64,000 bases of DNA from an uncultured Litoreibacter sp. GTDB lineage: Bacteria; Pseudomonadota; Alphaproteobacteria; Rhodobacterales; Rhodobacteraceae. This document shows, piece by piece, positions 1 through 64,000 of this stretch. The stretch lies in NCBI GenBank assembly GCA_947504205.1, contig CANNGL010000004.1, positions 372,001-436,000 on the forward strand. The letters are read 5' to 3'. Each line of letters starts with the position of its first letter. Within the stretch, counting starts at the first letter, position 1. A program made the translations under genes and the position numbers. Below the pieces are notes generated by a model that made no database searches, was not told the origin of the DNA, and was given only the letters and a program-made list of their open reading frames with translations.

Positions 1-326
1 GCCCGAACCACACCGGGCACGGCGGCGACTGCCTCGGTCAGCGGTTCAAAATCCGACATTGTCCGGGCAAACGCTCCCGCCTCCGTCACTTGCCCGGCAG
101 AATAGACCGTGACATGGGCGTTCGCGCCAAGGATCGTGTCGACAAACTCGTATCTGAACCCCGAGCGGACCGCCAAGGTGATGATCAGCGCCGCAACCGC
201 AAGCGTGATCCCGATCAGGGAAATCCATGTCATGACGCTGACACCGCCCTCGGAGCGACGCGCGCGGAGATATCGCCAGGCGATCATCCATTCAAAAGCG
301 GAAAACGGGGCTGTATTCTGAGCCAC
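1..326 (-). CDS. LolC/LolE-type lipoprotein-releasing ABC permease, N-terminal part (cut by window edge)
   Basis: The reverse strand reads from a GTG at 326 with GGAGGG about 8 nt upstream and stays open to the window edge, giving the first 108 residues. It starts VAQNTAPFSAFEWMIAWRYL and continues with an R-rich cytoplasmic patch, one strong membrane helix (roughly residues 32-56) and the start of a periplasmic domain (EFVDTILGANAHVTVY). This is the usual N-terminus of LolC/LolE, the inner-membrane permease that with LolD releases lipoproteins to LolA. LolC and LolE cannot be told apart here. The C-terminal membrane segments and any lolD lie outside the window. Confidence 0.9.
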   Translation of the reverse strand, partial: MAQNTAPFSAFEWMIAWRYLRARRSEGGVSVMTWISLIGITLAVAALIITLAVRSGFRYEFVDTILGANAHVTVYSAGQVTEAGAFARTMSDFEPLTEAVAAVPGVVR

Positions 327-438
327 TTTGCGGGCCCTCCTGCTCATTCAGACCAAGAGATGCGCTCAACCGCTGCTCAGGTCAAGTGCAGGCGCGCGCC
401 ACGCCTCAAGACGCCGTGATCTCGCTGAAGGCCACCGG

Positions 439-1173
439 TCACGCGACCGCGTTGCGTACCTCCGGCAGAGCCACTCTGACGGCCTCAAGCCACAAACGAT
501 CCACGTGATCCAGCTCTGACAGGTCAAACCGATCCGCCTGTTCCCAATAGCGGCCGGTTTCGACGAAATAGCCCAGAGCGCGTTCCGCCTCCTGTGCCTC
601 GGCAAAGGCCGGATGATCCGCCCAAGATTGCGTGTCTTGCATTTGCGCCAGCCTGCTTTGAACCGGGAAGACAAGACGGCTTTCCCCCTCCGGCGCACGT
701 AGACACGTGCAGCCCTGCTTGGCTGCGAAATACATCAGTCGGGCTGATTTTGCCTCCAAGGACCGCAGCGTCGGGTCGACCCGCAGCGGGTCAGGTGTGC
801 CAGATCCATAAAAATGCGTGTTACCAGAGCTTGGATAGACCATATCGCAGCCCCAGAAGATCATGCGCTCCGGCTTCAGAGCCGCCAAAGCCCAATAACC
901 AGCCGTGAATGCCATTGTGCCCCCGGCAAAGACGAACCCGCCGAAGGCATTCGTCGCGGGCACGAACTCGGCCGAGCCGACGACGGCCTGTGGTCCATCC
1001 AACGTTTCGGGCTTTCGGTCTTCGGGGAAGTCGTCGGGGCAGATCAAATAATCCCAATCAGGGCGCACCTGCCATGCGTTGTTGATCGCCACCAACGCAT
1101 CAAAATCCGATTTCGGTAGCGCACGGCTCTGTACAGCACTGGGACCACTTCCCAAAATGATAACCGTTGTCAT
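439..1173 (-). CDS. Hypothetical protein, possible GT42/DUF115-like nucleotide-sugar fold
   Basis: This encodes 244 residues with no signal peptide or membrane helix. The N-terminus is a beta strand followed by GSGPS (residues 8-12) and later an AINNAW stretch. That resembles the opening of GT42 sialyltransferases (V-I-I-A-G-N-G-P-S) and DUF115 proteins. The middle has a WGCDMVY segment followed by NTHFYG, as in DUF115-type proteins. Function is inferred from these short motifs only; no substrate can be named. It reads toward the lolC/E start, with a 112 bp gap, so it may be cotranscribed with it. Confidence 0.6.
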   Translation of the reverse strand: MTTVIILGSGPSAVQSRALPKSDFDALVAINNAWQVRPDWDYLICPDDFPEDRKPETLDGPQAVVGSAEFVPATNAFGGFVFAGGTMAFTAGYWALAALKPERMIFWGCDMVYPSSGNTHFYGSGTPDPLRVDPTLRSLEAKSARLMYFAAKQGCTCLRAPEGESRLVFPVQSRLAQMQDTQSWADHPAFAEAQEAERALGYFVETGRYWEQADRFDLSELDHVDRLWLEAVRVALPEVRNAVA

Positions 1174-1367
1174 GGCTGCTCTGAACCCATCGCTTCGCTA
1201 CGCTTGCACACCAAATTAGTGGGATAATGGCTGGCGTCCACCGAGCCACGTTGGAACACTCGGATTTCCGCCGCATCGGCTATACGTCCCAGCGCCTTTG
1301 GCGCTTAATTGCACTTTGCCGCTTCAAGCCTCATGGTGCGCGCAAGCACGGTTGAAAGGTCGCAGAC

Positions 1368-2429
1368 ATGAAAAACTATCGCATCGCCACGATCCCCGGG
1401 GATGGCATCGGCCCAGAAGTTATTCCTGCGGGGCAAGCGGCCGTCGACAAGGTCGCGCAGCGCCACGGCTTCAAGGTCGAGTGGGATGTGTTTGACTGGT
1501 CATGCCAGCGCTATGCCGAAACCGGTCTGATGATGCCGCAGGATGCCATCGAGCAGATCAAGGGCCATGATGCGATTTATCTGGGCGCCGTCGGGTGGCC
1601 GGGTGTGCCCGATCACGTGTCGCTCTGGGGTCTGCTGATCCCGCTGCGCCGCGAATTGGACCAGTTCGCCAATATCCGCCCGGTGCGATTGCTCAAAGGG
1701 ATCACCTCACCCCTGGCCGGGCGCGGCCCCGCAGATATCGATTTCATCGTCGTGCGCGAGAATGTCGAAGGCGAATATTCAGAGATCGGCGGACGCATCT
1801 TTTCCGGCACGGACCGGGAAATGGCCACGCAGGAGGCCGTTTTCACCCGTCATGGCACCGATCGGATCATGGATTACGCCTTTGAGCTTGCCAAAACCCG
1901 GAAACGCAAACACGTCACCTCCGCCACGAAATCCAACGGCATTGTCCACACGATGCCCTTCTGGGACGAAAGGTTCGAGGCCGCAAAGACCCGCCATCCC
2001 GGCATCGACACGGCGCAGTTTCATATCGACATCCTGACAGCGCATTTTGTGCTGCATCCGGACTGGTTCGATGTGGTCGTAGGCTCCAACCTGTTCGGGG
2101 ACATCCTGTCAGATCTGGGCCCGGCAGTGGCTGGCTCCATCGGCATTGCGCCCTCGGCCAACATCAACCCCACCGGTGATTTGCCGTCCATGTTCGAGCC
2201 TGTGCACGGCTCTGCCCCTGACATTGCGGGCCAAGGCATCGCCAACCCGATCGCGGCTATCTGGTCCGCGGCCATGATGCTCGAGTACCTTGGAGAGGCC
2301 GATGCCGCCGCCGAGATCGAGACCGCGATGGAAGCCGCTCTGAGCACAGACGCAACCCGCACCAAAGATCTGGGCGGCACCGCAGACACCAAAACCTGCG
2401 CCGAAGCCGTGCTCAGCGCACTCGGATAG
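1368..2429 (+). CDS. Tartrate / D-malate dehydrogenase (decarboxylating)
   Basis: This is a 353-residue NAD-dependent beta-decarboxylating dehydrogenase of the isopropylmalate/isocitrate family. It oxidises D-malate or tartrate-type 2-hydroxyacids. The N-terminal IPGDGIGPEV is the family signature. The substrate region carries SLWGLLIPLRREL, typical of the D-malate/tartrate branch rather than LeuB. NLFGDILSDLGPAVAGSIG (around residues 223-241) holds the metal-binding aspartates, and FEPVHGSAPDIAGQGIANP binds NAD. Length matches the family. The ATG at 1368 starts MKNYRIATIPGDG. It stands alone between reverse-strand genes. Confidence 0.9.
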   Translation: MKNYRIATIPGDGIGPEVIPAGQAAVDKVAQRHGFKVEWDVFDWSCQRYAETGLMMPQDAIEQIKGHDAIYLGAVGWPGVPDHVSLWGLLIPLRRELDQFANIRPVRLLKGITSPLAGRGPADIDFIVVRENVEGEYSEIGGRIFSGTDREMATQEAVFTRHGTDRIMDYAFELAKTRKRKHVTSATKSNGIVHTMPFWDERFEAAKTRHPGIDTAQFHIDILTAHFVLHPDWFDVVVGSNLFGDILSDLGPAVAGSIGIAPSANINPTGDLPSMFEPVHGSAPDIAGQGIANPIAAIWSAAMMLEYLGEADAAAEIETAMEAALSTDATRTKDLGGTADTKTCAEAVLSALG

Positions 2430-2491
2430 CACTTGCGGTGGGATGAACCCGAGAAACCGGTGAATTTTTGAAAACCGAAGGTATCCGAGCC

Positions 2492-3247
2492 TCAATCTGA
2501 CACCAGATAGCCAAGCGCCCCGTCCGGATCGGCGAACAGCGCGGCCCCAACACCCTTCCTTCCGCCTTTGGCCGGATCAAGCACCTCACCGCCGAACTCC
2601 TCCAGCCGCTGCATCACCTTAGCAAGCTGCGCTACCCGGATCGCTGGGACCCATGCCGGGCGCGAACCGGGTAAGGACGCGACTGACATGTGACGTCCCA
2701 CAACGCCCCCTGCCCGTGTGATTGGCCGGGCTCTATCGGGCACCTGTTCCTGCGGTTGGGTACTCCAACCAAACAGCTCGCGGTAAAAACCTTCGGGAAA
2801 TGCGTCGCCCTGCGACAGATAGATTTCAGCGCCAAATTGCTTCGTCGGCGGCGGGAAACTGTGCCGCGACAGGCAAATTCCCAGCAGCGCGCCATTTGGA
2901 TCACGAAGCAGACAATTGCGCCCGACACCGGGAACCTCAAAGGGCTCCTTTTCGACCTTGCCCCGCAGCTTCGACGCAACATGGGCGCTGGCATCAACAT
3001 CCTCAACCTCCACATAGGGCACCCAACCCCTGGGTTGCACAGCCTCACGCGCAACGAACCCAGCGCCTGCTTCATCGCCGGCTAGGGCCAGAACAAAGTC
3101 CCTCGCCCCGCCGCCCCATGCAAAATCGGTCGCGTGTTCAACCATATAGCTCCAGCCTGCCACCTTTTCGTAGAAGGCCTGCGCGGCCTCTGCTTCATCC
3201 GTGAAGAGGTCATGCCAGACAATCCGCCCCACTCTGTCTAAGGTCAT
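2492..3247 (-). CDS. VOC-superfamily protein with two glyoxalase-like domains
   Basis: This encodes 251 residues made of two vicinal-oxygen-chelate modules. The first (about residues 5-125) opens IVWHDLFTDEAEAAQAFYEKV and ends LLRDPNGALLGICLS. The second (about 138-250) has EIYLSQGDAFPEGFYRELFGW and ends FADPDGALGYLVSD. The paired DP-G-A-L endings are typical of VOC domains. VOC proteins range from glyoxalases to antibiotic-binding proteins, and which role applies here is unknown. It is divergent from the arsR operon, with about 220 bp between the starts. Confidence 0.85.
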   Translation of the reverse strand: MTLDRVGRIVWHDLFTDEAEAAQAFYEKVAGWSYMVEHATDFAWGGGARDFVLALAGDEAGAGFVAREAVQPRGWVPYVEVEDVDASAHVASKLRGKVEKEPFEVPGVGRNCLLRDPNGALLGICLSRHSFPPPTKQFGAEIYLSQGDAFPEGFYRELFGWSTQPQEQVPDRARPITRAGGVVGRHMSVASLPGSRPAWVPAIRVAQLAKVMQRLEEFGGEVLDPAKGGRKGVGAALFADPDGALGYLVSD

Positions 3248-3403
3248 CGCCTATCCTCCGAAGAATGCCCGTGGTCTAGCAACCAATGGCTCGGGACGCC
3301 TTGATCCCGATCAAAGGCCTGCCTTGTAAGAAGCTGTCGATCCAGGGTCGACTGGCCTTGCTCAATTCCAGAACAAAAGCCTTCCTGCGCCTCAAGATAG
3401 GCG

Positions 3404-3431
3404 TTGACACATCAGGATAGTTATTTATTTT
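3404..3431 (+). promoter_or_regulatory. Putative sigma70 promoter of the arsR operon
   Basis: A perfect TTGACA -35 box (3404-3409) is followed after 16 bp by TATTTT (3426-3431, four of six matches to TATAAT). It lies 35 bp upstream of the arsR ATG in a clearly AT-rich stretch. This is read directly from sequence; activity is inferred. Confidence 0.6.
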
Positions 3432-3463
3432 AGATAAAACTAAACAATAAAGAGATATCTAAA
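3429..3463 (+). promoter_or_regulatory. Putative ArsR operator (inverted repeat)
   Basis: TTTAGATA (3429-3436) and TATCTAAA (3456-3463) form a perfect 8-bp inverted repeat with a 19-bp spacer. It overlaps the proposed -10 box and reaches to within 2 bp of the arsR ATG. Bound repressor would block both transcription and start-site access. ArsR-family regulators commonly repress themselves at such AT-rich dyads. The assignment to this ArsR is inference from position. Confidence 0.55.
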
Positions 3464-3465
3464 CT

Positions 3466-3792
3466 ATGACTGGCGCTGATTCAGTATTTTCGGCTTTGGC
3501 TCACCCCGTACGGCGGGAGATACTCGACAGGCTTCTTGAAGGACCACAGGCAGTCAATCGGTTGAGTGCGGATCATGGTATCACGCCCGGGGCAATCTCC
3601 CAGCATCTCAAACTGCTCGAACAGGCTGGTATGATCCAGCGCACTCTCGATGGCCGACGGCATCTCATTGAACTGAACGAAAGTGGTTTCCGGCCCGCGC
3701 TGAGCTGGGCAGAAAAATATTCCAGTTTCTGGGGTGGAAGCCTCGAGTCACTCGGGAAATTCCTGGCTCAAGAGGAAACCGATGGGCAATGA
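3466..3792 (+). CDS. ArsR-family winged-helix repressor
   Basis: This 108-residue regulator begins FSALAHPVRREILDRLLEGP, the classic ArsR opening. Its recognition region LSADHGITPGAISQHLKLLE (about residues 34-53) is followed by a wing (TLDGRRHLIELN). No metal-binding CxC motif is present, so it is of the non-metal type that is usually paired with AHSA1/SRPBCC genes. It overlaps the following AHSA1 gene by 11 bp, and the promoter and dyad just upstream suggest autoregulation. There is no strong Shine-Dalgarno; only AGAGA at 3451-3455. Confidence 0.92.
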   Translation: MTGADSVFSALAHPVRREILDRLLEGPQAVNRLSADHGITPGAISQHLKLLEQAGMIQRTLDGRRHLIELNESGFRPALSWAEKYSSFWGGSLESLGKFLAQEETDGQ

Positions 3793-4252
3793 ATGCGAGG
3801 TCAGGTTTTCCACATGGTTCGCGGCAGATGCCCAACGGGCCTTCGACGCTTGGATTGACCCCACCAAAATCGAGCAATGGTTCGGGCCGGTCGGTTATCG
3901 GGCCGAAGTGCTGGAAATGGATGTCCGGGTCAGCGGCCAATGGCGCTTCAAAATGATTTCGGACTCCGGCGAGATTTCACATCACACAGGTCACTACGTG
4001 TCGGTTGATCCCGCTGAGTTTCTCTCGTTCACGTGGGAAACTGAAGAAAACACGGAACTGACGGGGGGCCGTGAAACCTTGGTGAGCATCCGGTTTTCGC
4101 CCGAGGGTGGAGGCGTCCGTGTGACACTGCTTCATGAAAAGCTTCCAAATCGCGATGCCGTCAAAGCGCTGGAATTTGGCTGGTCCAGCGGCCTCAGCAA
4201 ACTGAAGCAGGTTCTTCAGGCCGGAAACGTCAGATCCAAGGAGGGCTTGTGA
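3782..4252 (+). CDS. SRPBCC / AHSA1-domain protein
   Basis: This encodes 156 residues of the Aha1-like START/SRPBCC fold, which forms a hydrophobic ligand-binding cavity. The opening EVRFSTWFAADAQRAFDAWI with KIEQWFGP, and the later GEISHHTGHYVSVDPAEFLSFTW segment, are characteristic. I chose the ATG at 3782, which overlaps the end of arsR by 11 bp, because family members start just before this first strand; an upstream in-frame start at 3734 would lie deep inside arsR. ArsR-AHSA1 pairs are a common operon; the ligand is unknown. Confidence 0.88.
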   Translation: MGNECEVRFSTWFAADAQRAFDAWIDPTKIEQWFGPVGYRAEVLEMDVRVSGQWRFKMISDSGEISHHTGHYVSVDPAEFLSFTWETEENTELTGGRETLVSIRFSPEGGGVRVTLLHEKLPNRDAVKALEFGWSSGLSKLKQVLQAGNVRSKEGL

Positions 4253-4650
4253 TGACAACTATTCAGGGACGCTGCGCTTGCGGCGCGGTGAAATACCGAA
4301 CCGAGGCAGAGCCAGAATTCTCTTTCAATTGCCATTGCAGAAAATGTCAGCGCGCAACCGGCGTTGGCCACTCTTCGGCATTCGCAATCCCGTCAGACCA
4401 GTTTCACGTCTCTGGCTCGATCAAGGAGTTTAAATCGTCAAGCGACAACGGCGCAGCGACATATTCCGGGTTTTGTCCTGAATGCGGGTCTCCCATGACA
4501 AGTCGAACTGAAAGGTTTCCTGAGCGGATTTATATCTATGCCGCCACGATGGACGATCCGTCTGACTTCCTGCCGGAATTCGTGGTGTTCGAGGAAATGG
4601 CACAGCCTTGGGACCCACCCTCGACGCAATTGACACAAGCGCCACGATGA
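4252..4650 (+). CDS. GFA / CENP-V-type zinc protein
   Basis: This 132-residue protein belongs to the glutathione-dependent formaldehyde-activating (Gfa) family. The zinc cysteines are visible: C8 and C10 in GRCACGAVKY, C27/C29/C32 in NCHCRKCQRATG, and a CPEC pair near residues 73-76. Only some Gfa proteins act on S-hydroxymethylglutathione, so the reaction here is not established. The ATG at 4252 shares one base with the AHSA1 stop codon (TGATG), so translation is probably coupled. A GTG three bases upstream is the alternative start. Confidence 0.88.
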   Translation: MTTIQGRCACGAVKYRTEAEPEFSFNCHCRKCQRATGVGHSSAFAIPSDQFHVSGSIKEFKSSSDNGAATYSGFCPECGSPMTSRTERFPERIYIYAATMDDPSDFLPEFVVFEEMAQPWDPPSTQLTQAPR

Positions 4651-4843
4651 TCTGGCCTGCCGCAATCAGACGATTGCGCTCTAGGTGCCACCGGGTGGTT
4701 TGACCCAGAGCGCCCGACTTTGCCACCAAGAATTTGCCGCTCAAAACAGGCGTAAGGGGCATGGTATTGGGGGGCAATCAGTGCTGTAGTGAACGGAACA
4801 GCTGCCCTTGATCCGACAAGACCGAAGGACATTCAGAACGCCC

Positions 4844-5419
4844 ATGTCATTGAAGCTCGAACACCGCACGCATCGCGAAAGCCTTTGGCGATTTCTGATC
4901 TTGATTGGCCTTCTGATTGCCTATTTTGCATATATGAGCTGGAAGTTTGACGCGGCGACCGGCGCCTGGCTTTCTGTGCTCTCATGGAGCTTTTTCGTTC
5001 TTTGCACACCCGTTGCTGACGGCGGGTTTATTGTGGCCTTCCCGGTCAGATTGTTATTCGGCACGCGGATGATCTGGACGCAGGTCGTTGTCTGGGCGGT
5101 TGCCATTGCAATCAATCTGACCGCCTTGACGATCGCACCAACCGCCTATGACGATAGCGCTTTGACACGGCTCTTACAGGCAATCCTGACACAGCCTTGG
5201 CCTTACTGGTCGATATTATTGCTCTCTGCCTTGGGCACTGGACTGTCGATCTGGTTCGGGGACGAGATGATGGACGTCACTGGCCACCACGAGCGCAAGA
5301 CTGCACATAAACACGGGTTTAAATTCAAAGTGATCGCGGCGGCCTCGTTGGGCGTGTTGACCATTCTCGCCTATTATCACCTTCTGAGCGAGCTTGGCGT
5401 CGCCATTCCGGAGGGCTGA
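4844..5419 (+). CDS. Hypothetical integral membrane protein
   Basis: This encodes 191 residues with about four hydrophobic segments: FLILIGLLIAYFAYMSW, LSWSFFVLCTPVADGGFIVAF, VVWAVAIAINLTALTI, and further ones near ILLLSALGTGLSIWFG and the C-terminus. The hydrophilic patch DVTGHHERKTAHKHGFK lies between the last two helices. I do not recognise the family. The ATG at 4844 has GAAGGAC upstream; a TTG at 4808 would add 12 residues. It converges on proS with a 39 bp gap. Confidence 0.75.
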   Translation: MSLKLEHRTHRESLWRFLILIGLLIAYFAYMSWKFDAATGAWLSVLSWSFFVLCTPVADGGFIVAFPVRLLFGTRMIWTQVVVWAVAIAINLTALTIAPTAYDDSALTRLLQAILTQPWPYWSILLLSALGTGLSIWFGDEMMDVTGHHERKTAHKHGFKFKVIAAASLGVLTILAYYHLLSELGVAIPEG

Positions 5420-5458
5420 ACGTCTGTCGTCGAAAGCGGCCTCCAAGCCGCCTTCGCG

Positions 5459-6796
5459 CTATTTTCCCGTGTAGATCGCAACGACCTTTTTCACCGCGGC
5501 GTCCGGGGTCATCTCTTCGCTTTCACCGGTCCGGCGAGAGGTCAGTTCGACCACACCATTTTTCAACCCGCGCGGGCCGACCGTGATGCGCCATGGCAGA
5601 CCGATCAGATCCATTGTGGCGAACTTGCCGCCAGCGCGTTCGTCGCGATCGTCATATAGGGGCTCAAGCCCGGCATTGGTCAGCTCGGAATAGAGGCTTT
5701 CGCAGGCGGCATCCGCCGCCGCATCGCCTTGCTTGAGATTGACGATACCACAATGGAACGGCGTCACACCCTCGGACCAGATGATACCCTTGTCGTCATG
5801 GGAGGCTTCGATGATTGCGCCCACAAGACGCGAGACGCCGATGCCATGGCTGCCCATATGCACGGCGGTGGGCTTTCCATCAGGCCCCTGTACTTTTGCG
5901 CCCAGGGCTTCCGAGTATTTGGTGCCAAAGTAGAAGATTTGTCCCACTTCGATCCCCCGCGCGACACGACGGCGATCTTCGGGAACCTCATTGAAAAGCG
6001 CCTCGTCATGGGTTTCGTCGGTGCGGGCATAGCGGGTCGTGAATTCCTCCAGCACGCCTTGGCACTGCGCGACGTCATCATAATCAATCTGACGATCACC
6101 AAAGGTCAGATCGGTAACGGCGCTGTCGTAAAACACCTCGGATTCCCCCGTATCCGCCAGCACCAGAAACTCATGTGTGTAATCGCCGCCAATCGGACCA
6201 CCATCGGCGCGCATCGGAATGGCTTGCAGCCCCATGCGTTCATAGGTGCGCAGGTAGCTCACCAGATGCCGGTTATAGGCGTGGAGCGCGGCGTCCTTGT
6301 CGAGGTCGAAATTGTAGCCGTCTTTCATCAAAAACTCGCGACCACGCATAACCCCAAACCGTGGACGGCGCTCGTCGCGGAACTTCCATTGGATGTGGTA
6401 AAGCGTGAGTGGCAGGTCCTTGTAAGACGAGACATGGCTGCGGAAAATATCTGTGATCAGTTCTTCATTGGTCGGGCCGTAGAGCATGTCGCGACCATGC
6501 CTGTCGGTGATCCGCAGCATCTCTTCGCCGTAATCCTCGTAGCGCCCGCTCTCGCGCCAGAGATCCGCCGATTGCAAAGTGGGCATCAGCATCGGGATAT
6601 GTCCCGCGCGGACCTGCTCTTCATGCACAATGTTCTCAAGCTTGCGCAGCACTTTGAACCCAAGCGGCAACCAGGAATATATGCCGGCCTGCGCCTGTTT
6701 CATCATCCCGGCGCGCAGCATGTAGCGATGGCTGACAATCGCCGCATCCGCTGGGGTTTCCTTCAGGACGGGCAGAAAATAACGGCTCAGGCGCAT
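5459..6796 (-). CDS. proS: Prolyl-tRNA synthetase (short alphaproteobacterial type)
   Basis: This class II aminoacyl-tRNA synthetase of 445 residues charges tRNA-Pro. Class II motif 2 is seen in [20 protein letters not shown] (about residues 138-157) and the C-terminal anticodon-binding domain in the last ~100 residues. Length is about 445 because the YbaK-like editing insertion of the ~570-residue E. coli-type enzyme is absent, as is normal for Alphaproteobacteria. The start [20 protein letters not shown] matches the family. A cognate tRNA-Pro(GGG) gene lies at 29.3 kb. Confidence 0.96.
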
Positions 6797-6890
6797 CGGC
6801 CAACTCCTCGATCAGAACGGACCTTCCGATTACGCCAAGCCCGGCCACCCTGCAAGCGGAAGCGAAGCCGGTTTGAGCGCTTTTGAGGCT

Positions 6891-8246
6891 TCAGGCCGTT
6901 GTCAGACGCATCGCCTGATAGCTGCGCCAGAAGCGATACCACAGCAGCGCCGAGGCCAGGATCAGCCCGACCACCAGCCCGAACCAGACACCGACCGCGC
7001 CATATCCCCAATGAATACCGATCAGATAGCTCGCCGGGATACCGCATATCCAATAAGAAAACGCCGCCAGATACATAGGCGCCCGCGTGTCCTGAATACC
7101 GCGCAACAGACCCAGCGCCATAACCTGCCCCGCGTCGACCAACTGGAACAAGGCGGCAACGGCCAAAAGCGATGCCCCGATCTGCAAAATAGCAGCGCGC
7201 TCGGTTTCCTCAGGCCCGATGAAGGCAGAGATGATGGGCTCCGGTACGCCGACAAACACCACCACGGTCAACGCCACAAACGCCATCGACAAGGCCAACG
7301 CCGCCATGCCACCCAGCCCCAAACCTGCGATATCGCCGCGACCAAGCGCCCTTCCTGCGCGCACCGTCGACGCCTGACTGAGGCCCAGATGAACCACAAA
7401 CGTCGCCGACGCGACCTGAAGCGCGATACCGTGGGCGGCCAAGGGGATCGTGCCGATCAGCCCGACCAGAAGCGCCGACGCTGAGAACATGCCAGACTCT
7501 GCCAGATTGGTCAGACCGATAGGCCAGCCCAACCGGAACACATCTGCAAAAACTGGCCAGTCAGGCCGCCAGATGCGCTGAAACAAGGACTGTTCGCGTA
7601 AACCCTTCGCCTGTCTGCCATACAGCATCAACGCGCCAAGCGTCAGGATATGCGTGCCAACGGAGGCCAGCGCCGCCCCGCGCAACCCCATTTCGGGAAA
7701 TCCCCAATTTCCGAAGATCAAAAACCAATTGAGCGCGGCATTGACCAGCACCGCCGCCGCCGTCACCCAGAACACCACCTGTGTGCGCTCCAACGCAGCC
7801 AGCCAGCTTTTCAGAACCATCACGGCCAGCGCGGGAAACAGCCCAAACCCCGCAATACGCAAATAGTCTTGTGCGCCCTGCGACATTACCTCTGTCTGCC
7901 CCAACAGCCCGAAGACCGGAGCCGACCAGATCATCACCGGCAAAAAGACCGCCGCAAATAGGATCGACAGCCACAGCCCCATGCGGGTCACGCGACGACT
8001 GCGCTGTTCGTCGTCCTTGCCCGATGCCTCGGCCACCATGGGCATGACCGCAAAAGCAAAGCCCGAGCCCACGATGAAAACCACGAACCAGAACGAGGTT
8101 GCCAGCACCGAAGCCGCCAAGGCCTCGACAGAATAGCGACCTAGCATCAGCGTATCGACAAGACCGATGGCCACCTGCGCCAGATGGCTGCCCACCAAAG
8201 GCAAACCCAGCACGAGCACCGCGCGTAAATGTCCGTTGAACGTCAT
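6891..8246 (-). CDS. MATE-family multidrug/Na+ efflux transporter
   Basis: This encodes 451 residues with about twelve membrane helices, repeated as two MatE halves. The opening LVLGLPLVGSHLAQVAIGLVDTLMLG is the usual first helix of NorM-type transporters, which export cationic compounds against Na+ or H+. I chose the ATG at 8246, which overlaps the stop of the upstream EamA gene by 4 bp (ATGA), indicating translational coupling. A longer open frame upstream lies entirely within the EamA gene and is not plausible. Confidence 0.93.
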   Translation of the reverse strand: MTFNGHLRAVLVLGLPLVGSHLAQVAIGLVDTLMLGRYSVEALAASVLATSFWFVVFIVGSGFAFAVMPMVAEASGKDDEQRSRRVTRMGLWLSILFAAVFLPVMIWSAPVFGLLGQTEVMSQGAQDYLRIAGFGLFPALAVMVLKSWLAALERTQVVFWVTAAAVLVNAALNWFLIFGNWGFPEMGLRGAALASVGTHILTLGALMLYGRQAKGLREQSLFQRIWRPDWPVFADVFRLGWPIGLTNLAESGMFSASALLVGLIGTIPLAAHGIALQVASATFVVHLGLSQASTVRAGRALGRGDIAGLGLGGMAALALSMAFVALTVVVFVGVPEPIISAFIGPEETERAAILQIGASLLAVAALFQLVDAGQVMALGLLRGIQDTRAPMYLAAFSYWICGIPASYLIGIHWGYGAVGVWFGLVVGLILASALLWYRFWRSYQAMRLTTA

Positions 8247-9178
8247 CTGCGCAGCCCCGCCGCACGGTTTTCCCGCCAGACCGTGTAGAGCCCAGCGCCC
8301 GCGATCAAACCGATCCCGAGCCAAGCAATCAGGTCTGGCCATTCGCCAAAGACCAGAACACCCCAGAGGATCGACAATGGAAGTGCGAGATATTCGAACG
8401 GAGCCACCATTGCCGCTTCGCCCAGCCTGTAGGCTTGCGAAATAAAGTACCCTCCGATGCTGGCAAACGCACCCAGCAGCAAAAACAAAAGGAAATCGGT
8501 CTGCGCAGGCCAAGTCCACGCCCGAAACAGAAACTCCAGTGACGGGTTGCCGGTGCCTGCGAACTTGCCGTCACCGATGGTCAGCCCAAGGGTGATGCAA
8601 AGCAACAGAAACACCAACTGTATGTAGAACACCATCGACACCGCGTTCTCGGTTCCCCGCAACGCACGCGTCATGATGTGAAGCCCCGCATAGCCAAAGG
8701 CTGCCGCGATCGGAAACAGCGAGGCCGCCTGAAACGCGTCGGTGCCGGGCCGCAGAACAACAAGCACTCCCAACATGCCAACAAAGATTGCAGCCCAGCG
8801 GCGCGGACCGACATATTCGCCAAGAAACACCACCGAAAAGATCGAGATCAGGAATGGCGAAACGAAGAACAGTGCAACCGCTTCGGCCAATGGCATGGCG
8901 GCCAGTCCGAGAAAAAACATCATGTTCGCGAAAATCACGAATGACGCGCGCAAAACATGCATTGCCGGCCTGCGGGTCTTCAGCAGATGAAACCCTCCGG
9001 CCAAGGGGGCCATGATCAAAACAGACAGGATCAGACCGATCAAAGAACGGAACAGAACGATCTCATGCAGTGCATAGTCGCCCGACAAAAACTTCATCGC
9101 GACGTCGTTCATGGAGAACAGCGTTGCGGCAAGCGCCGCCGAAAGCGGCGCAATCAGTGTGGGCGAAATTCGGGCCAT
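8243..9178 (-). CDS. EamA/DMT-family permease
   Basis: This encodes 311 residues with ten predicted membrane helices in two EamA repeats. The family signatures are FFVSPFLISIFSVVFLGEYV around residue 115 in the first repeat and FEYLALPLSILWGVLVFGEW near residue 265 in the second. DMT permeases of this type export amino acids or other metabolites; the substrate is not predictable. It is transcribed with the downstream MATE gene through a 4 bp overlap, making a two-exporter unit. Confidence 0.92.
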   Translation of the reverse strand: MARISPTLIAPLSAALAATLFSMNDVAMKFLSGDYALHEIVLFRSLIGLILSVLIMAPLAGGFHLLKTRRPAMHVLRASFVIFANMMFFLGLAAMPLAEAVALFFVSPFLISIFSVVFLGEYVGPRRWAAIFVGMLGVLVVLRPGTDAFQAASLFPIAAAFGYAGLHIMTRALRGTENAVSMVFYIQLVFLLLCITLGLTIGDGKFAGTGNPSLEFLFRAWTWPAQTDFLLFLLLGAFASIGGYFISQAYRLGEAAMVAPFEYLALPLSILWGVLVFGEWPDLIAWLGIGLIAGAGLYTVWRENRAAGLRR

Positions 9179-9210
9179 GCGACATCGCTACGCCCGAAAT
9201 TCATCCGCGT

Positions 9211-10260
9211 CTACCGCTTTCGATCCAAATGCGAACTGGCTGGCAGACCCACCTTCTGGAGAACGGCCCCCACGGCTTTGAAGTGCGCCTCGGCCCCCGC
9301 CGGCACGACCCCGGGGTTAAGCGCATCTGCCTGCAAAAGATCGGTCAAGGCCAGATCGATCTCCCCCAACCGAAAATAGTCGGCTGATCGGGTTACGTGA
9401 TTTTCCCAGGTCATGGTGGCCACGCTGTTCTCAGCGATCCGGGAAAGCACAATCTCACGAAGCTCTTTTATTGCGGCCTGAGAGGTCCTGATCACTGACA
9501 TCTGATCATCGCTCAATCCGTCATTTTCTGTAGCCTCGGCCTTGATCAGATCAAGTGCCCTGTTCGCATCGTCCGCAGCCAGAACGCTGAGGTTCAGAGC
9601 GGCAAAAAGCTCTGATCTTTGTTCGTAATCCCTGCGATCACCGGGGGCCAATTCGATGATCCGGCTCACATCGATAACGCGCAATAACGAGCGGTCACGC
9701 ACCTCAAGTCCAAGGTCGTGGTCTTTCAGGAACCACGCCCGCCAGCGCAGCGCGTTCAAATCGTCTGGGCGTAGTTCCAGATACGCGCTGGCCACATCGT
9801 AGGCCTCGAAATCCTGTCCAAGCCGTTCCAGCGAGCGATAGACGATCCTTTGGGACCGGAACCACAGATCATCTTGAAGATCGGGCCAACGCGTCTCAAA
9901 AATGCGCGCCTCTCGAAGCGCTTCTTCATAACGCTTCTCCTTCTGGTGAATATTGGCTCGGTTGAAATAGGCGGACCGGCGCTCCGGGATCAACTCAATC
10001 GCTGCGCCGTAGTGATCGAAGGCCAAAGCCCTGTCGCCGAAAAGATCCTCGGCCAAACCCAGATAGAAATAGGCCTCCCCACGATGCGCCGCAGACAGGG
10101 ATGCTCCCTCCAGCAAGGCACCGCACGCCACCTGTGTTTGCTCAAGGTTTTCGGGATAGCTGTAACAGCGCTGCACATTCTCAGATGAGCCCGGTTGCAC
10201 GAGGGAATAAAGCACCCCGGGGACCGAGATCAGCAGAACGATAAGAACAAAACGTTTCAT
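9211..10260 (-). CDS. Secreted or membrane-anchored TPR protein
   Basis: This encodes 349 residues. An N-terminal hydrophobic segment (FVLIVLLISVPGVLYSLV) acts as signal or anchor. Helical tetratricopeptide-like repeats follow: AYFYLGLAEDLFGDRALAFD, then AYFNRANIHQKEKRYEEAL, then further degenerate units. Such proteins are periplasmic scaffolds. No catalytic motif is visible and no partner is suggested by neighbours. It lies 32 bp upstream of the EamA start in the same direction, so it may share a transcript. Confidence 0.8.
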   Translation of the reverse strand: MKRFVLIVLLISVPGVLYSLVQPGSSENVQRCYSYPENLEQTQVACGALLEGASLSAAHRGEAYFYLGLAEDLFGDRALAFDHYGAAIELIPERRSAYFNRANIHQKEKRYEEALREARIFETRWPDLQDDLWFRSQRIVYRSLERLGQDFEAYDVASAYLELRPDDLNALRWRAWFLKDHDLGLEVRDRSLLRVIDVSRIIELAPGDRRDYEQRSELFAALNLSVLAADDANRALDLIKAEATENDGLSDDQMSVIRTSQAAIKELREIVLSRIAENSVATMTWENHVTRSADYFRLGEIDLALTDLLQADALNPGVVPAGAEAHFKAVGAVLQKVGLPASSHLDRKR

Positions 10261-10811
10261 AGCGCGGTCATCGCTTCGAAACTTGGCATTAGTTTGGCGG
10301 CGGAGGCGCGTTTATGGGTGAAATCGGCGCACAACCAACGCTCCTACCCAGCCCGACAGGCCTGTCAGAAGAAAGCCGCCGATAGGCCAATGCAGGAACA
10401 CGCACAGGCGGATTTACACCCACCGGATCGCCGCATTGTTGCCACATTCGATTCGGAGCGTGATGCCCAAATCAGCAAAGCAAATCTTGAGGTCGGTATC
10501 ACGGTACGGCTTCAACGGGCTGGGTTCATATACTCGGAAGTATATCTCACAGGGCGCAGCACTCGGGTTGCTCAAATCTTTTCGAGATATTTAACGCATA
10601 TATTTCAATATATTAAGAGGATATCGCTAGAAATTATGCTCTCTCTCGCTTACCAAACGTAAGCTTTTTGCGGCCAGGTCTTCCACCTGACCAGAAGCTT
10701 AACGTCTGGTTAACGGAAAGCTTGCGTCAAAACTGTGTCAATGGTACGTTTTGGCCGTCGTTGTTTCGGTGCGAGTTGCTGAGACGTTTTTTAATTAGTG
10801 ATGGAGGGGAT
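10261..10811. other. 551-bp intergenic region upstream of a VPLPA-CTERM gene
   Basis: No convincing gene is seen. The stretch from about 10520 to 10740 is AT-rich, with runs such as ATATTTAACGCATATATTTC. It carries an imperfect inverted repeat: ACGTAAGCTT near 10660 and AAGCTTAACGT near 10695, enclosing a small AGGT...ACCT dyad. AAGCTT occurs three times and TTAACG three times within about 150 bp. It is probably the control region for the divergent TPR gene and the secreted protein at 10812. I could not place a clear sigma70 or RpoN promoter. Confidence 0.5.
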
Positions 10812-11474
10812 ATGAAACTTCTACACAAAACCAGAACAGGTCTGACTGGCTTTGTTGTAGCAGCAGCGCTGGTATTTTCAGCAAGCGCATCTGTAGCAGC
10901 AACCTATGTTTTTGATCTGTTTGACCACCCTGATGGGGCTAACACGCCACCTTACTCATATGGCTTGCGCCTCGATGAGCAAGGCAAGCACTATTCGTTC
11001 TCGAATGGTGGTGCACAGCTGACATATGACACCGACCTCGGTACAGCAGTCATCTCGGGCACAATGGTACAAAGCTTCGCAGACGGAACTTTCGGTGCCG
11101 CTGTGAATGTTTTCTACAACATTGTTAACCCAACGAATGCTCCCGGAAACGGTTCGTTTGTTTCAACAAGCTTGGCATCTGCGGGTTCCATCGACGGCCA
11201 CGCTCTTGGCGCGAAAGCACGTCCTAACGATCCAATGAACTCCTTCGAGTTCTTGAATGACGGCTATCGTTTGAGCGGTGACAACTCGACCTATGTTGGT
11301 CGCGGTTGGGTCGACACAGGTGACACACCAAATGGTCAGGCAAATGACTTCCTGTTCATCGGTGTTCTGAATCGTGACGATTCAAACATCCCACCAGTGC
11401 CACTGCCAGCAGCCGGTTGGTTGCTTCTCGCAGGTCTTGGTGGCTTGGGCGTTATGCGCAAAGCGCGCAAATAA
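10812..11474 (+). CDS. VPLPA-CTERM sorted secreted protein
   Basis: This encodes 220 residues. A signal peptide (LTGFVVAAALVFSASASVAA, cleavage near residue 28) leads into a beta-rich, low-charge body. The C-terminus is PPVPLPAAGWLLLAGLGGLG, then a basic tail RKARK, which is the VPLPA-CTERM tripartite sorting signal known from Rhodobacterales. Proteins with this tail are thought to be processed by an exosortase-type membrane protease. The body is not one I recognise. GGAGGGGA sits at 10803-10810, very close to the ATG. A strong terminator follows at 11496. Confidence 0.88.
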   Translation: MKLLHKTRTGLTGFVVAAALVFSASASVAATYVFDLFDHPDGANTPPYSYGLRLDEQGKHYSFSNGGAQLTYDTDLGTAVISGTMVQSFADGTFGAAVNVFYNIVNPTNAPGNGSFVSTSLASAGSIDGHALGAKARPNDPMNSFEFLNDGYRLSGDNSTYVGRGWVDTGDTPNGQANDFLFIGVLNRDDSNIPPVPLPAAGWLLLAGLGGLGVMRKARK

Positions 11475-11495
11475 ACTGACGCTATAGAAATTTTA

Positions 11496-11527
11496 AAGCC
11501 CGGCCCCTGCGGCCGGGCTTTTCTTTT
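11496..11527 (+). terminator. Rho-independent terminator after VPLPA-CTERM gene
   Basis: A perfect 10-bp stem, AAGCCCGGCC (11496-11505) with GGCCGGGCTT (11511-11520), has a 5-nt loop and is followed by TTCTTTT. It ends the secreted-protein transcript before parE. Confidence 0.92.
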
Positions 11528-11574
11528 GCCCAGCCGCTGTCGTATCCTTGCGCAAAATAAAACGAGAGCGGTAC

Positions 11575-13530
11575 ATGGCAGACGATCTACTCAACCCGTC
11601 AGGTGACACCTATGACGCCTCCTCCATCGAGGTGCTCGAAGGTCTGGAACCCGTGCGCAAACGCCCCGGCATGTATATCGGCGGCACGGATGAGCGCGCG
11701 CTCCATCACATGGTGGCCGAAGTGCTCGACAACTCCATGGACGAGGCCGTTGCAGGCTACGCCAATCGCATCGAAGTCGCCCTGAATGACGACTACTCCA
11801 TCACCATCAGTGACAACGGCCGCGGCATCCCCATCGACCCGCACCCGAAATTCCCCGACAAATCCGCGCTGGAGGTGATCCTCTGCACCCTCCACGCAGG
11901 CGGCAAATTCTCCGGCAAGGCCTACCAGACCTCCGGCGGTCTGCACGGTGTTGGCGCCTCGGTCGTCAACGCGCTCAGCGATAGTATGGTCGTGCAGGTC
12001 GCCCGCGACAAGACCGTCTACGAACAGCGCTTCTCGCGCGGTGAACCGCTCGGCCCCGTCGAGAAAGTCGGCTCCACCCAGAACCGCCGCGGCACCACCG
12101 TCACCTTCCACGCTGATGAAGAGATCTTCGGCCATCACCGCTTCAAACCGGCCCGCTTGTTCAAGTCGATCCGCTCCAAGGCCTATCTGTTCTCCGGCGT
12201 CGAGATCCGCTGGAAGACCGCCATCGACGACGGTGAGACCCCGACCGAGGCCACCTTTCACTTCCCCGGCGGCCTGTCGGACTACCTGAAAGAAACCCTT
12301 GGCCCCGCCACCACCTATGCCGATCAGCCCTTCGCCGGCGCCGTCGATTTTCAGGAAAAATTCAACACGCCCGGCAAGGTGGAATGGGCGATCAACTGGA
12401 CCCCGTCGCGCGACGGCTTCATCCAGTCCTATTGTAACACCGTGCCCACCCCCGAAGGCGGCACCCACGAAAGCGGCTTCTGGGCCGCCATCCTCAAGGG
12501 CATCCGCGCCTACGGCGAACTGGTCTCCAACAAGAAGGCCACCTCCATCACCCGCGATGATCTGACCACCGGCGGATGCGCCTTGGTCTCCTGCTTCATC
12601 CGCGAGCCGGAATTTGTCGGCCAGACCAAAGACCGGCTGGCCACGGTCGAGGCCCAGCGCCTTGTCGAGAACGCCGTACGCGACCATTTTGACAACTGGC
12701 TGGCCGCAGATACCAAATCGGCCGGGGCGATCCTCGACTTTCTCATATTGAGAGCCGAGGAACGCCTCCGCCGAAAGGCCGAGAAGGAAACACAACGCAA
12801 GTCCGCCACTAAGAAACTCCGCCTTCCCGGCAAGTTGGTGGACTGTTCTTCTCAAACACGCGACGGCACGGAATTATTCATTGTCGAGGGCGACAGTGCT
12901 GGCGGCTCCGCCAAAATGGCCCGCGACCGCACCAATCAGGCGCTTCTGCCCCTGCGCGGCAAAATCCTGAACGTGCTGGGGGCCGCCTCCTCCAAGCTCG
13001 GCTCCAATCAGGAGATCAGCGATCTCTGTCAGGCGCTTGGCGTTGGCATGGGCACGAAATTCAACCTCGACGATCTGCGCTATGACAAGATCATCATCAT
13101 GACTGACGCGGATGTGGACGGCGCGCATATCGCCTCGCTTCTGATGACATTCTTCTTCACCCAGATGCGCCCAATGATCGACGCGGGCCACCTCTACCTC
13201 GCCTGCCCGCCCCTTTTCCGCCTCACCCAGGGCGCGCGCCGCGTCTATTGCATCGACGAGATGGAAAAAGAGCAGATGCTGGAAAAAGGTCTGGGCGGCA
13301 AAGGCAAGATCGACGTCTCCCGCTTCAAGGGCTTGGGAGAGATGGACGCCAAGGACCTCAAAGACACTACGATGAACCCCGACACCCGCCAACTGATCCG
13401 CGTCACCATCGACGAGGACATGCCGGGGGAGACTGGCGATCTGGTCGAGCGGCTCATGGGCAAAAAGCCCGAACTCCGGTTCGAGTATATTCAGGAGAAC
13501 GCCCGGTTCGTTGAGGATGTGGATGTTTAG
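11575..13530 (+). CDS. parE: DNA topoisomerase IV subunit B
   Basis: This encodes 651 residues: a GHKL ATPase domain with EVLDNSMDEAVAGYA and DNGRGIP, a transducer domain, then a TOPRIM domain with FIVEGDSAGGSAK and TDADVDGAHI. The C-terminal zinc-finger-like end is short. ParE with ParC decatenates sister chromosomes. Length and the absence of the ~170-residue insertion typical of some GyrB proteins support ParE over GyrB. I chose the ATG at 11575 (MADDLLNPSGDTYDA) with GAGAG upstream. An in-frame ATG at 11548 would add nine residues. parC is not in the window. Confidence 0.93.
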   Translation: MADDLLNPSGDTYDASSIEVLEGLEPVRKRPGMYIGGTDERALHHMVAEVLDNSMDEAVAGYANRIEVALNDDYSITISDNGRGIPIDPHPKFPDKSALEVILCTLHAGGKFSGKAYQTSGGLHGVGASVVNALSDSMVVQVARDKTVYEQRFSRGEPLGPVEKVGSTQNRRGTTVTFHADEEIFGHHRFKPARLFKSIRSKAYLFSGVEIRWKTAIDDGETPTEATFHFPGGLSDYLKETLGPATTYADQPFAGAVDFQEKFNTPGKVEWAINWTPSRDGFIQSYCNTVPTPEGGTHESGFWAAILKGIRAYGELVSNKKATSITRDDLTTGGCALVSCFIREPEFVGQTKDRLATVEAQRLVENAVRDHFDNWLAADTKSAGAILDFLILRAEERLRRKAEKETQRKSATKKLRLPGKLVDCSSQTRDGTELFIVEGDSAGGSAKMARDRTNQALLPLRGKILNVLGAASSKLGSNQEISDLCQALGVGMGTKFNLDDLRYDKIIIMTDADVDGAHIASLLMTFFFTQMRPMIDAGHLYLACPPLFRLTQGARRVYCIDEMEKEQMLEKGLGGKGKIDVSRFKGLGEMDAKDLKDTTMNPDTRQLIRVTIDEDMPGETGDLVERLMGKKPELRFEYIQENARFVEDVDV

Positions 13531-14444
13531 GGCGACCTATTCGGGCAAATCTCCCGCATTAAATGCGCACTGTACTTCAGCGCGTCCGCTGCCTGCTTCA
13601 TACCAAATTTTTTTGAACCGATAGCAACATGCGTACCCGAACGAGCATCTTGAAAAACTACATATAATCCATGTCCAAAACCATGTAACTCAGCGAGAGC
13701 ACCAACTTTTGCCAAGTTGCGCAAGTCGCGCATTTCATTGAACCAAGTCTGATATCCAGTCACCTGCTCTAGCGCCGCCACAAAGTCTGGCTCAGGCTTC
13801 TTGAGTAGATTGTCCATTGAAGTGTGCTTTCCGGGTTGATTAGCATTTTCTGCAAACTCAATCACTGCACATGCAATTGCATCTTGATATGCTCTGCAAG
13901 CATAGAGAAAAGATCTTATCTCCGAAGAAAACTCGCTTTCCGCTTGCAGCCTGAGTTCGAGCGAACCATTCGTTTCCTGCCTTCGTCGACGAATTTGCCC
14001 CAACCTGACTTGAGCAGAAAACATGTTTTGAATTCTTTCCCATTCAATTCTCTCCTGATCGTTGATCTTCGAAGAAAGCATTTGCACGCGGGCGACAAAG
14101 TCGATCTCAGACACTGAAGGCATGGGAGCAATCAAGTTCTCAAAATGGGCGTTCATCTGATCGTCAATCGACCATGGGAGAAGCGCTATGAATTTTTGAA
14201 ACAGTACCTTAGCGCAAGTCTCCATTGCTTGAGCCGCTCCCTTCATTCTTTGCACCGCTAAGACACTTTTGGGGAGATTGTCTGAGGCTAGCTGTATGGC
14301 AAGTTGCGAACTTTTCTTAAGATCGCAAATGGCATCGAAATAATCGTCAAAGACCAATTCCTTATTGGCATCAGCATTCACGGCTTGAGACTCGATGTAT
14401 CCTTCATACTGAGCGTTTAACACTTTACTTATCTCGGGTGCCAA
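13527..14444 (-). CDS. AT-rich hypothetical protein, helical; possibly HEPN-like
   Basis: This encodes 305 residues, mostly helical, with no signal peptide or membrane segment. Its codon use is clearly more AT-rich than its neighbours, suggesting recent transfer. A coiled stretch at roughly residues 120-175 (ERIEWERIQ, RRRRQETNG) precedes two helices. The second contains WFNEMRDLRNLAK, which recalls the RxxxN/H helix of HEPN-type proteins, but the essential histidine is missing. The stop overlaps the 3' end of parE by 4 bp, head-on. Function unknown; the HEPN resemblance is weak. Confidence 0.65.
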   Translation of the reverse strand: MAPEISKVLNAQYEGYIESQAVNADANKELVFDDYFDAICDLKKSSQLAIQLASDNLPKSVLAVQRMKGAAQAMETCAKVLFQKFIALLPWSIDDQMNAHFENLIAPMPSVSEIDFVARVQMLSSKINDQERIEWERIQNMFSAQVRLGQIRRRRQETNGSLELRLQAESEFSSEIRSFLYACRAYQDAIACAVIEFAENANQPGKHTSMDNLLKKPEPDFVAALEQVTGYQTWFNEMRDLRNLAKVGALAELHGFGHGLYVVFQDARSGTHVAIGSKKFGMKQAADALKYSAHLMREICPNRSP

Positions 14445-14459
14445 CGCTTACCGTAGCAA

Positions 14460-14490
14460 GCGTAGGGTGGGTTTCTAACCCACGCGTCAC
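14460..14490 (+). repeat. REP palindrome copy 1
   Basis: A 31-bp element starting GCGTAGGGTGGG, with its dyad arm CCCACGC after a short TTTCTAA loop, ending GTCAC. It is identical base for base to the copy at 14665-14695. Confidence 0.85.
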
Positions 14491-14540
14491 TGGCAATCAA
14501 AAAAACCGCATTCCCGACCCACTTATGCAAAATCTCTACG

Positions 14541-14572
14541 CTCCGCGTGGGGTTAAACCCCACCCTACTCAC
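14541..14572 (-). repeat. REP palindrome copy 2 (inverted orientation)
   Basis: A 32-bp element, CTCCGCGTGGGG then TTAAA then CCCCACCCTACTCAC. On the minus strand it carries the same GTAGGGTGGGG core. It pairs with copy 1 as a head-to-head unit and is identical to 14747-14778. Confidence 0.85.
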
Positions 14573-14664
14573 TCACTTTCCTCGTCTTCGATCCAAACGA
14601 CCGCGCATCGCTGTCCCGCGGGGTGGAGATCCGACCTCTGAGCCAAAGCGCATTGTGGCAACAC

Positions 14665-14695
14665 GCGTAGGGTGGGTTTCTAACCCACGCGTCAC
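14665..14695 (+). repeat. REP palindrome copy 3
   Basis: Identical to copy 1 and placed 205 bp downstream of it, with a partly similar spacer. This suggests that a two-REP unit was duplicated in tandem. Confidence 0.85.
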
Positions 14696-14746
14696 CGACA
14701 CTCACACAACCACGCGAGCCCACGCACCCTTCGCAAATGCTCCACA

Positions 14747-14778
14747 CTCCGCGTGGGGTTAAACCCCACCCTACTCAC
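14747..14778 (-). repeat. REP palindrome copy 4 (inverted orientation)
   Basis: Identical to copy 2 and 206 bp downstream of it; closes the second head-to-head REP pair. No gene is seen between 14445 and 14992; the rest of this interval is low-information GC-rich sequence. Confidence 0.85.
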
Positions 14779-14926
14779 ACCGACCGGCGGCCTGCGCCAC
14801 GCGGAACACGCAACGTCGCAAACCCCGCCGGATCCGACTCCGCGCGCAAAAACACACGAACACCACACCGCATCGGCGCTTAAATATCGACGCATACCGC
14901 GCCATGCCCAATTTCCTCCCGGACGG

Positions 14927-14953
14927 ACGTGGGGTGGAACCCCACCCTACGCG
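14927..14953 (-). repeat. REP palindrome copy 5, at the 3' end of the RAYT gene
   Basis: ACGTGGGGTGG then AA then CCCCACCCTACGCG, a near-perfect dyad carrying the GTAGGGTGGGG core on the minus strand. It lies 40 bp beyond the stop codon of the RAYT transposase gene. Confidence 0.85.
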
Positions 14954-14992
14954 GTGCCGCGCCTGTGTCATGGACGCCGGGCGGCCGCCACT

Positions 14993-15529
14993 CTACTCGC
15001 CGAAATCGCCTTGCGTGACCTGCCCGGTCCATTCCGGGGCCACGCGGCCTGCTCGAATGTCCCGATGTATTGATGAAAACGGCCAATCCACCACCCGATC
15101 CACCAACCCATGTTTCACCGGATTGCCCCAACAATATTCCACATGCGCCCGGTAATCGGCCTCATCCCGAATGCAATGCTCCCAAAACCGGCGTTGCCAC
15201 ACTTTGCCTTCCTGCCGCCGAATTTTCGACTGAGACCGGCGCGCGGGGTGAACCCGCACCCTGCGGGTGAATTGCGCCTTTATCGCCGCCCAACGGGTGG
15301 AAAAATCGGCATCCCCCGGCGGCAAAGTCCAAACCGCATGAAGATGGTCCGGCAAAATCACCATCGCATTGATCTCGAAGGGTCGCACCAGACGCGTTTC
15401 GGCGACGACATCCCGGAGATGCTCAATCTCTCGCACCAGAAGGTCTGATCCGCGTTGCGCAAGATTGACCGTGAAAAAGAAGCTTCCACCTTTAACGGAG
15501 CTGCGCCGATACCAAGACATGACCCTCAC
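14993..15529 (-). CDS. REP-associated tyrosine transposase (RAYT)
   Basis: This 178-residue single-strand transposase belongs to the Y1/IS200-like HUH family. The metal-binding HUH pair is seen in DHLHAVW (H62, H64), and the likely nucleophile is Y132 in EYCWGNPVKHGLV. The family opening YRRSSVKGGSFFFTVNL and KVWQRRFWEHCIRDEADY are also clear. RAYTs cut and mobilise REP palindromes and are normally domesticated single-copy genes. REP copies lie 40 bp past the stop and 30 bp before the start, inverted relative to each other, with two more pairs beyond. All key residues are intact. Residue 1 or 4 may be the start. Confidence 0.93.
   Translation of the reverse strand: MRVMSWYRRSSVKGGSFFFTVNLAQRGSDLLVREIEHLRDVVAETRLVRPFEINAMVILPDHLHAVWTLPPGDADFSTRWAAIKAQFTRRVRVHPARRSQSKIRRQEGKVWQRRFWEHCIRDEADYRAHVEYCWGNPVKHGLVDRVVDWPFSSIHRDIRAGRVAPEWTGQVTQGDFGE
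15241..15265 (-). repeat. REP-like palindrome inside the RAYT coding sequence
   Basis: GCGCGGGGTG-AACCCGCACCCTGCG closely matches REP copy 5, differing by a few substitutions and single-base gaps. It encodes residues 89-97 (RRVRVHPAR) of the transposase. Homology to the flanking REPs is inferred from this similarity. Confidence 0.55.
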
Positions 15530-15558
15530 GCTACCGGCTTATGGGTTAATACTTGATT

Positions 15559-15585
15559 GCGTAGGGTGGGTGTCCAACCCACGCG
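15559..15585 (+). repeat. REP palindrome copy 6, upstream of the RAYT gene
   Basis: GCGTAGGGTGGG then TGTCCAA then CCCACGCG, 30 bp before the RAYT start codon. It is in inverted orientation to copy 5, so the transposase gene is bracketed by REPs. No gene is seen from 15530 to 15825. That stretch also holds a short run of CCATACGC-type repeats (about 15635-15700). Confidence 0.85.
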
Positions 15586-15825
15586 CCGCGCCACCCCGCA
15601 GGAAGGCGATCAGATCGCTGAGCCCAAGCGCTTTGTGCCATACACGAGCCATACGCCCAGCCATACGCTCTGCCATACCCTGCGCCATACGCCGACTTCC
15701 CATGAAAATAAGGCCCTTCGACAACAATTTGCCCGGCCCATCCCGTAGACCACCCCAACATGCCTTTGACTCACACCGCTGCTTTCCCTAACGTCATCTG
15801 CGGATGTAGTTTTCGAGGATTTTTC

Positions 15826-16470
15826 ATGTATCGTTCAGTCTTAGCCGCCATAGCCACGCTGGCCCTGACCGGGGGCGCAATGGCCTCTGTCGTTGCGAGC
15901 CCCTTTGATTTTCAAGGTGATTTTGGCCCCGATGAGCCACGCGTGAGCGTCACACCCTTCGCCCAGAGCGGCCTGTGTGACCCCTTCGACGGCGACAGCT
16001 GCGACGGTGGTTTCGATTATCAGGGCACGATGGTTTTCATCGATTGGGTCGATGGCGACAGCTTTGATGTCGGCTTCTCCGGCAACTTCGTCGACTCCCT
16101 GTCGCTGCGCCTCACCGGACTGAATTTCACAGATCAAACCCCAATCAAATCCATCGCGTTCAATCTCGGCGGCGGCACTCCTGCCAATTCTCAGAACGTG
16201 CAAGACTTCCTAGCTTCGTTTTCTGGCGACGATACGGCCGCCTCTGATCCCGTTGTTTCTTCGAGCTTTTTCAACAACACCCCGCTCGGCTTCAGTAATA
16301 TCTTCATAAACATCGATGCCATCGACCCACTGCTCTTCGGTGATGCGGTCACGCTGCGCTTCGATGTGATGCTGGACGATGACAGCGCGCCTGCGGTGCC
16401 TCTACCTGCCTCTGGCTTGCTGTTGATCGCAGGTCTGGGTGGTCTACTGCGGCTGCGTCGCAAACGCTGA
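15826..16470 (+). CDS. Second VPLPA-CTERM sorted secreted protein
   Basis: This encodes 214 residues. The signal peptide (SVLAAIATLALTGGAMASVV) is followed by an acidic, beta-rich body with CDPFDGDSCDGGFDY near residues 50-64, probably disulfide-linked. The tail PAVPLPASGLLLIAGLGGLL ends in RLRRKR, the VPLPA-CTERM signal. The body is not similar enough to the 10812 protein to call them duplicates. I chose the ATG at 15826 with CGAGGAT upstream; 22 extra residues of an earlier start do not look like coding sequence. Confidence 0.87.
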   Translation: MYRSVLAAIATLALTGGAMASVVASPFDFQGDFGPDEPRVSVTPFAQSGLCDPFDGDSCDGGFDYQGTMVFIDWVDGDSFDVGFSGNFVDSLSLRLTGLNFTDQTPIKSIAFNLGGGTPANSQNVQDFLASFSGDDTAASDPVVSSSFFNNTPLGFSNIFINIDAIDPLLFGDAVTLRFDVMLDDDSAPAVPLPASGLLLIAGLGGLLRLRRKR

Positions 16471-16526
16471 CACCTGGAAGCCGTCTACACTACTGTGCCT
16501 GACGTATCTGACCGCAGCACATAAAA

Positions 16527-16558
16527 ACGCCGCCCCGGGGCCTCCCCCAGCGCGGCGT
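16527..16558 (-). terminator. Rho-independent terminator of the csbD-like gene
   Basis: ACGCCGC (16527-16533) pairs with GCGGCGT (16552-16558). On the minus strand the stem is followed by TTTTTAT. It may also slow the converging VPLPA-CTERM transcript. Confidence 0.75.
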
Positions 16559-16580
16559 CTTCCTCCCCAATCTCAGAACT

Positions 16581-16778
16581 CTAGATCGAGTTCTGCCACT
16601 CCGAGACCTGCTTTTCAGCCTCCTCGCGAGCGATCCCGTATTTCTCTTGGATCTTACCGATCAGCTGTTCCCGATCGCCTTTGGCTTCCTGCACTTCGTC
16701 ATCGGTCAATTCGCCCCATGTCTCGCGCGCCTTGCCCTTCATTTGTGTCCAGTTGCCTTTGATTTCGTCCCAATTCAT
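16581..16778 (-). CDS. CsbD-family stress-response protein
   Basis: This 65-residue hydrophilic helical protein begins MNWDEIKGNWTQMKGKARET, the diagnostic CsbD opening, followed by LTDDEVQEAKGDREQLIGKIQ and ending EEAEKQVSEW. CsbD proteins are abundant under general stress; biochemical role unknown. The ATG at 16778 has GGAGAT at good spacing, so the longer frame from 16811 is rejected. A U-tailed hairpin follows the gene. Confidence 0.95.
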   Translation of the reverse strand: MNWDEIKGNWTQMKGKARETWGELTDDEVQEAKGDREQLIGKIQEKYGIAREEAEKQVSEWQNSI

Positions 16779-16850
16779 CTTGGATCTCCTTTCGCGTTGC
16801 GGTTCTGGCAATACAACGTCGCACCGGGGCGAAAGGTTCCTTCAGACAGC

Positions 16851-16887
16851 ATTGAGCAATCGCGACCGGTCACCGCGATTGCTCAAT
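16851..16887. repeat. Perfect 14-bp hairpin between two small genes
   Basis: ATTGAGCAATCGCG (16851-16864) and CGCGATTGCTCAAT (16874-16887) are exact reverse complements around a 9-nt loop. The loop edge contains the palindrome GACCGGTC. It lies 73 bp upstream of the csbD-like start and 21 bp past the stop of the next gene. It has no U-tail on either strand. Confidence 0.8.
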
Positions 16888-16908
16888 AAAAGCTGGCCAA
16901 ATACGGGC

Positions 16909-17175
16909 TCAGTCACATTTCTCGTATTTGCCCGCGAAGCAACTATCATCGCGCACAACCAGACCCCGCGGCGCGGATTTCTGCCGCCTGTTCCGCACGC
17001 TTTGAGTGTATAGCGGCGTATCAAACAGGTCCGTATCTTCCTTTGGAGTTGGCGCTTGTTGTGGCGGCGCAGCCCCGGTTTCACTGGCGATGAACGCCTG
17101 TCCTTGTCCGATCCCGGCCAAAGACAGGCCAATCACCACACACAATCCTCGGCCGAAACCGGTCGTATTACTCAT
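16909..17175 (-). CDS. Small secreted protein of unknown function
   Basis: This encodes 88 residues. A signal peptide spans roughly residues 9-34 (LCVVIGLSLAGIGQGQAF). The mature part is proline- and charge-rich (GAAPPQQAPTPKEDTDLFD) and ends DDSCFAGKYEKCD with two cysteines that could form a disulfide. No family recognised. The ATG at 17175 has GGGGGAA upstream; the seven-residue longer start at 17196 is less likely. Confidence 0.65.
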   Translation of the reverse strand: MSNTTGFGRGLCVVIGLSLAGIGQGQAFIASETGAAPPQQAPTPKEDTDLFDTPLYTQSVRNRRQKSAPRGLVVRDDSCFAGKYEKCD

Positions 17176-17369
17176 CACATTCCCCCAGTCACACAAACAC
17201 TCGTAACGTGTTCAGTATAGCAGCCACACCCGAGACACATGCAAGACATAGTATGGAAACAATGCCGCCACATTTCGGACGCAATCCCGCCCGAATGCCA
17301 CATTTTAACCATTATTTCAGGGGGAAACGCGGCGTTTTCTACTCATCTTCGCGCGCGCGAAAGACCCGT

Positions 17370-17774
17370 TCAGGGCGCCTGAATGCTCTTGAGATAAGTC
17401 ACTAGATCAACAACGGGCTGGCTGGTCATCAGCGTGGCGCCGTTTTCGATCCGCATGGCCACACCCTTCCCTTCGAAGAATTCACCAAAGACTGGCATGG
17501 GCGAGCCATGCGCGACCAATGGGTCGCGACCATCAATACGGGCCACCACACGCCGGGTCGGAAACACTCCCCCATTTTCAACGCTCAGTCTTGTCAGATC
17601 GACGGGCAACAGCGTGAGGATGGCTGACATTGGCCCATTGCCGCGCCCCTCCATCCCGTGACAGGCGGTGCAGTATGTTTCGAAGACCTCGCGGCCCTCT
17701 GCGATATCCTCGGCCTGCGCCGCTTCGGTGCACGCCAAAACACCAAGTACCAGAGCACATGTTTTCCTATCCAT
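17370..17774 (-). CDS. Periplasmic c-type cytochrome (monohaem)
   Basis: This encodes 134 residues. After a signal peptide (to about residue 22, AQA) comes the haem attachment site C35-T-A-C38-H39 in FETYCTACHGMEGRGNG. The likely axial methionine is M93 (GSPMPVFGEFF). The region PVDLTRLSVENGGVFP is shared almost word for word with the upstream paralogue. It acts as a periplasmic electron carrier; the partner oxidase or dehydrogenase is not in the window. It lies 29 bp downstream of the paralogue, in one operon. Confidence 0.92.
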   Translation of the reverse strand: MDRKTCALVLGVLACTEAAQAEDIAEGREVFETYCTACHGMEGRGNGPMSAILTLLPVDLTRLSVENGGVFPTRRVVARIDGRDPLVAHGSPMPVFGEFFEGKGVAMRIENGATLMTSQPVVDLVTYLKSIQAP

Positions 17775-17803
17775 TGGATCCTCCTGCGTTGTGTTTTTGG
17801 TCT

Positions 17804-18202
17804 TCAGGGCACCTGAAGGGTCTCGAGATATTCCGCGACAGCCAGAAGTGGTTCAGGCACCGGGGTCATGGTGCCGTCGCCCGTATCCACCTGTGTCATT
17901 GGTCCTTGGAACAGGTATCCAAATTCGGGCATGACCGAGTCGTCATATGTCTTGCGATGGAAGCCATCGATCGCACTCAGAACCTGCGCCAATGGATAGT
18001 CACCGCCATTGCGCTGTGAAATGCGCGTGAGATCGGCAGGTTTTCGGGTCAACCCCGCGGCAATCCAGCCGTCACCGCGCCCGCCCGCGCCATGGCACGC
18101 AGTACAGTTCTCAGCGAACAGCATCTTGCCCGTTGGCGGTTGGCTTTCAACACATCCCGCAAGGGCAACGATAATTCCCAGATACCAAACTGCGCGCTTC
18201 AT
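17804..18202 (-). CDS. Lipoprotein c-type cytochrome, paralogue of the next gene
   Basis: This encodes 132 residues. A lipobox LAGC places the lipidated cysteine at residue 17. The haem site is C33-T-A-C36-H37, and M91 (DDSVMPEFGYLF) is the likely sixth ligand. PADLTRISQRNGGDYPLAQVL matches the sister gene at the same position, so the pair arose by duplication. One copy is membrane-anchored and the other soluble, an arrangement suited to electron handover at the inner membrane or in the periplasm (inference). Confidence 0.92.
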   Translation of the reverse strand: MKRAVWYLGIIVALAGCVESQPPTGKMLFAENCTACHGAGGRGDGWIAAGLTRKPADLTRISQRNGGDYPLAQVLSAIDGFHRKTYDDSVMPEFGYLFQGPMTQVDTGDGTMTPVPEPLLAVAEYLETLQVP

Positions 18203-18310
18203 ATGGCTCCTCCTGATGCTGACCCCAATCTAGGGCGTCGCGCAGCCAAACGCCTTGCGATAGATCAATTTGATCTTGTCGCCCTGCGATTTCCTGCGCA
18301 AAGTCACGAC

Positions 18311-18979
18311 ATGCGTTTTGCCGTTGTTTTGCTCTTTCTCCTTGCGGCCTGCGGTCGTCCCCTGACCGTTGAAGAACGCAACTTTCTGGATAAAATTCAC
18401 GGGCCCGGATTGGACACCTCCAAGGTGCGCCTGATCGACCACGCGCCTCTCCGGGCCTACACGCTGCGAATTCCCAAGCGCCCCCGCCTGAGCTGTCAGG
18501 AACGCATATTGCCCGAACCGACAACTGACATTGTGTCAGGCGCACCAGCCGCAGTGGCCCTGTTCAACTCGATCTGGCTCAACCATAGCTATGCATTGCC
18601 GAACTACATGAAGGGCTACCCGGAACAGCTTTACCTGCTGGAGGCCATGTTTCTGGCGCATGAGATGACCCATGTCTGGCAGTGGCAGAACCGGAACAAA
18701 ACCGGCTACCATCCCTTAAAAGCGGCGCGCGAGCACCAAGCGACGGCAGACCCTTACCTTTACGATTTGACGACTGACAAAGAGTTCTTGGACTTTGGAT
18801 ACGAACAACAGGGCGCCATCGTAGAGGAATATGTTTGTTGCACAGCTCTTGCCCCTGACGCGGCCCGAACAGAGCGTCTGCGCAAGATGTTGTCGAAAGT
18901 TTTCCCGATCAAGGATTTGCCGCAAACCCGGGTCATTCCGCCTTGGGATGGTGCAGATTTCTCCAACATCTGCAGTTGA
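18311..18979 (+). CDS. HExxH-containing lipoprotein, putative zinc peptidase
   Basis: This encodes 222 residues. The short signal ends LLAACG, a lipobox with C14 as the lipid site. HEMTH at residues 117-121 is an HExxH zinc motif. Downstream GYEQQGAIVEEY (163-174) supplies a glutamate that could be the third ligand, as in DUF4157-like peptidase folds. Several cysteines (C62, C176, C177, C221) could form disulfides. The ATG at 18311 is chosen because the signal peptide begins there. The substrate is unknown. It is divergent from the cytochrome pair. Confidence 0.75.
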   Translation: MRFAVVLLFLLAACGRPLTVEERNFLDKIHGPGLDTSKVRLIDHAPLRAYTLRIPKRPRLSCQERILPEPTTDIVSGAPAAVALFNSIWLNHSYALPNYMKGYPEQLYLLEAMFLAHEMTHVWQWQNRNKTGYHPLKAAREHQATADPYLYDLTTDKEFLDFGYEQQGAIVEEYVCCTALAPDAARTERLRKMLSKVFPIKDLPQTRVIPPWDGADFSNICS

Positions 18980-19068
18980 ACAAAGCCCGCAGCCAATCGC
19001 CAATTAGCCGATGCTTGCAATCACTCATAATTGCAGTCAGCTTGATGGGGAAATTGGAGAACTTGCCA

Positions 19069-19806
19069 ATGAACACATATGATCTGACCGGAAAAACAGC
19101 GGTTATTACCGGCGGCGCCCAAGGCATTGGCTTTGCGGTCGCTCAACGTCTGGCAAGCTCAGGGGCCAAGGTTATCTCGTGGGATAGGTCAGATGACAAT
19201 ATTTCTTCCATGGCTCAAATAGACGGCCGCGCCGTGGCTTGCGACATCGCAGAGATGGCCTCTGTCGAAGCCGCGCTAAAGGAGACTGAACTATCGACAG
19301 GTCCTGTCGATATCCTTGTCAACTCGGCAGGCATTGCGGGGCCAAACGCGCCGGTAACCAGCTATGACGATGCTGCGTGGCACAGGATCATCGACGTGAA
19401 CCTGACAGGCACCTACAATACAAACAAAGCGTTGCTTGTTGGCATGCGTCAGCGCGGCTATGGCCGGATCGTCAACATTGCCTCAATCGCTGGCAAGGAA
19501 GGCAATCCGAACGCCAGCGCCTATTCCGCATCGAAAGCGGGCGTTATCGGCTTCACCAAGTCCGCCGGTAAAGAAAATGCCGACATGGACATCGCGGTGA
19601 ATTGCGTCACGCCTGCTGCTGCCCGGACACCCATCTTCGATCAGATGAGCCAAGAGCATATTGACTACATGCTTTCCAAGATTCCACGCGAGCGGTTTTT
19701 GGAAGTCGAGGAAGCCGCCAACATGATCACCTGGTTGGCCTCCGCCGAAAACAGCTTCACCACCGGGGCCGTCTTCGACCTCTCCGGTGGGCGCGCAACC
19801 TACTAG
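19069..19806 (+). CDS. SDR-family oxidoreductase, sugar-acid or 3-oxoacyl type
   Basis: This encodes 245 residues of the classical short-chain dehydrogenase fold. The cofactor motif TGGAQGIG is at residues 12-19, NSAG follows, and the catalytic set is IVNIAS then Y-SAS-K in SAYSASKAG. The closest features in memory are 2-keto-3-deoxy-sugar-acid dehydrogenases and FabG-like reductases; the substrate is not determined. The ATG at 19069 has a poor Shine-Dalgarno (GGAGA at about 19056). It ends 66 bp before the small DMT permease. Confidence 0.88.
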   Translation: MNTYDLTGKTAVITGGAQGIGFAVAQRLASSGAKVISWDRSDDNISSMAQIDGRAVACDIAEMASVEAALKETELSTGPVDILVNSAGIAGPNAPVTSYDDAAWHRIIDVNLTGTYNTNKALLVGMRQRGYGRIVNIASIAGKEGNPNASAYSASKAGVIGFTKSAGKENADMDIAVNCVTPAAARTPIFDQMSQEHIDYMLSKIPRERFLEVEEAANMITWLASAENSFTTGAVFDLSGGRATY

Positions 19807-19833
19807 AAATTGCTCTTTCAGGGGTAAAACGCC

Positions 19834-19870
19834 CTTCCCATGTTTGCAAATATCCCCGCCGGAGGCTCCG
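19834..19870 (+). repeat. Dispersed intergenic element, copy A
   Basis: A 37-bp sequence matching 30544-30580 at 35 of 37 positions. Its core is AAATATCCCCGCCGGAGGC. The GGAGG inside it (19861-19865) lies 7 bp before the ATG of the next gene and appears to be its ribosome-binding site. On the minus strand it reads GCCTCCGGCGGGGATATTT, a type of intergenic sequence I recall as common in Rhodobacterales. Confidence 0.8.
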
Positions 19871-19872
19871 AC

Positions 19873-20316
19873 ATGTCCACACCCGCATATGCTCTGATCA
19901 TGTTGGCTGCCGGTGTGGGTATTCCCATTCTCGCAGCCCTCAATGCCAGTCTGGGAAAACTGATTGGAGCACCGGCGGCAGCATCGGTCGTGCTGTTCAG
20001 CGTGGCGCTGGTTTCCGCACTATGCGTGACGTTGTTCACCGGACCAAAAGCCATAATTGCGGCATTGCAGGCCCCGAAATACCTTTGGCTGGCAGGCGTG
20101 TTGGTCGCCTTTTATGTGCTCTCTATCACCTATATTGCCCCGCATTTTGGCGTTGGGAATGCGGTTTTCTTCGTCCTTCTGGGACAACTCATCTCAGCCG
20201 CGTTGATTGATCACTTCGGGCTATTCGGAGCTGGCCAAACAACGCTGAGCCTGACCAGAGCCGTAGGTATTTTGGTGATGGCTCTGGGCGTCGGGATCAC
20301 ACAACTGACGCGTTAG
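19873..20316 (+). CDS. Small DMT-superfamily permease (YdcZ/DUF606 type)
   Basis: This encodes 147 residues with about five membrane helices, half the size of EamA proteins, as usual for the YdcZ family. Examples are LIMLAAGVGIPILAALNASL and GNAVFFVLLGQLISAALIDH. It starts at the ATG at 19873, whose Shine-Dalgarno is supplied by the dispersed repeat just upstream. An earlier in-frame ATG at 19840 falls inside the repeat and would prepend MFANIPAGGSD; I reject it. The stop overlaps the msrB stop by 4 bp. Confidence 0.87.
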   Translation: MSTPAYALIMLAAGVGIPILAALNASLGKLIGAPAAASVVLFSVALVSALCVTLFTGPKAIIAALQAPKYLWLAGVLVAFYVLSITYIAPHFGVGNAVFFVLLGQLISAALIDHFGLFGAGQTTLSLTRAVGILVMALGVGITQLTR

Positions 20317-20711
20317 CTCTCGTCTGGCTCGAACTCAAGCGCGACCCCATTGATGCAGTAGCGTAATCCGGTGGGCTGCGGCCCATCAGGGAAGACGTGC
20401 CCAAGATGACCGTCGCACACATTGCAATGCACTTCGGTGCGTTTCATGAACCAGCTGTTATCCACGCTTTCTGCCACGACATCACCCTCGACCGGCGCGT
20501 AAAACGATGGCCACCCTGTGCCACTGTCGAACTTGGTCGACGCGTCAAACACGGCCGTGCCGCAGCCTTTGCAATAGAACATGCCCGGCGCCTTGGGAAA
20601 ATCGTCATGAGTAAAGGCGCGCTCCGTGCCATGTTTGCGCATCACCTTGTAGCCCAGATCGGAAAGCTGACTTTTCCATTCTTCATCTGTCTTGATCACT
20701 TTTTCGACCAT
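20313..20711 (-). CDS. msrB: Peptide-methionine (R)-S-oxide reductase
   Basis: This 132-residue enzyme reduces methionine-R-sulfoxide in oxidised proteins. The four zinc cysteines are C47, C50, C96 and C99 (FYCKGC and HCNVCDGHLGHVF). The catalytic cysteine is C119 in GLRYCINGVALEF. SGTGWPSF is also diagnostic. The ATG at 20711 follows AAGGAGAAAGTT, a good Shine-Dalgarno; the open frame continues upstream without family similarity. It is divergent from olsB across 115 bp. Confidence 0.96.
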   Translation of the reverse strand: MVEKVIKTDEEWKSQLSDLGYKVMRKHGTERAFTHDDFPKAPGMFYCKGCGTAVFDASTKFDSGTGWPSFYAPVEGDVVAESVDNSWFMKRTEVHCNVCDGHLGHVFPDGPQPTGLRYCINGVALEFEPDES

Positions 20712-20826
20712 AACTTTCTCCTTGGCACCCGATAGAATTTTGTCACAAGCATTGCGTATAGCTCGGTTCAGGCACAATCTAAGATGCAACACCCTTTTCT
20801 TAAAGGGATTACGAGTGGAGGCAGGT

Positions 20827-21555
20827 ATGTCGATCCTGATGCGCGGCAAGTACAGAGCCCGGTTTGCCAAGACCCAAGCTGATTTAGATGCAGCGCATGC
20901 CCTACGCAGCTTGGCCTTTCGCGATGGCGCACCTGATCATGATGACTTCGATGCGAACTGCCATCACGTTCTCGTAGAAAAGCGAATCTCAGGCGATGTC
21001 GTTGCATGTTTCCGCCTGATGTCTCTGCCGAACGGCAACGCGATATCCAAAAGTTACTCGGCCCAATACTACGAGTTGTCGCGTCTCGCAGATTTCGATG
21101 GGCCAATGGTGGAACTTGGGCGGTTTTGCGTTCATCCCGATTATCAGGATCCGGACATTTTGCGCGTAGCTTGGGGAGCCATGACCAAATTCGTTGATGA
21201 AACCGGCGTTGAGCTGCTCTTTGGCTGCTCCTCATTTTCCGGAACGTCCGAAGACGCCTACATCGACGCCTTTTCCCTACTAAAAGACCGCTACTTGGCC
21301 CCAAAACGCTGGTTGCCTTGTGTCAAAGCCCCCAGCATTTTCCCATTTGGCCGCAAAAGATTGCGTAAACCTGATCTGAAAGCTGCAGCACGTGCCATGC
21401 CACCCCTTCTCAAGACATATCTGATGATGGGGGGATGGGTGTCCGATCATGCCGTGGTCGATCGTGACATGAACACCCTACACGTCTTTACAGGCGTAGA
21501 AATCCGCGCAATTCCGGCCACCAGAAAGCGTTTGCTGAGGGCTGTTGCTGGCTGA
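20827..21555 (+). CDS. olsB: L-ornithine N(alpha)-acyltransferase (ornithine-lipid synthesis)
   Basis: This encodes 242 residues of the OlsB/GNAT-like acyltransferase family, which joins a 3-hydroxyacyl-ACP to ornithine to make lyso-ornithine lipid. The characteristic string ELGRFCVHPDYQDPDILRVA is followed by LLFGCSSFSGTS and KDRYLAPKR. The ATG at 20827 is preceded by GGAGG. The second enzyme, OlsA (O-acyltransferase), which is adjacent in some relatives, is not next to it here. Confidence 0.88.
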   Translation: MSILMRGKYRARFAKTQADLDAAHALRSLAFRDGAPDHDDFDANCHHVLVEKRISGDVVACFRLMSLPNGNAISKSYSAQYYELSRLADFDGPMVELGRFCVHPDYQDPDILRVAWGAMTKFVDETGVELLFGCSSFSGTSEDAYIDAFSLLKDRYLAPKRWLPCVKAPSIFPFGRKRLRKPDLKAAARAMPPLLKTYLMMGGWVSDHAVVDRDMNTLHVFTGVEIRAIPATRKRLLRAVAG

Positions 21556-21595
21556 GGGGATTGCGCCGCAACCCGCCCGCGTGTAGCTCAGAAAA

Positions 21596-23401
21596 ATGGC
21601 CCGCGCACCTCTTCTTCAACTCTCAGGCATTTCACTGACTTTCGGCGGTGATCCCGTATTTGACAATCTGGACGTCGTTGTTCAGCCCGGCGATCGGCTG
21701 GCTCTGGTTGGGCGCAACGGATCGGGTAAGTCGACCCTGATGAAAACCATGGCAGGTCTGACAGAGGCCGACAGCGGCAGTCTGACCACCGCTCCCGGTG
21801 TCGTCGCTGGGTACATGGAGCAACACCCTGATATCTCGGCATTTTCTACGCTGGGAGATTTCGCATTATCCGCGCTGGAGCCGTCAGAGACCTATCTGAT
21901 CGAAGCCGCGGCAGAGGGTTTGAAGCTGAACCTTGAGGCCGACGTGAAAACAGCATCTGGCGGGGAAAGACGCCGCGCCGCACTGGCCAAGCTTTTGGCG
22001 GAAGCGCCGGAATTGATGTTGCTAGACGAGCCCACGAACCATCTGGATATTGAGGCGATAGGCTGGTTGGAAAACCACTTGTCCGAGACACGCGCCGCCT
22101 TTGTGCTAATTTCCCACGACCGCGCATTTCTCAACAACTTGACGAAAGCAACGCTCTGGATTGATCGCGGGCAGGTTCGGCGGCAAGACAAGGGATTTGC
22201 CGCCTTTGAGGAATGGCGAGACAAAATCTGGGAGGAGGAGGACCTCGCTCGGCATAAGCTCAATCGGAAAATCAAGGCAGAAGCCCGTTGGTCCGTTGAA
22301 GGCATTTCTGCGCGCCGGAAGCGTAATATGGGACGCGTGCGTGCGCTACAGGACTTGCGAGCGGAGCGCGCATCTCAGATCAAGCGCCAAGGCACTGCCG
22401 CGATGGAGATGTCGGCCAGTCCAAAGTCTGGCAAGCAGGTGATCATAGCAGATCAAGTCTCCCACGCCTTTGAAAACAAACCGATTATTCAAAACTTCTC
22501 ACTGAAAGTCGCACGTGGTGATCGTATAGCTTTGGTCGGACCGAACGGGTCGGGCAAGACCACGCTACTGAACATCCTGATCGGTCAACTGACGCCCGAT
22601 GAGGGGACTGTAAAGCTGGGCACAAATTTGATCCCAGCGATTTTTGATCAGAACCGGAGCGCCCTGAACGATACCGATACGCTTTGGGACGCCTTGACTG
22701 AGGACCCCTCTACCCGTGTACGCGGCCACGGTGATCACATCATGGTGCGTGGGACACCAAAACATGTGGTCGGATATCTAAAAGACTTCCTGTTTGACGA
22801 GGCTCAGGCGCGTGCGCCAATCCATTCTTTGTCCGGCGGTGAGAAGGCCCGGTTATTATTGGCTCGGATCATGGCCCGAGAGTCGAACCTGTTGATCCTC
22901 GATGAGCCAACGAACGATCTGGATATTGAGACGCTGGATTTGTTGCAGGAACTGATTGGTGACTACGACGGCACCGTGCTGCTGGTCAGCCATGATCGGG
23001 ACTTTCTTGACCGTGTCGCGACGACGACAATCGCCCTGAAGGATAGCAAAGCGACAGCTTATGCAGGCGGATGGTCAGACTATCTGGCTCAACGTGTTGA
23101 AGAAGACGCCACAAGTCCCGAAAAACCAAGACAAAAATCAAAACAGGAAAAACCGAAAACGTCTCAAACCAAGCTCGGTTTCAAGCAAGCTCACCGCCTT
23201 GAAAAGCTGCCCGCAGAGATGGAGACTTTGGAGAGCGAGATAGCAAAATTAGAACATTTACTATCTGACCCGGCTCTCTTTTCGCGCGAACCTGAAAAGT
23301 TTAACAAAGCAACGCAAGCTCTTGTTGAGCGACAAAAAAAACTTGTAGCCGCTGAAGAAGAATGGCTGGAGCTTGCTGAACTTGCAGAGGGAAACACGTG
23401 A
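21596..23401 (+). CDS. uup: ABC-F family ATPase, Uup type
   Basis: This encodes 601 residues with two ABC ATPase domains and no membrane part. Walker A motifs are GRNGSGKS (39-46) and GPNGSGKT (about 315-322). Signature motifs are SGGERRRAALAKLL and LSGGEKARLLLARI, with LLDEPTNHLD and ILDEPTNDLD as Walker B. A charged linker and coiled C-terminal domain (KKTSQ.../AHRLEKLPAEMETLESEIAK) identify Uup. ABC-F proteins act on the ribosome; Uup also affects transposon precise excision. The stop overlaps the next start. Confidence 0.92.
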   Translation: MARAPLLQLSGISLTFGGDPVFDNLDVVVQPGDRLALVGRNGSGKSTLMKTMAGLTEADSGSLTTAPGVVAGYMEQHPDISAFSTLGDFALSALEPSETYLIEAAAEGLKLNLEADVKTASGGERRRAALAKLLAEAPELMLLDEPTNHLDIEAIGWLENHLSETRAAFVLISHDRAFLNNLTKATLWIDRGQVRRQDKGFAAFEEWRDKIWEEEDLARHKLNRKIKAEARWSVEGISARRKRNMGRVRALQDLRAERASQIKRQGTAAMEMSASPKSGKQVIIADQVSHAFENKPIIQNFSLKVARGDRIALVGPNGSGKTTLLNILIGQLTPDEGTVKLGTNLIPAIFDQNRSALNDTDTLWDALTEDPSTRVRGHGDHIMVRGTPKHVVGYLKDFLFDEAQARAPIHSLSGGEKARLLLARIMARESNLLILDEPTNDLDIETLDLLQELIGDYDGTVLLVSHDRDFLDRVATTTIALKDSKATAYAGGWSDYLAQRVEEDATSPEKPRQKSKQEKPKTSQTKLGFKQAHRLEKLPAEMETLESEIAKLEHLLSDPALFSREPEKFNKATQALVERQKKLVAAEEEWLELAELAEGNT

Positions 23402-24378
23402 TGCCTGGGATCTCACTTGATCAAATCGAACATACCACCCAAACGGCGCTAATAAAGCATGGAGCTGCCGAGTGGATCGCGACCGAGGTCGCGAAAGCGG
23501 TGAGACGCGCCGAGGAAACCGGAAACATCATTTGCGGACTCTACTATGTTGAAAGCTACTGTACGCAACTGGCATCGGGCCGTGTGAAGGGGGATGTCGA
23601 GCCGGAGGTCACGCGACCGCGCCCCGGCTCCGTCAAGGCAGATGCGCGTTTCGGTTTTGCCCAACCTGCGTTCAGTCGCGCCCTGCCCCAGGCCATCGCA
23701 GCCGCGCGTGACAATGGCAGCGCGACATTGGCAATCGCCCACGCGCATACCTGCACGTCTTTGGGTTTCTTCACAGAGCAAATCGCCGCCGAGGGCTTAA
23801 TTGCAATCGGCTTCACCAACGCCTCACCCATCGTAGCGCCACCGGGCGGTAACAAGCCCGTCATAGGAACAAATCCGATCGCGATGTCGGTGCCTGGCAA
23901 TGGCGCACCTGCCCTGCACTTCGATTTTTCCACCTCAGCAGTTGCGTTGGGTAAGATCACCATGGCCAAGGCCGCGGGCGAGAAAATTCCGCTGGGTTGG
24001 GCTGTCGACCAGAACGGCCAGCCAACAACCGACCCTGAGGCGGCGCTGAAGGGTGGCTTGGTCTCGGTCGGGGGATATAAAGGCTGGGGATTTGGCCTGA
24101 TGGCCGAAATCTTAGCTGCGGGAATGACCGGCTCGGTCAATTCACTGGATGTTGGGGGTTTGAAGTTGCCTGACGGTCCACCTCATGGGCTGGGTCAATT
24201 CTATATACTGATGGATCCGGGCACCTATACCGACCAGTTCGCAGATCGCTTCGCGCGTCTGGCTGATGCGGTGGCCGAACAGGACGGCGCGCGCCTCCCC
24301 GGCTCCAGCCGCCGGACACTTGATCCGGTTGATGTTCCCGATGCGCTCTGGGCTCAGATCCAAACGCTGAGCGCGTAA
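23401..24378 (+). CDS. Ldh-family (malate / L-lactate dehydrogenase-like) oxidoreductase
   Basis: This encodes 325 residues of the Ldh2/MDG family: NAD(P)-dependent dehydrogenases acting on malate, sulfolactate, ureidoglycolate or cyclic imino acids. Signs are IAHAHTCTSLGFFTEQIAAE around residue 125, the NKPVIGTNPIAMSVP segment, DFSTSAVALGKI, and the C-terminal GYKGWGFGLMAEIL. Substrate is not resolved. The ATG at 23401 shares its A with the uup stop (TGATG), so it is translationally coupled. A GTG three bases earlier is possible. Confidence 0.88.
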   Translation: MPGISLDQIEHTTQTALIKHGAAEWIATEVAKAVRRAEETGNIICGLYYVESYCTQLASGRVKGDVEPEVTRPRPGSVKADARFGFAQPAFSRALPQAIAAARDNGSATLAIAHAHTCTSLGFFTEQIAAEGLIAIGFTNASPIVAPPGGNKPVIGTNPIAMSVPGNGAPALHFDFSTSAVALGKITMAKAAGEKIPLGWAVDQNGQPTTDPEAALKGGLVSVGGYKGWGFGLMAEILAAGMTGSVNSLDVGGLKLPDGPPHGLGQFYILMDPGTYTDQFADRFARLADAVAEQDGARLPGSSRRTLDPVDVPDALWAQIQTLSA

Positions 24379-24401
24379 TCGATATCAGGCAGCTTTAGAA
24401 G

Positions 24402-24872
24402 TTAACCGCCCAAGGCCTCCCCAAGATCGATCCGACCGAAGTTACGTATGATCTGGCGGATAAAGGTCACGTCGCGCACTGTGGTTTCGGTCACTCGGCG
24501 CGACAAGGTCACCACACGGCCGTCTTCAAGCCCGAACCGCTCGATATTGGTGACGGTCCCATCTTCTGCGAAGCTGATTGCCAAAACCTGACGATCTATT
24601 TCCTTGGGCGCTCGCGCACCAAAATGGCGAACTTTGTAACCTGCGTAGTACCAAGCGGTGTCACGCAAAATACCGGATGTTGACGGACGGCCAACAAGCG
24701 TCTCGACCGAGCCTTGCGTGTCGACGCCTACCACTATTTGATCGAGATCTTCCTGGTTGGGGATATATCCGTGATTGCGGATCACTTCCGAGCAAGCTGC
24801 AACGCTCACAACGACTGTTATTGCCGCTACCCACGCCAAGCGTTTGATCTTGTCGTCCCACCCGTGGCCCAT
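24402..24872 (-). CDS. bamE: Outer-membrane assembly lipoprotein BamE (SmpA/OmlA)
   Basis: This encodes 156 residues. The signal peptide ends VSVAAC with the lipidated cysteine near residue 27. The body has the SmpA/OmlA pattern: HGYIPNQEDLDQIVVGVDTQ, then VETLVGRPSTSG, then WYYAGYKV and an ISFAEDGTVTNIERF strand. BamE is a small lipoprotein of the beta-barrel assembly complex. The start at 24872 (MGHGWDD) is preferred over 24902. It diverges from yceD across 81 bp, a standard alphaproteobacterial arrangement. Confidence 0.92.
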   Translation of the reverse strand: MGHGWDDKIKRLAWVAAITVVVSVAACSEVIRNHGYIPNQEDLDQIVVGVDTQGSVETLVGRPSTSGILRDTAWYYAGYKVRHFGARAPKEIDRQVLAISFAEDGTVTNIERFGLEDGRVVTLSRRVTETTVRDVTFIRQIIRNFGRIDLGEALGG

Positions 24873-24953
24873 ACTGCCCTCGACTTGCCCTTGTCTTTGC
24901 AAAAGGCTTACAGAAGGTCCGCGAGAGGATCAAGAAAGGAAGCTATAAACCGC

Positions 24954-25484
24954 ATGTCTCAGCAATTGCGCTTTGATGCGCTCAAAAGCAAAACGCCTAC
25001 GAGCTTTCACTTTGAACCGGACCATGCCGCTTTGAAAAGCCTGGCTCATGATCTGGATATCTCCGCCGTGCGCAAATTACGGCTTGAGGGCACAGTGGCG
25101 CCCTCCGGCAAGGCAGACTGGACTTTGAAGGCCCATCTGGGCGCGACAGTCGTGCAACCCTGCCGTGTTACGCTTGAACCTGTGACCACGCGCATAGAAG
25201 AAGACCTCATCCGCCACTATGCTTCCGATTGGCAAGCGCCCGAAGAAGCGGAGTTTGAGATGCCCGAGGATGACGAAAGCGAGCCTGTGCCAGAAGTGCT
25301 GGACTTGGCTGAATTGGCACGGGAAGCTCTTTCACTGGCTCTGCCAGCATATCCGCGCCTGCCAGACGCTGAGTTGAAAACGCACCAATTTGCGAAAGAA
25401 GGTGTTGAACCGCTGACCGATGAAGCCGTCAAACCCTTTGCCGGGCTGGCTGATCTTAAGAAAAAGCTCGAAAGCGGCGAATAA
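24954..25484 (+). CDS. YceD/DUF177 family protein
   Basis: This 176-residue acidic protein belongs to DUF177, linked in other bacteria to 23S rRNA accumulation. HYASDWQAPEEAEFEMPEDD is followed by a conserved LDLAELAREALSLALPAYPR segment (about 122-141). Family members end with a shared L-A-L-P...C motif, but the usual cysteine before the end is not conspicuous here. The neighbour order yceD-rpmF-plsX-fabH supports the call. The ATG at 24954 has AAGGAAGC upstream. Confidence 0.88.
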   Translation: MSQQLRFDALKSKTPTSFHFEPDHAALKSLAHDLDISAVRKLRLEGTVAPSGKADWTLKAHLGATVVQPCRVTLEPVTTRIEEDLIRHYASDWQAPEEAEFEMPEDDESEPVPEVLDLAELAREALSLALPAYPRLPDAELKTHQFAKEGVEPLTDEAVKPFAGLADLKKKLESGE

Positions 25485-25560
25485 GCACAAACGAATCCCT
25501 TGCCAAACCAAACAAACTGCGTATTTTCCGCGGCTCTTGAGATTTACGGTCTGGACGTGA

Positions 25561-25586
25561 CCGCCGCACTCCACTATGAGCGGCGG
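25561..25586 (+). promoter_or_regulatory. Hairpin in the leader between yceD and rpmF
   Basis: CCGCCGC (25561-25567) and GCGGCGG (25580-25586) form a 7-bp stem around a 12-nt loop, 70 bp upstream of rpmF. There is no U-tail, so a leader structure or weak pause is more likely than a terminator. Confidence 0.35.
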
Positions 25587-25655
25587 AAATCCCGTCACGG
25601 GTCTTTCGCATATAGCGGCGCATGGATTGCGCCCCAAAAACTTCGAGGTTGAGAC

Positions 25656-25862
25656 ATGGCTGTCCAGCAGAATAAAGTATCTCGCTCCCGCCGGAATAAC
25701 CGTCGGTCCCACGATAGCCTCGTGGCAGCGAATCCAAACGAATGCACAAACTGCGGTGAGCTGAAGCGCCCGCATCACGTTTGTCCGTCTTGCGGCCACT
25801 ACGCAGATCGCGAAGTTGTTGCCATGACTGACGAGATCGAACTGGACGAAGACGTCGCATAA
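25656..25862 (+). CDS. rpmF: 50S ribosomal protein L32, zinc-containing form
   Basis: This encodes 68 residues. It begins [20 protein letters not shown], the basic L32 N-terminus. The zinc ribbon is [20 protein letters not shown] with four cysteines, so this is the C+ (zinc-binding) paralogue type, not the zinc-independent form. It lies between yceD and plsX, as usual. Confidence 0.97.
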
Positions 25863-25907
25863 GCCTACGCTCTGCCTTAAAATAATGGCAGAGAAACGAG
25901 CCTTCGG

Positions 25908-26981
25908 GTGAGCGGTCCAAACACAGTTATCTCGATTGACGCCATGGGGGGCGACCAAGGCCCTGCGGTTATTATCGCAGGGATGGCGAAGTCTGTCGCC
26001 AAGAACCCCAATCTAAGATTCATATTGCACGGCAGGAAAGCCGAGCTTGAGCCTTTGATAAAGAGGCGCAAGCTTCAGGACTGCGTCGAAATCCGTGACG
26101 CCGCCGATGTGGTATCGATGGATGAGAAACCTAGCCACGTGATGCGACACGGCAAAAAGACCTCGATGTGGTCCTCAATCGAGTCAGTGCGTGACGGAGA
26201 GGCCGAGGTTTGCGTAAGCTGCGGCAATACCGGGGCCTTGATGGCAGTCTCGATGATCCGCCTTAGAAAGCTCGAAGGTGTGAACCGCCCGGCGATTGCC
26301 TGTCTCTGGCCATCGCGCAACCCTTCCGGGTTCAATATCATGCTTGATGTCGGGGCCGATATTCGTGCCGATCAGGATGATCTGTTGCAATATGCCCTGA
26401 TGGGCATGTCTTACGCGCGCAATGGGTTTGGATTGTCTCGCCCACGCGTAGGGCTGCTGAATGTTGGCACTGAAGAGCACAAAGGCCGCGCCGAACTGAA
26501 GGTTGCCCATGACATCATCTACAGCGCTGCCGAGAAGAACAACTTCGACTTCGTGGGGTTTGTTGAGGGTGGCGATATTCCGACCGACAAGGTCGACGTC
26601 ATCGTTACCGACGGTTTCACCGGCAATGTGGCGCTGAAAACAGCGGAAGGCACTGCCGGGCTTATCTCAGAACTGCTGCGTGCCGCCTTCAAACACACCC
26701 CGCTGAGCCGGATCGCGGCCCTTCTGGCCCTGACCTCGTTACAACGGCTTAGCAAACGCATCGACCCAAGGCGTGTGAATGGCGGCGTTTTCCTGGGGCT
26801 TAACGGAACGGTCGTCAAATCCCACGGATCAGCAGATGCAACTGGCGTTTCCGCAGCAATAAAACTTGCGTTCACGCTGGCACAATCGGGCTTTCAGGAG
26901 AAACTCGCCGCGCGGGTTGCATCCCTGGCACATGACGCCCAAGGTGATGAAACTGGGGAACCAAGCAAGGGCGTATCATGA
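25908..26981 (+). CDS. plsX: Phosphate acyltransferase PlsX
   Basis: This 357-residue enzyme makes acyl-phosphate from acyl-ACP for phospholipid synthesis. ISIDAMGGDQGP at the N-terminus and VSCGNTGALMAVS (about residues 104-116), with VTDGFTGNVALKTAEG near 235, are family signatures. It starts at a GTG. A 7-bp inverted repeat (CTCTGCC/GGCAGAG) lies between rpmF and this gene. The 3' end overlaps fabH by 4 bp (ATGA), so the two are coupled. Confidence 0.96.
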   Translation: MSGPNTVISIDAMGGDQGPAVIIAGMAKSVAKNPNLRFILHGRKAELEPLIKRRKLQDCVEIRDAADVVSMDEKPSHVMRHGKKTSMWSSIESVRDGEAEVCVSCGNTGALMAVSMIRLRKLEGVNRPAIACLWPSRNPSGFNIMLDVGADIRADQDDLLQYALMGMSYARNGFGLSRPRVGLLNVGTEEHKGRAELKVAHDIIYSAAEKNNFDFVGFVEGGDIPTDKVDVIVTDGFTGNVALKTAEGTAGLISELLRAAFKHTPLSRIAALLALTSLQRLSKRIDPRRVNGGVFLGLNGTVVKSHGSADATGVSAAIKLAFTLAQSGFQEKLAARVASLAHDAQGDETGEPSKGVS

Positions 26982-27952
26982 CGGTCAGAGCCGTACTAAA
27001 AGGCGTAGGACACTATCTCCCTGAGCGTGTGGTCGAGAACGCGGAAATCGAAACTTGGATAGATACCAGCGATGAATGGATACGTTCTCGCTCAGGGATC
27101 GAACGGCGCCATTTCGCTGCAGAAGGTGAACTTACCTCTGAATTGGCTGAGAAAGCCGCACGCGCTGCCCTGGCGGATGCAGGCATGCAGGCCGAAGACA
27201 TCGATGCAATCGTAGTTGCGACCTCTACCCCGGATACAACATTCCCCTCTGTGGCCACCGTGGTTCAGGCGGCCTTGGGCATCCAAAAAGGGTTTGCTTT
27301 TGACGTGCAGGCTGTTTGCGCAGGATTTGTCTATGCCATGGCCAATGCCAATGCGCTGATCCTGTCGGATCAAGCCAAGCGGGTTCTCGTCATCGGCGCG
27401 GAAACCTTCAGCCGGATTATGAACTGGGAAGATCGTACGACCTGCGTCTTGTTCGGCGACGGCGCGGGCGCAGTTGTGCTGGAGGCGCAGACCGGTAGTG
27501 GTACCTCGGACGACGCTGGCATATTGGCGACTGATCTCAACTCTGATGGTCGCTACCGCGACCTGCTTTACGTAGATGGCGGAGTGTCATCAACCCAGAC
27601 GGCCGGCGTTCTGGTCATGCAGGGCAAAGAAGTGTTCCGGCATGCCGTCGAAAAACTGGCTCGAACAGCCGAAACAGCGCTCGATAAAGCCGGCCTGACG
27701 TCGGATGACGTGTCCTGGATTGTGCCCCACCAAGCCAATTCAAGGATCATCACAAAGACCGCTCAGAAGATGGGTGTTTCCATGGACCGGGTGATCCTGA
27801 CGGTCAAGGATCATGGCAACACTTCTGCCGCATCGATTCCCTTGGCCCTCTCAGTGGCCAAGTCCGAGAACAAATTTTCGCCACACGATCTCCTTGTTAT
27901 GGAAGCAATTGGCGGCGGATTGGCGTGGGGAGCGGTCGTTTTACGCCTGTGA
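26978..27952 (+). CDS. fabH: 3-oxoacyl-ACP synthase III
   Basis: This 324-residue condensing enzyme starts fatty-acid synthesis from acetyl-CoA and malonyl-ACP. The catalytic triad is visible: cysteine in VQAVCAGFVYAM (about C113), histidine in WIVPHQANSRI, and asparagine in DHGNTSAASIP. DTSDEWIRSRSGIERRHFA near the N-terminus is typical. It is coupled to plsX by overlap, completing the usual plsX-fabH pair. Confidence 0.97.
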   Translation: MTVRAVLKGVGHYLPERVVENAEIETWIDTSDEWIRSRSGIERRHFAAEGELTSELAEKAARAALADAGMQAEDIDAIVVATSTPDTTFPSVATVVQAALGIQKGFAFDVQAVCAGFVYAMANANALILSDQAKRVLVIGAETFSRIMNWEDRTTCVLFGDGAGAVVLEAQTGSGTSDDAGILATDLNSDGRYRDLLYVDGGVSSTQTAGVLVMQGKEVFRHAVEKLARTAETALDKAGLTSDDVSWIVPHQANSRIITKTAQKMGVSMDRVILTVKDHGNTSAASIPLALSVAKSENKFSPHDLLVMEAIGGGLAWGAVVLRL

Positions 27953-27995
27953 GACGTAAAATGTTGCTTAAACGTGACGTTCCAACCCCTTGATA

Positions 27996-28025
27996 TTGAC
28001 TCGGAAATTACCGCGCCCCTAGTGT
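27996..28025 (+). promoter_or_regulatory. Possible promoter of ihfA
   Basis: TTGACT (27996-28001) fits a -35 box. A weak -10 candidate (TAGTGT, 28020-28025, or CCTAGT two bases earlier) lies 16-18 bp on. It stands 26 bp before the ihfA start, with GAGGGGG as Shine-Dalgarno between. Confidence 0.35.
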
Positions 28026-28050
28026 TGTTAAAAATTCAGAGGGGGACATT

Positions 28051-28353
28051 ATGAGTTCGACGACACTGACACGCATGGATTTAAGCGAAGCAGTTTTTCG
28101 GGAGGTGGGTTTGTCCCGCAACGAGAGCGCTGATTTGGTCGAAGCCGTGCTCAATCACATGTCCGACGCTCTTGTCGACGGTGAACAAGTTAAAATCTCT
28201 TCGTTTGGGACATTTTCGGTGCGCTCCAAGTCTGCTCGGATCGGCCGTAATCCAAAAACCGGCGAGGAAGTTCCAATTCACCCCCGTCGCGTCCTTACAT
28301 TCCGTCCCTCTCACTTGATGAAAGACCGCGTAGCTGAGGGCAACCGCAGCTAA
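28051..28353 (+). CDS. ihfA: Integration host factor subunit alpha
   Basis: This 100-residue DNA-bending protein forms a heterodimer with IHF-beta. The dimer helices ([20 protein letters not shown]) lead into [20 protein letters not shown], and the DNA-intercalating arm is [22 protein letters not shown] proteins lack this exact arm pattern. Its place between fabH and a MerR gene is conserved in Alphaproteobacteria. Confidence 0.96.
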
Positions 28354-28379
28354 GCACAGACGCCTAAGGGAAAGACTAT

Positions 28380-29222
28380 ATGGCACAAAAAGCGCAGGGG
28401 GCGTTTCGAACCATAAGCGAAGTGGCAGATTGGCTAGACGTGCCAGCCCACGTGCTGCGTTTTTGGGAAAGTAAATTCAGTCAGATCAAGCCGGTCAAAA
28501 GAGCGGGTGGCCGTCGGTATTACCGACCAGAAGATATGCTGCTGATCGGCGGCATCAAAAAGCTGTTGCATGACGATGGCTTAACCATTCGTGGTGTGCA
28601 GAAGATGATCACCGAAGAGGGTGTCAAAGAGATCAGCACCCAATCTCCGCCGCTGGATATGCCGACCGACGAAGAAGCTGCCGAGCGCCGCAAGGCGCGA
28701 CGGGCTCGCAGGCGTGCACGCAGCGCGCAGGCCCGCAAGGCCAAACCACCTGTTGCCGTTGCTGAGCCACCCTTGGCCACGCCGCCTGAGGACAGTGATA
28801 CAGCTGAGCAAGCGCCGTTCATCAATGTCGACACCGATGATGATCCCGATAACGTCTTGCAATTTCAAGGTCGCGGCGCTGCCGCTGATGCCGATGAGGA
28901 CAAGCAACCCTCGGATGAACCGGCGAAGCAAACCACCACCGCCTCAGCAGAGGCTGACCCCGAGGCCAGTGAAGGCTGGGAAGCGCCCTCAGAAGACGAG
29001 GTCGAAGCCTCCTCAACAGCGGGTGCAATCGATCACATCGATCCCGACCCAGAGCTTGACGACGTCAAAATCAGCGACCGCATTAAGAAGTCTGAAGCGA
29101 CGCTCAAGGCAATCCGCCGTCATGAGCCGGGTTCGATCCCGCCATCTGACACACTGACCGCTCTGTATGACCGGTTGAAGTCGTTGCGCAGCCGCGTGGG
29201 TGATGACGGACCATCGCGCTGA
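28380..29222 (+). CDS. MerR-family regulator with long acidic tail
   Basis: This encodes 280 residues. The N-terminal winged helix (about 10-75) reads [20 protein letters not shown] with [12 protein letters not shown]. An arginine-rich stretch ([18 protein letters not shown]) follows, then a long low-complexity acidic Pro/Ala/Glu region to about residue 240 and a conserved C-terminal helix ([20 protein letters not shown]). The inducer is unknown, and no effector cysteines are seen. It lies 26 bp from ihfA and is likely in the same transcript. Confidence 0.9.
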
Positions 29223-29253
29223 ACCGGTCATCGCATACTGATCCATCGCCCTC

Positions 29254-29281
29254 TTGCCACTGCCCGCAAAATGGCTATGAA
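29254..29281 (+). promoter_or_regulatory. Promoter of tRNA-Pro
   Basis: TTGCCA (29254-29259, five of six matches) and TATGAA (29276-29281, four of six) are 16 bp apart. The implied start is a few bases before the mature tRNA 5' end at 29293. Confidence 0.6.
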
Positions 29282-29292
29282 GAAGCGATCGT

Positions 29293-29369
29293 CGGGCTAT
29301 GGCGCAGCCTGGTAGCGCGTCCGTCTGGGGGACGGAAGGTCGCAGGTTCGAGTCCTGCTAGCCCGACCA
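29293..29369 (+). tRNA. tRNA-Pro (anticodon GGG)
   Basis: A complete 77-nt cloverleaf. The acceptor arms CGGGCTA and TAGCCCG pair perfectly, A73 is followed by an encoded CCA, and the T arm is GCAGG-TTCGAGT-CCTGC. The anticodon stem TCCGT/ACGGA holds the loop CTGGGGG, giving anticodon GGG at 29327-29329 with G37. The C1-G72 pair and A73 are identity elements of tRNA-Pro. It reads CCC/CCU codons. Confidence 0.97.
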
Positions 29370-29375
29370 TTCATC

Positions 29376-29408
29376 AAACGCCCGTGGCCCTGGCGGCGCG
29401 GGCGTTTT
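29376..29408 (+). terminator. Terminator after tRNA-Pro
   Basis: AAACGCCCG (29376-29384) pairs perfectly with CGGGCGTTT (29399-29407), followed by one more T and then GACG. It lies 7 bp past the tRNA CCA and 22 bp before the next gene. Confidence 0.75.
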
Positions 29409-29430
29409 GACGTTCTGACGGGGGAGACAA

Positions 29431-30519
29431 ATGGATTGGACTGACGGCGTTCTAGCCGATCATCAAATGCAAGACTTGCTTGATCGTGGCGGGATCAGCG
29501 CCTCCAAGCCTATTGCCGATGGCCAGATCCAACCCGCCTCTCTGGATCTGCGCCTTGGACAGACCGCTTACCGCGTGCGCGCGTCGTTTCTTGCCGGAAG
29601 AGAAAAGTCCGTACTGGAGCGGCTGGGCGACTTCACGATGCACCAGATTGATCTCAGCAATGGCGCAGTTCTGGAAAAGGGTTGCGTTTACGTGGTGCCC
29701 CTACTCGAAACGCTAAAGCTGCCCGCCGATATGACCGCCGCCGCATCTGCCAAATCCTCGATCGGCAGGCTTGATCTGCTGACCCGGGTGATTACCGATT
29801 ACGGAACAGAGTTCGACAGGGTGCCGGCAGGCTACGACGGACCTCTTTACGTCGAGATTTGCCCGCGCTCGTTTTCTGTCGTGGCCACATCAGGCCAGAT
29901 GCTGAACCAGATTATCTTTCGCCAAGGACAAACCTTGATGAGCGACAGCGAACTGGCGGAACTCCACGCAAAAACGCCGATTGTCTCTGGCGATCCCGTG
30001 ATTTCCGATGGGTTGGGCTTTTCCGTCGATCTCAAACCCGCCGCTGGCGATCTGGTCGGGTATCGCGCCAAGCCGCATACCGGCGTGATTGATCTGGGAA
30101 AGCTGGCCCATTATGCGCCCGCTGATTACTGGGAAGAAGTCAGAACGAGCGAGGGTCGCATCATTCTGGACCCCGGCGCCTTCTATATTCTCGTCAGCAG
30201 GGAGGCGATTGCGATCCCACCGATGCAAGCTGCAGAAATGGCGCCTTACCTTGCCATGGTCGGCGAATTCCGCGTGCATTACGCGGGGTTCTTCGATCCG
30301 GGCTTCGGCTGGTCGGAGGCTGGTGGTTCTGGCTCGCGTGGCGTGCTTGAAGTCCGCTGTCACGAAGCCCCCTTTGTCCTCGAACACGGGCAGATCGTTG
30401 GTCGATTGGTCTATGAACATATGTCCGCCCTGCCCCGGCAGCTTTATGGCAAAGACATTAAATCCAATTATCAGGGCCAAGGACTCAAGCTCTCAAAACA
30501 CTTTACCACCCCCTCTTAA
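29431..30519 (+). CDS. dcd: dCTP deaminase, long alphaproteobacterial form
   Basis: This encodes 362 residues, about twice the usual 190-residue Dcd. It converts dCTP to dUTP for thymidylate synthesis. The N-terminal Dcd half carries QPASLDLRLGQTAYRVRASF and the core SAKSSIGRLDLLTRV. The second half repeats the dUTPase-like jelly roll, with GFFDPGFGW and the ending YEHMSALPRQLYGKDIKSNYQGQGLKLSKHF. Such fused forms are standard in Alphaproteobacteria. The ATG at 29431 follows GGGGGAGAC. Confidence 0.9.
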   Translation: MDWTDGVLADHQMQDLLDRGGISASKPIADGQIQPASLDLRLGQTAYRVRASFLAGREKSVLERLGDFTMHQIDLSNGAVLEKGCVYVVPLLETLKLPADMTAAASAKSSIGRLDLLTRVITDYGTEFDRVPAGYDGPLYVEICPRSFSVVATSGQMLNQIIFRQGQTLMSDSELAELHAKTPIVSGDPVISDGLGFSVDLKPAAGDLVGYRAKPHTGVIDLGKLAHYAPADYWEEVRTSEGRIILDPGAFYILVSREAIAIPPMQAAEMAPYLAMVGEFRVHYAGFFDPGFGWSEAGGSGSRGVLEVRCHEAPFVLEHGQIVGRLVYEHMSALPRQLYGKDIKSNYQGQGLKLSKHFTTPS

Positions 30520-30543
30520 CCTTCGACTAAGGTTAATGTCCGG

Positions 30544-30580
30544 CTTCCCATGTTCGTAAATATCCCCGCCGGAGGCTCCG
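30544..30580 (+). repeat. Dispersed intergenic element, copy B
   Basis: This 37-bp sequence matches 19834-19870 with two differences. Here it lies just past the stop of the leftward EamA gene (30600) and past dcd, with no gene using its GGAGG. Just before it, TTAACCTT/AAGGTTAA (30516-30536) forms a small hairpin at the dcd stop. Confidence 0.8.
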
Positions 30581-30599
30581 CGCTCGACGTAGGCATGAC

Positions 30600-31523
30600 C
30601 TAAGCCTCCGTGGCCCGCCCCTTGGCGACGAGCCTCTCCCGGTTCAGGGTATAGATGCCAGTTGCCACGATGATGGCTGCCCCGATCCATGTCCAAAAGT
30701 CGGGAAGCTGGCCAAAAACCATCCAGCCATAAAAGGTTCCCCAGATCAGGATCGTGTAATGCACGGGTGCCACGACCACCGTTTCAGCAGCTTCAAGCGC
30801 CATGATCACGAGGGTTTCCGCGCATGCCGCAATAAGCGCCATCGACACCAGCAGCAAAGCTTCCAGACCCCATATCGGCGTCTTCCAGACAAAAGGCAGC
30901 GGAATGCTCAACAACGCAACGCTCACAATCGCTGTATAGGCAACGGTTGTGACAACCGGATCACCACCGCTCAAAAACCGGGACAGGATTTGGCGTAGCG
31001 CAAAAGCCGCCGCAGCGATCAACACCAGAAACATCGCTGGATGAAACACGCCGAAGCCCGGACGGATCACCACCAAGGTACCTGCAAATCCGATCAGAAC
31101 CGCGGTCCAGCGGCGGATTCCGACCTTCTCCCGCAAGATCAACGCCCCCAAAACTGTCACAATAAAGGGGGCCACAAAGGTCACCGCAATAGCATCTGCC
31201 AAAGGCACATAGCTTACTGCGACAATAAAGATCGTGGCCGAACAGGCGGCCATCACCCCGCGCGAAACTTGCAGCCAGGGATGGCTTGAGCGCAAAACGC
31301 CCGCCCCTTTGATCGCCACAATTATGAAAACTCCAAGCAGCAGACCAAGCTGCCGCGACCATGTAATCTGGATTGGATGCAGGCTGGCCGTCAGATACTT
31401 GGCGTGGGTGTCAACGGCTGCAAACAGAAACATGCCTGCCGCCATCAGGACGATCCCCCGCATGGGTGCTGTTCGGCGTTCATTTTGCGGTCTGTTAACG
31501 GGCGAGGCGTGTTGAAGTGTCAT
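30600..31523 (-). CDS. EamA/DMT-family permease
   Basis: This encodes 307 residues with ten membrane helices in two EamA repeats. Repeat landmarks are VTFVAPFIVTVLGALILREK (about residues 113-132) and HYTILIWGTFYGWMVFGQLP in the second half. A start 20 codons further in (MRGIVLMAAGMFLFAAVDTH) is also plausible, since the first twenty residues are hydrophilic. The substrate is unknown. It is a second member of the family besides the 8243 gene; the two are distinct subtypes. Confidence 0.9.
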   Translation of the reverse strand: MTLQHASPVNRPQNERRTAPMRGIVLMAAGMFLFAAVDTHAKYLTASLHPIQITWSRQLGLLLGVFIIVAIKGAGVLRSSHPWLQVSRGVMAACSATIFIVAVSYVPLADAIAVTFVAPFIVTVLGALILREKVGIRRWTAVLIGFAGTLVVIRPGFGVFHPAMFLVLIAAAAFALRQILSRFLSGGDPVVTTVAYTAIVSVALLSIPLPFVWKTPIWGLEALLLVSMALIAACAETLVIMALEAAETVVVAPVHYTILIWGTFYGWMVFGQLPDFWTWIGAAIIVATGIYTLNRERLVAKGRATEA

Positions 31524-31545
31524 AGTCGCTGCCTCAGCCGGTGTC

Positions 31546-31743
31546 TTAGAAGCGACCGATCCGGCGTGTCATCCGGATTGCCTGTTTCGCGCGCTTCTTG
31601 TTTTCTGCGGTTTGGGCCTTTTGCTCGGGTGTCGCGTCGTCACGACCCTGCCGTTTCGCCCAAGCATCGACCCCTTTGGTGATACCAAGATTGACCAGAC
31701 GCCGCATGACCATGCGTATCACCATATTCATCATCTGGTTCAT
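31546..31743 (-). CDS. Small basic conserved hypothetical protein
   Basis: This 65-residue, strongly basic protein opens MNQMMNMVIRMVMRRLVNLG, an amphipathic helix, and ends RAKQAIRMTRRIGRF. No known motif. GAGGCAAG lies at good spacing before the ATG at 31743. I recall similar short proteins after scpB in Rhodobacterales, which supports it as a real gene. It lies 37 bp beyond scpB and is probably the last gene of that operon. Confidence 0.65.
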   Translation of the reverse strand: MNQMMNMVIRMVMRRLVNLGITKGVDAWAKRQGRDDATPEQKAQTAENKKRAKQAIRMTRRIGRF

Positions 31744-31780
31744 GATCTTGCCTCTATCACTTCACCCTAGCCGGGTCTCT

Positions 31781-32437
31781 CTACTCTTCCTCGAACAACT
31801 CGTCCTGACCAAGGATTGTCTCGCCCTCGTCCTCATCGTCATCGTCTTCCCCCTCGCCAATCGCGGGTGCCGGTCGGTTGTCCAGCAAACCTGCTGAGCG
31901 CAGTTCCTTGAGGCCCGGCAGATCGCGCGCATTTTCTAGGCCGAAATGATCAAGGAAGTGTTGCGTCACAACGAACGTCACGGGACGACCCGGTGTCATG
32001 CGTCGACGCCCGAACCGGATCCATTCCAGTTCCAACAACTGGTCTATTGTACCGCGAGAGACTGAAACACCGCGAATTTCTTCGATCTCCGCCCGCGTCA
32101 CCGGTTGGTGATAGGCCACAATGGCCAGCGTTTCGATGGCAGCGCGGCTGAGCTTTCGGGTCTCAACCGTCTCTTTTTGCATTAGAAATCCAAGATCACC
32201 TGCCGTTCGCATAGCCCAGGCATCACCGACCCGAACCAAATGCACCCCACGTCCTTCATAGCGTTTGCGCAAGTGAACCAACGCTTCGGCCGGATCAGAC
32301 CCATGAGGCATCCGGGCCTCGATCTCACGCACGGAAATCGGCTCAGCTGTCGCAAACAGGATCGCTTCAACCATCCGCTCTTGTTCGCCCATTGGGGGGG
32401 CTTCGAACAGGCTTTCTTCTTGCTCTTGTTCCGTCAT
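31781..32437 (-). CDS. scpB: Segregation and condensation protein B
   Basis: This encodes 218 residues of tandem winged helices that bind ScpA in the SMC condensin complex. MVEAILFATAEPISVREIEA opens the first domain. The signature LSRAAIETLAIVAYHQPVTRAEIEEIRGV follows, then the second domain, FGRRRMTPGRPVTFVVTQHF. An acidic tail ends the protein. The start overlaps the scpA stop by 4 bp (ATGA), so the two are coupled. Confidence 0.96.
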   Translation of the reverse strand: MTEQEQEESLFEAPPMGEQERMVEAILFATAEPISVREIEARMPHGSDPAEALVHLRKRYEGRGVHLVRVGDAWAMRTAGDLGFLMQKETVETRKLSRAAIETLAIVAYHQPVTRAEIEEIRGVSVSRGTIDQLLELEWIRFGRRRMTPGRPVTFVVTQHFLDHFGLENARDLPGLKELRSAGLLDNRPAPAIGEGEDDDDEDEGETILGQDELFEEE

Positions 32438-33219
32438 TTCTTCCGTATCTCAATTGGCGCGAAAATATCGCCCTGCCTCAATTCAATCTGCCCCTGCTTT
32501 GCCAGTTCAAGCGACGCGGCAAAGGTCGACGCAGTGGCCGAGCGGCGCATTTGCGGATCGGTCTCCCATCCGTCCGGCAAATAGCTCATCAGATCGCCCC
32601 ATTCACCGGCAAATCCGATCAGGCCCCGCATCCGGTCGAGCGCCTGCTCCATGGTGAAAACCTTTTCCCGATCCATCACAAACGGTCGGAATTCGTCTTT
32701 CGTACGTATCCGGCTATAGGCCTGCATAAGGTCGAGCAACGTGGCTGTGTAGGTCACTTTGCGCACACGTGTCACGTCCTCGGGCACACCTCGCACAAAG
32801 AAGTCTCGCCCCAACTGGTCCCGCGCCATCAGCTTTGCCGCCGCATCCCGCATGGCGGCCAACCGTTCAAGCTGGAAAGCCAGATGTGCAGCCAGTTCTT
32901 CGCCCGATGGACCCTCTTCCGCAGGGTCGGGAGGCAGCAACAAGCGGGACTTCAGGAACGCCAACCATGCGGCCATCACCAGATAATCCGCTGCCAATTC
33001 AAGCCGCAGAGCTTTCGCCTGCTCAATGAAGGTCAAATACTGTTCGGCCAATTGCAGCACCGAGACCTTTCGCAGATCGACCTTCTGCGTGCGCGAGAGC
33101 GTCAGCAGCAGATCAAGCGGCCCTTCGAAACCATCCACATCGACGATAAGCGCCTCCGCCGCGAGGCGGGCGCCCACATCCGTTTCAGCGGTCTCATCCC
33201 ATGTGTCGTCTTCGGTCAT
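32434..33219 (-). CDS. scpA: Segregation and condensation protein A
   Basis: This 261-residue kleisin links the SMC heads. FEGPLDLLLTLSRTQKVDLR (about residues 32-51) is the diagnostic N-terminal motif. EQYLTFIEQAKALRLELAAD with YLVMAAWLAFLKSRLLLP follows, and a C-terminal winged helix (FAASLELAKQGQIELRQGDIF) ends the protein. It starts 3 bp after the nagZ stop. Confidence 0.96.
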   Translation of the reverse strand: MTEDDTWDETAETDVGARLAAEALIVDVDGFEGPLDLLLTLSRTQKVDLRKVSVLQLAEQYLTFIEQAKALRLELAADYLVMAAWLAFLKSRLLLPPDPAEEGPSGEELAAHLAFQLERLAAMRDAAAKLMARDQLGRDFFVRGVPEDVTRVRKVTYTATLLDLMQAYSRIRTKDEFRPFVMDREKVFTMEQALDRMRGLIGFAGEWGDLMSYLPDGWETDPQMRRSATASTFAASLELAKQGQIELRQGDIFAPIEIRKK

Positions 33220-33222
33220 TGC

Positions 33223-34215
33223 CTATCCGCTCAATAGGCCGTGAAACTCTGCCTCGATGGCGGAAATGTCAATCTCTGCCGGGGGCTGGCGCAACGCCAG
33301 GGCCCGCTCTGCGCGTGCGCTGCCAAGTTCTGACAAGCGCCCTGCTGAGTTGGCAATCGCCTGCATCTCAGACAGTACCCCGTTACAATGAAGAGCCAGA
33401 TCGCACCCCGCCTGAAGTGCTGCACACGACCGCGTCACGACATCACCGCTTAGCGCTTCCATCGAGATGTCGTCTGTCATGATCAAACCCTGAAATCCGA
33501 TCTCGTCCCGGATCATCTTCATCGCTGGTGCCGAAACCGTTGCGGGTTGATCATCGATGCAGGGAAATACGATATGCGCCGTCATTCCCATTGCCATATG
33601 GTTTAGCTGGCGAAATGGCGCGAAATCAAGCGCGCTCAATTCCTCATAAGGGGCATCCACGACCGGCAGGTCCTTGTGACCATCAACAACGGCCCGCCCA
33701 TAGCCCGGAATGTGTTTGATCACCGGCAGCACGCCACCATCCAGCAGGCCCCGTTCGACCCATCTGCACATCTCCACGACCGTGTCTACGTCGGAGCCAT
33801 AGCAGCGGTTTCTCAAAACGGGATGGCTCTCGGGCCAGATCACGTCCGCCAGAGGTGCGCAATTCACATCGACCCCAACAGCATGCAAGTCAGAGGCGAT
33901 CAACAGATTTCTCAGATACATTGCGCGCGCCGGATCACGCGCCATCTCCATCTGATCAAGTGCCGGAGGGTAATGTCGCCATTCCGGCACGGTCATCCGT
34001 TCAACCCGTCCGCCTTCCTGATCAATCAGGATCGGCGCTTGCCAGCCGACGGCATCCCGCAACGATGACGTCAGTCGTCTAAGCTGCTGCCTGGTCTCGA
34101 TATTTCGAGCAAACAGGATAAAGCCCCAAGGCTGAGCCTCGGCGAAAAAGGCTCGTTCTTCTGGGGAAAGTTCCGTCCCGGTACAGCCAAATATATAGGC
34201 GCCGAGCTCACGCAC
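33223..34215 (-). CDS. nagZ: Beta-N-acetylhexosaminidase (GH3)
   Basis: This 330-residue cytoplasmic enzyme removes GlcNAc from peptidoglycan-recycling muropeptides. The GH3 signature KHIPGYGRA (about residues 165-173) and the nucleophile aspartate in GLIMTDDISMEAL (about residue 245) are present. The start is a GTG at 34215, directly abutting the stop of the SPOR gene (TAAGTG). The cluster order SPOR-nagZ-scpA-scpB is widely conserved in Alphaproteobacteria. Confidence 0.95.
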   Translation of the reverse strand: MRELGAYIFGCTGTELSPEERAFFAEAQPWGFILFARNIETRQQLRRLTSSLRDAVGWQAPILIDQEGGRVERMTVPEWRHYPPALDQMEMARDPARAMYLRNLLIASDLHAVGVDVNCAPLADVIWPESHPVLRNRCYGSDVDTVVEMCRWVERGLLDGGVLPVIKHIPGYGRAVVDGHKDLPVVDAPYEELSALDFAPFRQLNHMAMGMTAHIVFPCIDDQPATVSAPAMKMIRDEIGFQGLIMTDDISMEALSGDVVTRSCAALQAGCDLALHCNGVLSEMQAIANSAGRLSELGSARAERALALRQPPAEIDISAIEAEFHGLLSG

Positions 34216-35166
34216 TTATCGCGCCAGAACCGGTATACAAGCCGCATTTGCCGCGACAAGAACGGAACAGAAGCGGCGGGACGAACTCAGGTCTGCAAAC
34301 CCTGTGGCCCGAAGTCTGTAGAATTTACGTCCCCCAGATTGCGCCTCCTGGATCAACCGCCCCTTACCTTCCATATAATCCGAAAAGTTTTCTGCAATCT
34401 TGTCCCACTCCGCTCTGGCGGTTTCAGGATCGTCAAAGGCGCCCAGCTGCACCAGCCGTGTGCCCGAAGCGATTGTGCCAGGATCAACGTCCAGCGAGGT
34501 TTCGGTTACAGAAGAGACTGCCGCTGCGATTGCCGCGGCCTGCTGAACATTCGTCCTGTCGATCTTGGGACGGGTGTCTGGACGCGGCGAGCGTTTGACG
34601 CCGGGAACTGCTGGGTCAATGCCTGCCGCCACTGCCGAGGCCAGTGTCACCTGCACCTCCGCAGAGGCAGCTTCATCCGCCACGGCGGCCAATGGCTCTT
34701 CGCCCTCTGCAAGCTTGTTGGCCAAGGCCAAAGCCTGCGCTATCGGGTCCGTTGTTTCTTCGGCCTCGCTCGATTGCGCCACTTGCGTCTCGGTCGCTGG
34801 TTCCTCCTCGACGACGATAGATGCCGCAACATCTTCCTCTTCGAGATCAATCGGCTCAGGCGCCAAGATCACCTGAGGTGTTGGCCCCGCAGCTTCCCCA
34901 ACCGCCTGGACGGAATTCACGGCAAGCCCTTGATGCTCGGCCAACTGCCCTCCGGGATCAGCAGGCTGAACACGCGCCGGTCCTTCCAAGGCTCGGATCA
35001 CCGGAACGCCGCTGACATCTCTGACGGTCAACTGATAGCCCCACACACCCAAGCCAATCACCAACGCAACTGAACTGGCCGCCCCGACAAAATTCATCAC
35101 ACGGGAAAAGAACCCGCCTGCCGCCGGGTCGGACGCGCCATATGCGTCGAAATCCATGTCTGCCAT
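34216..35166 (-). CDS. SPOR-domain membrane protein
   Basis: This encodes 316 residues. A cytoplasmic head precedes one membrane helix (VALVIGLGVWGYQLTV, about residues 34-49). A long Glu/Ala/Pro-rich periplasmic linker spans about 60-210. The C-terminal SPOR domain (about 232-316) opens TRLVQLGAFDDPETARAEWD and closes YRLRATGFADLSSSRRFCSV. SPOR domains bind denuded septal peptidoglycan, so a cell-division role is expected. It sits 84 bp below argS. Confidence 0.92.
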   Translation of the reverse strand: MADMDFDAYGASDPAAGGFFSRVMNFVGAASSVALVIGLGVWGYQLTVRDVSGVPVIRALEGPARVQPADPGGQLAEHQGLAVNSVQAVGEAAGPTPQVILAPEPIDLEEEDVAASIVVEEEPATETQVAQSSEAEETTDPIAQALALANKLAEGEEPLAAVADEAASAEVQVTLASAVAAGIDPAVPGVKRSPRPDTRPKIDRTNVQQAAAIAAAVSSVTETSLDVDPGTIASGTRLVQLGAFDDPETARAEWDKIAENFSDYMEGKGRLIQEAQSGGRKFYRLRATGFADLSSSRRFCSVLVAANAACIPVLAR

Positions 35167-35250
35167 TCCTGCTCGCCTCTGCCTGCGCCCCGAGTTGGCC
35201 CCGGTGGCATATTCTTTACTGCGCTCCGGCAGGCCAGCTGATCATTTGCG

Positions 35251-36993
35251 TCAGCGCATTTCCTGAGCCGGAGTTACACCTAGAATACCAAGACCTGCGG
35301 AAATAACAATCGCCGTGGCCCGTGCCAATGCAATTTTTGGCAGATTTGGCGCGCCGCTCTCGTCCAAAAAGCGCAAATGGGTAGCTTCGTTGCCCCGGTT
35401 CCATAGGGCATGAAACTCCCCGGCAAGCTCGTAGAGGTAAAATGCAACCCTGTGCGGCTCGTTCGTGCGCGCTGCAATCTCGATCAGACGCGGCCATTCG
35501 GCCAGCTTTTTGGCAAGCACGATTTCCGCATCATGTTGCATGTCAGACAGGTCTTGCTGTGCCAGCTCCTGATCGGACGGAGTTGCGCCTGCCTCTGCTG
35601 CCTTTCGCAGAACCGATGCCACCCGCGCATGGGCATATTGCACATAGAAGACCGGGTTATCCTTCGACTGCTCCAGAACCTTGTCAAAATCGAAATCCAG
35701 TGGCGCGTCGTTCTTCCGGGTCAACATCACGAACCGGGTCACATCGGCGCCAACCTGATCAACCACATCGCGCAATGTAATGAATGTGCCTGCCCGCTTG
35801 GACATCTTGAAGGGCTCGCCATTTTTGAACAAACGCACCAGTTGGGTCAGCTTGATATCGAGCGGCACCCGCGCGTCCGAGAGCGCCGACACAGCCGCCT
35901 TCATCCGTTTGACATAGCCACCGTGATCTGCACCGAAGATATCGATAAGCTCGTCGAACCCTCGGGAAATCTTGTCATAGTGATACGCAATATCTGGCGC
36001 GAAGTAGGTCCAGGCTCCGTCGGATTTCTTTACCGGCCGGTCGACGTCATCGCCATGTTCAGTCGACTTGAACAGTGTTTGTTCACGCGGCTCCCAATCC
36101 TCGGGCTTCTTCCCCTTGGGAGGCTCCAGCACGCCTTGATAGATCAATCCCTTGCTTTCCAGATCATCCAGTGCAGCCTCAATCTGCCCGGTGCCATAAA
36201 GCGATTTTTCACTGTAGAAGACATCCATCTCCACACCCAAAGCGGCCAGATCCGCCCGGATAAGATCCATCATCGCTTCAGTGGCAAATTCCCGAATATC
36301 CGCCAGCCAGAACTGCTCGCCCTTGTCCACATAGGCGTCGCCGACTTTATCTTTCAGCGCCTGCCCCACCGCGATCAGATAGTCGCCGGGGTAAGTGCCA
36401 TCCTCAAACGCCACCTCCTGGCCGTGGGCCTCAAGGTAGCGCAGATAGACAGAGCGGGCGAGCACATCAACCTGAGCGCCACCATCATTGATGTAGTATT
36501 CGCGCGTGACATCGTAGCCTGCAAAATCCAGCAAACTGGCCAATGCATCCCCAAACACCGCCCCGCGCGTGTGCCCCACATGCAAGGGCCCCGTGGGATT
36601 TGCCGAAACATATTCGACATTCACCTTGCGGCTGGCCCCCAGCGAAGACCGACCAAACGCCGCTCCGCCTTGCAAAACGGCTTTCACCACACCCTGCCAG
36701 ACATCCGCCGTCAGCCGCAGGTTCAAAAAGCCCGGCCCGGCAACCTCGGCCAGATCAATCCGGGCATCCTCCGCCAGCTTGCCTGCCAATGCTTCCGCTA
36801 TGTCACGCGGCTTCAATCCCGCAGGTTTTGCCAAGACCATGGCCGCATTCGTCGCCATATCCCCATGTCCCGCATCACGTGGCGGTTCCACCGCGATATT
36901 GTCATAGGCCAATCCAGCCGGAAGGCGCCCTTCGGCCACCAGCACATCCAAGGCATCCACAACGAGAACTCGTATCTCGGCAAAGAGGTTCAT
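35251..36993 (-). CDS. argS: Arginyl-tRNA synthetase
   Basis: This 580-residue class I synthetase has the HIGH-type motif HVGH in [17 protein letters not shown] (about residues 130-146). The KMSKS-type motif is [18 protein letters not shown], and the C-terminal DALR anticodon domain ends the protein ([20 protein letters not shown]). The N-terminal additional domain covers about residues 1-100. Length and motifs match. It precedes the SPOR gene in the leftward operon. Confidence 0.97.
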
Positions 36994-37051
36994 AGCGTCA
37001 TTCCTGCATCCTTCGCGCGCGGTTTACCACGGACATCAACGGGGTCCATCC

Positions 37052-37112
37052 CCTTCCTGCGTTTCAAAATATCCTCGGGGTGGGTCTGGGAGGGGCAGAC
37101 AGCCCCTCCCAG
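37052..37112 (-). terminator. Hairpin plus degenerate dispersed element between dgt and argS
   Basis: CTGGGAGGGGC (37086-37096) and GCCCCTCCCAG (37102-37112) form a perfect 11-bp stem with loop AGACA, 48 bp past the dgt stop. On the minus strand it is followed by ACCCACCCCGAGGATATTTT, which resembles the CGGGGATATTT part of the repeats at 19.8 and 30.5 kb. It may act as a terminator or processing site for dgt mRNA. Confidence 0.55.
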
Positions 37113-37160
37113 CTGGATCGCTCCTGCGCATGCAGGGCGAAGTCTTTCCCGTCAGTTGGG

Positions 37161-38303
37161 CTACGTTTTCATCAATCGGTGATGTTCCTGCAAAGCGAAA
37201 CGATCGGTCATTCCGGCAATGTAGTCGCCAACGATGCGCGCCAACGCGACCTCTCCCTGTGCCTCTTGGACATCCTTGCGCCATTGCTTGGGCAAGAGCT
37301 CCGGCTCTTCCATAAACAGGGGAAATAATTCCTCGATCACCTGAGTGACCTGTTCGCGCATCTCGATAACGGTCGGCGCTCTGTACATACGAATAAACAA
37401 AAACTCTCGGATCATCTTCAGATCGCGCCATAAACCATTGGAAAACTGAACCATTGGGCGCCCGGCCCCGCGGATGTCGGCAACGCCTTGCGGGTCAAGC
37501 TCCTGCAAACGCCCGCGCGCCTGCCCGATCACATCCTCCACCAGAATACCGAAGAAGCGGCGCAGCGCTTCATGTCGGCGCCGATAGTAATTCAGCCCGG
37601 GATAAAGCGCATCAACCTGCGCAAAACACGCGTCCACGATCGGCAGCTCAGCCAGTTCATCGGTCGAGAAAAGCTCAGCCCGCAACCCGTCATGCAGATC
37701 ATGGTTATTGTAGGCGATATCATCGGCTAGCGCGGCCACCTGCGCCTCGGCACTGGCATAGGTGCCAAGCTCCAGATCATGCACTGCGTCATATCCCGCC
37801 AAGGCAGGCGGTAATTGACCCGTGACGGGACCGTTATGCTTGGCAATACCTTCAAGGCTTTCCCAAGTCAGGTTCAACCCATCCCATTCCGCATAATGGC
37901 GCTCAAGCGAAGTGACGATCTTGACGGCCTGCGCATTGTGATCAAACCCGCCATAGGGCTCCATGAGGGCGTTCAACGCATCCTCGCCCGTATGCCCGAA
38001 CGGGGGATGTCCCAAATCATGGGCCAAAGCCACCGCCTCGGTCAGTTCAGAGTTCAACCCAAGTACACCTGAAATCGTACGCGCGACCTGCGCCACTTCA
38101 ATGGAATGGGTCAGACGAGTACGGAAGTAGTCTCCCTCATGTTCGATAAACACCTGGGTCTTATGCTTGAGCCGCCGGAAGGCGGAGGCATGAATGATCC
38201 GGTCCCGATCCCTTTGAAAACAGGACCGAAACGCACTTTCTTCTTCCAGATGAAGACGGCCACGGCTCTCCGCCGGGTCGCACGCATAGGGTGCCAGTGC
38301 CAT
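37161..38303 (-). CDS. dgt: dGTP triphosphohydrolase-like protein
   Basis: This 380-residue HD-domain protein hydrolyses dNTPs to nucleosides and triphosphate. RIIHASAFRRLKHKTQVFIE is the family signature. The metal ligands lie in the H...HD...D pattern: TRLTHSIEVAQ, VALAHDLGHPPFGHTGE, ALADDIAYNNHDLHDG. The start at 38303 (MALAPYACDPAESRGR) is preferred because family members begin with this block and AAGG lies upstream; the open frame extends 53 codons further. It is divergent from the Fe-S carrier gene. Confidence 0.92.
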   Translation of the reverse strand: MALAPYACDPAESRGRLHLEEESAFRSCFQRDRDRIIHASAFRRLKHKTQVFIEHEGDYFRTRLTHSIEVAQVARTISGVLGLNSELTEAVALAHDLGHPPFGHTGEDALNALMEPYGGFDHNAQAVKIVTSLERHYAEWDGLNLTWESLEGIAKHNGPVTGQLPPALAGYDAVHDLELGTYASAEAQVAALADDIAYNNHDLHDGLRAELFSTDELAELPIVDACFAQVDALYPGLNYYRRRHEALRRFFGILVEDVIGQARGRLQELDPQGVADIRGAGRPMVQFSNGLWRDLKMIREFLFIRMYRAPTVIEMREQVTQVIEELFPLFMEEPELLPKQWRKDVQEAQGEVALARIVGDYIAGMTDRFALQEHHRLMKT

Positions 38304-38384
38304 TTGGCCTTGCCTCAAACTTGTTCCTGTCCCAAAGGCTTCATATATTACGGCCATAAGAGTTTCGAGACCGGAAAACCCGCA

Positions 38385-38711
38385 ATGCTGACCTTGCCAC
38401 CAAAAGTCACCGACCGCGCCTTTGATCGCCTCGCCGAGATCGGTGCCGCGGATAAAGGGCAAGCCCTGCGTGTTGCTGTCGAAGGGGGTGGGTGTTCAGG
38501 GTTTCAGTATGAAATCAAGCTTGACGATGTGGCTGAGGATGACCTGATCCTCGAAGGACACGGCGAAAAGGTCGTCGTGGATGCCGTATCGCTGCCATTT
38601 CTGGAAAACGCAGTTATAGACTTCACTGATGAATTGATCGGCGCGCGTTTCGTGATCGAGAATCCGAATGCCACCTCCTCCTGCGGGTGTGGCACGTCGT
38701 TTTCAATGTAA
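38385..38711 (+). CDS. A-type iron-sulfur carrier (ErpA/IscA family)
   Basis: This 108-residue protein delivers Fe-S clusters. The three conserved cysteines are C37 (GGGCSGFQY), C100 and C102 (SSCGCGTSF). The ATG at 38385 begins MLTLPPKVTDRAFDRLAEIG; a long open frame upstream is antisense to dgt and not coding. ErpA next to dgt is the common alphaproteobacterial arrangement, which favours ErpA over IscA, but the sequence does not settle it. Confidence 0.92.
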   Translation: MLTLPPKVTDRAFDRLAEIGAADKGQALRVAVEGGGCSGFQYEIKLDDVAEDDLILEGHGEKVVVDAVSLPFLENAVIDFTDELIGARFVIENPNATSSCGCGTSFSM

Positions 38712-38713
38712 AA

Positions 38714-38905
38714 TCAACGATATGATGCCAGGGTTTCAGCCCATGCATCAGAGTTCTCCAAAGCCTCACGCGTCGTGTCCGTTACCGGCACGAAATACGA
38801 GCTTTGCAACGGTGAAAATTCACCGCGCGAACTGATATCTTCTTCTGGCGGCACGCCGCAAGCGCTCAAAGCCACAAGGCTTATCATCAGGATGACTGCT
38901 CTCAT
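38714..38905 (-). CDS. Small lipoprotein of unknown function
   Basis: This encodes 63 residues. The signal ILMISLVALSACG is a clear lipobox with the cysteine at about residue 16. The mature part is acidic (GVPPEEDISSRGEF) and ends SDAWAETLASYR. No domain recognised. It is convergent with the Fe-S carrier gene, leaving only 2 bp between stops. The ATG at 38905 has GAGG upstream. Confidence 0.7.
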   Translation of the reverse strand: MRAVILMISLVALSACGVPPEEDISSRGEFSPLQSSYFVPVTDTTREALENSDAWAETLASYR

Positions 38906-39073
38906 CACTGCCTCATATGTTTTTTTGTCCGGCTTTCTGCCAGTTATTGTGTCACATTTAGGCGTGAATTAAGGCACAAATGTGGCACGATTGGCAAGGG
39001 GTGGCAGGGCTGTTGCAGAGCGGAAACGCTCAAATCGCTTGTAGCTCCGACGCGCCTGACAGATAGTGCGGTC

Positions 39074-39856
39074 ATGAAAATAGCGACCTTCAATATCAAC
39101 GGGATCAAAGCCCGGATCGGCGCACTAAGCGATTGGCTGAGTGAGGCGCAACCAGACGTTGCGTTGCTGCAGGAAATCAAGTCCGTCGACGAAAATTTCC
39201 CCCGCGAGCACTTTGAAGACATGGGTTACAATGTTGAAACTCATGGACAAAAAAGCTTTAACGGCGTGGCGATACTCTCCAAGCTACCGCTTGAAGATGT
39301 CACGCGGGGATTACCGGGCGATGATACCGATGAGCAGGCCCGCTGGATCGAGGCCACTGTTATGGGCGATGAACATGCGGTCCGTTTGTGCGGGCTCTAT
39401 CTGCCGAATGGCAATCCGGCCCCCGGTCCCAAATATGATTACAAGCTGGCCTGGATGGAACGGCTCCACGCCCGCGCGCAAGATTTGATGGCGGGAGAGG
39501 CCCCTGCCCTGATGGCCGGCGACTACAATATCATTCCGCAGGCAGAAGATGCCGCAAAACCGGACGGCTGGCGCGACGACGCGCTCTTTCGGCTGGAAAG
39601 CCGCGCTGCATTCAGGCGCATCCAAAATCTGGGTTTCACCGAGGCCTTTCGGGTGCGCAATCAGGCGCCGGAGCAATATTCCTTTTGGGATTATCAGGCG
39701 GGCGCTTGGAACCGGAATGACGGCATTCGGATCGACCATTTCCTGATGACCCCGCAATGTGCAGATCTCATGGTCGATTGTCAGATCGACAGCGCCATTC
39801 GCGGGCGTGAAAAGCCATCAGATCACGTACCGGTCTGGGTCGAACTGGCTGCCTAG
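39074..39856 (+). CDS. xth: Exodeoxyribonuclease III
   Basis: This 260-residue AP endonuclease / 3'-5' exonuclease is used in base-excision repair. Active-site segments in order: ATFNINGIKAR, ALLQEIKS (metal-binding Glu, about residue 37), LCGLYLPNGNP, AGDYNIIP (Asp and Asn), and SDHVPVWVEL with the catalytic Asp-His pair at the end. It stands alone, preceded by about 170 bp with no other gene. Confidence 0.95.
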   Translation: MKIATFNINGIKARIGALSDWLSEAQPDVALLQEIKSVDENFPREHFEDMGYNVETHGQKSFNGVAILSKLPLEDVTRGLPGDDTDEQARWIEATVMGDEHAVRLCGLYLPNGNPAPGPKYDYKLAWMERLHARAQDLMAGEAPALMAGDYNIIPQAEDAAKPDGWRDDALFRLESRAAFRRIQNLGFTEAFRVRNQAPEQYSFWDYQAGAWNRNDGIRIDHFLMTPQCADLMVDCQIDSAIRGREKPSDHVPVWVELAA

Positions 39857-39904
39857 GGAAGATTAGGCGCCCCATCGCTGTCTCATCGAGCAATCACAGC
39901 GCGC

Positions 39905-40501
39905 TTAGGTCAGCGCAGTCCAACTGGCCAGCGCCACCACCCCCAACATGGCCAAGGCCATACCGAAGTTGATGATACGTTGCGTACCTGCCGACAAGTT
40001 CATCGCCTTGATTCGGGATCCCGTCCAAAGCCACAAGAAGTGAAGCGGCACCCAGATCGCGTTGACGATCAGGAATTTTAGCATCACTTCCGCCGCGTAA
40101 GCCTCTGGAAACATGAGAAACCCCGAAAAGAGTGTCGTGTTGACGACATAAGCCTTTGGGTTGATGGCTTGCAGCAAAAGCCCGTCCCGCACACCGGGCT
40201 GACGGCTGGCCGCTGAAAATCCAATTTTTGATCCGGCCAGTGCAATTTTTGCAGCAAGGTAAAGAAGATAGGCGGTGGAAGCGACGAGGAGCACCGTTCG
40301 TATTGTCGGATTGGCAAGGATCAGTGCCGCAAGTCCCGTCACGACGGCAAGCGCCACCAGATTGGTTCCGATGAAAAGCCCGGTAAAATACCTAAAACCC
40401 GAACGAAACCCATATGCTGCACCGACACCAGCCAAGGACAGAACCCCCGGCCCCGGGGTTATGATCAGAAGAAAAACGGCAAGCGCGAAGGTTGCAATCA
40501 T
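39905..40501 (-). CDS. LysE-family amino-acid exporter
   Basis: This encodes 198 residues with about six membrane helices. The opening ALAVFLLIITPGPGVLSLAG contains the LysE/RhtB signature TPGPG (about residues 15-19). QAINPKAYVVNTTLFSGF in the middle is also typical. The substrate (an amino acid or homoserine-type compound) is unknown. The ATG at 40501 is only 19 bp beyond the dksA terminator hairpin, with a weak Shine-Dalgarno (GGTGGCGGG). Confidence 0.9.
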   Translation of the reverse strand: MIATFALAVFLLIITPGPGVLSLAGVGAAYGFRSGFRYFTGLFIGTNLVALAVVTGLAALILANPTIRTVLLVASTAYLLYLAAKIALAGSKIGFSAASRQPGVRDGLLLQAINPKAYVVNTTLFSGFLMFPEAYAAEVMLKFLIVNAIWVPLHFLWLWTGSRIKAMNLSAGTQRIINFGMALAMLGVVALASWTALT

Positions 40502-40519
40502 CCCGCCACCGTAAAGAAA

Positions 40520-40546
40520 AAACGCCGGGCGAAAAGCCCGGCGTTT
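40520..40546 (-). terminator. Rho-independent terminator of dksA
   Basis: AAACGCCGGGC (40520-40530) and GCCCGGCGTTT (40536-40546) make a perfect 11-bp stem with loop GAAAA. On the minus strand it is followed by TTTCTTT, ending dksA transcription and sitting just ahead of the LysE-family start. Confidence 0.9.
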
Positions 40547-40568
40547 CAAATTTCAGATTTACCGCGGA

Positions 40569-40991
40569 TCAATCGTCGCGATGCACTTTTTCGCGGCGCT
40601 CGTGACGTTCCTGCGCTTCAAGGCTCAGGGTTGCAATCGGACGAGCATCCAGACGCTTGAGCGAAATCGGCTCACCGGTCGCTTCACAATAGCCATATTC
40701 GCCTTCTTCGATCCGCCGAAGCGCACTGTCGATTTTTGCGATCAACTTGCGCTGGCGATCCCGAGTGCGCAGCTCCAGCGCACGATCTGTTTCTTCGGAC
40801 GCGCGATCCGCAATATCCGGGATATTGCGTGTGGCGTCCTGCATACCTTCAATTGTGGTGTTGGTATCGTCGAGGATCGAATTCTTCCAGTCCAGCAACT
40901 TGCGACGGAAATACTCTACCTGACGTTCATTCATGAAGGGTTCGCTGTCCGCAGGACGGTAATCCTCGGGCAGAAAAACTTCAGCTTTCAT
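40569..40991 (-). CDS. dksA: RNA polymerase-binding regulator DksA (single-cysteine type)
   Basis: This 140-residue protein acts with ppGpp at the RNA polymerase secondary channel. A long coiled coil (about residues 25-95) has the tip region DIADRASEETDRALELRTRD. In the zinc-finger region only C102 remains: the pattern is C102-x2-T105-x17-S123-x2-A126 instead of four cysteines. This matches the zinc-independent type described in Rhodobacter. The start at 40991 (MKAEVFLPEDYRPA) follows GGGGAAATTGG; five residues could be added upstream. Confidence 0.93.
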   Translation of the reverse strand: MKAEVFLPEDYRPADSEPFMNERQVEYFRRKLLDWKNSILDDTNTTIEGMQDATRNIPDIADRASEETDRALELRTRDRQRKLIAKIDSALRRIEEGEYGYCEATGEPISLKRLDARPIATLSLEAQERHERREKVHRDD

Positions 40992-41182
40992 TGCCAATTT
41001 CCCCATAGAAAAAACAAAGACCTGAGAGTTGTACGACTCAAACCGCTCTTCTTTTGGTCTCTCCCGCGCGCTACGTAACGTATCGTCATGGGGTTGTCAC
41101 GCAGATAAGGCGCGTTATCAATGCGACGTGAACAAACAGGCGGTTCCCGCAAGACTGTCTACAGCTAAGAGGTTTGAACCGT

Positions 41183-42022
41183 ATGAAGTTTTCCGGCACC
41201 GAGAGCTATGTGGCGACTGAAGATTTAACAGTGGCCGTGAACGCTGCGGTTACGCTGGAGCGCCCCCTTCTTGTAAAGGGCGAGCCCGGCACCGGCAAAA
41301 CCGAATTGGCGCGACAGGTCGCCAGCGCTCTCGGCCTGAAGATGTTCGAGTGGCACGTCAAATCCACCACGAAGGCGCAGCAGGGCCTGTACGAATACGA
41401 TGCCGTCAGTCGGCTGCGCGACAGCCAGCTCGGCGACGAGCGCGTGCATGACGTCAGAAACTACATCCGCAAGGGCAAACTGTGGCAGGCGTTTGATGCG
41501 GATGAAAAATGCGTGCTGCTGATCGACGAAATCGACAAAGCCGATATCGAATTTCCCAATGACCTGCTGCAAGAACTCGACCGGATGGAGTTCCACGTCT
41601 ATGAGACCGGAGAGACGATTACCGCCAAACAACGGCCAATCGTTATCATCACATCAAACAACGAGAAAGAACTGCCCGACGCCTTTCTGCGCCGTTGCTT
41701 TTTTCACTACATCCGCTTTCCTGACATCGAGACGATGGAGAAAATTGTCGAGGTCCATCATCCCGGCATCAAGGGTGAGTTGCTGACCACCGCATTGACC
41801 CAATTCTACGAAATCCGCGATCAGGCCGGTCTCAAGAAAAAGCCATCGACATCTGAAGTGCTGGATTGGCTGAAACTGCTTCTGGCCGAAGAACTGACGG
41901 CGCAGGATTTGAAAGCGGATGCGAACTCGGCCCTGCCCAAACTGCACGGGGCGCTGTTGAAGAACGAGCAGGACGTTCACCTCTTTGAACGGTTGGCCTT
42001 CATGGCCCGTTCACAACGTTAG
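41183..42022 (+). CDS. MoxR-family AAA+ ATPase
   Basis: This encodes 279 residues. Walker A is GEPGTGKT (33-40) and Walker B VLLIDEIDKA (111-120), with sensor 1 in IVIITSNNEKELPDAFLRRC. MoxR ATPases work with VWA-domain proteins to insert metals or remodel enzymes, as in CO and methanol dehydrogenase maturation. The matching VWA protein is 2 kb downstream. The ATG at 41183 starts MKFSGTESYVATEDL, typical for this subfamily; TTG at 41174 is a less likely start. Confidence 0.92.
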   Translation: MKFSGTESYVATEDLTVAVNAAVTLERPLLVKGEPGTGKTELARQVASALGLKMFEWHVKSTTKAQQGLYEYDAVSRLRDSQLGDERVHDVRNYIRKGKLWQAFDADEKCVLLIDEIDKADIEFPNDLLQELDRMEFHVYETGETITAKQRPIVIITSNNEKELPDAFLRRCFFHYIRFPDIETMEKIVEVHHPGIKGELLTTALTQFYEIRDQAGLKKKPSTSEVLDWLKLLLAEELTAQDLKADANSALPKLHGALLKNEQDVHLFERLAFMARSQR

Positions 42023-42106
42023 GTCACGAAAAAGTAGACGAGGTTCACACGCGCCAAAAATCGCGCTACCACTCCCCTCAAAGGACAGACTGGGGGGTCG
42101 ATCCTG

Positions 42107-42562
42107 ATGACTGAGTTGCTGATACGTCCACTGACAGCGGATGATGAACCTGCATGGCGCCGCCTGTGGACTGACTATCTCACGTTCTATGAAAGCTCTG
42201 TGCCTGAAGAGGTGTATCAGAGCAGCTTTGACAGGCTATTGAGCCATGATCCCCACGAGTTTCACGGACTGATCGCAGAGCTTGATGGCAAAGCCGTCGG
42301 ACTAACGCATTACCTGTTCCACCGTCATGGGTGGCGGCGCGAAAATGTCTGCTATCTTCAAGACCTTTACGCCGACCCGCTCGTGCGCGGCAAAGGTATC
42401 GGGCGGGCCCTGATCGAGGCGGTTTATGCCGCCGCAGACGAGGCCGGAAGCCCAAATGTCTACTGGCTCACCCAAGACTTCAACGTGACCGCAAGGCAAC
42501 TCTACGACCGCGTCGGTCAAAAAACCCCCTTTATACAATATAAAAGAAGTATAACCGCCTGA
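42107..42562 (+). CDS. GNAT-family N-acetyltransferase
   Basis: This encodes 151 residues of the GNAT fold. The acetyl-CoA loop is seen in DLYADPLVRGKGIGRALIEA (about residues 87-106, with the RGKGIG pyrophosphate-binding turn). NVYWLTQDFNVTARQLYDRV is the usual fourth motif. The substrate is unknown. A GGGGGG run precedes the ATG. The stop overlaps the next start (TGATG), tying this gene to the DUF2927 lipoprotein. Confidence 0.9.
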   Translation: MTELLIRPLTADDEPAWRRLWTDYLTFYESSVPEEVYQSSFDRLLSHDPHEFHGLIAELDGKAVGLTHYLFHRHGWRRENVCYLQDLYADPLVRGKGIGRALIEAVYAAADEAGSPNVYWLTQDFNVTARQLYDRVGQKTPFIQYKRSITA

Positions 42563-43923
42563 TGCTGCGTTACCTGTTCCCGATTCTCGTCGCGCTGAGC
42601 GCTTGCGCTCCAACCCCTCAGACCGAGGTGGCAGACCGCCGCGCGCCCGCCACCGCCCTTGATCTTCCGCCGATGAAGACATTTGCAGCACGTCGCGGAC
42701 CCGACCCGCGCCGCCCCAACGCCCAGATTGCACAAGACTATCTGGACCTGACCTTCCAAATGGAGAGCGGTCGCAAACTGCCCTACATGACGCGCTTTGC
42801 AGGTCCGATCAAAGTCAGTGTAAACGCGGGCGCTCCCGGTCACCTGGAACGGGATCTCGGACAGCTTTTGTCGCGACTGCGTAACGAAGCAGGCATACCC
42901 ATCAGCCGCGCGCAGCGTGGTGAAACGGCACAGATTTTTGTGGAAGCCATTCCACGCAAAACGCTACAAAAGGCCGTGCCGCAAGCTGCCTGTTTCGTGG
43001 TCCCGAACGTCGCGGGCTGGGCAGACTTCAAGCGCAATCGTGGACGTGGGCTGACCGATTGGACCAAACTCAAGTCGCGTGAGAAAGCGACCGTTATCAT
43101 TCCCTCAGATGTCAGCCCTCAAGAGGTACGCGACTGCCTACACGAGGAAATTGCACAAGCGCTCGGGCCGCTGAACGACCTGTACAGGCTGCCGGACTCC
43201 ACTTTCAATGACGACAATTTCCATACGGTTCTGACCGGCTTCGATATGCTGATCCTGCGCGCGCATTATTCGCCACAAATGCGCAATGGCATGACCCGTC
43301 AACAGGCAGCGCAGGTTATCCCGGGCGTCTTGGCACGGCTCAACCCACGCGGCAACTATACCAACACAAGCGTTCCGCAATCGATCAATTCGGATTGGAA
43401 CCGCCAGATTTCAGCGGCCTTGGCCTTGCGATCTTCCAGCGGTCGTCGAACGAATGCCGCCAATGCGGCAGTGCGCATCGCTCAGGCGCAGGGCTGGCGC
43501 GACAATCGGTTGGCGTTCAGTCTGTTTGTTCAGGGCCGGGTATCTCTGGCCAGCAGCCCGGAAAAGGCGATCGCCGCCTTCCTGCAAGCCAGCAATCTCT
43601 ATAAAGCGCTCTATGGCGCGTCTGTCCATACCGCCCATATCGCGACACAGATGTCCGCCTTCGCCTTGTCCTCAGCCCAATATGGTGCCGTTCGCAATAT
43701 CGTTGATGAAGCCCTGCCCGCCGCGCGCGGTTCGGAAAACGCCGCGTTGCTGGCCACGCTCCTGATGATCAAAGCAGAAGCCGTTGAACGATCAGACGGA
43801 AAAGCCGCAGGCGCTGCAATTCGACGTGACGCGCTGGCTTGGGGGCGCTATGGGTTTGGGTCAGAACGCAACGTGCGCGCGCGTCTGGCAGAGGTCCGGG
43901 CGCTCGTTCCCACACAAGGGTAG
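42562..43923 (+). CDS. DUF2927-type lipoprotein
   Basis: This encodes 453 residues. The lipobox is ILVALSACA with the cysteine at about residue 15. The DUF2927 region covers about 55-240. It includes CLHEEIAQALGPLNDLYRLP (about 192-211), where HEExxQ resembles a degenerate protease helix, and FDMLILRAHYSPQMRNGMT. The C-terminal ~150 residues are helical and repeat-like, similar to TPRs. No enzyme activity can be assigned. It is coupled to the GNAT gene. Confidence 0.82.
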   Translation: MLRYLFPILVALSACAPTPQTEVADRRAPATALDLPPMKTFAARRGPDPRRPNAQIAQDYLDLTFQMESGRKLPYMTRFAGPIKVSVNAGAPGHLERDLGQLLSRLRNEAGIPISRAQRGETAQIFVEAIPRKTLQKAVPQAACFVVPNVAGWADFKRNRGRGLTDWTKLKSREKATVIIPSDVSPQEVRDCLHEEIAQALGPLNDLYRLPDSTFNDDNFHTVLTGFDMLILRAHYSPQMRNGMTRQQAAQVIPGVLARLNPRGNYTNTSVPQSINSDWNRQISAALALRSSSGRRTNAANAAVRIAQAQGWRDNRLAFSLFVQGRVSLASSPEKAIAAFLQASNLYKALYGASVHTAHIATQMSAFALSSAQYGAVRNIVDEALPAARGSENAALLATLLMIKAEAVERSDGKAAGAAIRRDALAWGRYGFGSERNVRARLAEVRALVPTQG

Positions 43924-43928
43924 TCGAA

Positions 43929-44099
43929 ATGGCACCAGTGATCGGCGCAATTTTAGGCGCAGTTTGGGGTGGGCTTATTGCCCGTCGCCGTGGTGGAAAC
44001 GGCAAAGACATTGCTCAATACGCAGCCGGGTTCGCGATCATCTTCGCGATACTTGGGTTGTTTCTCGCGATCTTCCTGGCCCGCTCCGCAACAGGATAA
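43929..44099 (+). CDS. Small membrane protein
   Basis: This encodes 56 residues with two hydrophobic segments (VIGAILGAVWGGLIA and AAGFAIIFAILGLFLAIFLA) separated by a basic, glycine-rich turn (RRRGGNGKD). No family recognised. It starts 5 bp after the DUF2927 stop and ends 6 bp before the VWA gene, so it belongs to the same operon. AAGGGTAGTCGAA precedes the ATG. Confidence 0.75.
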   Translation: MAPVIGAILGAVWGGLIARRRGGNGKDIAQYAAGFAIIFAILGLFLAIFLARSATG

Positions 44100-44105
44100 A
44101 TCCAT

Positions 44106-45296
44106 ATGTTTCTGCCGTTTTTCGACGCGCTCAGATCGTCCGGAATCCCCGTCTCGCTACGTGAATTTCTGAGCTTTCTCGAAGGGTTGCGCGCCGGACT
44201 TGTCACCTACGATGTCGACGGATTTTATTATCTGGCCCGCTCCGCAATGGTAAAAGACGAGCGCCATCTCGACCGCTTTGACCGCGCCTTCTCGGAGGCA
44301 TTTCAGGGGATCGAGAACATCTCACTCGATCAGGTGATGGAGGCGATCGACCTGCCGAAAGACTGGCTGGAGAAGATGGCTGAAAAACATCTCAGCGATG
44401 CGGAGAAAGCGGAAATCGAAGCTCTGGGCGGCTTCGACAAGCTCATGGAGACGTTGAAAAAGCGCCTCGAAGAACAAAAAGGGCGCCATCAGGGCGGGTC
44501 AAAATGGGTGGGAACTGCGGGGACCTCGCCCTTCGGCGCATATGGCTACAATCCCGAAGGCGTGCGCATCGGCCAACAGGAATCACGTCACCAGCGCGCC
44601 GTAAAAGTCTGGGATAAAAGAGAATTTCGCAATCTCGACGATACAATTGAGTTGGGCACCCGCAATATCAAGGTGGCCTTGAAGCGCTTGCGCCAATGGG
44701 CCCGCGACGGGGCTGCAGATGAGCTGGATCTCAACGGCACGATCCGCGCCACCGCGGAACACGGCTATCTGGATGTGGTGACCCGTCCGGAACGCCGCAA
44801 CGCCGTCAAGGTGCTGCTGTTTCTGGATGTTGGCGGCTCGATGGACCCCTATATTCGTGTGGTTGAAGAGCTGTTCTCCGCTGCCCGCTCCGAATTCAAG
44901 CACCTGAAGAGCTACTACTTCCACAACTGCCTTTATGAAGGAGTTTGGACAGACAATCGTCGTCGCTGGCAGGAGCAAACCCCGACGCTTGAACTGATGC
45001 GGACTTACGGCTCCGACTACAAATGTATCTTCGTTGGAGATGCGTCGATGTCACCCTACGAGATTGCCTATCCCGGTGGTGCGAACGAACACCACAATCC
45101 GGAATCGGGCGAGACATGGTTGCGACGCGCTACCGAACAATGGCCTCAGACCCTTTGGATCAATCCCCTTGAAGAACGGTATTGGCGCTACACCCAGTCC
45201 GTTGACATGATCCAGCACATTTTTGGCAAAGACCGCATGGTGCCCATGACTTTGGAGGGTATCTCCCGCGGTATGCGTCTGTTGTCACGCGGATAA
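44106..45296 (+). CDS. CoxE-like VWA-domain protein
   Basis: This encodes 396 residues. An N-terminal helical part (about 1-125) precedes a VWA domain starting VKVLLFLDVGGSMDPY (about 235-250). The MIDAS is D-V-G-G-S (241-245) rather than DxSxS, as is usual in this CoxE subgroup. RHQRAVKVWDKREFRNLDDT and RATAEHGYLDVV are conserved blocks. VWA proteins of this type partner MoxR ATPases. The target enzyme is unknown; no CO-dehydrogenase genes are seen here. Confidence 0.9.
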   Translation: MFLPFFDALRSSGIPVSLREFLSFLEGLRAGLVTYDVDGFYYLARSAMVKDERHLDRFDRAFSEAFQGIENISLDQVMEAIDLPKDWLEKMAEKHLSDAEKAEIEALGGFDKLMETLKKRLEEQKGRHQGGSKWVGTAGTSPFGAYGYNPEGVRIGQQESRHQRAVKVWDKREFRNLDDTIELGTRNIKVALKRLRQWARDGAADELDLNGTIRATAEHGYLDVVTRPERRNAVKVLLFLDVGGSMDPYIRVVEELFSAARSEFKHLKSYYFHNCLYEGVWTDNRRRWQEQTPTLELMRTYGSDYKCIFVGDASMSPYEIAYPGGANEHHNPESGETWLRRATEQWPQTLWINPLEERYWRYTQSVDMIQHIFGKDRMVPMTLEGISRGMRLLSRG

Positions 45297-45300
45297 CCCC

Positions 45301-46449
45301 ATGCCCCAACATTTCAGCCCTGATGAATACACCACCCGCCAGAGCCGCGCGGCAAAGGCGGTCAAAGAAGCCGGCCTGGACGCGATCCTGCTCTTTGCGC
45401 CTGAGAGCCATTTCTGGCTAACGGGATATGACACTTTCGGGTTCGCCATGTTCCAATGCATGGTGCTGACCGCAGATGGCGATATCGCGCTCCTTACACG
45501 CATGCCTGATCTAAGACAGGCGCAACTGACCTCAACGCTGAAAGACGACCAAATTCACATCTGGCCCGAATTTGAAGGGGCAAACCCAGCCGATGATCTG
45601 AAAAATCTGCTGAATTCCATGGGGCTGGCCAATGCGAAGCTTGCGATGGAAAGCGACACCGCAGGTCTTACTGACCTCAATGGGCAGCGCGTGCGGGCCA
45701 CCTTGGGCGATCTGCCCGATGCGTCGGGTCTGATCCGCGCGCAGCGCCGCCTGAAATCTCCCGCAGAGATCGAGATGCACCGCAAGGCCGCGGCGCTATC
45801 GGACGATGCTCTGGATGCCGCGGTGCAAACCGCCGGGCCGGGCGTGTTTGAAGGCGACGTTCTGGCCGCCATGCAGGGCGCTGTCTTCAAAGGCGGTGGC
45901 GACTATGCCGGCAACGAATTTATTATCGGATCAGGCGAAGGCGCATTGCTGTGCCGCTATTTCTCCGGGCGGCGTCATCTGTCGTCTACCGATCAACTGA
46001 CACTGGAATGGTCCGGTGCGTATGCCCGCTATCACGCCGCGATGATGCAGACGCTTGTCATCGGTCAAGCCACGGAAACTCAGAGAAAGATGCATGCTGC
46101 CTGCAAAGAAGCCCTAGAGGCCTGCGAAGCTGCGATCAAACCCGGCGCGCCCATGGGGGATGTTTATGCGGCCCATGCGCAAGTCTTTGACAACAGAGGG
46201 TTATCAGAGCATCGACTTCAGGCCTGCGGCTATGGGATGGGGGCTGTCTACACCCCGATCTGGGTCGATTTCCCGATGTTTTACGAAAACAATCCTCTTA
46301 AAATGCAGGCTGGTCAGGTTTTCTTTCTGCATATGATCCTGATGGACAGTGACGCAGGCCACGCCATGTGTCTTGGCCACAGCGTGTTGGTCACGAAAAC
46401 TGGTGTCGAACGGCTCTCGCGGCATGAGCCCCAGCTCTTTGAGCTTTAA
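45301..46449 (+). CDS. M24-family (creatinase/DoeA-like) hydrolase without metal ligands
   Basis: This 382-residue pita-bread-fold protein has an N-terminal creatinase domain (about 1-150) and a C-terminal catalytic domain. The usual five metal ligands are all replaced: E236 and A247 for the two Asp, Y311 for His, a non-Glu in FFLHMILMD, and G359 for the last Glu. The layout YHAAMMQT, GYGMG, FLHMIL resembles creatinase and the ectoine hydrolase DoeA, which act without metals. An amide-hydrolysing role is inferred. It starts 4 bp after the VWA gene. Confidence 0.85.
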   Translation: MPQHFSPDEYTTRQSRAAKAVKEAGLDAILLFAPESHFWLTGYDTFGFAMFQCMVLTADGDIALLTRMPDLRQAQLTSTLKDDQIHIWPEFEGANPADDLKNLLNSMGLANAKLAMESDTAGLTDLNGQRVRATLGDLPDASGLIRAQRRLKSPAEIEMHRKAAALSDDALDAAVQTAGPGVFEGDVLAAMQGAVFKGGGDYAGNEFIIGSGEGALLCRYFSGRRHLSSTDQLTLEWSGAYARYHAAMMQTLVIGQATETQRKMHAACKEALEACEAAIKPGAPMGDVYAAHAQVFDNRGLSEHRLQACGYGMGAVYTPIWVDFPMFYENNPLKMQAGQVFFLHMILMDSDAGHAMCLGHSVLVTKTGVERLSRHEPQLFEL

Positions 46450-46460
46450 CCCATAAGAAA

Positions 46461-46487
46461 ACCCCCTCGCTTGGGTTGCGAGGGGGT
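46461..46487. terminator. Bidirectional-type terminator
   Basis: ACCCCCTCGC (46461-46470) and GCGAGGGGGT (46478-46487) form a perfect 10-bp stem with loop TTGGGTT. On the minus strand it is followed by TTTCTTAT, so it best ends the leftward gene at 46554. It also stands 11 bp past the M24 stop. Confidence 0.8.
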
Positions 46488-46553
46488 CTGGTCTTTGGAC
46501 CCGGCGTTTGGGAGGGGACGGGAGGAGAGAAGCCGGGCCCTAAGAGGGGTTTC

Positions 46554-46850
46554 TTACTTTACAACACGCTCAGCAGCGCTGTCGTTGCCCAGTGCGAAGA
46601 AGGCTTGCACGTTGCGGCTGACGGTGACGTCGTTGTTGAGGTTGACGGCACCAGCGCGCTCTGCGGCTGAGTCTTTGACGGCGCGGAATTTCGCCAGAGC
46701 GGCTTCTGGGTTGCCGGTGGATGTGTCGCCGATGATGCGCTCTGCCGGGCTGTCATTTCCGAGGGCGAAATGCGCTTGAGCGGCAGATGTGTCTGCGAAA
46801 GCAGGGGCTGTAAGGGTCAGGGCGATGGCTGTTGCGATCAGGGTTTTCAT
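46554..46850 (-). CDS. Small secreted protein with internal repeats
   Basis: This encodes 98 residues. A signal peptide (LIATAIALTLTAPAFA, cleavage near residue 19) leads into a short mature chain with a motif repeated three times. The copies are FALGNDSPAERI (28-39), FRAVKDSAAERA (55-66) and FALGNDSAAERV (85-96). No domain name is known to me. The start at 46850 is well placed for the signal peptide, whereas the upstream frame is not. A U-tailed terminator follows. Confidence 0.8.
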   Translation of the reverse strand: MKTLIATAIALTLTAPAFADTSAAQAHFALGNDSPAERIIGDTSTGNPEAALAKFRAVKDSAAERAGAVNLNNDVTVSRNVQAFFALGNDSAAERVVK

Positions 46851-47112
46851 TGTTCGTACTCCGTTAGGATTTGTTTGTGTGTGATGGGCTGTTGCCCGTT
46901 TGATGAGATGAATATGGGGGAGAAGTTTGCGTGTCTCAATGCGTGTTTTATCGAAAAACACCGTAGTTCTGCGCATTCATGCACAGACACATCCCCATCC
47001 CGGCAAACAGGCTCACACCCCCGTGAGAACCCGATCACAGACCGTGAAACCCATGAAACAAATCCGCCAAAGGGGCATTGCCGAACCCCGATCAGCGCCC
47101 CATATCTTCCCT

Positions 47113-47805
47113 ATGCTGAAGCTCACACCGATTCTGCTCGCCCTGCTCTACGGGCTGGTGATGTACAAATTCTCCGCCTGGAACACCAAGCGGACGCTTG
47201 ACCAGCAATCGACGCGCCTGGCAGACCCTGAGCTTGAGAAACTCAACACCGCGATGGCCGATGCTTTGTCTCTGCCGCGCATCAAGGTGCATATCTACGA
47301 AATTGATCCGGTCAACGGATTGGCCGCACCGGACGGCCGCATCTTTATCACCCGCGGTTTCTTCAACAAGTATAAAGCAGGCGATGTCACCGCGCAGGAG
47401 ATCGCGTCGGTGATCGCCCATGAACTGGGCCACGTAGCTCTGGGCCATTCTAGACGCCGGATGATCGACTTCTCCGGCCAAAACGCCATAAGGGTCGCTC
47501 TCGCGACGGTGCTGGGGCGTCTCATTCCGGGCATCGGCGTTTGGCTTGCCAACATACTGACCTCGATGCTGGCCGCGCGGCTGTCACGACAGGATGAGTA
47601 TGAGGCGGATGCCTACGCCTCGGCCTTGCTGACCAAAGCGGGTATAGGAACGAGTCCACAGAAATCACTCTTTGAAAAGCTTGAAAAACTGACAGGCGCG
47701 ATGGGCGGCGCTGCCCCGGCATGGTTGATGAGCCATCCCAAAACCGCCGAACGCATTGCGGCCATCGAAGCGAACGAACAAAAATGGGGAACGTTGCAGT
47801 CTTAA
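47113..47805 (+). CDS. M48-family zinc metalloprotease
   Basis: This encodes 230 residues. An N-terminal hydrophobic segment (LTPILLALLYGLVMYKF) acts as anchor or signal. The zinc motif HELGH lies in ASVIAHELGHVALGH (about residues 107-121) and the third ligand in RQDEYEADAYASALL (about 158-172). GLAAPDGRIFITRGFF is a typical M48 strand. It is probably a membrane or periplasmic quality-control protease. The ATG at 47113 is preferred; earlier in-frame sequence is low-quality. It overlaps the PIN gene's stop by 4 bp. Confidence 0.92.
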   Translation: MLKLTPILLALLYGLVMYKFSAWNTKRTLDQQSTRLADPELEKLNTAMADALSLPRIKVHIYEIDPVNGLAAPDGRIFITRGFFNKYKAGDVTAQEIASVIAHELGHVALGHSRRRMIDFSGQNAIRVALATVLGRLIPGIGVWLANILTSMLAARLSRQDEYEADAYASALLTKAGIGTSPQKSLFEKLEKLTGAMGGAAPAWLMSHPKTAERIAAIEANEQKWGTLQS

Positions 47806-48344
47806 CGGCTCAAGGCTTTGCCCAGCTTCGGCAATCTCGCACGTTTCATAAGCCCGCGCAGGGTAATCTCCTGATCAAGCCGGGCCTGCACATCCGTGAA
47901 GATCGGCTCAACAACGCCCGCGATCCCGTCGGCATCCGTCAGCCAAAACTCCGTCAGCAATTCATCGGGGGCAATACGTTTCAGGCCTTGGTCAGCCAGC
48001 TCGCCTCTGGGAAAATCCTTTGCGTTCAGTGTCACGATAGCATCGCTTGAGGACGCAATAGCCGTCGCCAACACGTGAATGTCGTCCGGATCAGGCAGCC
48101 AAAGCCGGGCCATGTCTCCTTCACGTGGCGCGACTGAGGCATTTGGCCAAGCCGCCTGCAACACTGCGATCTCGCCCCGCGCCTGCACTTCCGCTTCCGG
48201 CCCGAGCTTGAGTGTCGCGCGCGCCCATTCCTCAAGAATACGTGGCGACCAGATCGGGTCAAAATGTCCGAGGCGCGCCGCACCCAACAGGATATCGCGC
48301 AGCACATTTGGATAGAGCACACAGGCATCCAGCGTGATCCGCAT
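47802..48344 (-). CDS. PIN-domain protein (RSP_2648-like)
   Basis: This encodes 180 residues. PIN nuclease acidic residues are visible: D6 (ITLDACVLYPN), E38/E39 (RILEEWAR), D88 (DPDDIHVLATA) and D110 (VTLNAKDF). This family in Rhodobacter relatives is not paired with an antitoxin gene; instead it follows an rRNA methyltransferase, as here. Its ATG at 48344 shares a base with that gene's stop (TGATG). RNA cleavage is inferred from the fold; the target is unknown. Confidence 0.85.
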   Translation of the reverse strand: MRITLDACVLYPNVLRDILLGAARLGHFDPIWSPRILEEWARATLKLGPEAEVQARGEIAVLQAAWPNASVAPREGDMARLWLPDPDDIHVLATAIASSSDAIVTLNAKDFPRGELADQGLKRIAPDELLTEFWLTDADGIAGVVEPIFTDVQARLDQEITLRGLMKRARLPKLGKALSR

Positions 48345-49540
48345 CACTGAATCCGGAAAAACAGAGCTTTAAGATAGCTGCTTTCGGCCAGATTGGGATG
48401 CACCGGGTGATCCGGTCCCGCCGCTCCGGTATGGATCAGTTGCGCCATGCGCCCGGCCCGCCCGATCCCGCGAATACAGCTCTGGCGAAACTTGGAAAGC
48501 TCCGCCGCGTGTGAACATGAACACAGGCCCAGATACCCGCCCGGCACGACCAACTTGGCCGCATGAAGCGCCACACGTTCGTAGGCGCGCAATCCCTTTT
48601 GCAACCCCATGCGGTTCGGCGCGAATGCCGGCGGGTCGGCAATCACCACGTCGAATTGGCGTCCCTCGGCCAGCAGATTATCAGTCGTCTTGAAAGCATC
48701 GCCCCGCAACGCTGCAAAGCGTGACTGCATCCCCATCGTTGCGGCGCCTTCGCCAGCCAGATCGAGAGCCGCTTGCGAGCCATCAATCGCGGTCGCATGC
48801 AGAGCACCTCCTGCCAACATGGCAAGCCCAAACCCTCCCACATGGGAGAAGATGTCGAGCACCGATGCACCGCGCGCCAGCCGCGCTGCAAAGGCATGGC
48901 TCTCACGTTGGTCGAAAAACAATCCCGTTTTCTGGCCGCCTGTCAGGTCGGCTTTGTAGATCGCCCCATTCATCGGCACATCTATTGGCGCATCAACCCC
49001 GCCGCGCGCCCAACCGGTCTGATCATCCAGCCCTTCCAGCTTCCGCGCCCGGCCATTCGCGTTCTTCAGAACATGCGAAACACCAGTGACCTGAACCAGA
49101 GCCTCAACAAGCGGCTCGAACAGGCTGTCGGCCCACGCTGCGTTGGGTTGCACAACAGCCGCATCACCAAACCGGTCGATGATAACCCCCGGAAGACCAT
49201 CGGCTTCGGCATGGATGAACCTGTAAAACGGCTCCGCATACAAACGCTGTCGCATCTCCAACGCAGCCTGAAACTTCTCCACGAACCATGGCGTGTCGAC
49301 AATAGCATTGTGATCGCGATCAATCAGACGGGCGAAAATCTTCGAGCCCGGATTGACAGAGAACAACCCCAGAGGCGACCGATCCGTGCTTTCCAGAATA
49401 CCCAGAGTTCCGGGTTTCAGCGATTTCGTGCGCCGGTCGGTGACCACTTGATCGGCATAGACCCAAGGCACGCCGTGGCGAATTGCGCGTGCATCTGCCT
49501 TCGGTTTCAGTCGCAAGACGGGAAGCGGGGTGGACAACAT
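48344..49540 (-). CDS. Class I SAM-dependent rRNA methyltransferase, RlmI-like
   Basis: This encodes 398 residues. A PUA domain (about 1-85; KPKADARAIRHGVPWVYADQ) is followed by a central EEHUD-like domain and a Rossmann methyltransferase domain. The SAM loop is SVLDIFSHVGGFGLAML and the catalytic motif VVIADPPAF. LCSCSHA supplies the conserved C-S-C turn of m5C methyltransferases. RlmI methylates 23S rRNA C1962; that exact target here is inferred. It is coupled to the PIN gene. Confidence 0.9.
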   Translation of the reverse strand: MLSTPLPVLRLKPKADARAIRHGVPWVYADQVVTDRRTKSLKPGTLGILESTDRSPLGLFSVNPGSKIFARLIDRDHNAIVDTPWFVEKFQAALEMRQRLYAEPFYRFIHAEADGLPGVIIDRFGDAAVVQPNAAWADSLFEPLVEALVQVTGVSHVLKNANGRARKLEGLDDQTGWARGGVDAPIDVPMNGAIYKADLTGGQKTGLFFDQRESHAFAARLARGASVLDIFSHVGGFGLAMLAGGALHATAIDGSQAALDLAGEGAATMGMQSRFAALRGDAFKTTDNLLAEGRQFDVVIADPPAFAPNRMGLQKGLRAYERVALHAAKLVVPGGYLGLCSCSHAAELSKFRQSCIRGIGRAGRMAQLIHTGAAGPDHPVHPNLAESSYLKALFFRIQ

Positions 49541-49593
49541 GCCCTCCCCTTATACGGTCTTAACAGTTTGCGAAAGCTTGCTGTGATCCCGCC

Positions 49594-50259
49594 TCAGAGA
49601 CCATGCTCTTCAATCAGCATAGTGCCGCTGGCCTGAATATTATGGGCGCGGGTCGCGGCGAATTGTCGACCGGGGAACTGCGCACGCATCAGGCCAATCA
49701 CATGCTGAGTGATGCGAACCTTTTGGGTCTGCCCCTTGCGCTCGGCCTGAAAGGCCTCATCGCCACCCAGCGCATCCAGTGAAATCTCATGAAAATGCGG
49801 TCCATGCATGGCCTGCCCGGTCGCCGCGTCAGTGACCTGTAGTGTATATTCGATATTGTGCACGCCACCGATGGTCGTACGGGTCTTTTCACTGATCGAA
49901 TGGAACCGCAGAAGAACCACATCAAAGAAGACTGACTTGGCCCCGTCGAGATGGGCGACACCCTGGGTCATGGCATCATCCATAATCTTGGCCACCTGCG
50001 CCTTGCGATCGCCAAACGGCTCGCCCCGCCAGACAATATCACCAATCGGGTAGTATCTGTTGGCCTCGGAGACCTTCAGCGTCTCGGGTACAGTGACGCG
50101 AACATTGGCGACAGACCAATTGGCGCTGACTTTTGTAAGATCTTCTTTGGGACCTGTGGAGGCGCCGTCTTTGGCTCCACGAGTTATCCCACCTACAGAC
50201 CCACAGGCCGCCAAGCTGGCAACCAGGCAGATCGCCACGATCAACTTGAATGCGCTCAT
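49594..50259 (-). CDS. Lipoprotein, DUF6778-like
   Basis: This encodes 221 residues. The signal peptide ends VASLAACG, with the lipidated cysteine at residue 19. The body has NWSVANVRVTVPETLKVSEA, a conserved WRGEPFGDRKAQVAKIMDDA segment and FFDVVLLRFHSISEKTR. I recall the family as restricted to Rhodobacterales and of unknown function. The start at 50259 fits the signal peptide. Two stacked hairpins lie about 80-135 bp upstream. Confidence 0.8.
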   Translation of the reverse strand: MSAFKLIVAICLVASLAACGSVGGITRGAKDGASTGPKEDLTKVSANWSVANVRVTVPETLKVSEANRYYPIGDIVWRGEPFGDRKAQVAKIMDDAMTQGVAHLDGAKSVFFDVVLLRFHSISEKTRTTIGGVHNIEYTLQVTDAATGQAMHGPHFHEISLDALGGDEAFQAERKGQTQKVRITQHVIGLMRAQFPGRQFAATRAHNIQASGTMLIEEHGL

Positions 50260-50341
50260 TCGCTGTCCTCCAACCCACGCGATTTTCATCAACGTATCAT
50301 TGGAGATTAAGCCAATTTCAGAAATTAAGGATAGATGTCTT

Positions 50342-50364
50342 GCGATCTCAGCAGTTGAGATCGC
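50342..50364 (-). repeat. Hairpin B of a stacked pair
   Basis: GCGATCTCA (50342-50350) and TGAGATCGC (50356-50364) are exact complements around the loop GCAGT. There is no U-tail. The stem's right arm touches the next hairpin, so both could not be fully formed at the shared two bases. Confidence 0.8.
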
Positions 50365-50394
50365 GACAATCGGTATCATGGAACCGATTGTCGC
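50363..50394 (-). repeat. Hairpin A of a stacked pair
   Basis: GCGACAATCGGT (50363-50374) and ACCGATTGTCGC (50383-50394) form a perfect 12-bp stem with an 8-nt loop. It begins 15 bp past the stop of the 44-aa gene on the minus strand. It may terminate or stabilise that transcript. Confidence 0.8.
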
Positions 50395-50409
50395 CAATTA
50401 TGTCGAAAG

Positions 50410-50544
50410 TTAGGCAGTCACGGTGCGGGTCGAGGACGCACGACGTTTTGCAAACAATGAGCGAAAGAAAGCGCGTGTGGCGTCAGCGCGAAGCTGGCGG
50501 GCACGATTTTCGATGAAAGCGATGTCGGTGGATTGCGGGTACAT
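50410..50544 (-). CDS. 44-residue basic protein (RSP_7527-like)
   Basis: This short gene starts at an ATG at 50544, with GAGG upstream, and ends TAA. It encodes MYPQSTDIAFIENRARQLRA followed by DATRAFFRSLFAKRRAS and a short polar end. It is a single amphipathic, arginine-rich helix pair, reminiscent of DUF1127-type and of the small Rhodobacter family I recall as RSP_7527. Conserved spacing of the ENRARxLRA block supports it as real. The two hairpins follow immediately. Confidence 0.7.
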   Translation of the reverse strand: MYPQSTDIAFIENRARQLRADATRAFFRSLFAKRRASSTRTVTA

Positions 50545-50649
50545 CAGGAACCTCGTTTAGGTGTTGCGTTGCCCAACACTTAGGCCCATGCGCCGCCCCC
50601 CACATCGCCCAAAGCTGCAATCCCGCCATGCAGATGCTGCAACGCAGCG

Positions 50650-51408
50650 CTACTCCTTCAGCCCCTTCACGACAGCCTTCGCGCCTTGAAGCATCCAAGT
50701 ATGCTCCGAGGCCACGGCATATGCATTAAACCCGTATTGATCCCAGTCTCGCCCGGCTTCGGCATTTGGCACAAAGGTCATATAGGCCAAACCTTCCTTT
50801 TTCGTGACGGCTCCGACCTTGGTCATGGAGTCGATCAGTTCCTGCGAACTTGTATCGGTTTTGCCAAAGGCCACACTCAGATCGGCTGGCCCCACGAATA
50901 TGCCATCTATGCCATCTGCGGCAGCTATGCCCTCGATATTGTCCACGCCTTCCGGCTCTTCGATCTGGGCGATGATGATCGTCTCGCGGCCAGACTGCTC
51001 CAGAATATCGGCCATCGGACGCGTCGCAAAACCGGCCCAGCGGGTCGAGCCTGCATATCCGCGACCGCCATGACCAAAATGCCCCGCTTTGCCTAACATC
51101 TGCGCCTTTTCGACACTATCAACATGGGGCACGACAACGCCAACGGCCCCTGCATCAAGCGCTTTGAGCAACTCGGACGGCGTTCCATCAGGCACCCGCA
51201 CCAGCAACGGGAAGTCCATAGCTCGTCCAACAGCCAAGCACACATCAAGCGATCTGCGATCAAATCCTGCGTGTTCCGCGTCGAGGATCAAAAAATCCAG
51301 ACCTGACTTTGCCAACACCTCGACCACTTCATGGGCCGGTGTTTTCATAAATGTACCGATCATCCGCTCACCGGCCATGATCCGCGCTTTGAAATCCGAA
51401 TAACCCAT
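50650..51408 (-). CDS. HpcH/HpaI-family aldolase
   Basis: This 252-residue class II aldolase belongs to the 2,4-dihydroxyhept-2-ene-1,7-dioate / macrophomate type. LDFLILDAEHAGFDRRSLDV opens the barrel. GAVGVVVPHVDS, GGRGYAGSTRWAGF and QIEEPEGVDNIEGI (metal-binding Glu) follow, with GIFVGPADLSVAFG near the end. It cleaves a 4-hydroxy-2-oxoacid to pyruvate and an aldehyde; the natural substrate is not clear. It stands alone. Confidence 0.9.
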   Translation of the reverse strand: MGYSDFKARIMAGERMIGTFMKTPAHEVVEVLAKSGLDFLILDAEHAGFDRRSLDVCLAVGRAMDFPLLVRVPDGTPSELLKALDAGAVGVVVPHVDSVEKAQMLGKAGHFGHGGRGYAGSTRWAGFATRPMADILEQSGRETIIIAQIEEPEGVDNIEGIAAADGIDGIFVGPADLSVAFGKTDTSSQELIDSMTKVGAVTKKEGLAYMTFVPNAEAGRDWDQYGFNAYAVASEHTWMLQGAKAVVKGLKE

Positions 51409-51491
51409 TTTGGTCCTCCTATCGGCGTTTTGGCGACCCTATGCGCCATGATCGCCCTCGCCAAGAGGCTGGGTTGCGCTAAACTTGCATC

Positions 51492-52502
51492 ATGGTTCTC
51501 GAATTTCGCCGCCAAGGCATCTACTGCCCCGCAGGAGACTTCTTCATCGACCCGTGGCGCCCTGTCGATCGGGCGTTGATCACACATGGTCACGCCGATC
51601 ATGCCCGCGACGGAATGAAACGCTATCTGGCAACAGAGGCCGCAGCACCCGTGATGCGCCACAGACTTGGCCAGATTGATCTGGAAACAACCCCCTACGG
51701 CCACGAAACCCGAATTGGAGATGCGAAAGTATCGTTTCACCCCGCTGGGCACGTTCCGGGATCAGCCCAAATCCGGGTGGAGGTCGCGGGCGAGGTCTGG
51801 GTCGTATCCGGTGATTACAAAACGGTTGATGACGGATTTTCCGAAGCCTTCGAACCCGTGCCGTGCCACGCGTTTATCACAGAATGCACCTTCGGGCTGC
51901 CTGCCTTCAGTTGGACGCCGCAACAACAAGTGACCGATGAAATCCACGCCTGGTGGGCCAAAAATCAGGCCGAGGGGCGCTTTTCGGTTCTGGGGGCCTA
52001 CGCTCTTGGAAAAGCACAGCGCATTCTGGCCAGCCTCGACGCGTCGATGGGCCCCATCCTGACCCATGGTGCGATCGAAAACACCAATGCGGTTCTACGT
52101 GCGCAAGGGTTGAGCCTGCCGGACACCATCCATGTCACGCCAGACACAAATGCCAAGGATTATCCGGGGGCACTTGTTCTTGCCACACCCGGCGGCATGG
52201 GCGGGCCCTGGATGCGGCGGTTCCCCGGTGCCTCGACAGCCTTTGCCTCGGGTTGGATGGCGCTGCGTGGCGTGCGCCGCCGCCGGTCCGCAGACCGTGG
52301 GTTTGTGATGTCAGATCATGCCGATTGGGAGGGGCTGAATACCGCCATCAAGGCAACAGGCGCCGAACGCATCTTCGTCACCCACGGCTATACGTCCGTG
52401 TTTTCCCGCTGGCTGACCGAACAGGGCTTCGACGCGGGCATCGTCGAGACAGAATTCGAAGGCGAAAACCTCGACCCTGCCGCCGATGAGGTGGTGGAAT
52501 GA
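51492..52502 (+). CDS. Ligase-associated DNA exonuclease (metallo-beta-lactamase fold)
   Basis: This encodes 336 residues of the MBL/beta-CASP-like family that accompanies bacterial ATP-dependent DNA ligases. The HxHxDH metal motif is THGHADHA (about residues 32-39). FHPAGHVPGSAQI and VVSGDYKTVDDGFSEAFEPV follow, with the late histidine in SDHADWEGLN and VTHGYT. It starts 50 bp before the ligase cassette continues, and is likely a DNA end-processing nuclease. Confidence 0.93.
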   Translation: MVLEFRRQGIYCPAGDFFIDPWRPVDRALITHGHADHARDGMKRYLATEAAAPVMRHRLGQIDLETTPYGHETRIGDAKVSFHPAGHVPGSAQIRVEVAGEVWVVSGDYKTVDDGFSEAFEPVPCHAFITECTFGLPAFSWTPQQQVTDEIHAWWAKNQAEGRFSVLGAYALGKAQRILASLDASMGPILTHGAIENTNAVLRAQGLSLPDTIHVTPDTNAKDYPGALVLATPGGMGGPWMRRFPGASTAFASGWMALRGVRRRRSADRGFVMSDHADWEGLNTAIKATGAERIFVTHGYTSVFSRWLTEQGFDAGIVETEFEGENLDPAADEVVE

Positions 52503-52554
52503 ACCGTAAATCACGCGGCACCGGCAGAAACGCCCATCGGCTCGGGACAGCGTC

Positions 52555-54150
52555 ATGAAAGCTTTTGCCACTCTGTTCACATCGCTTGACCAAACGACCA
52601 AGACCAACGCCAAGGTCGCGGCACTCGCCCAGTATTTCCGCACCGCTCCGGACGACGACAAACTCTGGACCATCGCCCTGCTCTCGGGTCGGCGACCCAA
52701 ACGCGGTGTCACAACCACATTGCTGCGGGAATGGGCAGCGGAACGCGCCGGCATCCCACTTTGGCTGTTCGAGGAATGCTACCCCATCGTAGGCGATCTG
52801 TCGGAGACAATCGCGCTGGTGCTTCCCCCGGCTCAACAACAATCAGAGCGCAGTCTGACCGATTGGCTGAGCATCGTGCGTGATTTCGGCAAGCACGACG
52901 TCGCGGTCAAGAAACAGCAAGTGCTCGACGCATGGGATAGCCTGCCTGCGGTCGAGCGTTTCCTGTTTAACAAGCTGATCACGGGTGGACTGCGCATCGG
53001 GGTCTCACAAAAGCTGATGACCCGCGCTCTGGCACAGGCAATCGAGGTGGAAGAGGCCACACTGGCCCACCGGATCATGGGCGACTGGACCCCTGACACA
53101 ACGACATTCGAAGACCTGATCCTGACCGACGATCCCACGGCAGACGCCTCCAAGCCCTACCCGTTTTATCTGGCCTATCAGCTAGAGGACCTCGACGCCC
53201 TTGGTGACCCAAAGGATTGGTCCGCCGAATTCAAATGGGACGGAATCCGAGGTCAACTTATCATTCGCGACGATCAGCACTTCCTCTGGTCGCGCGGCGA
53301 GGAGTTGATCACCGATCGCTTCCCTGAATTTGCACAAGTCCCTGACTTTATTGAGAATGGTACCGTATTCGACGGTGAAATTCTCGCTTGGGATTTCGAC
53401 CAAGATAGCCCTCTCACCTTCAATGCCCTGCAAAAACGCATCGGGCGCAAAACGGTGCCGAAGAAGCTTCTGAAGGAGGCTCCAGCCATTCTCTACGCTT
53501 ATGACGTGTTGGAGTACCAAGGACAGGATGTGCGCAACCAGCCCTATCAGACCCGCCGGACCTATTTGTCAGAACTGATCGGATCCGTCCCCGACACAGC
53601 GCCCTTGCGCCTGTCTGCGACCTTGGAATTCGAGGACTGGCAGACGCTTGCCGATCTGCGCGACACATCACGCGACCGAAACGCCGAAGGACTGATGCTC
53701 AAGAACGCTCAGTCACCTTATCTTGCGGGTCGCAAAAAGGGCGATTGGTGGAAGTGGAAAGTCGATCCGCTGACGATCGACGCCGTGATGATCTATGCGC
53801 AGGCCGGGTCTGGCCGGCGCGCGAACCTGTTTACCGATTTCACCTTCGCCGTCTGGAACGGCAATCAATTGGTCCCCTTCGCAAAGGCCTATTCGGGCCT
53901 GACGGATGCAGAGTTTCGCAAAATCACCGCTTGGGTGCGCAAAAACACGCAAGAACGCTTTGGCCCGGTGCGCTCCGTCAAACCGCAACACGTGTTCGAG
54001 ATCGCATTTGAAGGCATTCAATCCTCGCCCCGGCATAAATCAGGCGTCGCCCTGCGCTTCCCGCGCATGTCCCGCTGGCGCCACGACAAACCGATTTCAG
54101 AGGCGAACACGCTGGACGATCTCAAAGCCATGCTTGAGACGTATGGATGA
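52555..54150 (+). CDS. ATP-dependent DNA ligase
   Basis: This encodes 531 residues. An N-terminal domain (about 1-190) precedes the adenylation domain, with nucleotide-binding lysine in EFKWDGIRGQL (motif I, about residue 224). Other motifs are VFDGEILAW, EGLMLKN, and WWKWKVDPLTIDAV (motif V). The OB-fold follows. It is an LHR-cluster type ligase that in other bacteria is accompanied by exonuclease, Lhr helicase and a phosphoesterase; only the exonuclease is next to it here. Confidence 0.94.
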   Translation: MKAFATLFTSLDQTTKTNAKVAALAQYFRTAPDDDKLWTIALLSGRRPKRGVTTTLLREWAAERAGIPLWLFEECYPIVGDLSETIALVLPPAQQQSERSLTDWLSIVRDFGKHDVAVKKQQVLDAWDSLPAVERFLFNKLITGGLRIGVSQKLMTRALAQAIEVEEATLAHRIMGDWTPDTTTFEDLILTDDPTADASKPYPFYLAYQLEDLDALGDPKDWSAEFKWDGIRGQLIIRDDQHFLWSRGEELITDRFPEFAQVPDFIENGTVFDGEILAWDFDQDSPLTFNALQKRIGRKTVPKKLLKEAPAILYAYDVLEYQGQDVRNQPYQTRRTYLSELIGSVPDTAPLRLSATLEFEDWQTLADLRDTSRDRNAEGLMLKNAQSPYLAGRKKGDWWKWKVDPLTIDAVMIYAQAGSGRRANLFTDFTFAVWNGNQLVPFAKAYSGLTDAEFRKITAWVRKNTQERFGPVRSVKPQHVFEIAFEGIQSSPRHKSGVALRFPRMSRWRHDKPISEANTLDDLKAMLETYG

Positions 54151-54219
54151 ATATCCAACTCAAAAATTTGTAGATTTTGGACATGGCGTGTTTCGCAGAG
54201 CCAAGCTAATTTGACGCCC

Positions 54220-55092
54220 ATGTTACCTGTTTCCGCTCCACCCAGAAAAGCCTCGTCGCCAAAGCAAAAGGCTCCTCAAGGTGCGGTGGACAGCCATGTT
54301 CATATTCTGGCCGCCCCTGATGAATTTCCACTCTGGGACAAGCGTGTGGAAGACCCGGCAGAGGGTCTCAGAATGGACGACTTTCTCAACCATCACAAAA
54401 TCCAGTGCGACACGCTTGGCTTCTCCCGGACGGTCGTCGTGCACTCCATCCTCTATGGGGCCGACAACACCGTCACTTCGGAAGCCATCAGCCGTCTCGG
54501 CGATCAGGCCCGCGGCATCGGATTGGTCGAAGACGGCGCGCCCGAAGTAGCGCTGGATACGCTTGCAGCCAGTAATATCAAGGGGATACGCCTGAATTAC
54601 GTCCATGGCGGCGTCCTGACATGGGATGGAGCCACTGCACTTGCGCCCGCACTGAATGACCGCGACATGCATATCCAGATGCTGGTTCACAGCCATCTGC
54701 ATATCGAAGAGCTTGCCGCAGATATTCGCGCCTGCCCCGTCCCGGTGGTCCTTGATCATCTGGCTTGGCCGGATCTGAGCCTCGGTGTTGAGGAACCCGG
54801 CTTCCAAACCCTGATTTCGCTGGTTGCGGAGGGGCATGCCTATGTCAAACTCTCGGGCCTGTATCGCGTCAGCAACGCGCCCTATACGCCGGCCGATGAA
54901 TTTGTCGCGGCTTTGGTGGGCGCAAACCCTGACCGCTGTCTTTGGGGGTCCGATTTTCCCTATATCATGCTCGCAGATGCCCAGATGCCGGATGCCGGGC
55001 TGTTGCTCGACCGCTTCCACGAAGTTGTCACGGGCCAAGATGACAGACAAACCATCCTCCTGGATGCTCCGGTTGCGCTCTACGGGTTCTGA
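54220..55092 (+). CDS. Amidohydrolase-2 family protein (PDC-lactonase-like)
   Basis: This 290-residue TIM-barrel hydrolase has metal-site HxH in VDSHVHIL (about 23-30), a later DHLAWPD with an active-site histidine, and the C-terminal LWGSDFPY aspartate. The pattern is that of 2-pyrone-4,6-dicarboxylate lactonase (LigI) and related sugar-lactonases. I infer lactone hydrolysis but not which lactone. The ATG at 54220 is chosen; the TTG at 54211 is weaker. There is little Shine-Dalgarno. Confidence 0.85.
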   Translation: MLPVSAPPRKASSPKQKAPQGAVDSHVHILAAPDEFPLWDKRVEDPAEGLRMDDFLNHHKIQCDTLGFSRTVVVHSILYGADNTVTSEAISRLGDQARGIGLVEDGAPEVALDTLAASNIKGIRLNYVHGGVLTWDGATALAPALNDRDMHIQMLVHSHLHIEELAADIRACPVPVVLDHLAWPDLSLGVEEPGFQTLISLVAEGHAYVKLSGLYRVSNAPYTPADEFVAALVGANPDRCLWGSDFPYIMLADAQMPDAGLLLDRFHEVVTGQDDRQTILLDAPVALYGF

Positions 55093-55156
55093 CGTGACGT
55101 CTCGCTTGCCTTGGGCCGCTCAGCCGACAAGGTGAGCCCGGAAAAGGAGCTTGCCC

Positions 55157-55453
55157 ATGCCACATGTTATCGCCGACTTCATCGCCAATCTCGACGATAA
55201 GGCGCGTTCGGGCATCAAGGGCAACGTCATCCTCGACATAAAGGATCATGGCCGGGTGCATCTCGACGAGACCGGCGCCCGCGAAGCCACCGACGAGGAT
55301 CAGACCGACCTTGTGATGAAGGGCAGCGAAGCGCTCTTTCGCAATATCCTGTCAGGTGACCAGAACCCGGTGACAGCCGTCATGACGGGCAAGCTGAAGA
55401 TCGACGGCAACCCGATGCGCGCACTAAAAGTCAGCGAAATTCTGACAGCCTAA
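55157..55453 (+). CDS. SCP2 sterol-binding domain protein
   Basis: This 98-residue protein has a single SCP2 lipid-binding domain: VILDIKDHGRVHLDETGARE, DLVMKGSEALFRNILSGDQN, then VTAVMTGKLKIDGNPMRALK. SCP2 domains bind fatty acyl groups or sterols in a hydrophobic tunnel. The ATG at 55157 follows AAGGAG at good spacing. Confidence 0.93.
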   Translation: MPHVIADFIANLDDKARSGIKGNVILDIKDHGRVHLDETGAREATDEDQTDLVMKGSEALFRNILSGDQNPVTAVMTGKLKIDGNPMRALKVSEILTA

Positions 55454-55463
55454 ACCAAGTCGC

Positions 55464-56243
55464 TCAGGCAGATTGCTTCATGACTGATGTGTTCTTCTGC
55501 GCGCGCCATTGATGGACCGCCTGTCCAAATGCCGAAAACAGGGGTCGGGACACCGGGTCCTGAGCCGCGCAATATTCCGGATGCCATTGAACTGACAGGG
55601 AAAATCCAGGGGCATCCTTGATGTAGATCGCCTCAGGCGTGCCATCAGGTGCCCATCCGTCAATCACAATGCGGTCGCCGGGTTCCTTGATACCCTGACC
55701 GTGCAGCGTATTGGTCATCACCGTCGTATCGCCCATCAACGCCTTGAAGGGCCCCGCTTCGGAGAACCGTACTTCGTGGCGTAGCGCAAACTTCTCCTCG
55801 ATGGTGCCGTCAGGCGGCATCCGATGGTTCATGCGCCCCGGCAAATCCCTGATTTCAGGATAGAGCGTGCCACCCATCGCAACATTCACCTCCTGAAAGC
55901 CACGGCAGACGCCCAGAAAGGGCAATCCCGTCGCCACACAGTTGCGGATCAAGGGCAGCACCACCCGGTCGCGCGCGCGATCAAAAGCACCATGCGCCTC
56001 GGTTGGGTCTTCGCCGTATTCTTCAGGATGAACATTCGGCCGCCCGCCGGTAAACAGGAAGCCGTCGCAATTGGCCATCAGGTCTTCGACCTGCACCAGA
56101 TCCGGGTCAGTCGGGACAATCATCGGCATCGCCCCGCAGACCTCTGCCACGGCTTCAGAGTTCATGCGCCCGCCCGCATGGGTTGGGTATTCGTCATTCA
56201 TCAGATAGAAATTTCCGATAATGCCGATAACAGGCCGCGCCAT
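55464..56243 (-). CDS. Gamma-glutamyl hydrolase-type glutamine amidotransferase (PuuD-like)
   Basis: This 259-residue class I GATase-like peptidase (C26) has a nucleophile cysteine in LPFLGVCRGFQEVNVAMGGT (about residue 114). The catalytic histidine lies in SVQWHPEY (about residue 225), with the glutamate following. DGFLFTGGRPNVHPEEY is the oxyanion region. PuuD hydrolyses gamma-glutamyl-GABA in putrescine breakdown; no other puu genes are nearby. The ATG at 56243 is preferred over the longer frame. Confidence 0.9.
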   Translation of the reverse strand: MARPVIGIIGNFYLMNDEYPTHAGGRMNSEAVAEVCGAMPMIVPTDPDLVQVEDLMANCDGFLFTGGRPNVHPEEYGEDPTEAHGAFDRARDRVVLPLIRNCVATGLPFLGVCRGFQEVNVAMGGTLYPEIRDLPGRMNHRMPPDGTIEEKFALRHEVRFSEAGPFKALMGDTTVMTNTLHGQGIKEPGDRIVIDGWAPDGTPEAIYIKDAPGFSLSVQWHPEYCAAQDPVSRPLFSAFGQAVHQWRAQKNTSVMKQSA

Positions 56244-56345
56244 AACAATACCTTCAGTCCATGTCCCCTGCCCGCGAGATAGCACAAGACGCGGGCAGGA
56301 CACTAGCTTTCAGACGCACAAATGATGTGCGTGGGGTGACGCGTT

Positions 56346-58484
56346 CTAGCTGGCCTTCAGCTCCAACCGCCGCTGATGCAGCACGGGCTCGGTGTATCCC
56401 GATGGCTGAACACGGCCCTTGAACACCAGATCACACGCCGCCTGAAAGGCTATTCCGTCAAATCCGGGCGCCATCGGCTGATAGCTCGGATCACTGGCAT
56501 TCTGCGCATCCACAACCGCCGCCATTTTGCGCATCGCCGCCATCACGTCCTGCGACGAGATCACGTCATGGTGCATCCAGTTGGCAATGTGCTGCGCTGA
56601 AATCCGGCAGGTTGCCCGGTCTTCCATCAGACCCACATCGTTGATGTCGGGCACTTTCGAGCAGCCCACCCCGTGATCCACCCAGCGCACAACATATCCC
56701 AGAATACCTTGGGCGTTGTTCTCGACCTCGCGGTTGATCTGGGCATCGCTCCATTTCCGGTATGCCGCCAGCGGGATATCAAGGATCGTATCCACATAGG
56801 CCCGGCGACCACCGGCTTTCAAACGGTCCTGAACCGCAAAGACATCGACCTTGTGATAATGCAGCGCGTGCAGTGTTGCGGCGGTCGGGCTTGGCACCCA
56901 AGCACAATTCGCACCGGCCTTCGGATGCTCGATCTTTTGCTCCAGCATCGCGGCCATCTGGTCGGGCATCGCCCACATGCCTTTGCCGATCTGAGCACGC
57001 TCCTGCAGACCACATTCCAGCCCGATATCGACGTTCTGGTTTTCGTAACCATTGATCCAGGCTTTGCGCTTGATGAAATCCTTACGGCTGAACGGCCCCG
57101 CCTCCATCGAGGTGTGAATTTCATCGCCCGTGCGATCCAGAAATCCGGTATTGATGAACGCCACGCGGGACTTGGCAGCCCGGATACATTCTTTGAGGTT
57201 CACCGAGGTGCGGCGTTCCTCGTCCATGATACCGATCTTCACCGTATTGCGCGGCAGCCCCAGAATGTCCTCGACCATGTCGAATGTTTCGACAGCAAAG
57301 GCCACCTCTTCGGGTCCGTGCATCTTCGGCTTCACCACATAGACCGATCCCGCCACGGAATTTCCGCTCTCGCGCTTGAGATCATGCATGGCGATCATCA
57401 CGGTGACCAAGGCGTCCATCAGCCCCTCAAAGGTCTCATTGCCCTCGGCATCCAGAATCGCCGGGTTCGTCATCAGATGACCGACATTGCGGATCAACAT
57501 CAGCGCCCGCCCCTTGATGACGCGATCAGAGCCATCCGGCCCCACGAAAGTGCGATCCTCGCTCAAGCGCCGGGTGATCTTCTCTCCGGCTTTGGTCAAT
57601 TCCGCAGTCAGATCACCCTTCATCAGACCCAGCCAGTTCGAATAGGCCACAACCTTGTCCTCGGCATCCACACATGCCACGGAATCTTCGCAATCCATGA
57701 TGGCTGACATCGCGCTCTCCAGCACAACATCCGCAAGCCCCGCCTGGTCGCGGCTACCAATCGGATGAGCGCGGTCGAAAATCAGCTCGACATGCAGCCC
57801 GTTATTGACCAGCAACACGGCGTCCGGTGCCTTTGGGTCACCCCGGTATCCTGCAAATTTCTCTGGCTGAACAAGAGGTTGATCGTCAATCAGCAACGCA
57901 TCATTATGGATGTGATACCGCCGCGCATCTGCATGCGATGTGCCTTCAATCGGAAACGCCTCATCCAGAAAGACCCGCGCCCGCGCCACAACACGCGCGC
58001 CGCGGCCCCGATCATACCCGCCACTTGGTGGCGCGCTTCCCATCGCATCGGTGCCGTAAAACCCGTCATAGAGCGAGCCCCAACGCGCATTCGCGGCGTT
58101 CAGCGCGTATCTTGCATTGGTGATCGGAACGACAAGCTGCGGCCCCGGAACTTCGGCGATCTCAGGGTCGACATTGGCCGTATCGATTTCGAAAGCATCT
58201 CCCTCCGGCAGCAGATACCCGATCTCTGTCAGGAAGGCTTTATAAGCTTCGTGATCATGGGGTGTGCCGCGCCGTTCCACATGCCACGCATCGATCTGCT
58301 CCTGTATCTTGTCGCGCTTGTCGAGCAGCTCGCGGTTCTTGGGCGCCAAGTCAGCGGTGATCTTGGCCAGACCCGCCCAAAACGCGTCAGGGCTCACATC
58401 TGTCCCGGGCAATGCTTCGGTTTCGATGAAATCCACCAATTCGGCCGCCACATGCAAGCCGTCCCTGATCTGCCTGTCACTCAT
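56346..58484 (-). CDS. glcB: Malate synthase G
   Basis: This 712-residue enzyme condenses glyoxylate with acetyl-CoA to malate. The length fits isoform G rather than A. Diagnostic blocks are [16 protein letters not shown] (metal-site Glu/Asp), [30 protein letters not shown] and [18 protein letters not shown]. The C-terminal catalytic aspartate is near [16 protein letters not shown]. No glycolate oxidase or isocitrate lyase genes are adjacent. Start at 58484 ([15 protein letters not shown]) with GGGGAGAGC upstream. Confidence 0.96.
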
Positions 58485-58583
58485 ATCGTCTGCTCTCCCC
58501 TGATGGTGCACATTGGTATGCCGCGCACAAAGACGAATGCGTAGGTAGGGGATATGCCGGTCAGAGGCAACTCTGACTGCGAC

Positions 58584-58754
58584 CTATCTGGAAACGTCGC
58601 GCTCAATGGGTGCTGCGCCCGCGCGCTTGCAGCGCTCCGAGCAATATCTGACCTGTTCCCAGTCCCGCGCCCATTTCTTGCGCCAGGCAAAGGGCAGCCC
58701 GCAGCTTTTGCAGATTTTTTGTGGCAAATCGCCCTTTTTGCGATGCTTTGCCAT
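58584..58754 (-). CDS. DUF2256 mini-protein
   Basis: This 56-residue protein begins [20 protein letters not shown] and continues [20 protein letters not shown]. Four cysteines (C15, C18, C38, C42) form a CxxC...CxxxC zinc-ribbon-like pattern. DUF2256 members are very short, basic and of unknown function. I recall them beside photolyase/cryptochrome genes. Its ATG overlaps the photolyase stop by one base (TGATG), giving tight coupling. Confidence 0.88.
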
Positions 58755-60283
58755 CAGAGGTCGAACTTCATCTGGCCGTCTGACGGGGGCGAACGCCGTA
58801 CGGGTTTGCGCTTCACCCTGTCATTGACGAACCGCCGATCCTTGCGACTGGCGTGCTTTTCCACGATCCGCGCGGCTTCACTGCGAAAGTCCTCGCCCTT
58901 GCGCACGGCCCAGACCGCGTCCCGCGCGGCTTTGGCTGCGGCCTTCACGTCAACGATCGGCTCGGGATAACCACGGCCAAGCAGCCGCCCGGCCCCCTCC
59001 CAACGCCAGGGTTCCTGCAGATATGTGTCAGGCACATCGGCAAGCTCCGGACACCAGCGGCGGGTGAACACACCTGTCGGATCCTGATCCGTGCCTTGCT
59101 TCACCGGGTTGTAGATCCGCACCGTATTCATGCCGGTCGTGCCCGATTGCATCTGAACCTGGCTCCAGTGAATGCCCGGCTCATAATCCGTAAACAGCCG
59201 TGCCAGCACAGGACCATGGCTGCGCCAGTCCAACCAAAGATGGTAGGAAGCAACCGCCGTGACCATCGCGCGCATCCTGAAATTCAGCCAACCGGTGGCC
59301 CGGCAAAATCGCATGCAGGCGTCAAGGAAGGGCAACCCTGTTTCACCGTGGCTCCACGCGTGCAATCTTGCCGGATCACTTTCGCTGGGGCGCAGCCCCT
59401 CATAGGCGATATGCAGGCATCTGGCCTCCATCTGTGGCTCGTCCTCAAGCTTCTGGATAAAGTGGTCGCGCCACGCGAGCCGTGCTTCGAACGAGCGCAT
59501 CGACCCGATCCAGCCGGTCTTAGTGCCAGCGACCTCCGCCTTGCGCGCCGCTGCCGCTTGCGCCACTTCCCGAACGGACAATGCCCCCGCGGCCAGATAC
59601 GGGCTGAGCCGAGAACAGGCCCATTCTCCCTCGACCGGTGAGGACATTGCCTTGCGATAGGTTTGACCGCGCTCGGTCAAAAACCCACCCATCAGTGACA
59701 AAGCCGCCTCGCGCCCGCCGATTTGGCGCTCTGGACAAGGGTCTGAATTCATTTGCAAATCAGGCAACTCCCCCGGAGAGACACCATGCGGCTTGAGCGC
59801 GGCAGGCGCAGTGATCTGCGGACGATTCATGAACTGATCGCGCGTGCGCGCCCACTTATCGCGGGTTTTCAGGCGCCTCACGACGCCTGATCCCGGCACC
59901 TCTTGCCACCGTAAGCCTTGCGCCTGCGCCCAAGCCTTGACCTTCAGGTCACGCTGATATGTCCAAAGATTTCCGGTCTCTTCATGCGACATCAAATGCA
60001 AAGCGCCGGTCTCGGTTTGAAGTTGGGCAAGTATCTCGACCGCATCGCCCTTTCGGATGACCAATGGCGCGCCAAGATTTGAAAATTGGCGGGATAGCTC
60101 CGCTAAACACTCGCGAATGAACAACCACTGGCGCTCGGATGTATCCGACAACGCCCAGTAGTCCGGCTCGACAATATAGACAGGGACAATGACATCAGCC
60201 GCCTCTCGCGCAATCGCGAGGGCGGCCTGATCTTCCAAACGTAAATCGCGTTTTAGCCAGAGCAGTGCGGTGGTGTCAGACAT
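58754..60283 (-). CDS. Cryptochrome/photolyase-family protein
   Basis: This encodes 509 residues. The N-terminal antenna domain starts [20 protein letters not shown]. The C-terminal FAD domain contains [20 protein letters not shown] (about 225-244), [20 protein letters not shown], and [20 protein letters not shown] (about 322-341). The ending is Lys/Arg-rich. It repairs UV-induced pyrimidine dimers in light or acts as a photosensor; the subtype is not resolved. It is coupled to DUF2256. Confidence 0.9.
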
Positions 60284-60332
60284 GACCTAGACCTAGACGG
60301 TCGGCCTTCCGCAACAAGGCTCCGACGCTAAT

Positions 60333-60533
60333 TTACTCGTCCACCGTCGCGGCGGCGCCTGTGCGGCCATCAATCTGCAATGCAGCGCCCTCCGGCTCAC
60401 CGCCTTGGTAGACCACCCAAGCCACCAGACCTACGGACAGGATTGCCGCAAACAGGACAGCGATGGTGATCCCCGACAGGGCCGGTCTGTGATTATGAGC
60501 TTGGCGTTCAACATTGGTGTCTGGAGCAGACAT
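60333..60533 (-). CDS. Small single-pass membrane protein
   Basis: This encodes 66 residues with one membrane helix (GITIAVLFAAILSVGLVAWV), an N-terminal polar head rich in His/Asn, and a short C-terminal tail. No family recognised. AGGAGGTC gives a strong Shine-Dalgarno for the ATG at 60533; the longer frame upstream is antisense to pepN. It lies upstream of, and in the same direction as, the photolyase gene. Confidence 0.75.
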   Translation of the reverse strand: MSAPDTNVERQAHNHRPALSGITIAVLFAAILSVGLVAWVVYQGGEPEGAALQIDGRTGAAATVDE

Positions 60534-60647
60534 CAGATGACCTCCTAAATTTTTACAGTGTTTTAGGCGCACGGCATTGCCGCCGCCCGTTCGGAGACCT
60601 AACGTATGAGACTGTTCTTTGGTTCCATCACACGGGAAATCCGGTCC

Positions 60648-63185
60648 ATGAAAGACGCCACGCCCAAAGCAATATTCCTGTCGGACTATACGCCCCCTGC
60701 CCATCTCGTTGATAAGGTGGAGCTGACCTTCAAGCTGCATCCCACGGCGACCCGGGTGATCTCAAAAATCGCGTTTCGTCCAAACCCGGAGGCCAAGGAC
60801 AACACTTTCTATCTCCATGGTGAGGAGTTGGACCTGAAATGGGCCAAGATAGACGGGGCCGAGATCACACCTCAACTGACCGAGTTGGGTTTGACTGCTC
60901 TGGTGCCCGACGCGCCTTTTGTCTTTGAGGCCGAGGTTGAAATTAGCCCGTCCACGAACACCGCTCTCGAAGGCCTCTACATGTCGAACGGCATGTATTG
61001 CACGCAATGCGAGGCCGAGGGTTTCCGCAAGATAACCTACTATCCTGATCGACCAGACGTCATGGGCGTCTTCTCCGTGACAATCGAAGGCGACGAAAAG
61101 GTCAAACTGTCCAACGGCAACGATCTGGGCGGCGGCAAATGGCATGATCCCTGGCCCAAACCAGCCTATCTGTTTGCCCTCGTGGCGGGCGATCTGATCG
61201 CTCATCCCGGCCACTTCACCACCATGTCCGGCAAACAGGTCGAGCTGAATATCTGGGTGCGCCCCGGGGATGAGCACAAATGTGCATTCGGGATGGAAGC
61301 GCTCATCGCCTCGATGAAATGGGACGAGCAGGTCTATGGCCGTGAATATGACCTCGATCTGTTCAATATCGTTGCCGTGGACGACTTCAACATGGGGGCG
61401 ATGGAGAACAAAGGCTTGAACATTTTCAACTCTTCCGCCGTTCTCGCCAGCCCTGAGACGTCTACAGATTCAAATTTCGAACGTATCGAAGCTATCATCG
61501 CGCATGAATACTTTCACAACTGGACCGGCAACCGGATCACCTGTCGCGACTGGTTTCAGCTTTGCCTGAAGGAAGGTTTGACCGTTTTCCGCGATCAGCA
61601 ATTCTCATCCGACTTGCGCGGGGCAGCCACCCAACGCATCGCCAATGTTCAAGCCCTGCGCGCCCGCCAGTTCCGCGAGGACAATGGCCCGCTCGCCCAT
61701 CCCGTCCGGCCAGAAAGTTTTGTGGAGATCAACAACTTCTACACCGCCACGGTCTACGAGAAAGGCGCCGAGGTGATCGGCATGCTGAAAACCCTGATCG
61801 GTGACGAGAAATACTATGAGGGCTGCGATCTCTATTTCGACCGGCATGACGGACAAGCCTGCACGATCGAGGACTGGCTGAAATGCTTCGAAGACGTCAC
61901 AGGCCGCGACCTGAGCCAGTTCAAGCTGTGGTATTCACAAGCCGGCACGCCGCGGGTCGAGATATCCGAGGACTGGAATGATGGCACCTACACCCTGACC
62001 TTCAAGCAGAGCACGCCCGCCACGCCGGGTCAGGACAGCAAGGATCCCAAGGTGATCCCGATCGCTGTCGGTCTGCTTGCCGAAGATGGTACCGAAATTC
62101 AGGCCACACATGTCTGCGAAGTCACCGACGAGGTGCACAAATTCCGTTTTCCGGGTTTGGCGGCGAAGCCCATCCCCTCGATCAATCGCAACTTCTCGGC
62201 GCCGATTATCCTCGAACGCGAACAGACCAACGCGGATCGCGCATTCCTGCTGGCCCATGACACCGATCCGTTCAACAAATGGGAAGCGGGCCGCGCCCTT
62301 GCCCGTGATGTTCTGATCCGCATGGTTGCGGACGACGCGGCACCCGATCAGGCCTATCTCGACGGGCTGGTGGCCGTGGCCCGCGATGACCGCCTTGATC
62401 CCGATTTCAAGGCACTCGCCTTCAACCTGCCGTCGAATGACGACATACAGCAAGCCCTCTTTGATGGTGGCATCACGCCTGACCCAACGAAAATATACCT
62501 TGCAGGCCAGACACTTGGCCAATCCATTGCCCAGGCAATGCAAGATCTGCTGCCGCGCATCTACGCCGAAATGCAGATCGATGGCCCTTACGCGCCCGAT
62601 GCCAAAAGCGCGTCCAAACGCAGTTGGGGCAACACCGCGCTGTCGCTTCTGTCCCGGCTCGACGGTGGCGCTCAGGCAGCCAAGCAATATGACAGCGCAG
62701 ATAACATGACCCAGCAACTGGCCGCGCTGAGTTGCCTTCTGCGCGCCGAGGTCGGCGACAGCCAGAACGCCGCCTTCTACGATCAGTGGAAAAACGATCG
62801 TCTGGTGATCGACAAATGGTTTGCCATGCAGATCATGCACGCCAAGATGAGCGACGCAGCCCCTAAGGTCGAAGAAATGACCCGCCATCCCGATTTCACC
62901 ATGACAAACCCCAACCGCTTCCGCGCCGTCTTCGGCGCTTTGGGTGGCAACGCTGCGGGCTTTCACGATGCCTCCGGCGACGGCTACCGGGTCATGGGCG
63001 ACTGGCTGATCAAGCTCGATGCCAAGAACCCGCAAACCACCGCGCGCATGACCTCCGTCTTCGAGACATGGCGGCGCTTTGACGCCGACCGTCAGGGCAT
63101 GATCCGCGAGACCTTGGAACGCATCAAATCCGCCCCTAACCTGAGCCGCGACACAACAGAAATGGTAACTCGAATTCTGGCCTGA
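60648..63185 (+). CDS. pepN: Aminopeptidase N (M1 family)
   Basis: This 845-residue zinc aminopeptidase trims N-terminal residues from peptides. The exopeptidase motif is GAMENKGLNIFN and the zinc site is HEYFHNW with the distal Glu in LCLKEGLTVF. The usual N-terminal beta domain and C-terminal helical domain (FQACDLVFK-type repeats absent; NADRAFLLAHDTDPFNKWEA present) follow. I prefer the ATG at 60648 (MKDATPKAIFLSDYTPPA), as in relatives; 60606 would add 14 residues. Confidence 0.95.
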   Translation: MKDATPKAIFLSDYTPPAHLVDKVELTFKLHPTATRVISKIAFRPNPEAKDNTFYLHGEELDLKWAKIDGAEITPQLTELGLTALVPDAPFVFEAEVEISPSTNTALEGLYMSNGMYCTQCEAEGFRKITYYPDRPDVMGVFSVTIEGDEKVKLSNGNDLGGGKWHDPWPKPAYLFALVAGDLIAHPGHFTTMSGKQVELNIWVRPGDEHKCAFGMEALIASMKWDEQVYGREYDLDLFNIVAVDDFNMGAMENKGLNIFNSSAVLASPETSTDSNFERIEAIIAHEYFHNWTGNRITCRDWFQLCLKEGLTVFRDQQFSSDLRGAATQRIANVQALRARQFREDNGPLAHPVRPESFVEINNFYTATVYEKGAEVIGMLKTLIGDEKYYEGCDLYFDRHDGQACTIEDWLKCFEDVTGRDLSQFKLWYSQAGTPRVEISEDWNDGTYTLTFKQSTPATPGQDSKDPKVIPIAVGLLAEDGTEIQATHVCEVTDEVHKFRFPGLAAKPIPSINRNFSAPIILEREQTNADRAFLLAHDTDPFNKWEAGRALARDVLIRMVADDAAPDQAYLDGLVAVARDDRLDPDFKALAFNLPSNDDIQQALFDGGITPDPTKIYLAGQTLGQSIAQAMQDLLPRIYAEMQIDGPYAPDAKSASKRSWGNTALSLLSRLDGGAQAAKQYDSADNMTQQLAALSCLLRAEVGDSQNAAFYDQWKNDRLVIDKWFAMQIMHAKMSDAAPKVEEMTRHPDFTMTNPNRFRAVFGALGGNAAGFHDASGDGYRVMGDWLIKLDAKNPQTTARMTSVFETWRRFDADRQGMIRETLERIKSAPNLSRDTTEMVTRILA

Positions 63186-63246
63186 CGGGCCATAAATTCG
63201 CCCCGTTCCATCTTTAAGCCCGCCCGAAACCACGTAGGAACACAAG

Positions 63247-63999
63247 ATGCGTCAGAAGAAAAATATGCTGATCACCGGGGCCAGCACCGGCATCGGGGCC
63301 GCAACGGCGGTGCTGGCAGCCAAGAACGGCTACAATATCGGCATTCACTACAATTCTGACGACAAGGGCGCCCGTCTGGTCTCTCAACTTTGCGAAGATG
63401 AGGGCGCAATTACCCATATCTTTCAAGGAGATGTGGCCAAGCCTGAAGACATCTCGCGGGTGTTTACGGAATTTGACGCAGCCTTCACCCAGCTGGACGT
63501 TCTGGTCAATAATGCAGGCATCGTCGACAATGCCGCTCGGGTGGATGAGATGTCGGCCGAGCGGTTGCGCCGGATGGTCGATGTCAATCTGATCGGCGCG
63601 TTTCTCGTGGCGCAGGAGGCCGTGTTGCGCATGTCCAGCGCCTATGGTGGCGAAGGCGGAGCAATCGTCAACATCAGCTCTGCCGCGGCAAAGCTGGGCG
63701 CGGCCAACCAATATGTCGATTACGCCGCCACCAAGGCGGGCATCGACATCTTCACCGTGGGCTTGTCACAGGAGGTTGCGACCGAAGGCATTCGGGTCAA
63801 CGCCGTCCGGCCTGGCATTATTGAAACCGCGATCCACGCCAAGGGCGGCCAACCCGACCGTGCCGAGGAAATGGCTCCTAAAGTGCCGATGCAACGCGCA
63901 GGCGCTGCCGAAGAGGTCGCCCATGCGATCCTTTGGCTCAGCTCGGAAGCCGCATCCTATGTCACCGGCACCTGTCTTGATGTGTCTGGCGGGCGTTAG
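63247..63999 (+). CDS. SDR-family oxidoreductase
   Basis: This 250-residue short-chain dehydrogenase has the cofactor motif TGASTGIG (residues 10-17) and NNAG. The catalytic serine lies in IVNISSAAAK and the Y-x3-K pair in YVDYAATKAG. The IHYNSDDKGA segment after the second strand suggests NADP preference (inference). It resembles glucose-1-dehydrogenase/YgfF-type enzymes; the substrate is unknown. Its stop is one base before the window end, so it is complete. Confidence 0.9.
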   Translation: MRQKKNMLITGASTGIGAATAVLAAKNGYNIGIHYNSDDKGARLVSQLCEDEGAITHIFQGDVAKPEDISRVFTEFDAAFTQLDVLVNNAGIVDNAARVDEMSAERLRRMVDVNLIGAFLVAQEAVLRMSSAYGGEGGAIVNISSAAAKLGAANQYVDYAATKAGIDIFTVGLSQEVATEGIRVNAVRPGIIETAIHAKGGQPDRAEEMAPKVPMQRAGAAEEVAHAILWLSSEAASYVTGTCLDVSGGR

Positions 64000-64000
64000 T

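Follow-up and report, generated by a model that had tools for sequence, protein, structure and literature searches.

A probable REPtron on an E. coli-type RAYT in an uncultured Litoreibacter, from a lineage that often carries REPs inside the gene and at its stop codon

RAYTs flanked by inverted REPs with which they coevolve have been described repeatedly, together with local clustering of REPs, GTAG heads used as stop codons and REPs lodged in assorted genes (Nunvar et al., 2010, PMC2817692; Di Nocera et al., 2013, PMC3733652; Quentin et al., 2018, PMC6006769; Corneloup et al., 2021, PMC8266576). In the E. coli TnpA_REP, residues G160 and E161 contact the GTAG and K82 contacts the bulge of the stem (PMC8266576). 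Cases of locally confined REPs are known (PMC2817692), and the Marinomonas REPtrons Ma and Mb resemble the locus reported here in that their REPs crowd near the RAYT rather than genome-wide (PMC8266576; similar cases in PMC2817692); they differ by their REP sequences, and the relevant passages of PMC8266576 do not mention REPs within the gene. Palindromes in frame within genes, as well as GTAG stop codons, were described for the Rickettsia RPE elements and intragenic REPs, but in assorted host genes, whereas here they are found in the very transposase that presumably mobilises them (PMC3733652). Closest to our case, REPs in frame inside tnpA_REP genes of subclass 2.4 (RAYT group 4) were reported by Quentin et al. 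(2018, PMC6006769), where the insertion occupies a variable domain between β3 and αC and is called unique to that subclass. Our literature search found no report of internal REPs in group-2 RAYTs, nor of a correspondence among internal, terminal and genomic REPs, which is weak evidence of absence as supplements lay outside its reach. The subject bears on two broader questions, namely how RAYTs and REPs stay matched and why RAYTs persist without transposon-like spread.

The DNA analysed here, hereafter the window, is a stretch of 64,000 nucleotides of an uncultured Litoreibacter sp. (Rhodobacteraceae), covering positions 372001-436000 of contig 4 (C4) in a genome of 3.79 Mb assembled in 10 contigs. 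Within it, 1.13 kb holds six GTAGGGTGGG hairpins and an open RAYT gene. The preliminary description of this DNA had proposed six REPs sharing the GTAGGGTGGG core around a RAYT, and all six could be located, each copy forming the head of a hairpin of 22-25 nt, with heads at 14462(+), 14568(-), 14667(+), 14774(-), 14950(-) and 15561(+). Two further REP pairs had also been announced near the gene; these take the REPIN arrangement, with GTAG heads outermost. REP 1 (14462-14486, +) and REP 2 (14544-14568, -) are the left and right halves of REPIN 1 (14462-14568, 107 bp, single-strand DNA fold z -3.66), and REP 3 (14667-14691, +) and REP 4 (14750-14774, -) those of REPIN 2 (14667-14774, 108 bp, fold z -3.59); when the two REPINs are aligned, the REP arms are identical and the spacers have partly diverged. 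The remaining pair faces the gene with its heads, REP 5 (14926-14950, -) lying 42 bp downstream of the RAYT stop and REP 6 (15561-15585, +) 31 bp upstream of a GTG start or 40 bp upstream of an ATG start, in agreement with the inverted copies at about 40 and 30 bp first noticed. The RAYT is enclosed, as in a REPtron, between two inverted GTAG-headed REPs at 14950(-) and 15561(+). Chance is ruled out for this cluster because the GTAGGGTGGG 10-mer occurs only three times elsewhere in the 3.79 Mb genome. Some 60 bp farther out than REP 6, a tandem 12-bp repeat (GCCATACGC..) occupies 15648-15692.

The coding sequence of the RAYT (TnpA_REP) spans 14993-15529 (-) and encodes 178 aa from the GTG at 15529 or 175 aa from the ATG at 15520, the latter being the more likely start when aligned to the E. 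coli TnpA_REP. The gene is intact as had been claimed, with an open frame that ends in GE followed by TAG and with H62, H64 and Y132 (GTG numbering) all present; Y132 aligns to Y115 of E. coli. Its assignment as a RAYT in a REPtron-like setting is supported by the NCBIfam model REP_Tyr_transpos NF047646 (185.9 bits for a cutoff of 80, E 3.5e-55), by 86 identities over 161 residues aligned to the E. coli TnpA_REP, terminal GE included, and by the structure of the same protein (4er8), which is both the best solved-structure match by sequence (E 3.8e-51) and the first Foldseek match of the AlphaFold model (pLDDT 90; TM 0.82/0.88). The Pfam profile Y1_Tnp scored 19.3 bits on this protein, under its cutoff of 23.

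The likeness to the E. coli REPtron thus extends to the HUH and Tyr residues, the C-terminal GE and the flanking inverted REPs, and the window protein appears to be of the group 2, subclass 2.2 type. We take the lineage as subclass 2.2-like because of this similarity to E. coli and of the site of the insert discussed below. There are differences: in the alignment, the E. coli protein lacks 14 residues at the loop where family genes carry REPs; the position of K82, the bulge-contacting residue of E. coli, is occupied by Ala in the window RAYT and by either Ala or Ser in 95 of the 119 family genes; the internal REPs of the family are mostly unbulged hairpins; and copies in the window genome are few. 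The insertion of subclass 2.4 lies between β3 and αC, whereas the one described here follows helix 76-91, itself after the HuH, and precedes strand 116-119. If helix 76-91 corresponds to αC, as the description in PMC6006769 suggests, the window lineage does not have the subclass 2.4 insertion, and internal REPs of group 2 would form a different case.

Outside its cluster, the GTAGGGTGGG family is scarce. The core was found nine times in the whole genome, six of them in the window cluster, and a reversed control pattern gave 10 matches, so that a family spread through the genome, for which the preliminary description had proposed a search, was discarded. Two of the three outside copies are hairpins (C2:61943 and C5:29921) and one is not, and with 8 such hairpins over its 3.79 Mb the genome falls short of the abundant cognate REPs of a REPtron. 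A looser REP pattern (25 rows vs 13 for the control) revealed two other REP types. One, GTAGGGTGCGTG, belongs to a second intact RAYT at C2:25320-25799 (L011:1495-2057), 61% identical to the window RAYT, where it is paired over and after the 3' end; the strict hairpin scan found no internal REP in this second gene. The other, GTAGGGTGCGCG/GTAGGGTGCGCGTTCATGCGCAC, has six heads, one of them a variant, at C2:800421, C2:818133, C5:2339, C5:17709, C5:28994 and C5:29026 in the looser scan, none of which is located at any RAYT found in this genome. The terminal REPs of two RAYTs of other genomes (L111 and L135) resemble this GTAGGGTGCGCGTTCATGCGCAC type. A RAYT remnant of about 68 codons also lies at C4:221869-222072 (L012).

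The history of the locus could be followed thanks to a parE/gyrB-type gene (Pfam; 11575-13530, +) that marks it in related genomes. The parE query was found in 19 of 21 genomes of the genus, two giving no match, and the downstream region was compared in 18 genomes including the window, G005 being left out as only 0.8 kb of its contig is available there. Between parE and a cytochrome c-like gene, four of the 18 harbor a RAYT (the window, G001 and G015) or a remnant of it (G007, in which REPs are retained around the remnant), and GTAGGGTGGG is present at this interval in these four only; that the RAYT came in recently as a mobile insert is for this reason disfavoured. The three RAYTs form one group in the gene tree (SH-aLRT 89, branch not starred). 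The simplest reading is that of an inherited locus lost in most species, and repeated insertion at one place could also have produced it. Between parE and the REPs lies a 305-aa frame (13530-14444, -) for which Pfam gave nothing at E 0.01; tblastn likewise failed to match it in the 4.3-5.2 kb starting at parE that were compared in 17 relatives.

To situate this gene, RAYTs were searched in 394 genomes of the family at E 1e-20 and detected in 117. Loci from this search, from the genus search and from named records were pooled; 146 were used, 145 matched and 132 were left after removal of identical matches. Setting aside six fragments, a frameshifted gene and six non-family loci, 13 in all, left 119 full-length family loci, among which some genomes contribute more than one gene and a few genes are near-identical (such as L064 and L090). 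The internal scan, which prescribes only that the head read GT[AG]G and that the stem be rich in GC, found a REP-like hairpin in frame in the α3-β4 linker (codons 86-104) of 53 of the 119 genes, no internal hairpin in the other 66, and 11 hairpins outside the linker below codon 150. GTAG-headed internal copies are present in 50 genes, as a sense and antisense pair forming a REPIN (23), as an antisense copy (21) or as a sense copy (6). All 29 sense heads share one codon phase, and the 44 antisense heads are in phase 0 (36), 1 (7) or 2 (1). In the AlphaFold model of the window RAYT the linker (91-111) is a low-confidence loop, about 65 for a core above 90, that leads from helix 76-91 to strand 116-119, and the same holds for L066. 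At the other end of the gene, the stop codon is the TAG of the GTAG of a terminal REP in 61 of 119 genes, or in 66 if a GTAGG at the stop is considered sufficient. RAYT matches were obtained in four of 190 genomes of a class-wide sample, two being outside the family, and in eight of 86 genomes of a phylum-wide sample, six being outside the family; in a small sample of non-family RAYTs, 15 loci (two of them overlapping copies of one gene) showed no internal hairpin in the linker.

The internal copies match the other REPs of their own genome. The internal and terminal REPs could be compared at 36 of the 53 loci, the others having no GTAG-headed internal REP or no GTAG-headed terminal REP within 90 nt. 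The seven bases following GTAG (the tag) are the same in the internal REP and its own terminal REP in 27 of 36 genes, for 5.0 by random pairing and a maximum of 13 in 5000 trials, and differ by more than one base in five. When the terminal REP of the closest relative whose terminal differs is taken for comparison, the gene's own terminal REP is the better match in 31 of the 36 genes and the poorer one in five. Moreover, three REP classes were counted over the 394 genomes, those summing to fewer than five being entered as 0, and the internal class was the most numerous of the three in its own genome at 37 of 40 loci (permuted mean 17.0, maximum 28 in 10000). These 40 come from 47 loci, seven of other REP classes having been dropped, and six of the 53 are absent as their genome is outside the 394 or they have no GTAG head; L145, which has two classes, was scored by a single one of them, and the counts include the gene's own few copies. 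Examples of genes carrying the three classes are L070 (GGCGGGG), L055 (GGTGGGC) and L161 (GCCGGGC). The three misses are G114, G152 and G160, of which the last two hold a second RAYT with REPs of the commoner class (L103 and L058, respectively); no second RAYT was seen in G114. Given the known coevolution of RAYTs with their REPs, part of this match is expected.

We consider it probable that the window carries a REPtron on an E. coli-type (group 2) RAYT, of a lineage that often has internal and stop-codon REPs re-copied from those of the genome. By analogy with the E. coli TnpA_REP, the RAYT would recognise the single-stranded REP hairpin through its GTAG head and cut it with Tyr132, and would help copy REPs and REPINs, in the window genome mostly next to the gene. 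In many members of its Rhodobacteraceae/Roseobacteraceae lineage, the hairpin also sits in frame within the loop that connects α3, the DNA-binding helix, to β4, with a further copy at the gene end whose GTAG head serves as stop codon. These internal and terminal copies were most likely re-copied or converted from the active REPs of the genome, with selection keeping the frame open, which would be the reason why they match the common REP class, the match itself being a covariation. More tentatively, the internal REPIN may be a working part of the gene, a built-in copy of the substrate kept in step with the specificity of the protein; we see this as a possibility and lean against it. If true, protein and target would move and evolve together as a unit, and for a RAYT not yet characterised the coding sequence itself would reveal the cognate REP family.

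Among competing explanations, the internal REP could be a passive passenger without function, derived from one or a few old insertions in a harmless loop and inherited without exchange. The single codon phase of the 29 sense heads and the low confidence of the insert loop are in line with this, as is the suggestion, made for the insertions of subclass 2.4, that they may scarcely affect activity (PMC6006769). On the gene tree, the insert is also clustered, with 16 changes vs 39 when shuffled, and only three gains or losses are forced by starred branches, so that few origins followed by inheritance may suffice. Against it, the distance between internal tags follows that between terminal tags (r 0.57) and hardly the protein distance (r 0.16), the partial Mantel correlation of internal and terminal tags given protein distance being 0.55 (P 2e-4), and the internal class tracks the REPs of the genome at the 37 of 40 loci given above. 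Furthermore, conservation at third codon positions of internal REPs (head omitted) greatly exceeds that at the fourfold sites of these genes, with agreement of 0.83-0.85 vs 0.40-0.42 in 71 pairs that share a terminal tag, pairs that also share ancestry and are thus non-independent, and of 0.65 vs 0.43-0.45 when pairs were taken without this choice. We regard a mere passenger as unlikely.

Similarly improbable in our opinion is that the locus is an ordinary REPtron only, in which the gene and its six REPs are everything and any REP-like stretch inside the gene is due to chance. The strict scan indeed finds no internal REP in the window gene, and the copies in the genome are few. The stretch in question, GCAGGGTGCGGGTTCACCCCGCG (15264-15242, - strand, in frame), has a GCAG head and no antisense arm, and its fold (z -1.17) is not significant. 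Moreover, the linker measures 19 aa, hardly more than the 17-18 aa of most genes that have no insert, and the reading of this stretch as a relic therefore rests on alignment with the two nearest genes. These are L038 (G015) and L044 (G001), which carry internal REPs at the same place and group with the window gene in the tree with the SH-aLRT of 89 given above; this argues against chance and suggests a probable decayed internal REP. The RAYT stop codon likewise sits in GTAGAGTGGCGGCCGCC (14980-14996, -), a GTAG head without a stem, no 5-bp stem being found, which is probably a decayed terminal REP. With an internal GCAG, no antisense arm, a terminal stem gone and outer REPs intact, the arrangement is probably decaying, and the locus would represent an ageing REPtron.

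Still less plausible is that the hairpins within the gene and at its stop codon are RNA elements, kept because they limit RAYT expression or protect the mRNA. Control of RAYT expression by hairpins has been proposed (PMC3733652), the stop codon lies inside the hairpin in the 61 of 119 genes mentioned above, and L066 has an internal REPIN that is highly stable when folded as DNA (z -9.2). However, such a role needs a stable hairpin and not the current REP class of the genome, which the internal copy tracks. As for hairpins arising by chance from GC-rich linkers, they were ruled out by codon shuffling, which over 20 runs left a hairpin in 3.55 loci on average and in no more than 6, vs the 53 observed.

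At the scale of whole genomes, RAYTs and REP abundance go together over the 394 of the family. At least five REPs of one of the three classes were counted in 75 of the 117 genomes with a RAYT vs 31 of the 277 others (odds ratio 14, P 7e-26), and at least 15 in 48 genomes with a RAYT vs nine without. The same description held that repeats in strains devoid of RAYT would speak against the pairing, and such strains do exist in part, as the latter nine genomes have no RAYT at E 1e-20 (G097, G339, G025, G391, G249, G023, G258, G278 and G359) and G007 has REPs with a remnant only. The nine may have lost their RAYT or may hold a more distant one.

Genes whose internal and stop-codon REPs match those of their genome would allow the specificity of a RAYT to be predicted from sequence alone, as the 37 of 40 loci suggest, and would offer direct tests a large natural set of proteins paired with their substrates, covering three or more classes. 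At five loci (L138, L140, L143, L158 and L159), the terminal palindrome has a GTAA head instead of GTAG and the stop is therefore TAA, which would amount to a changed guide sequence; all but L143 fall in one clade (SH-aLRT 98). Finally, L062/L146 (G066) and L090 show either two RAYT matches in tandem or one RAYT with an additional C-terminal half behind it, and REPs lie between these parts or after them.
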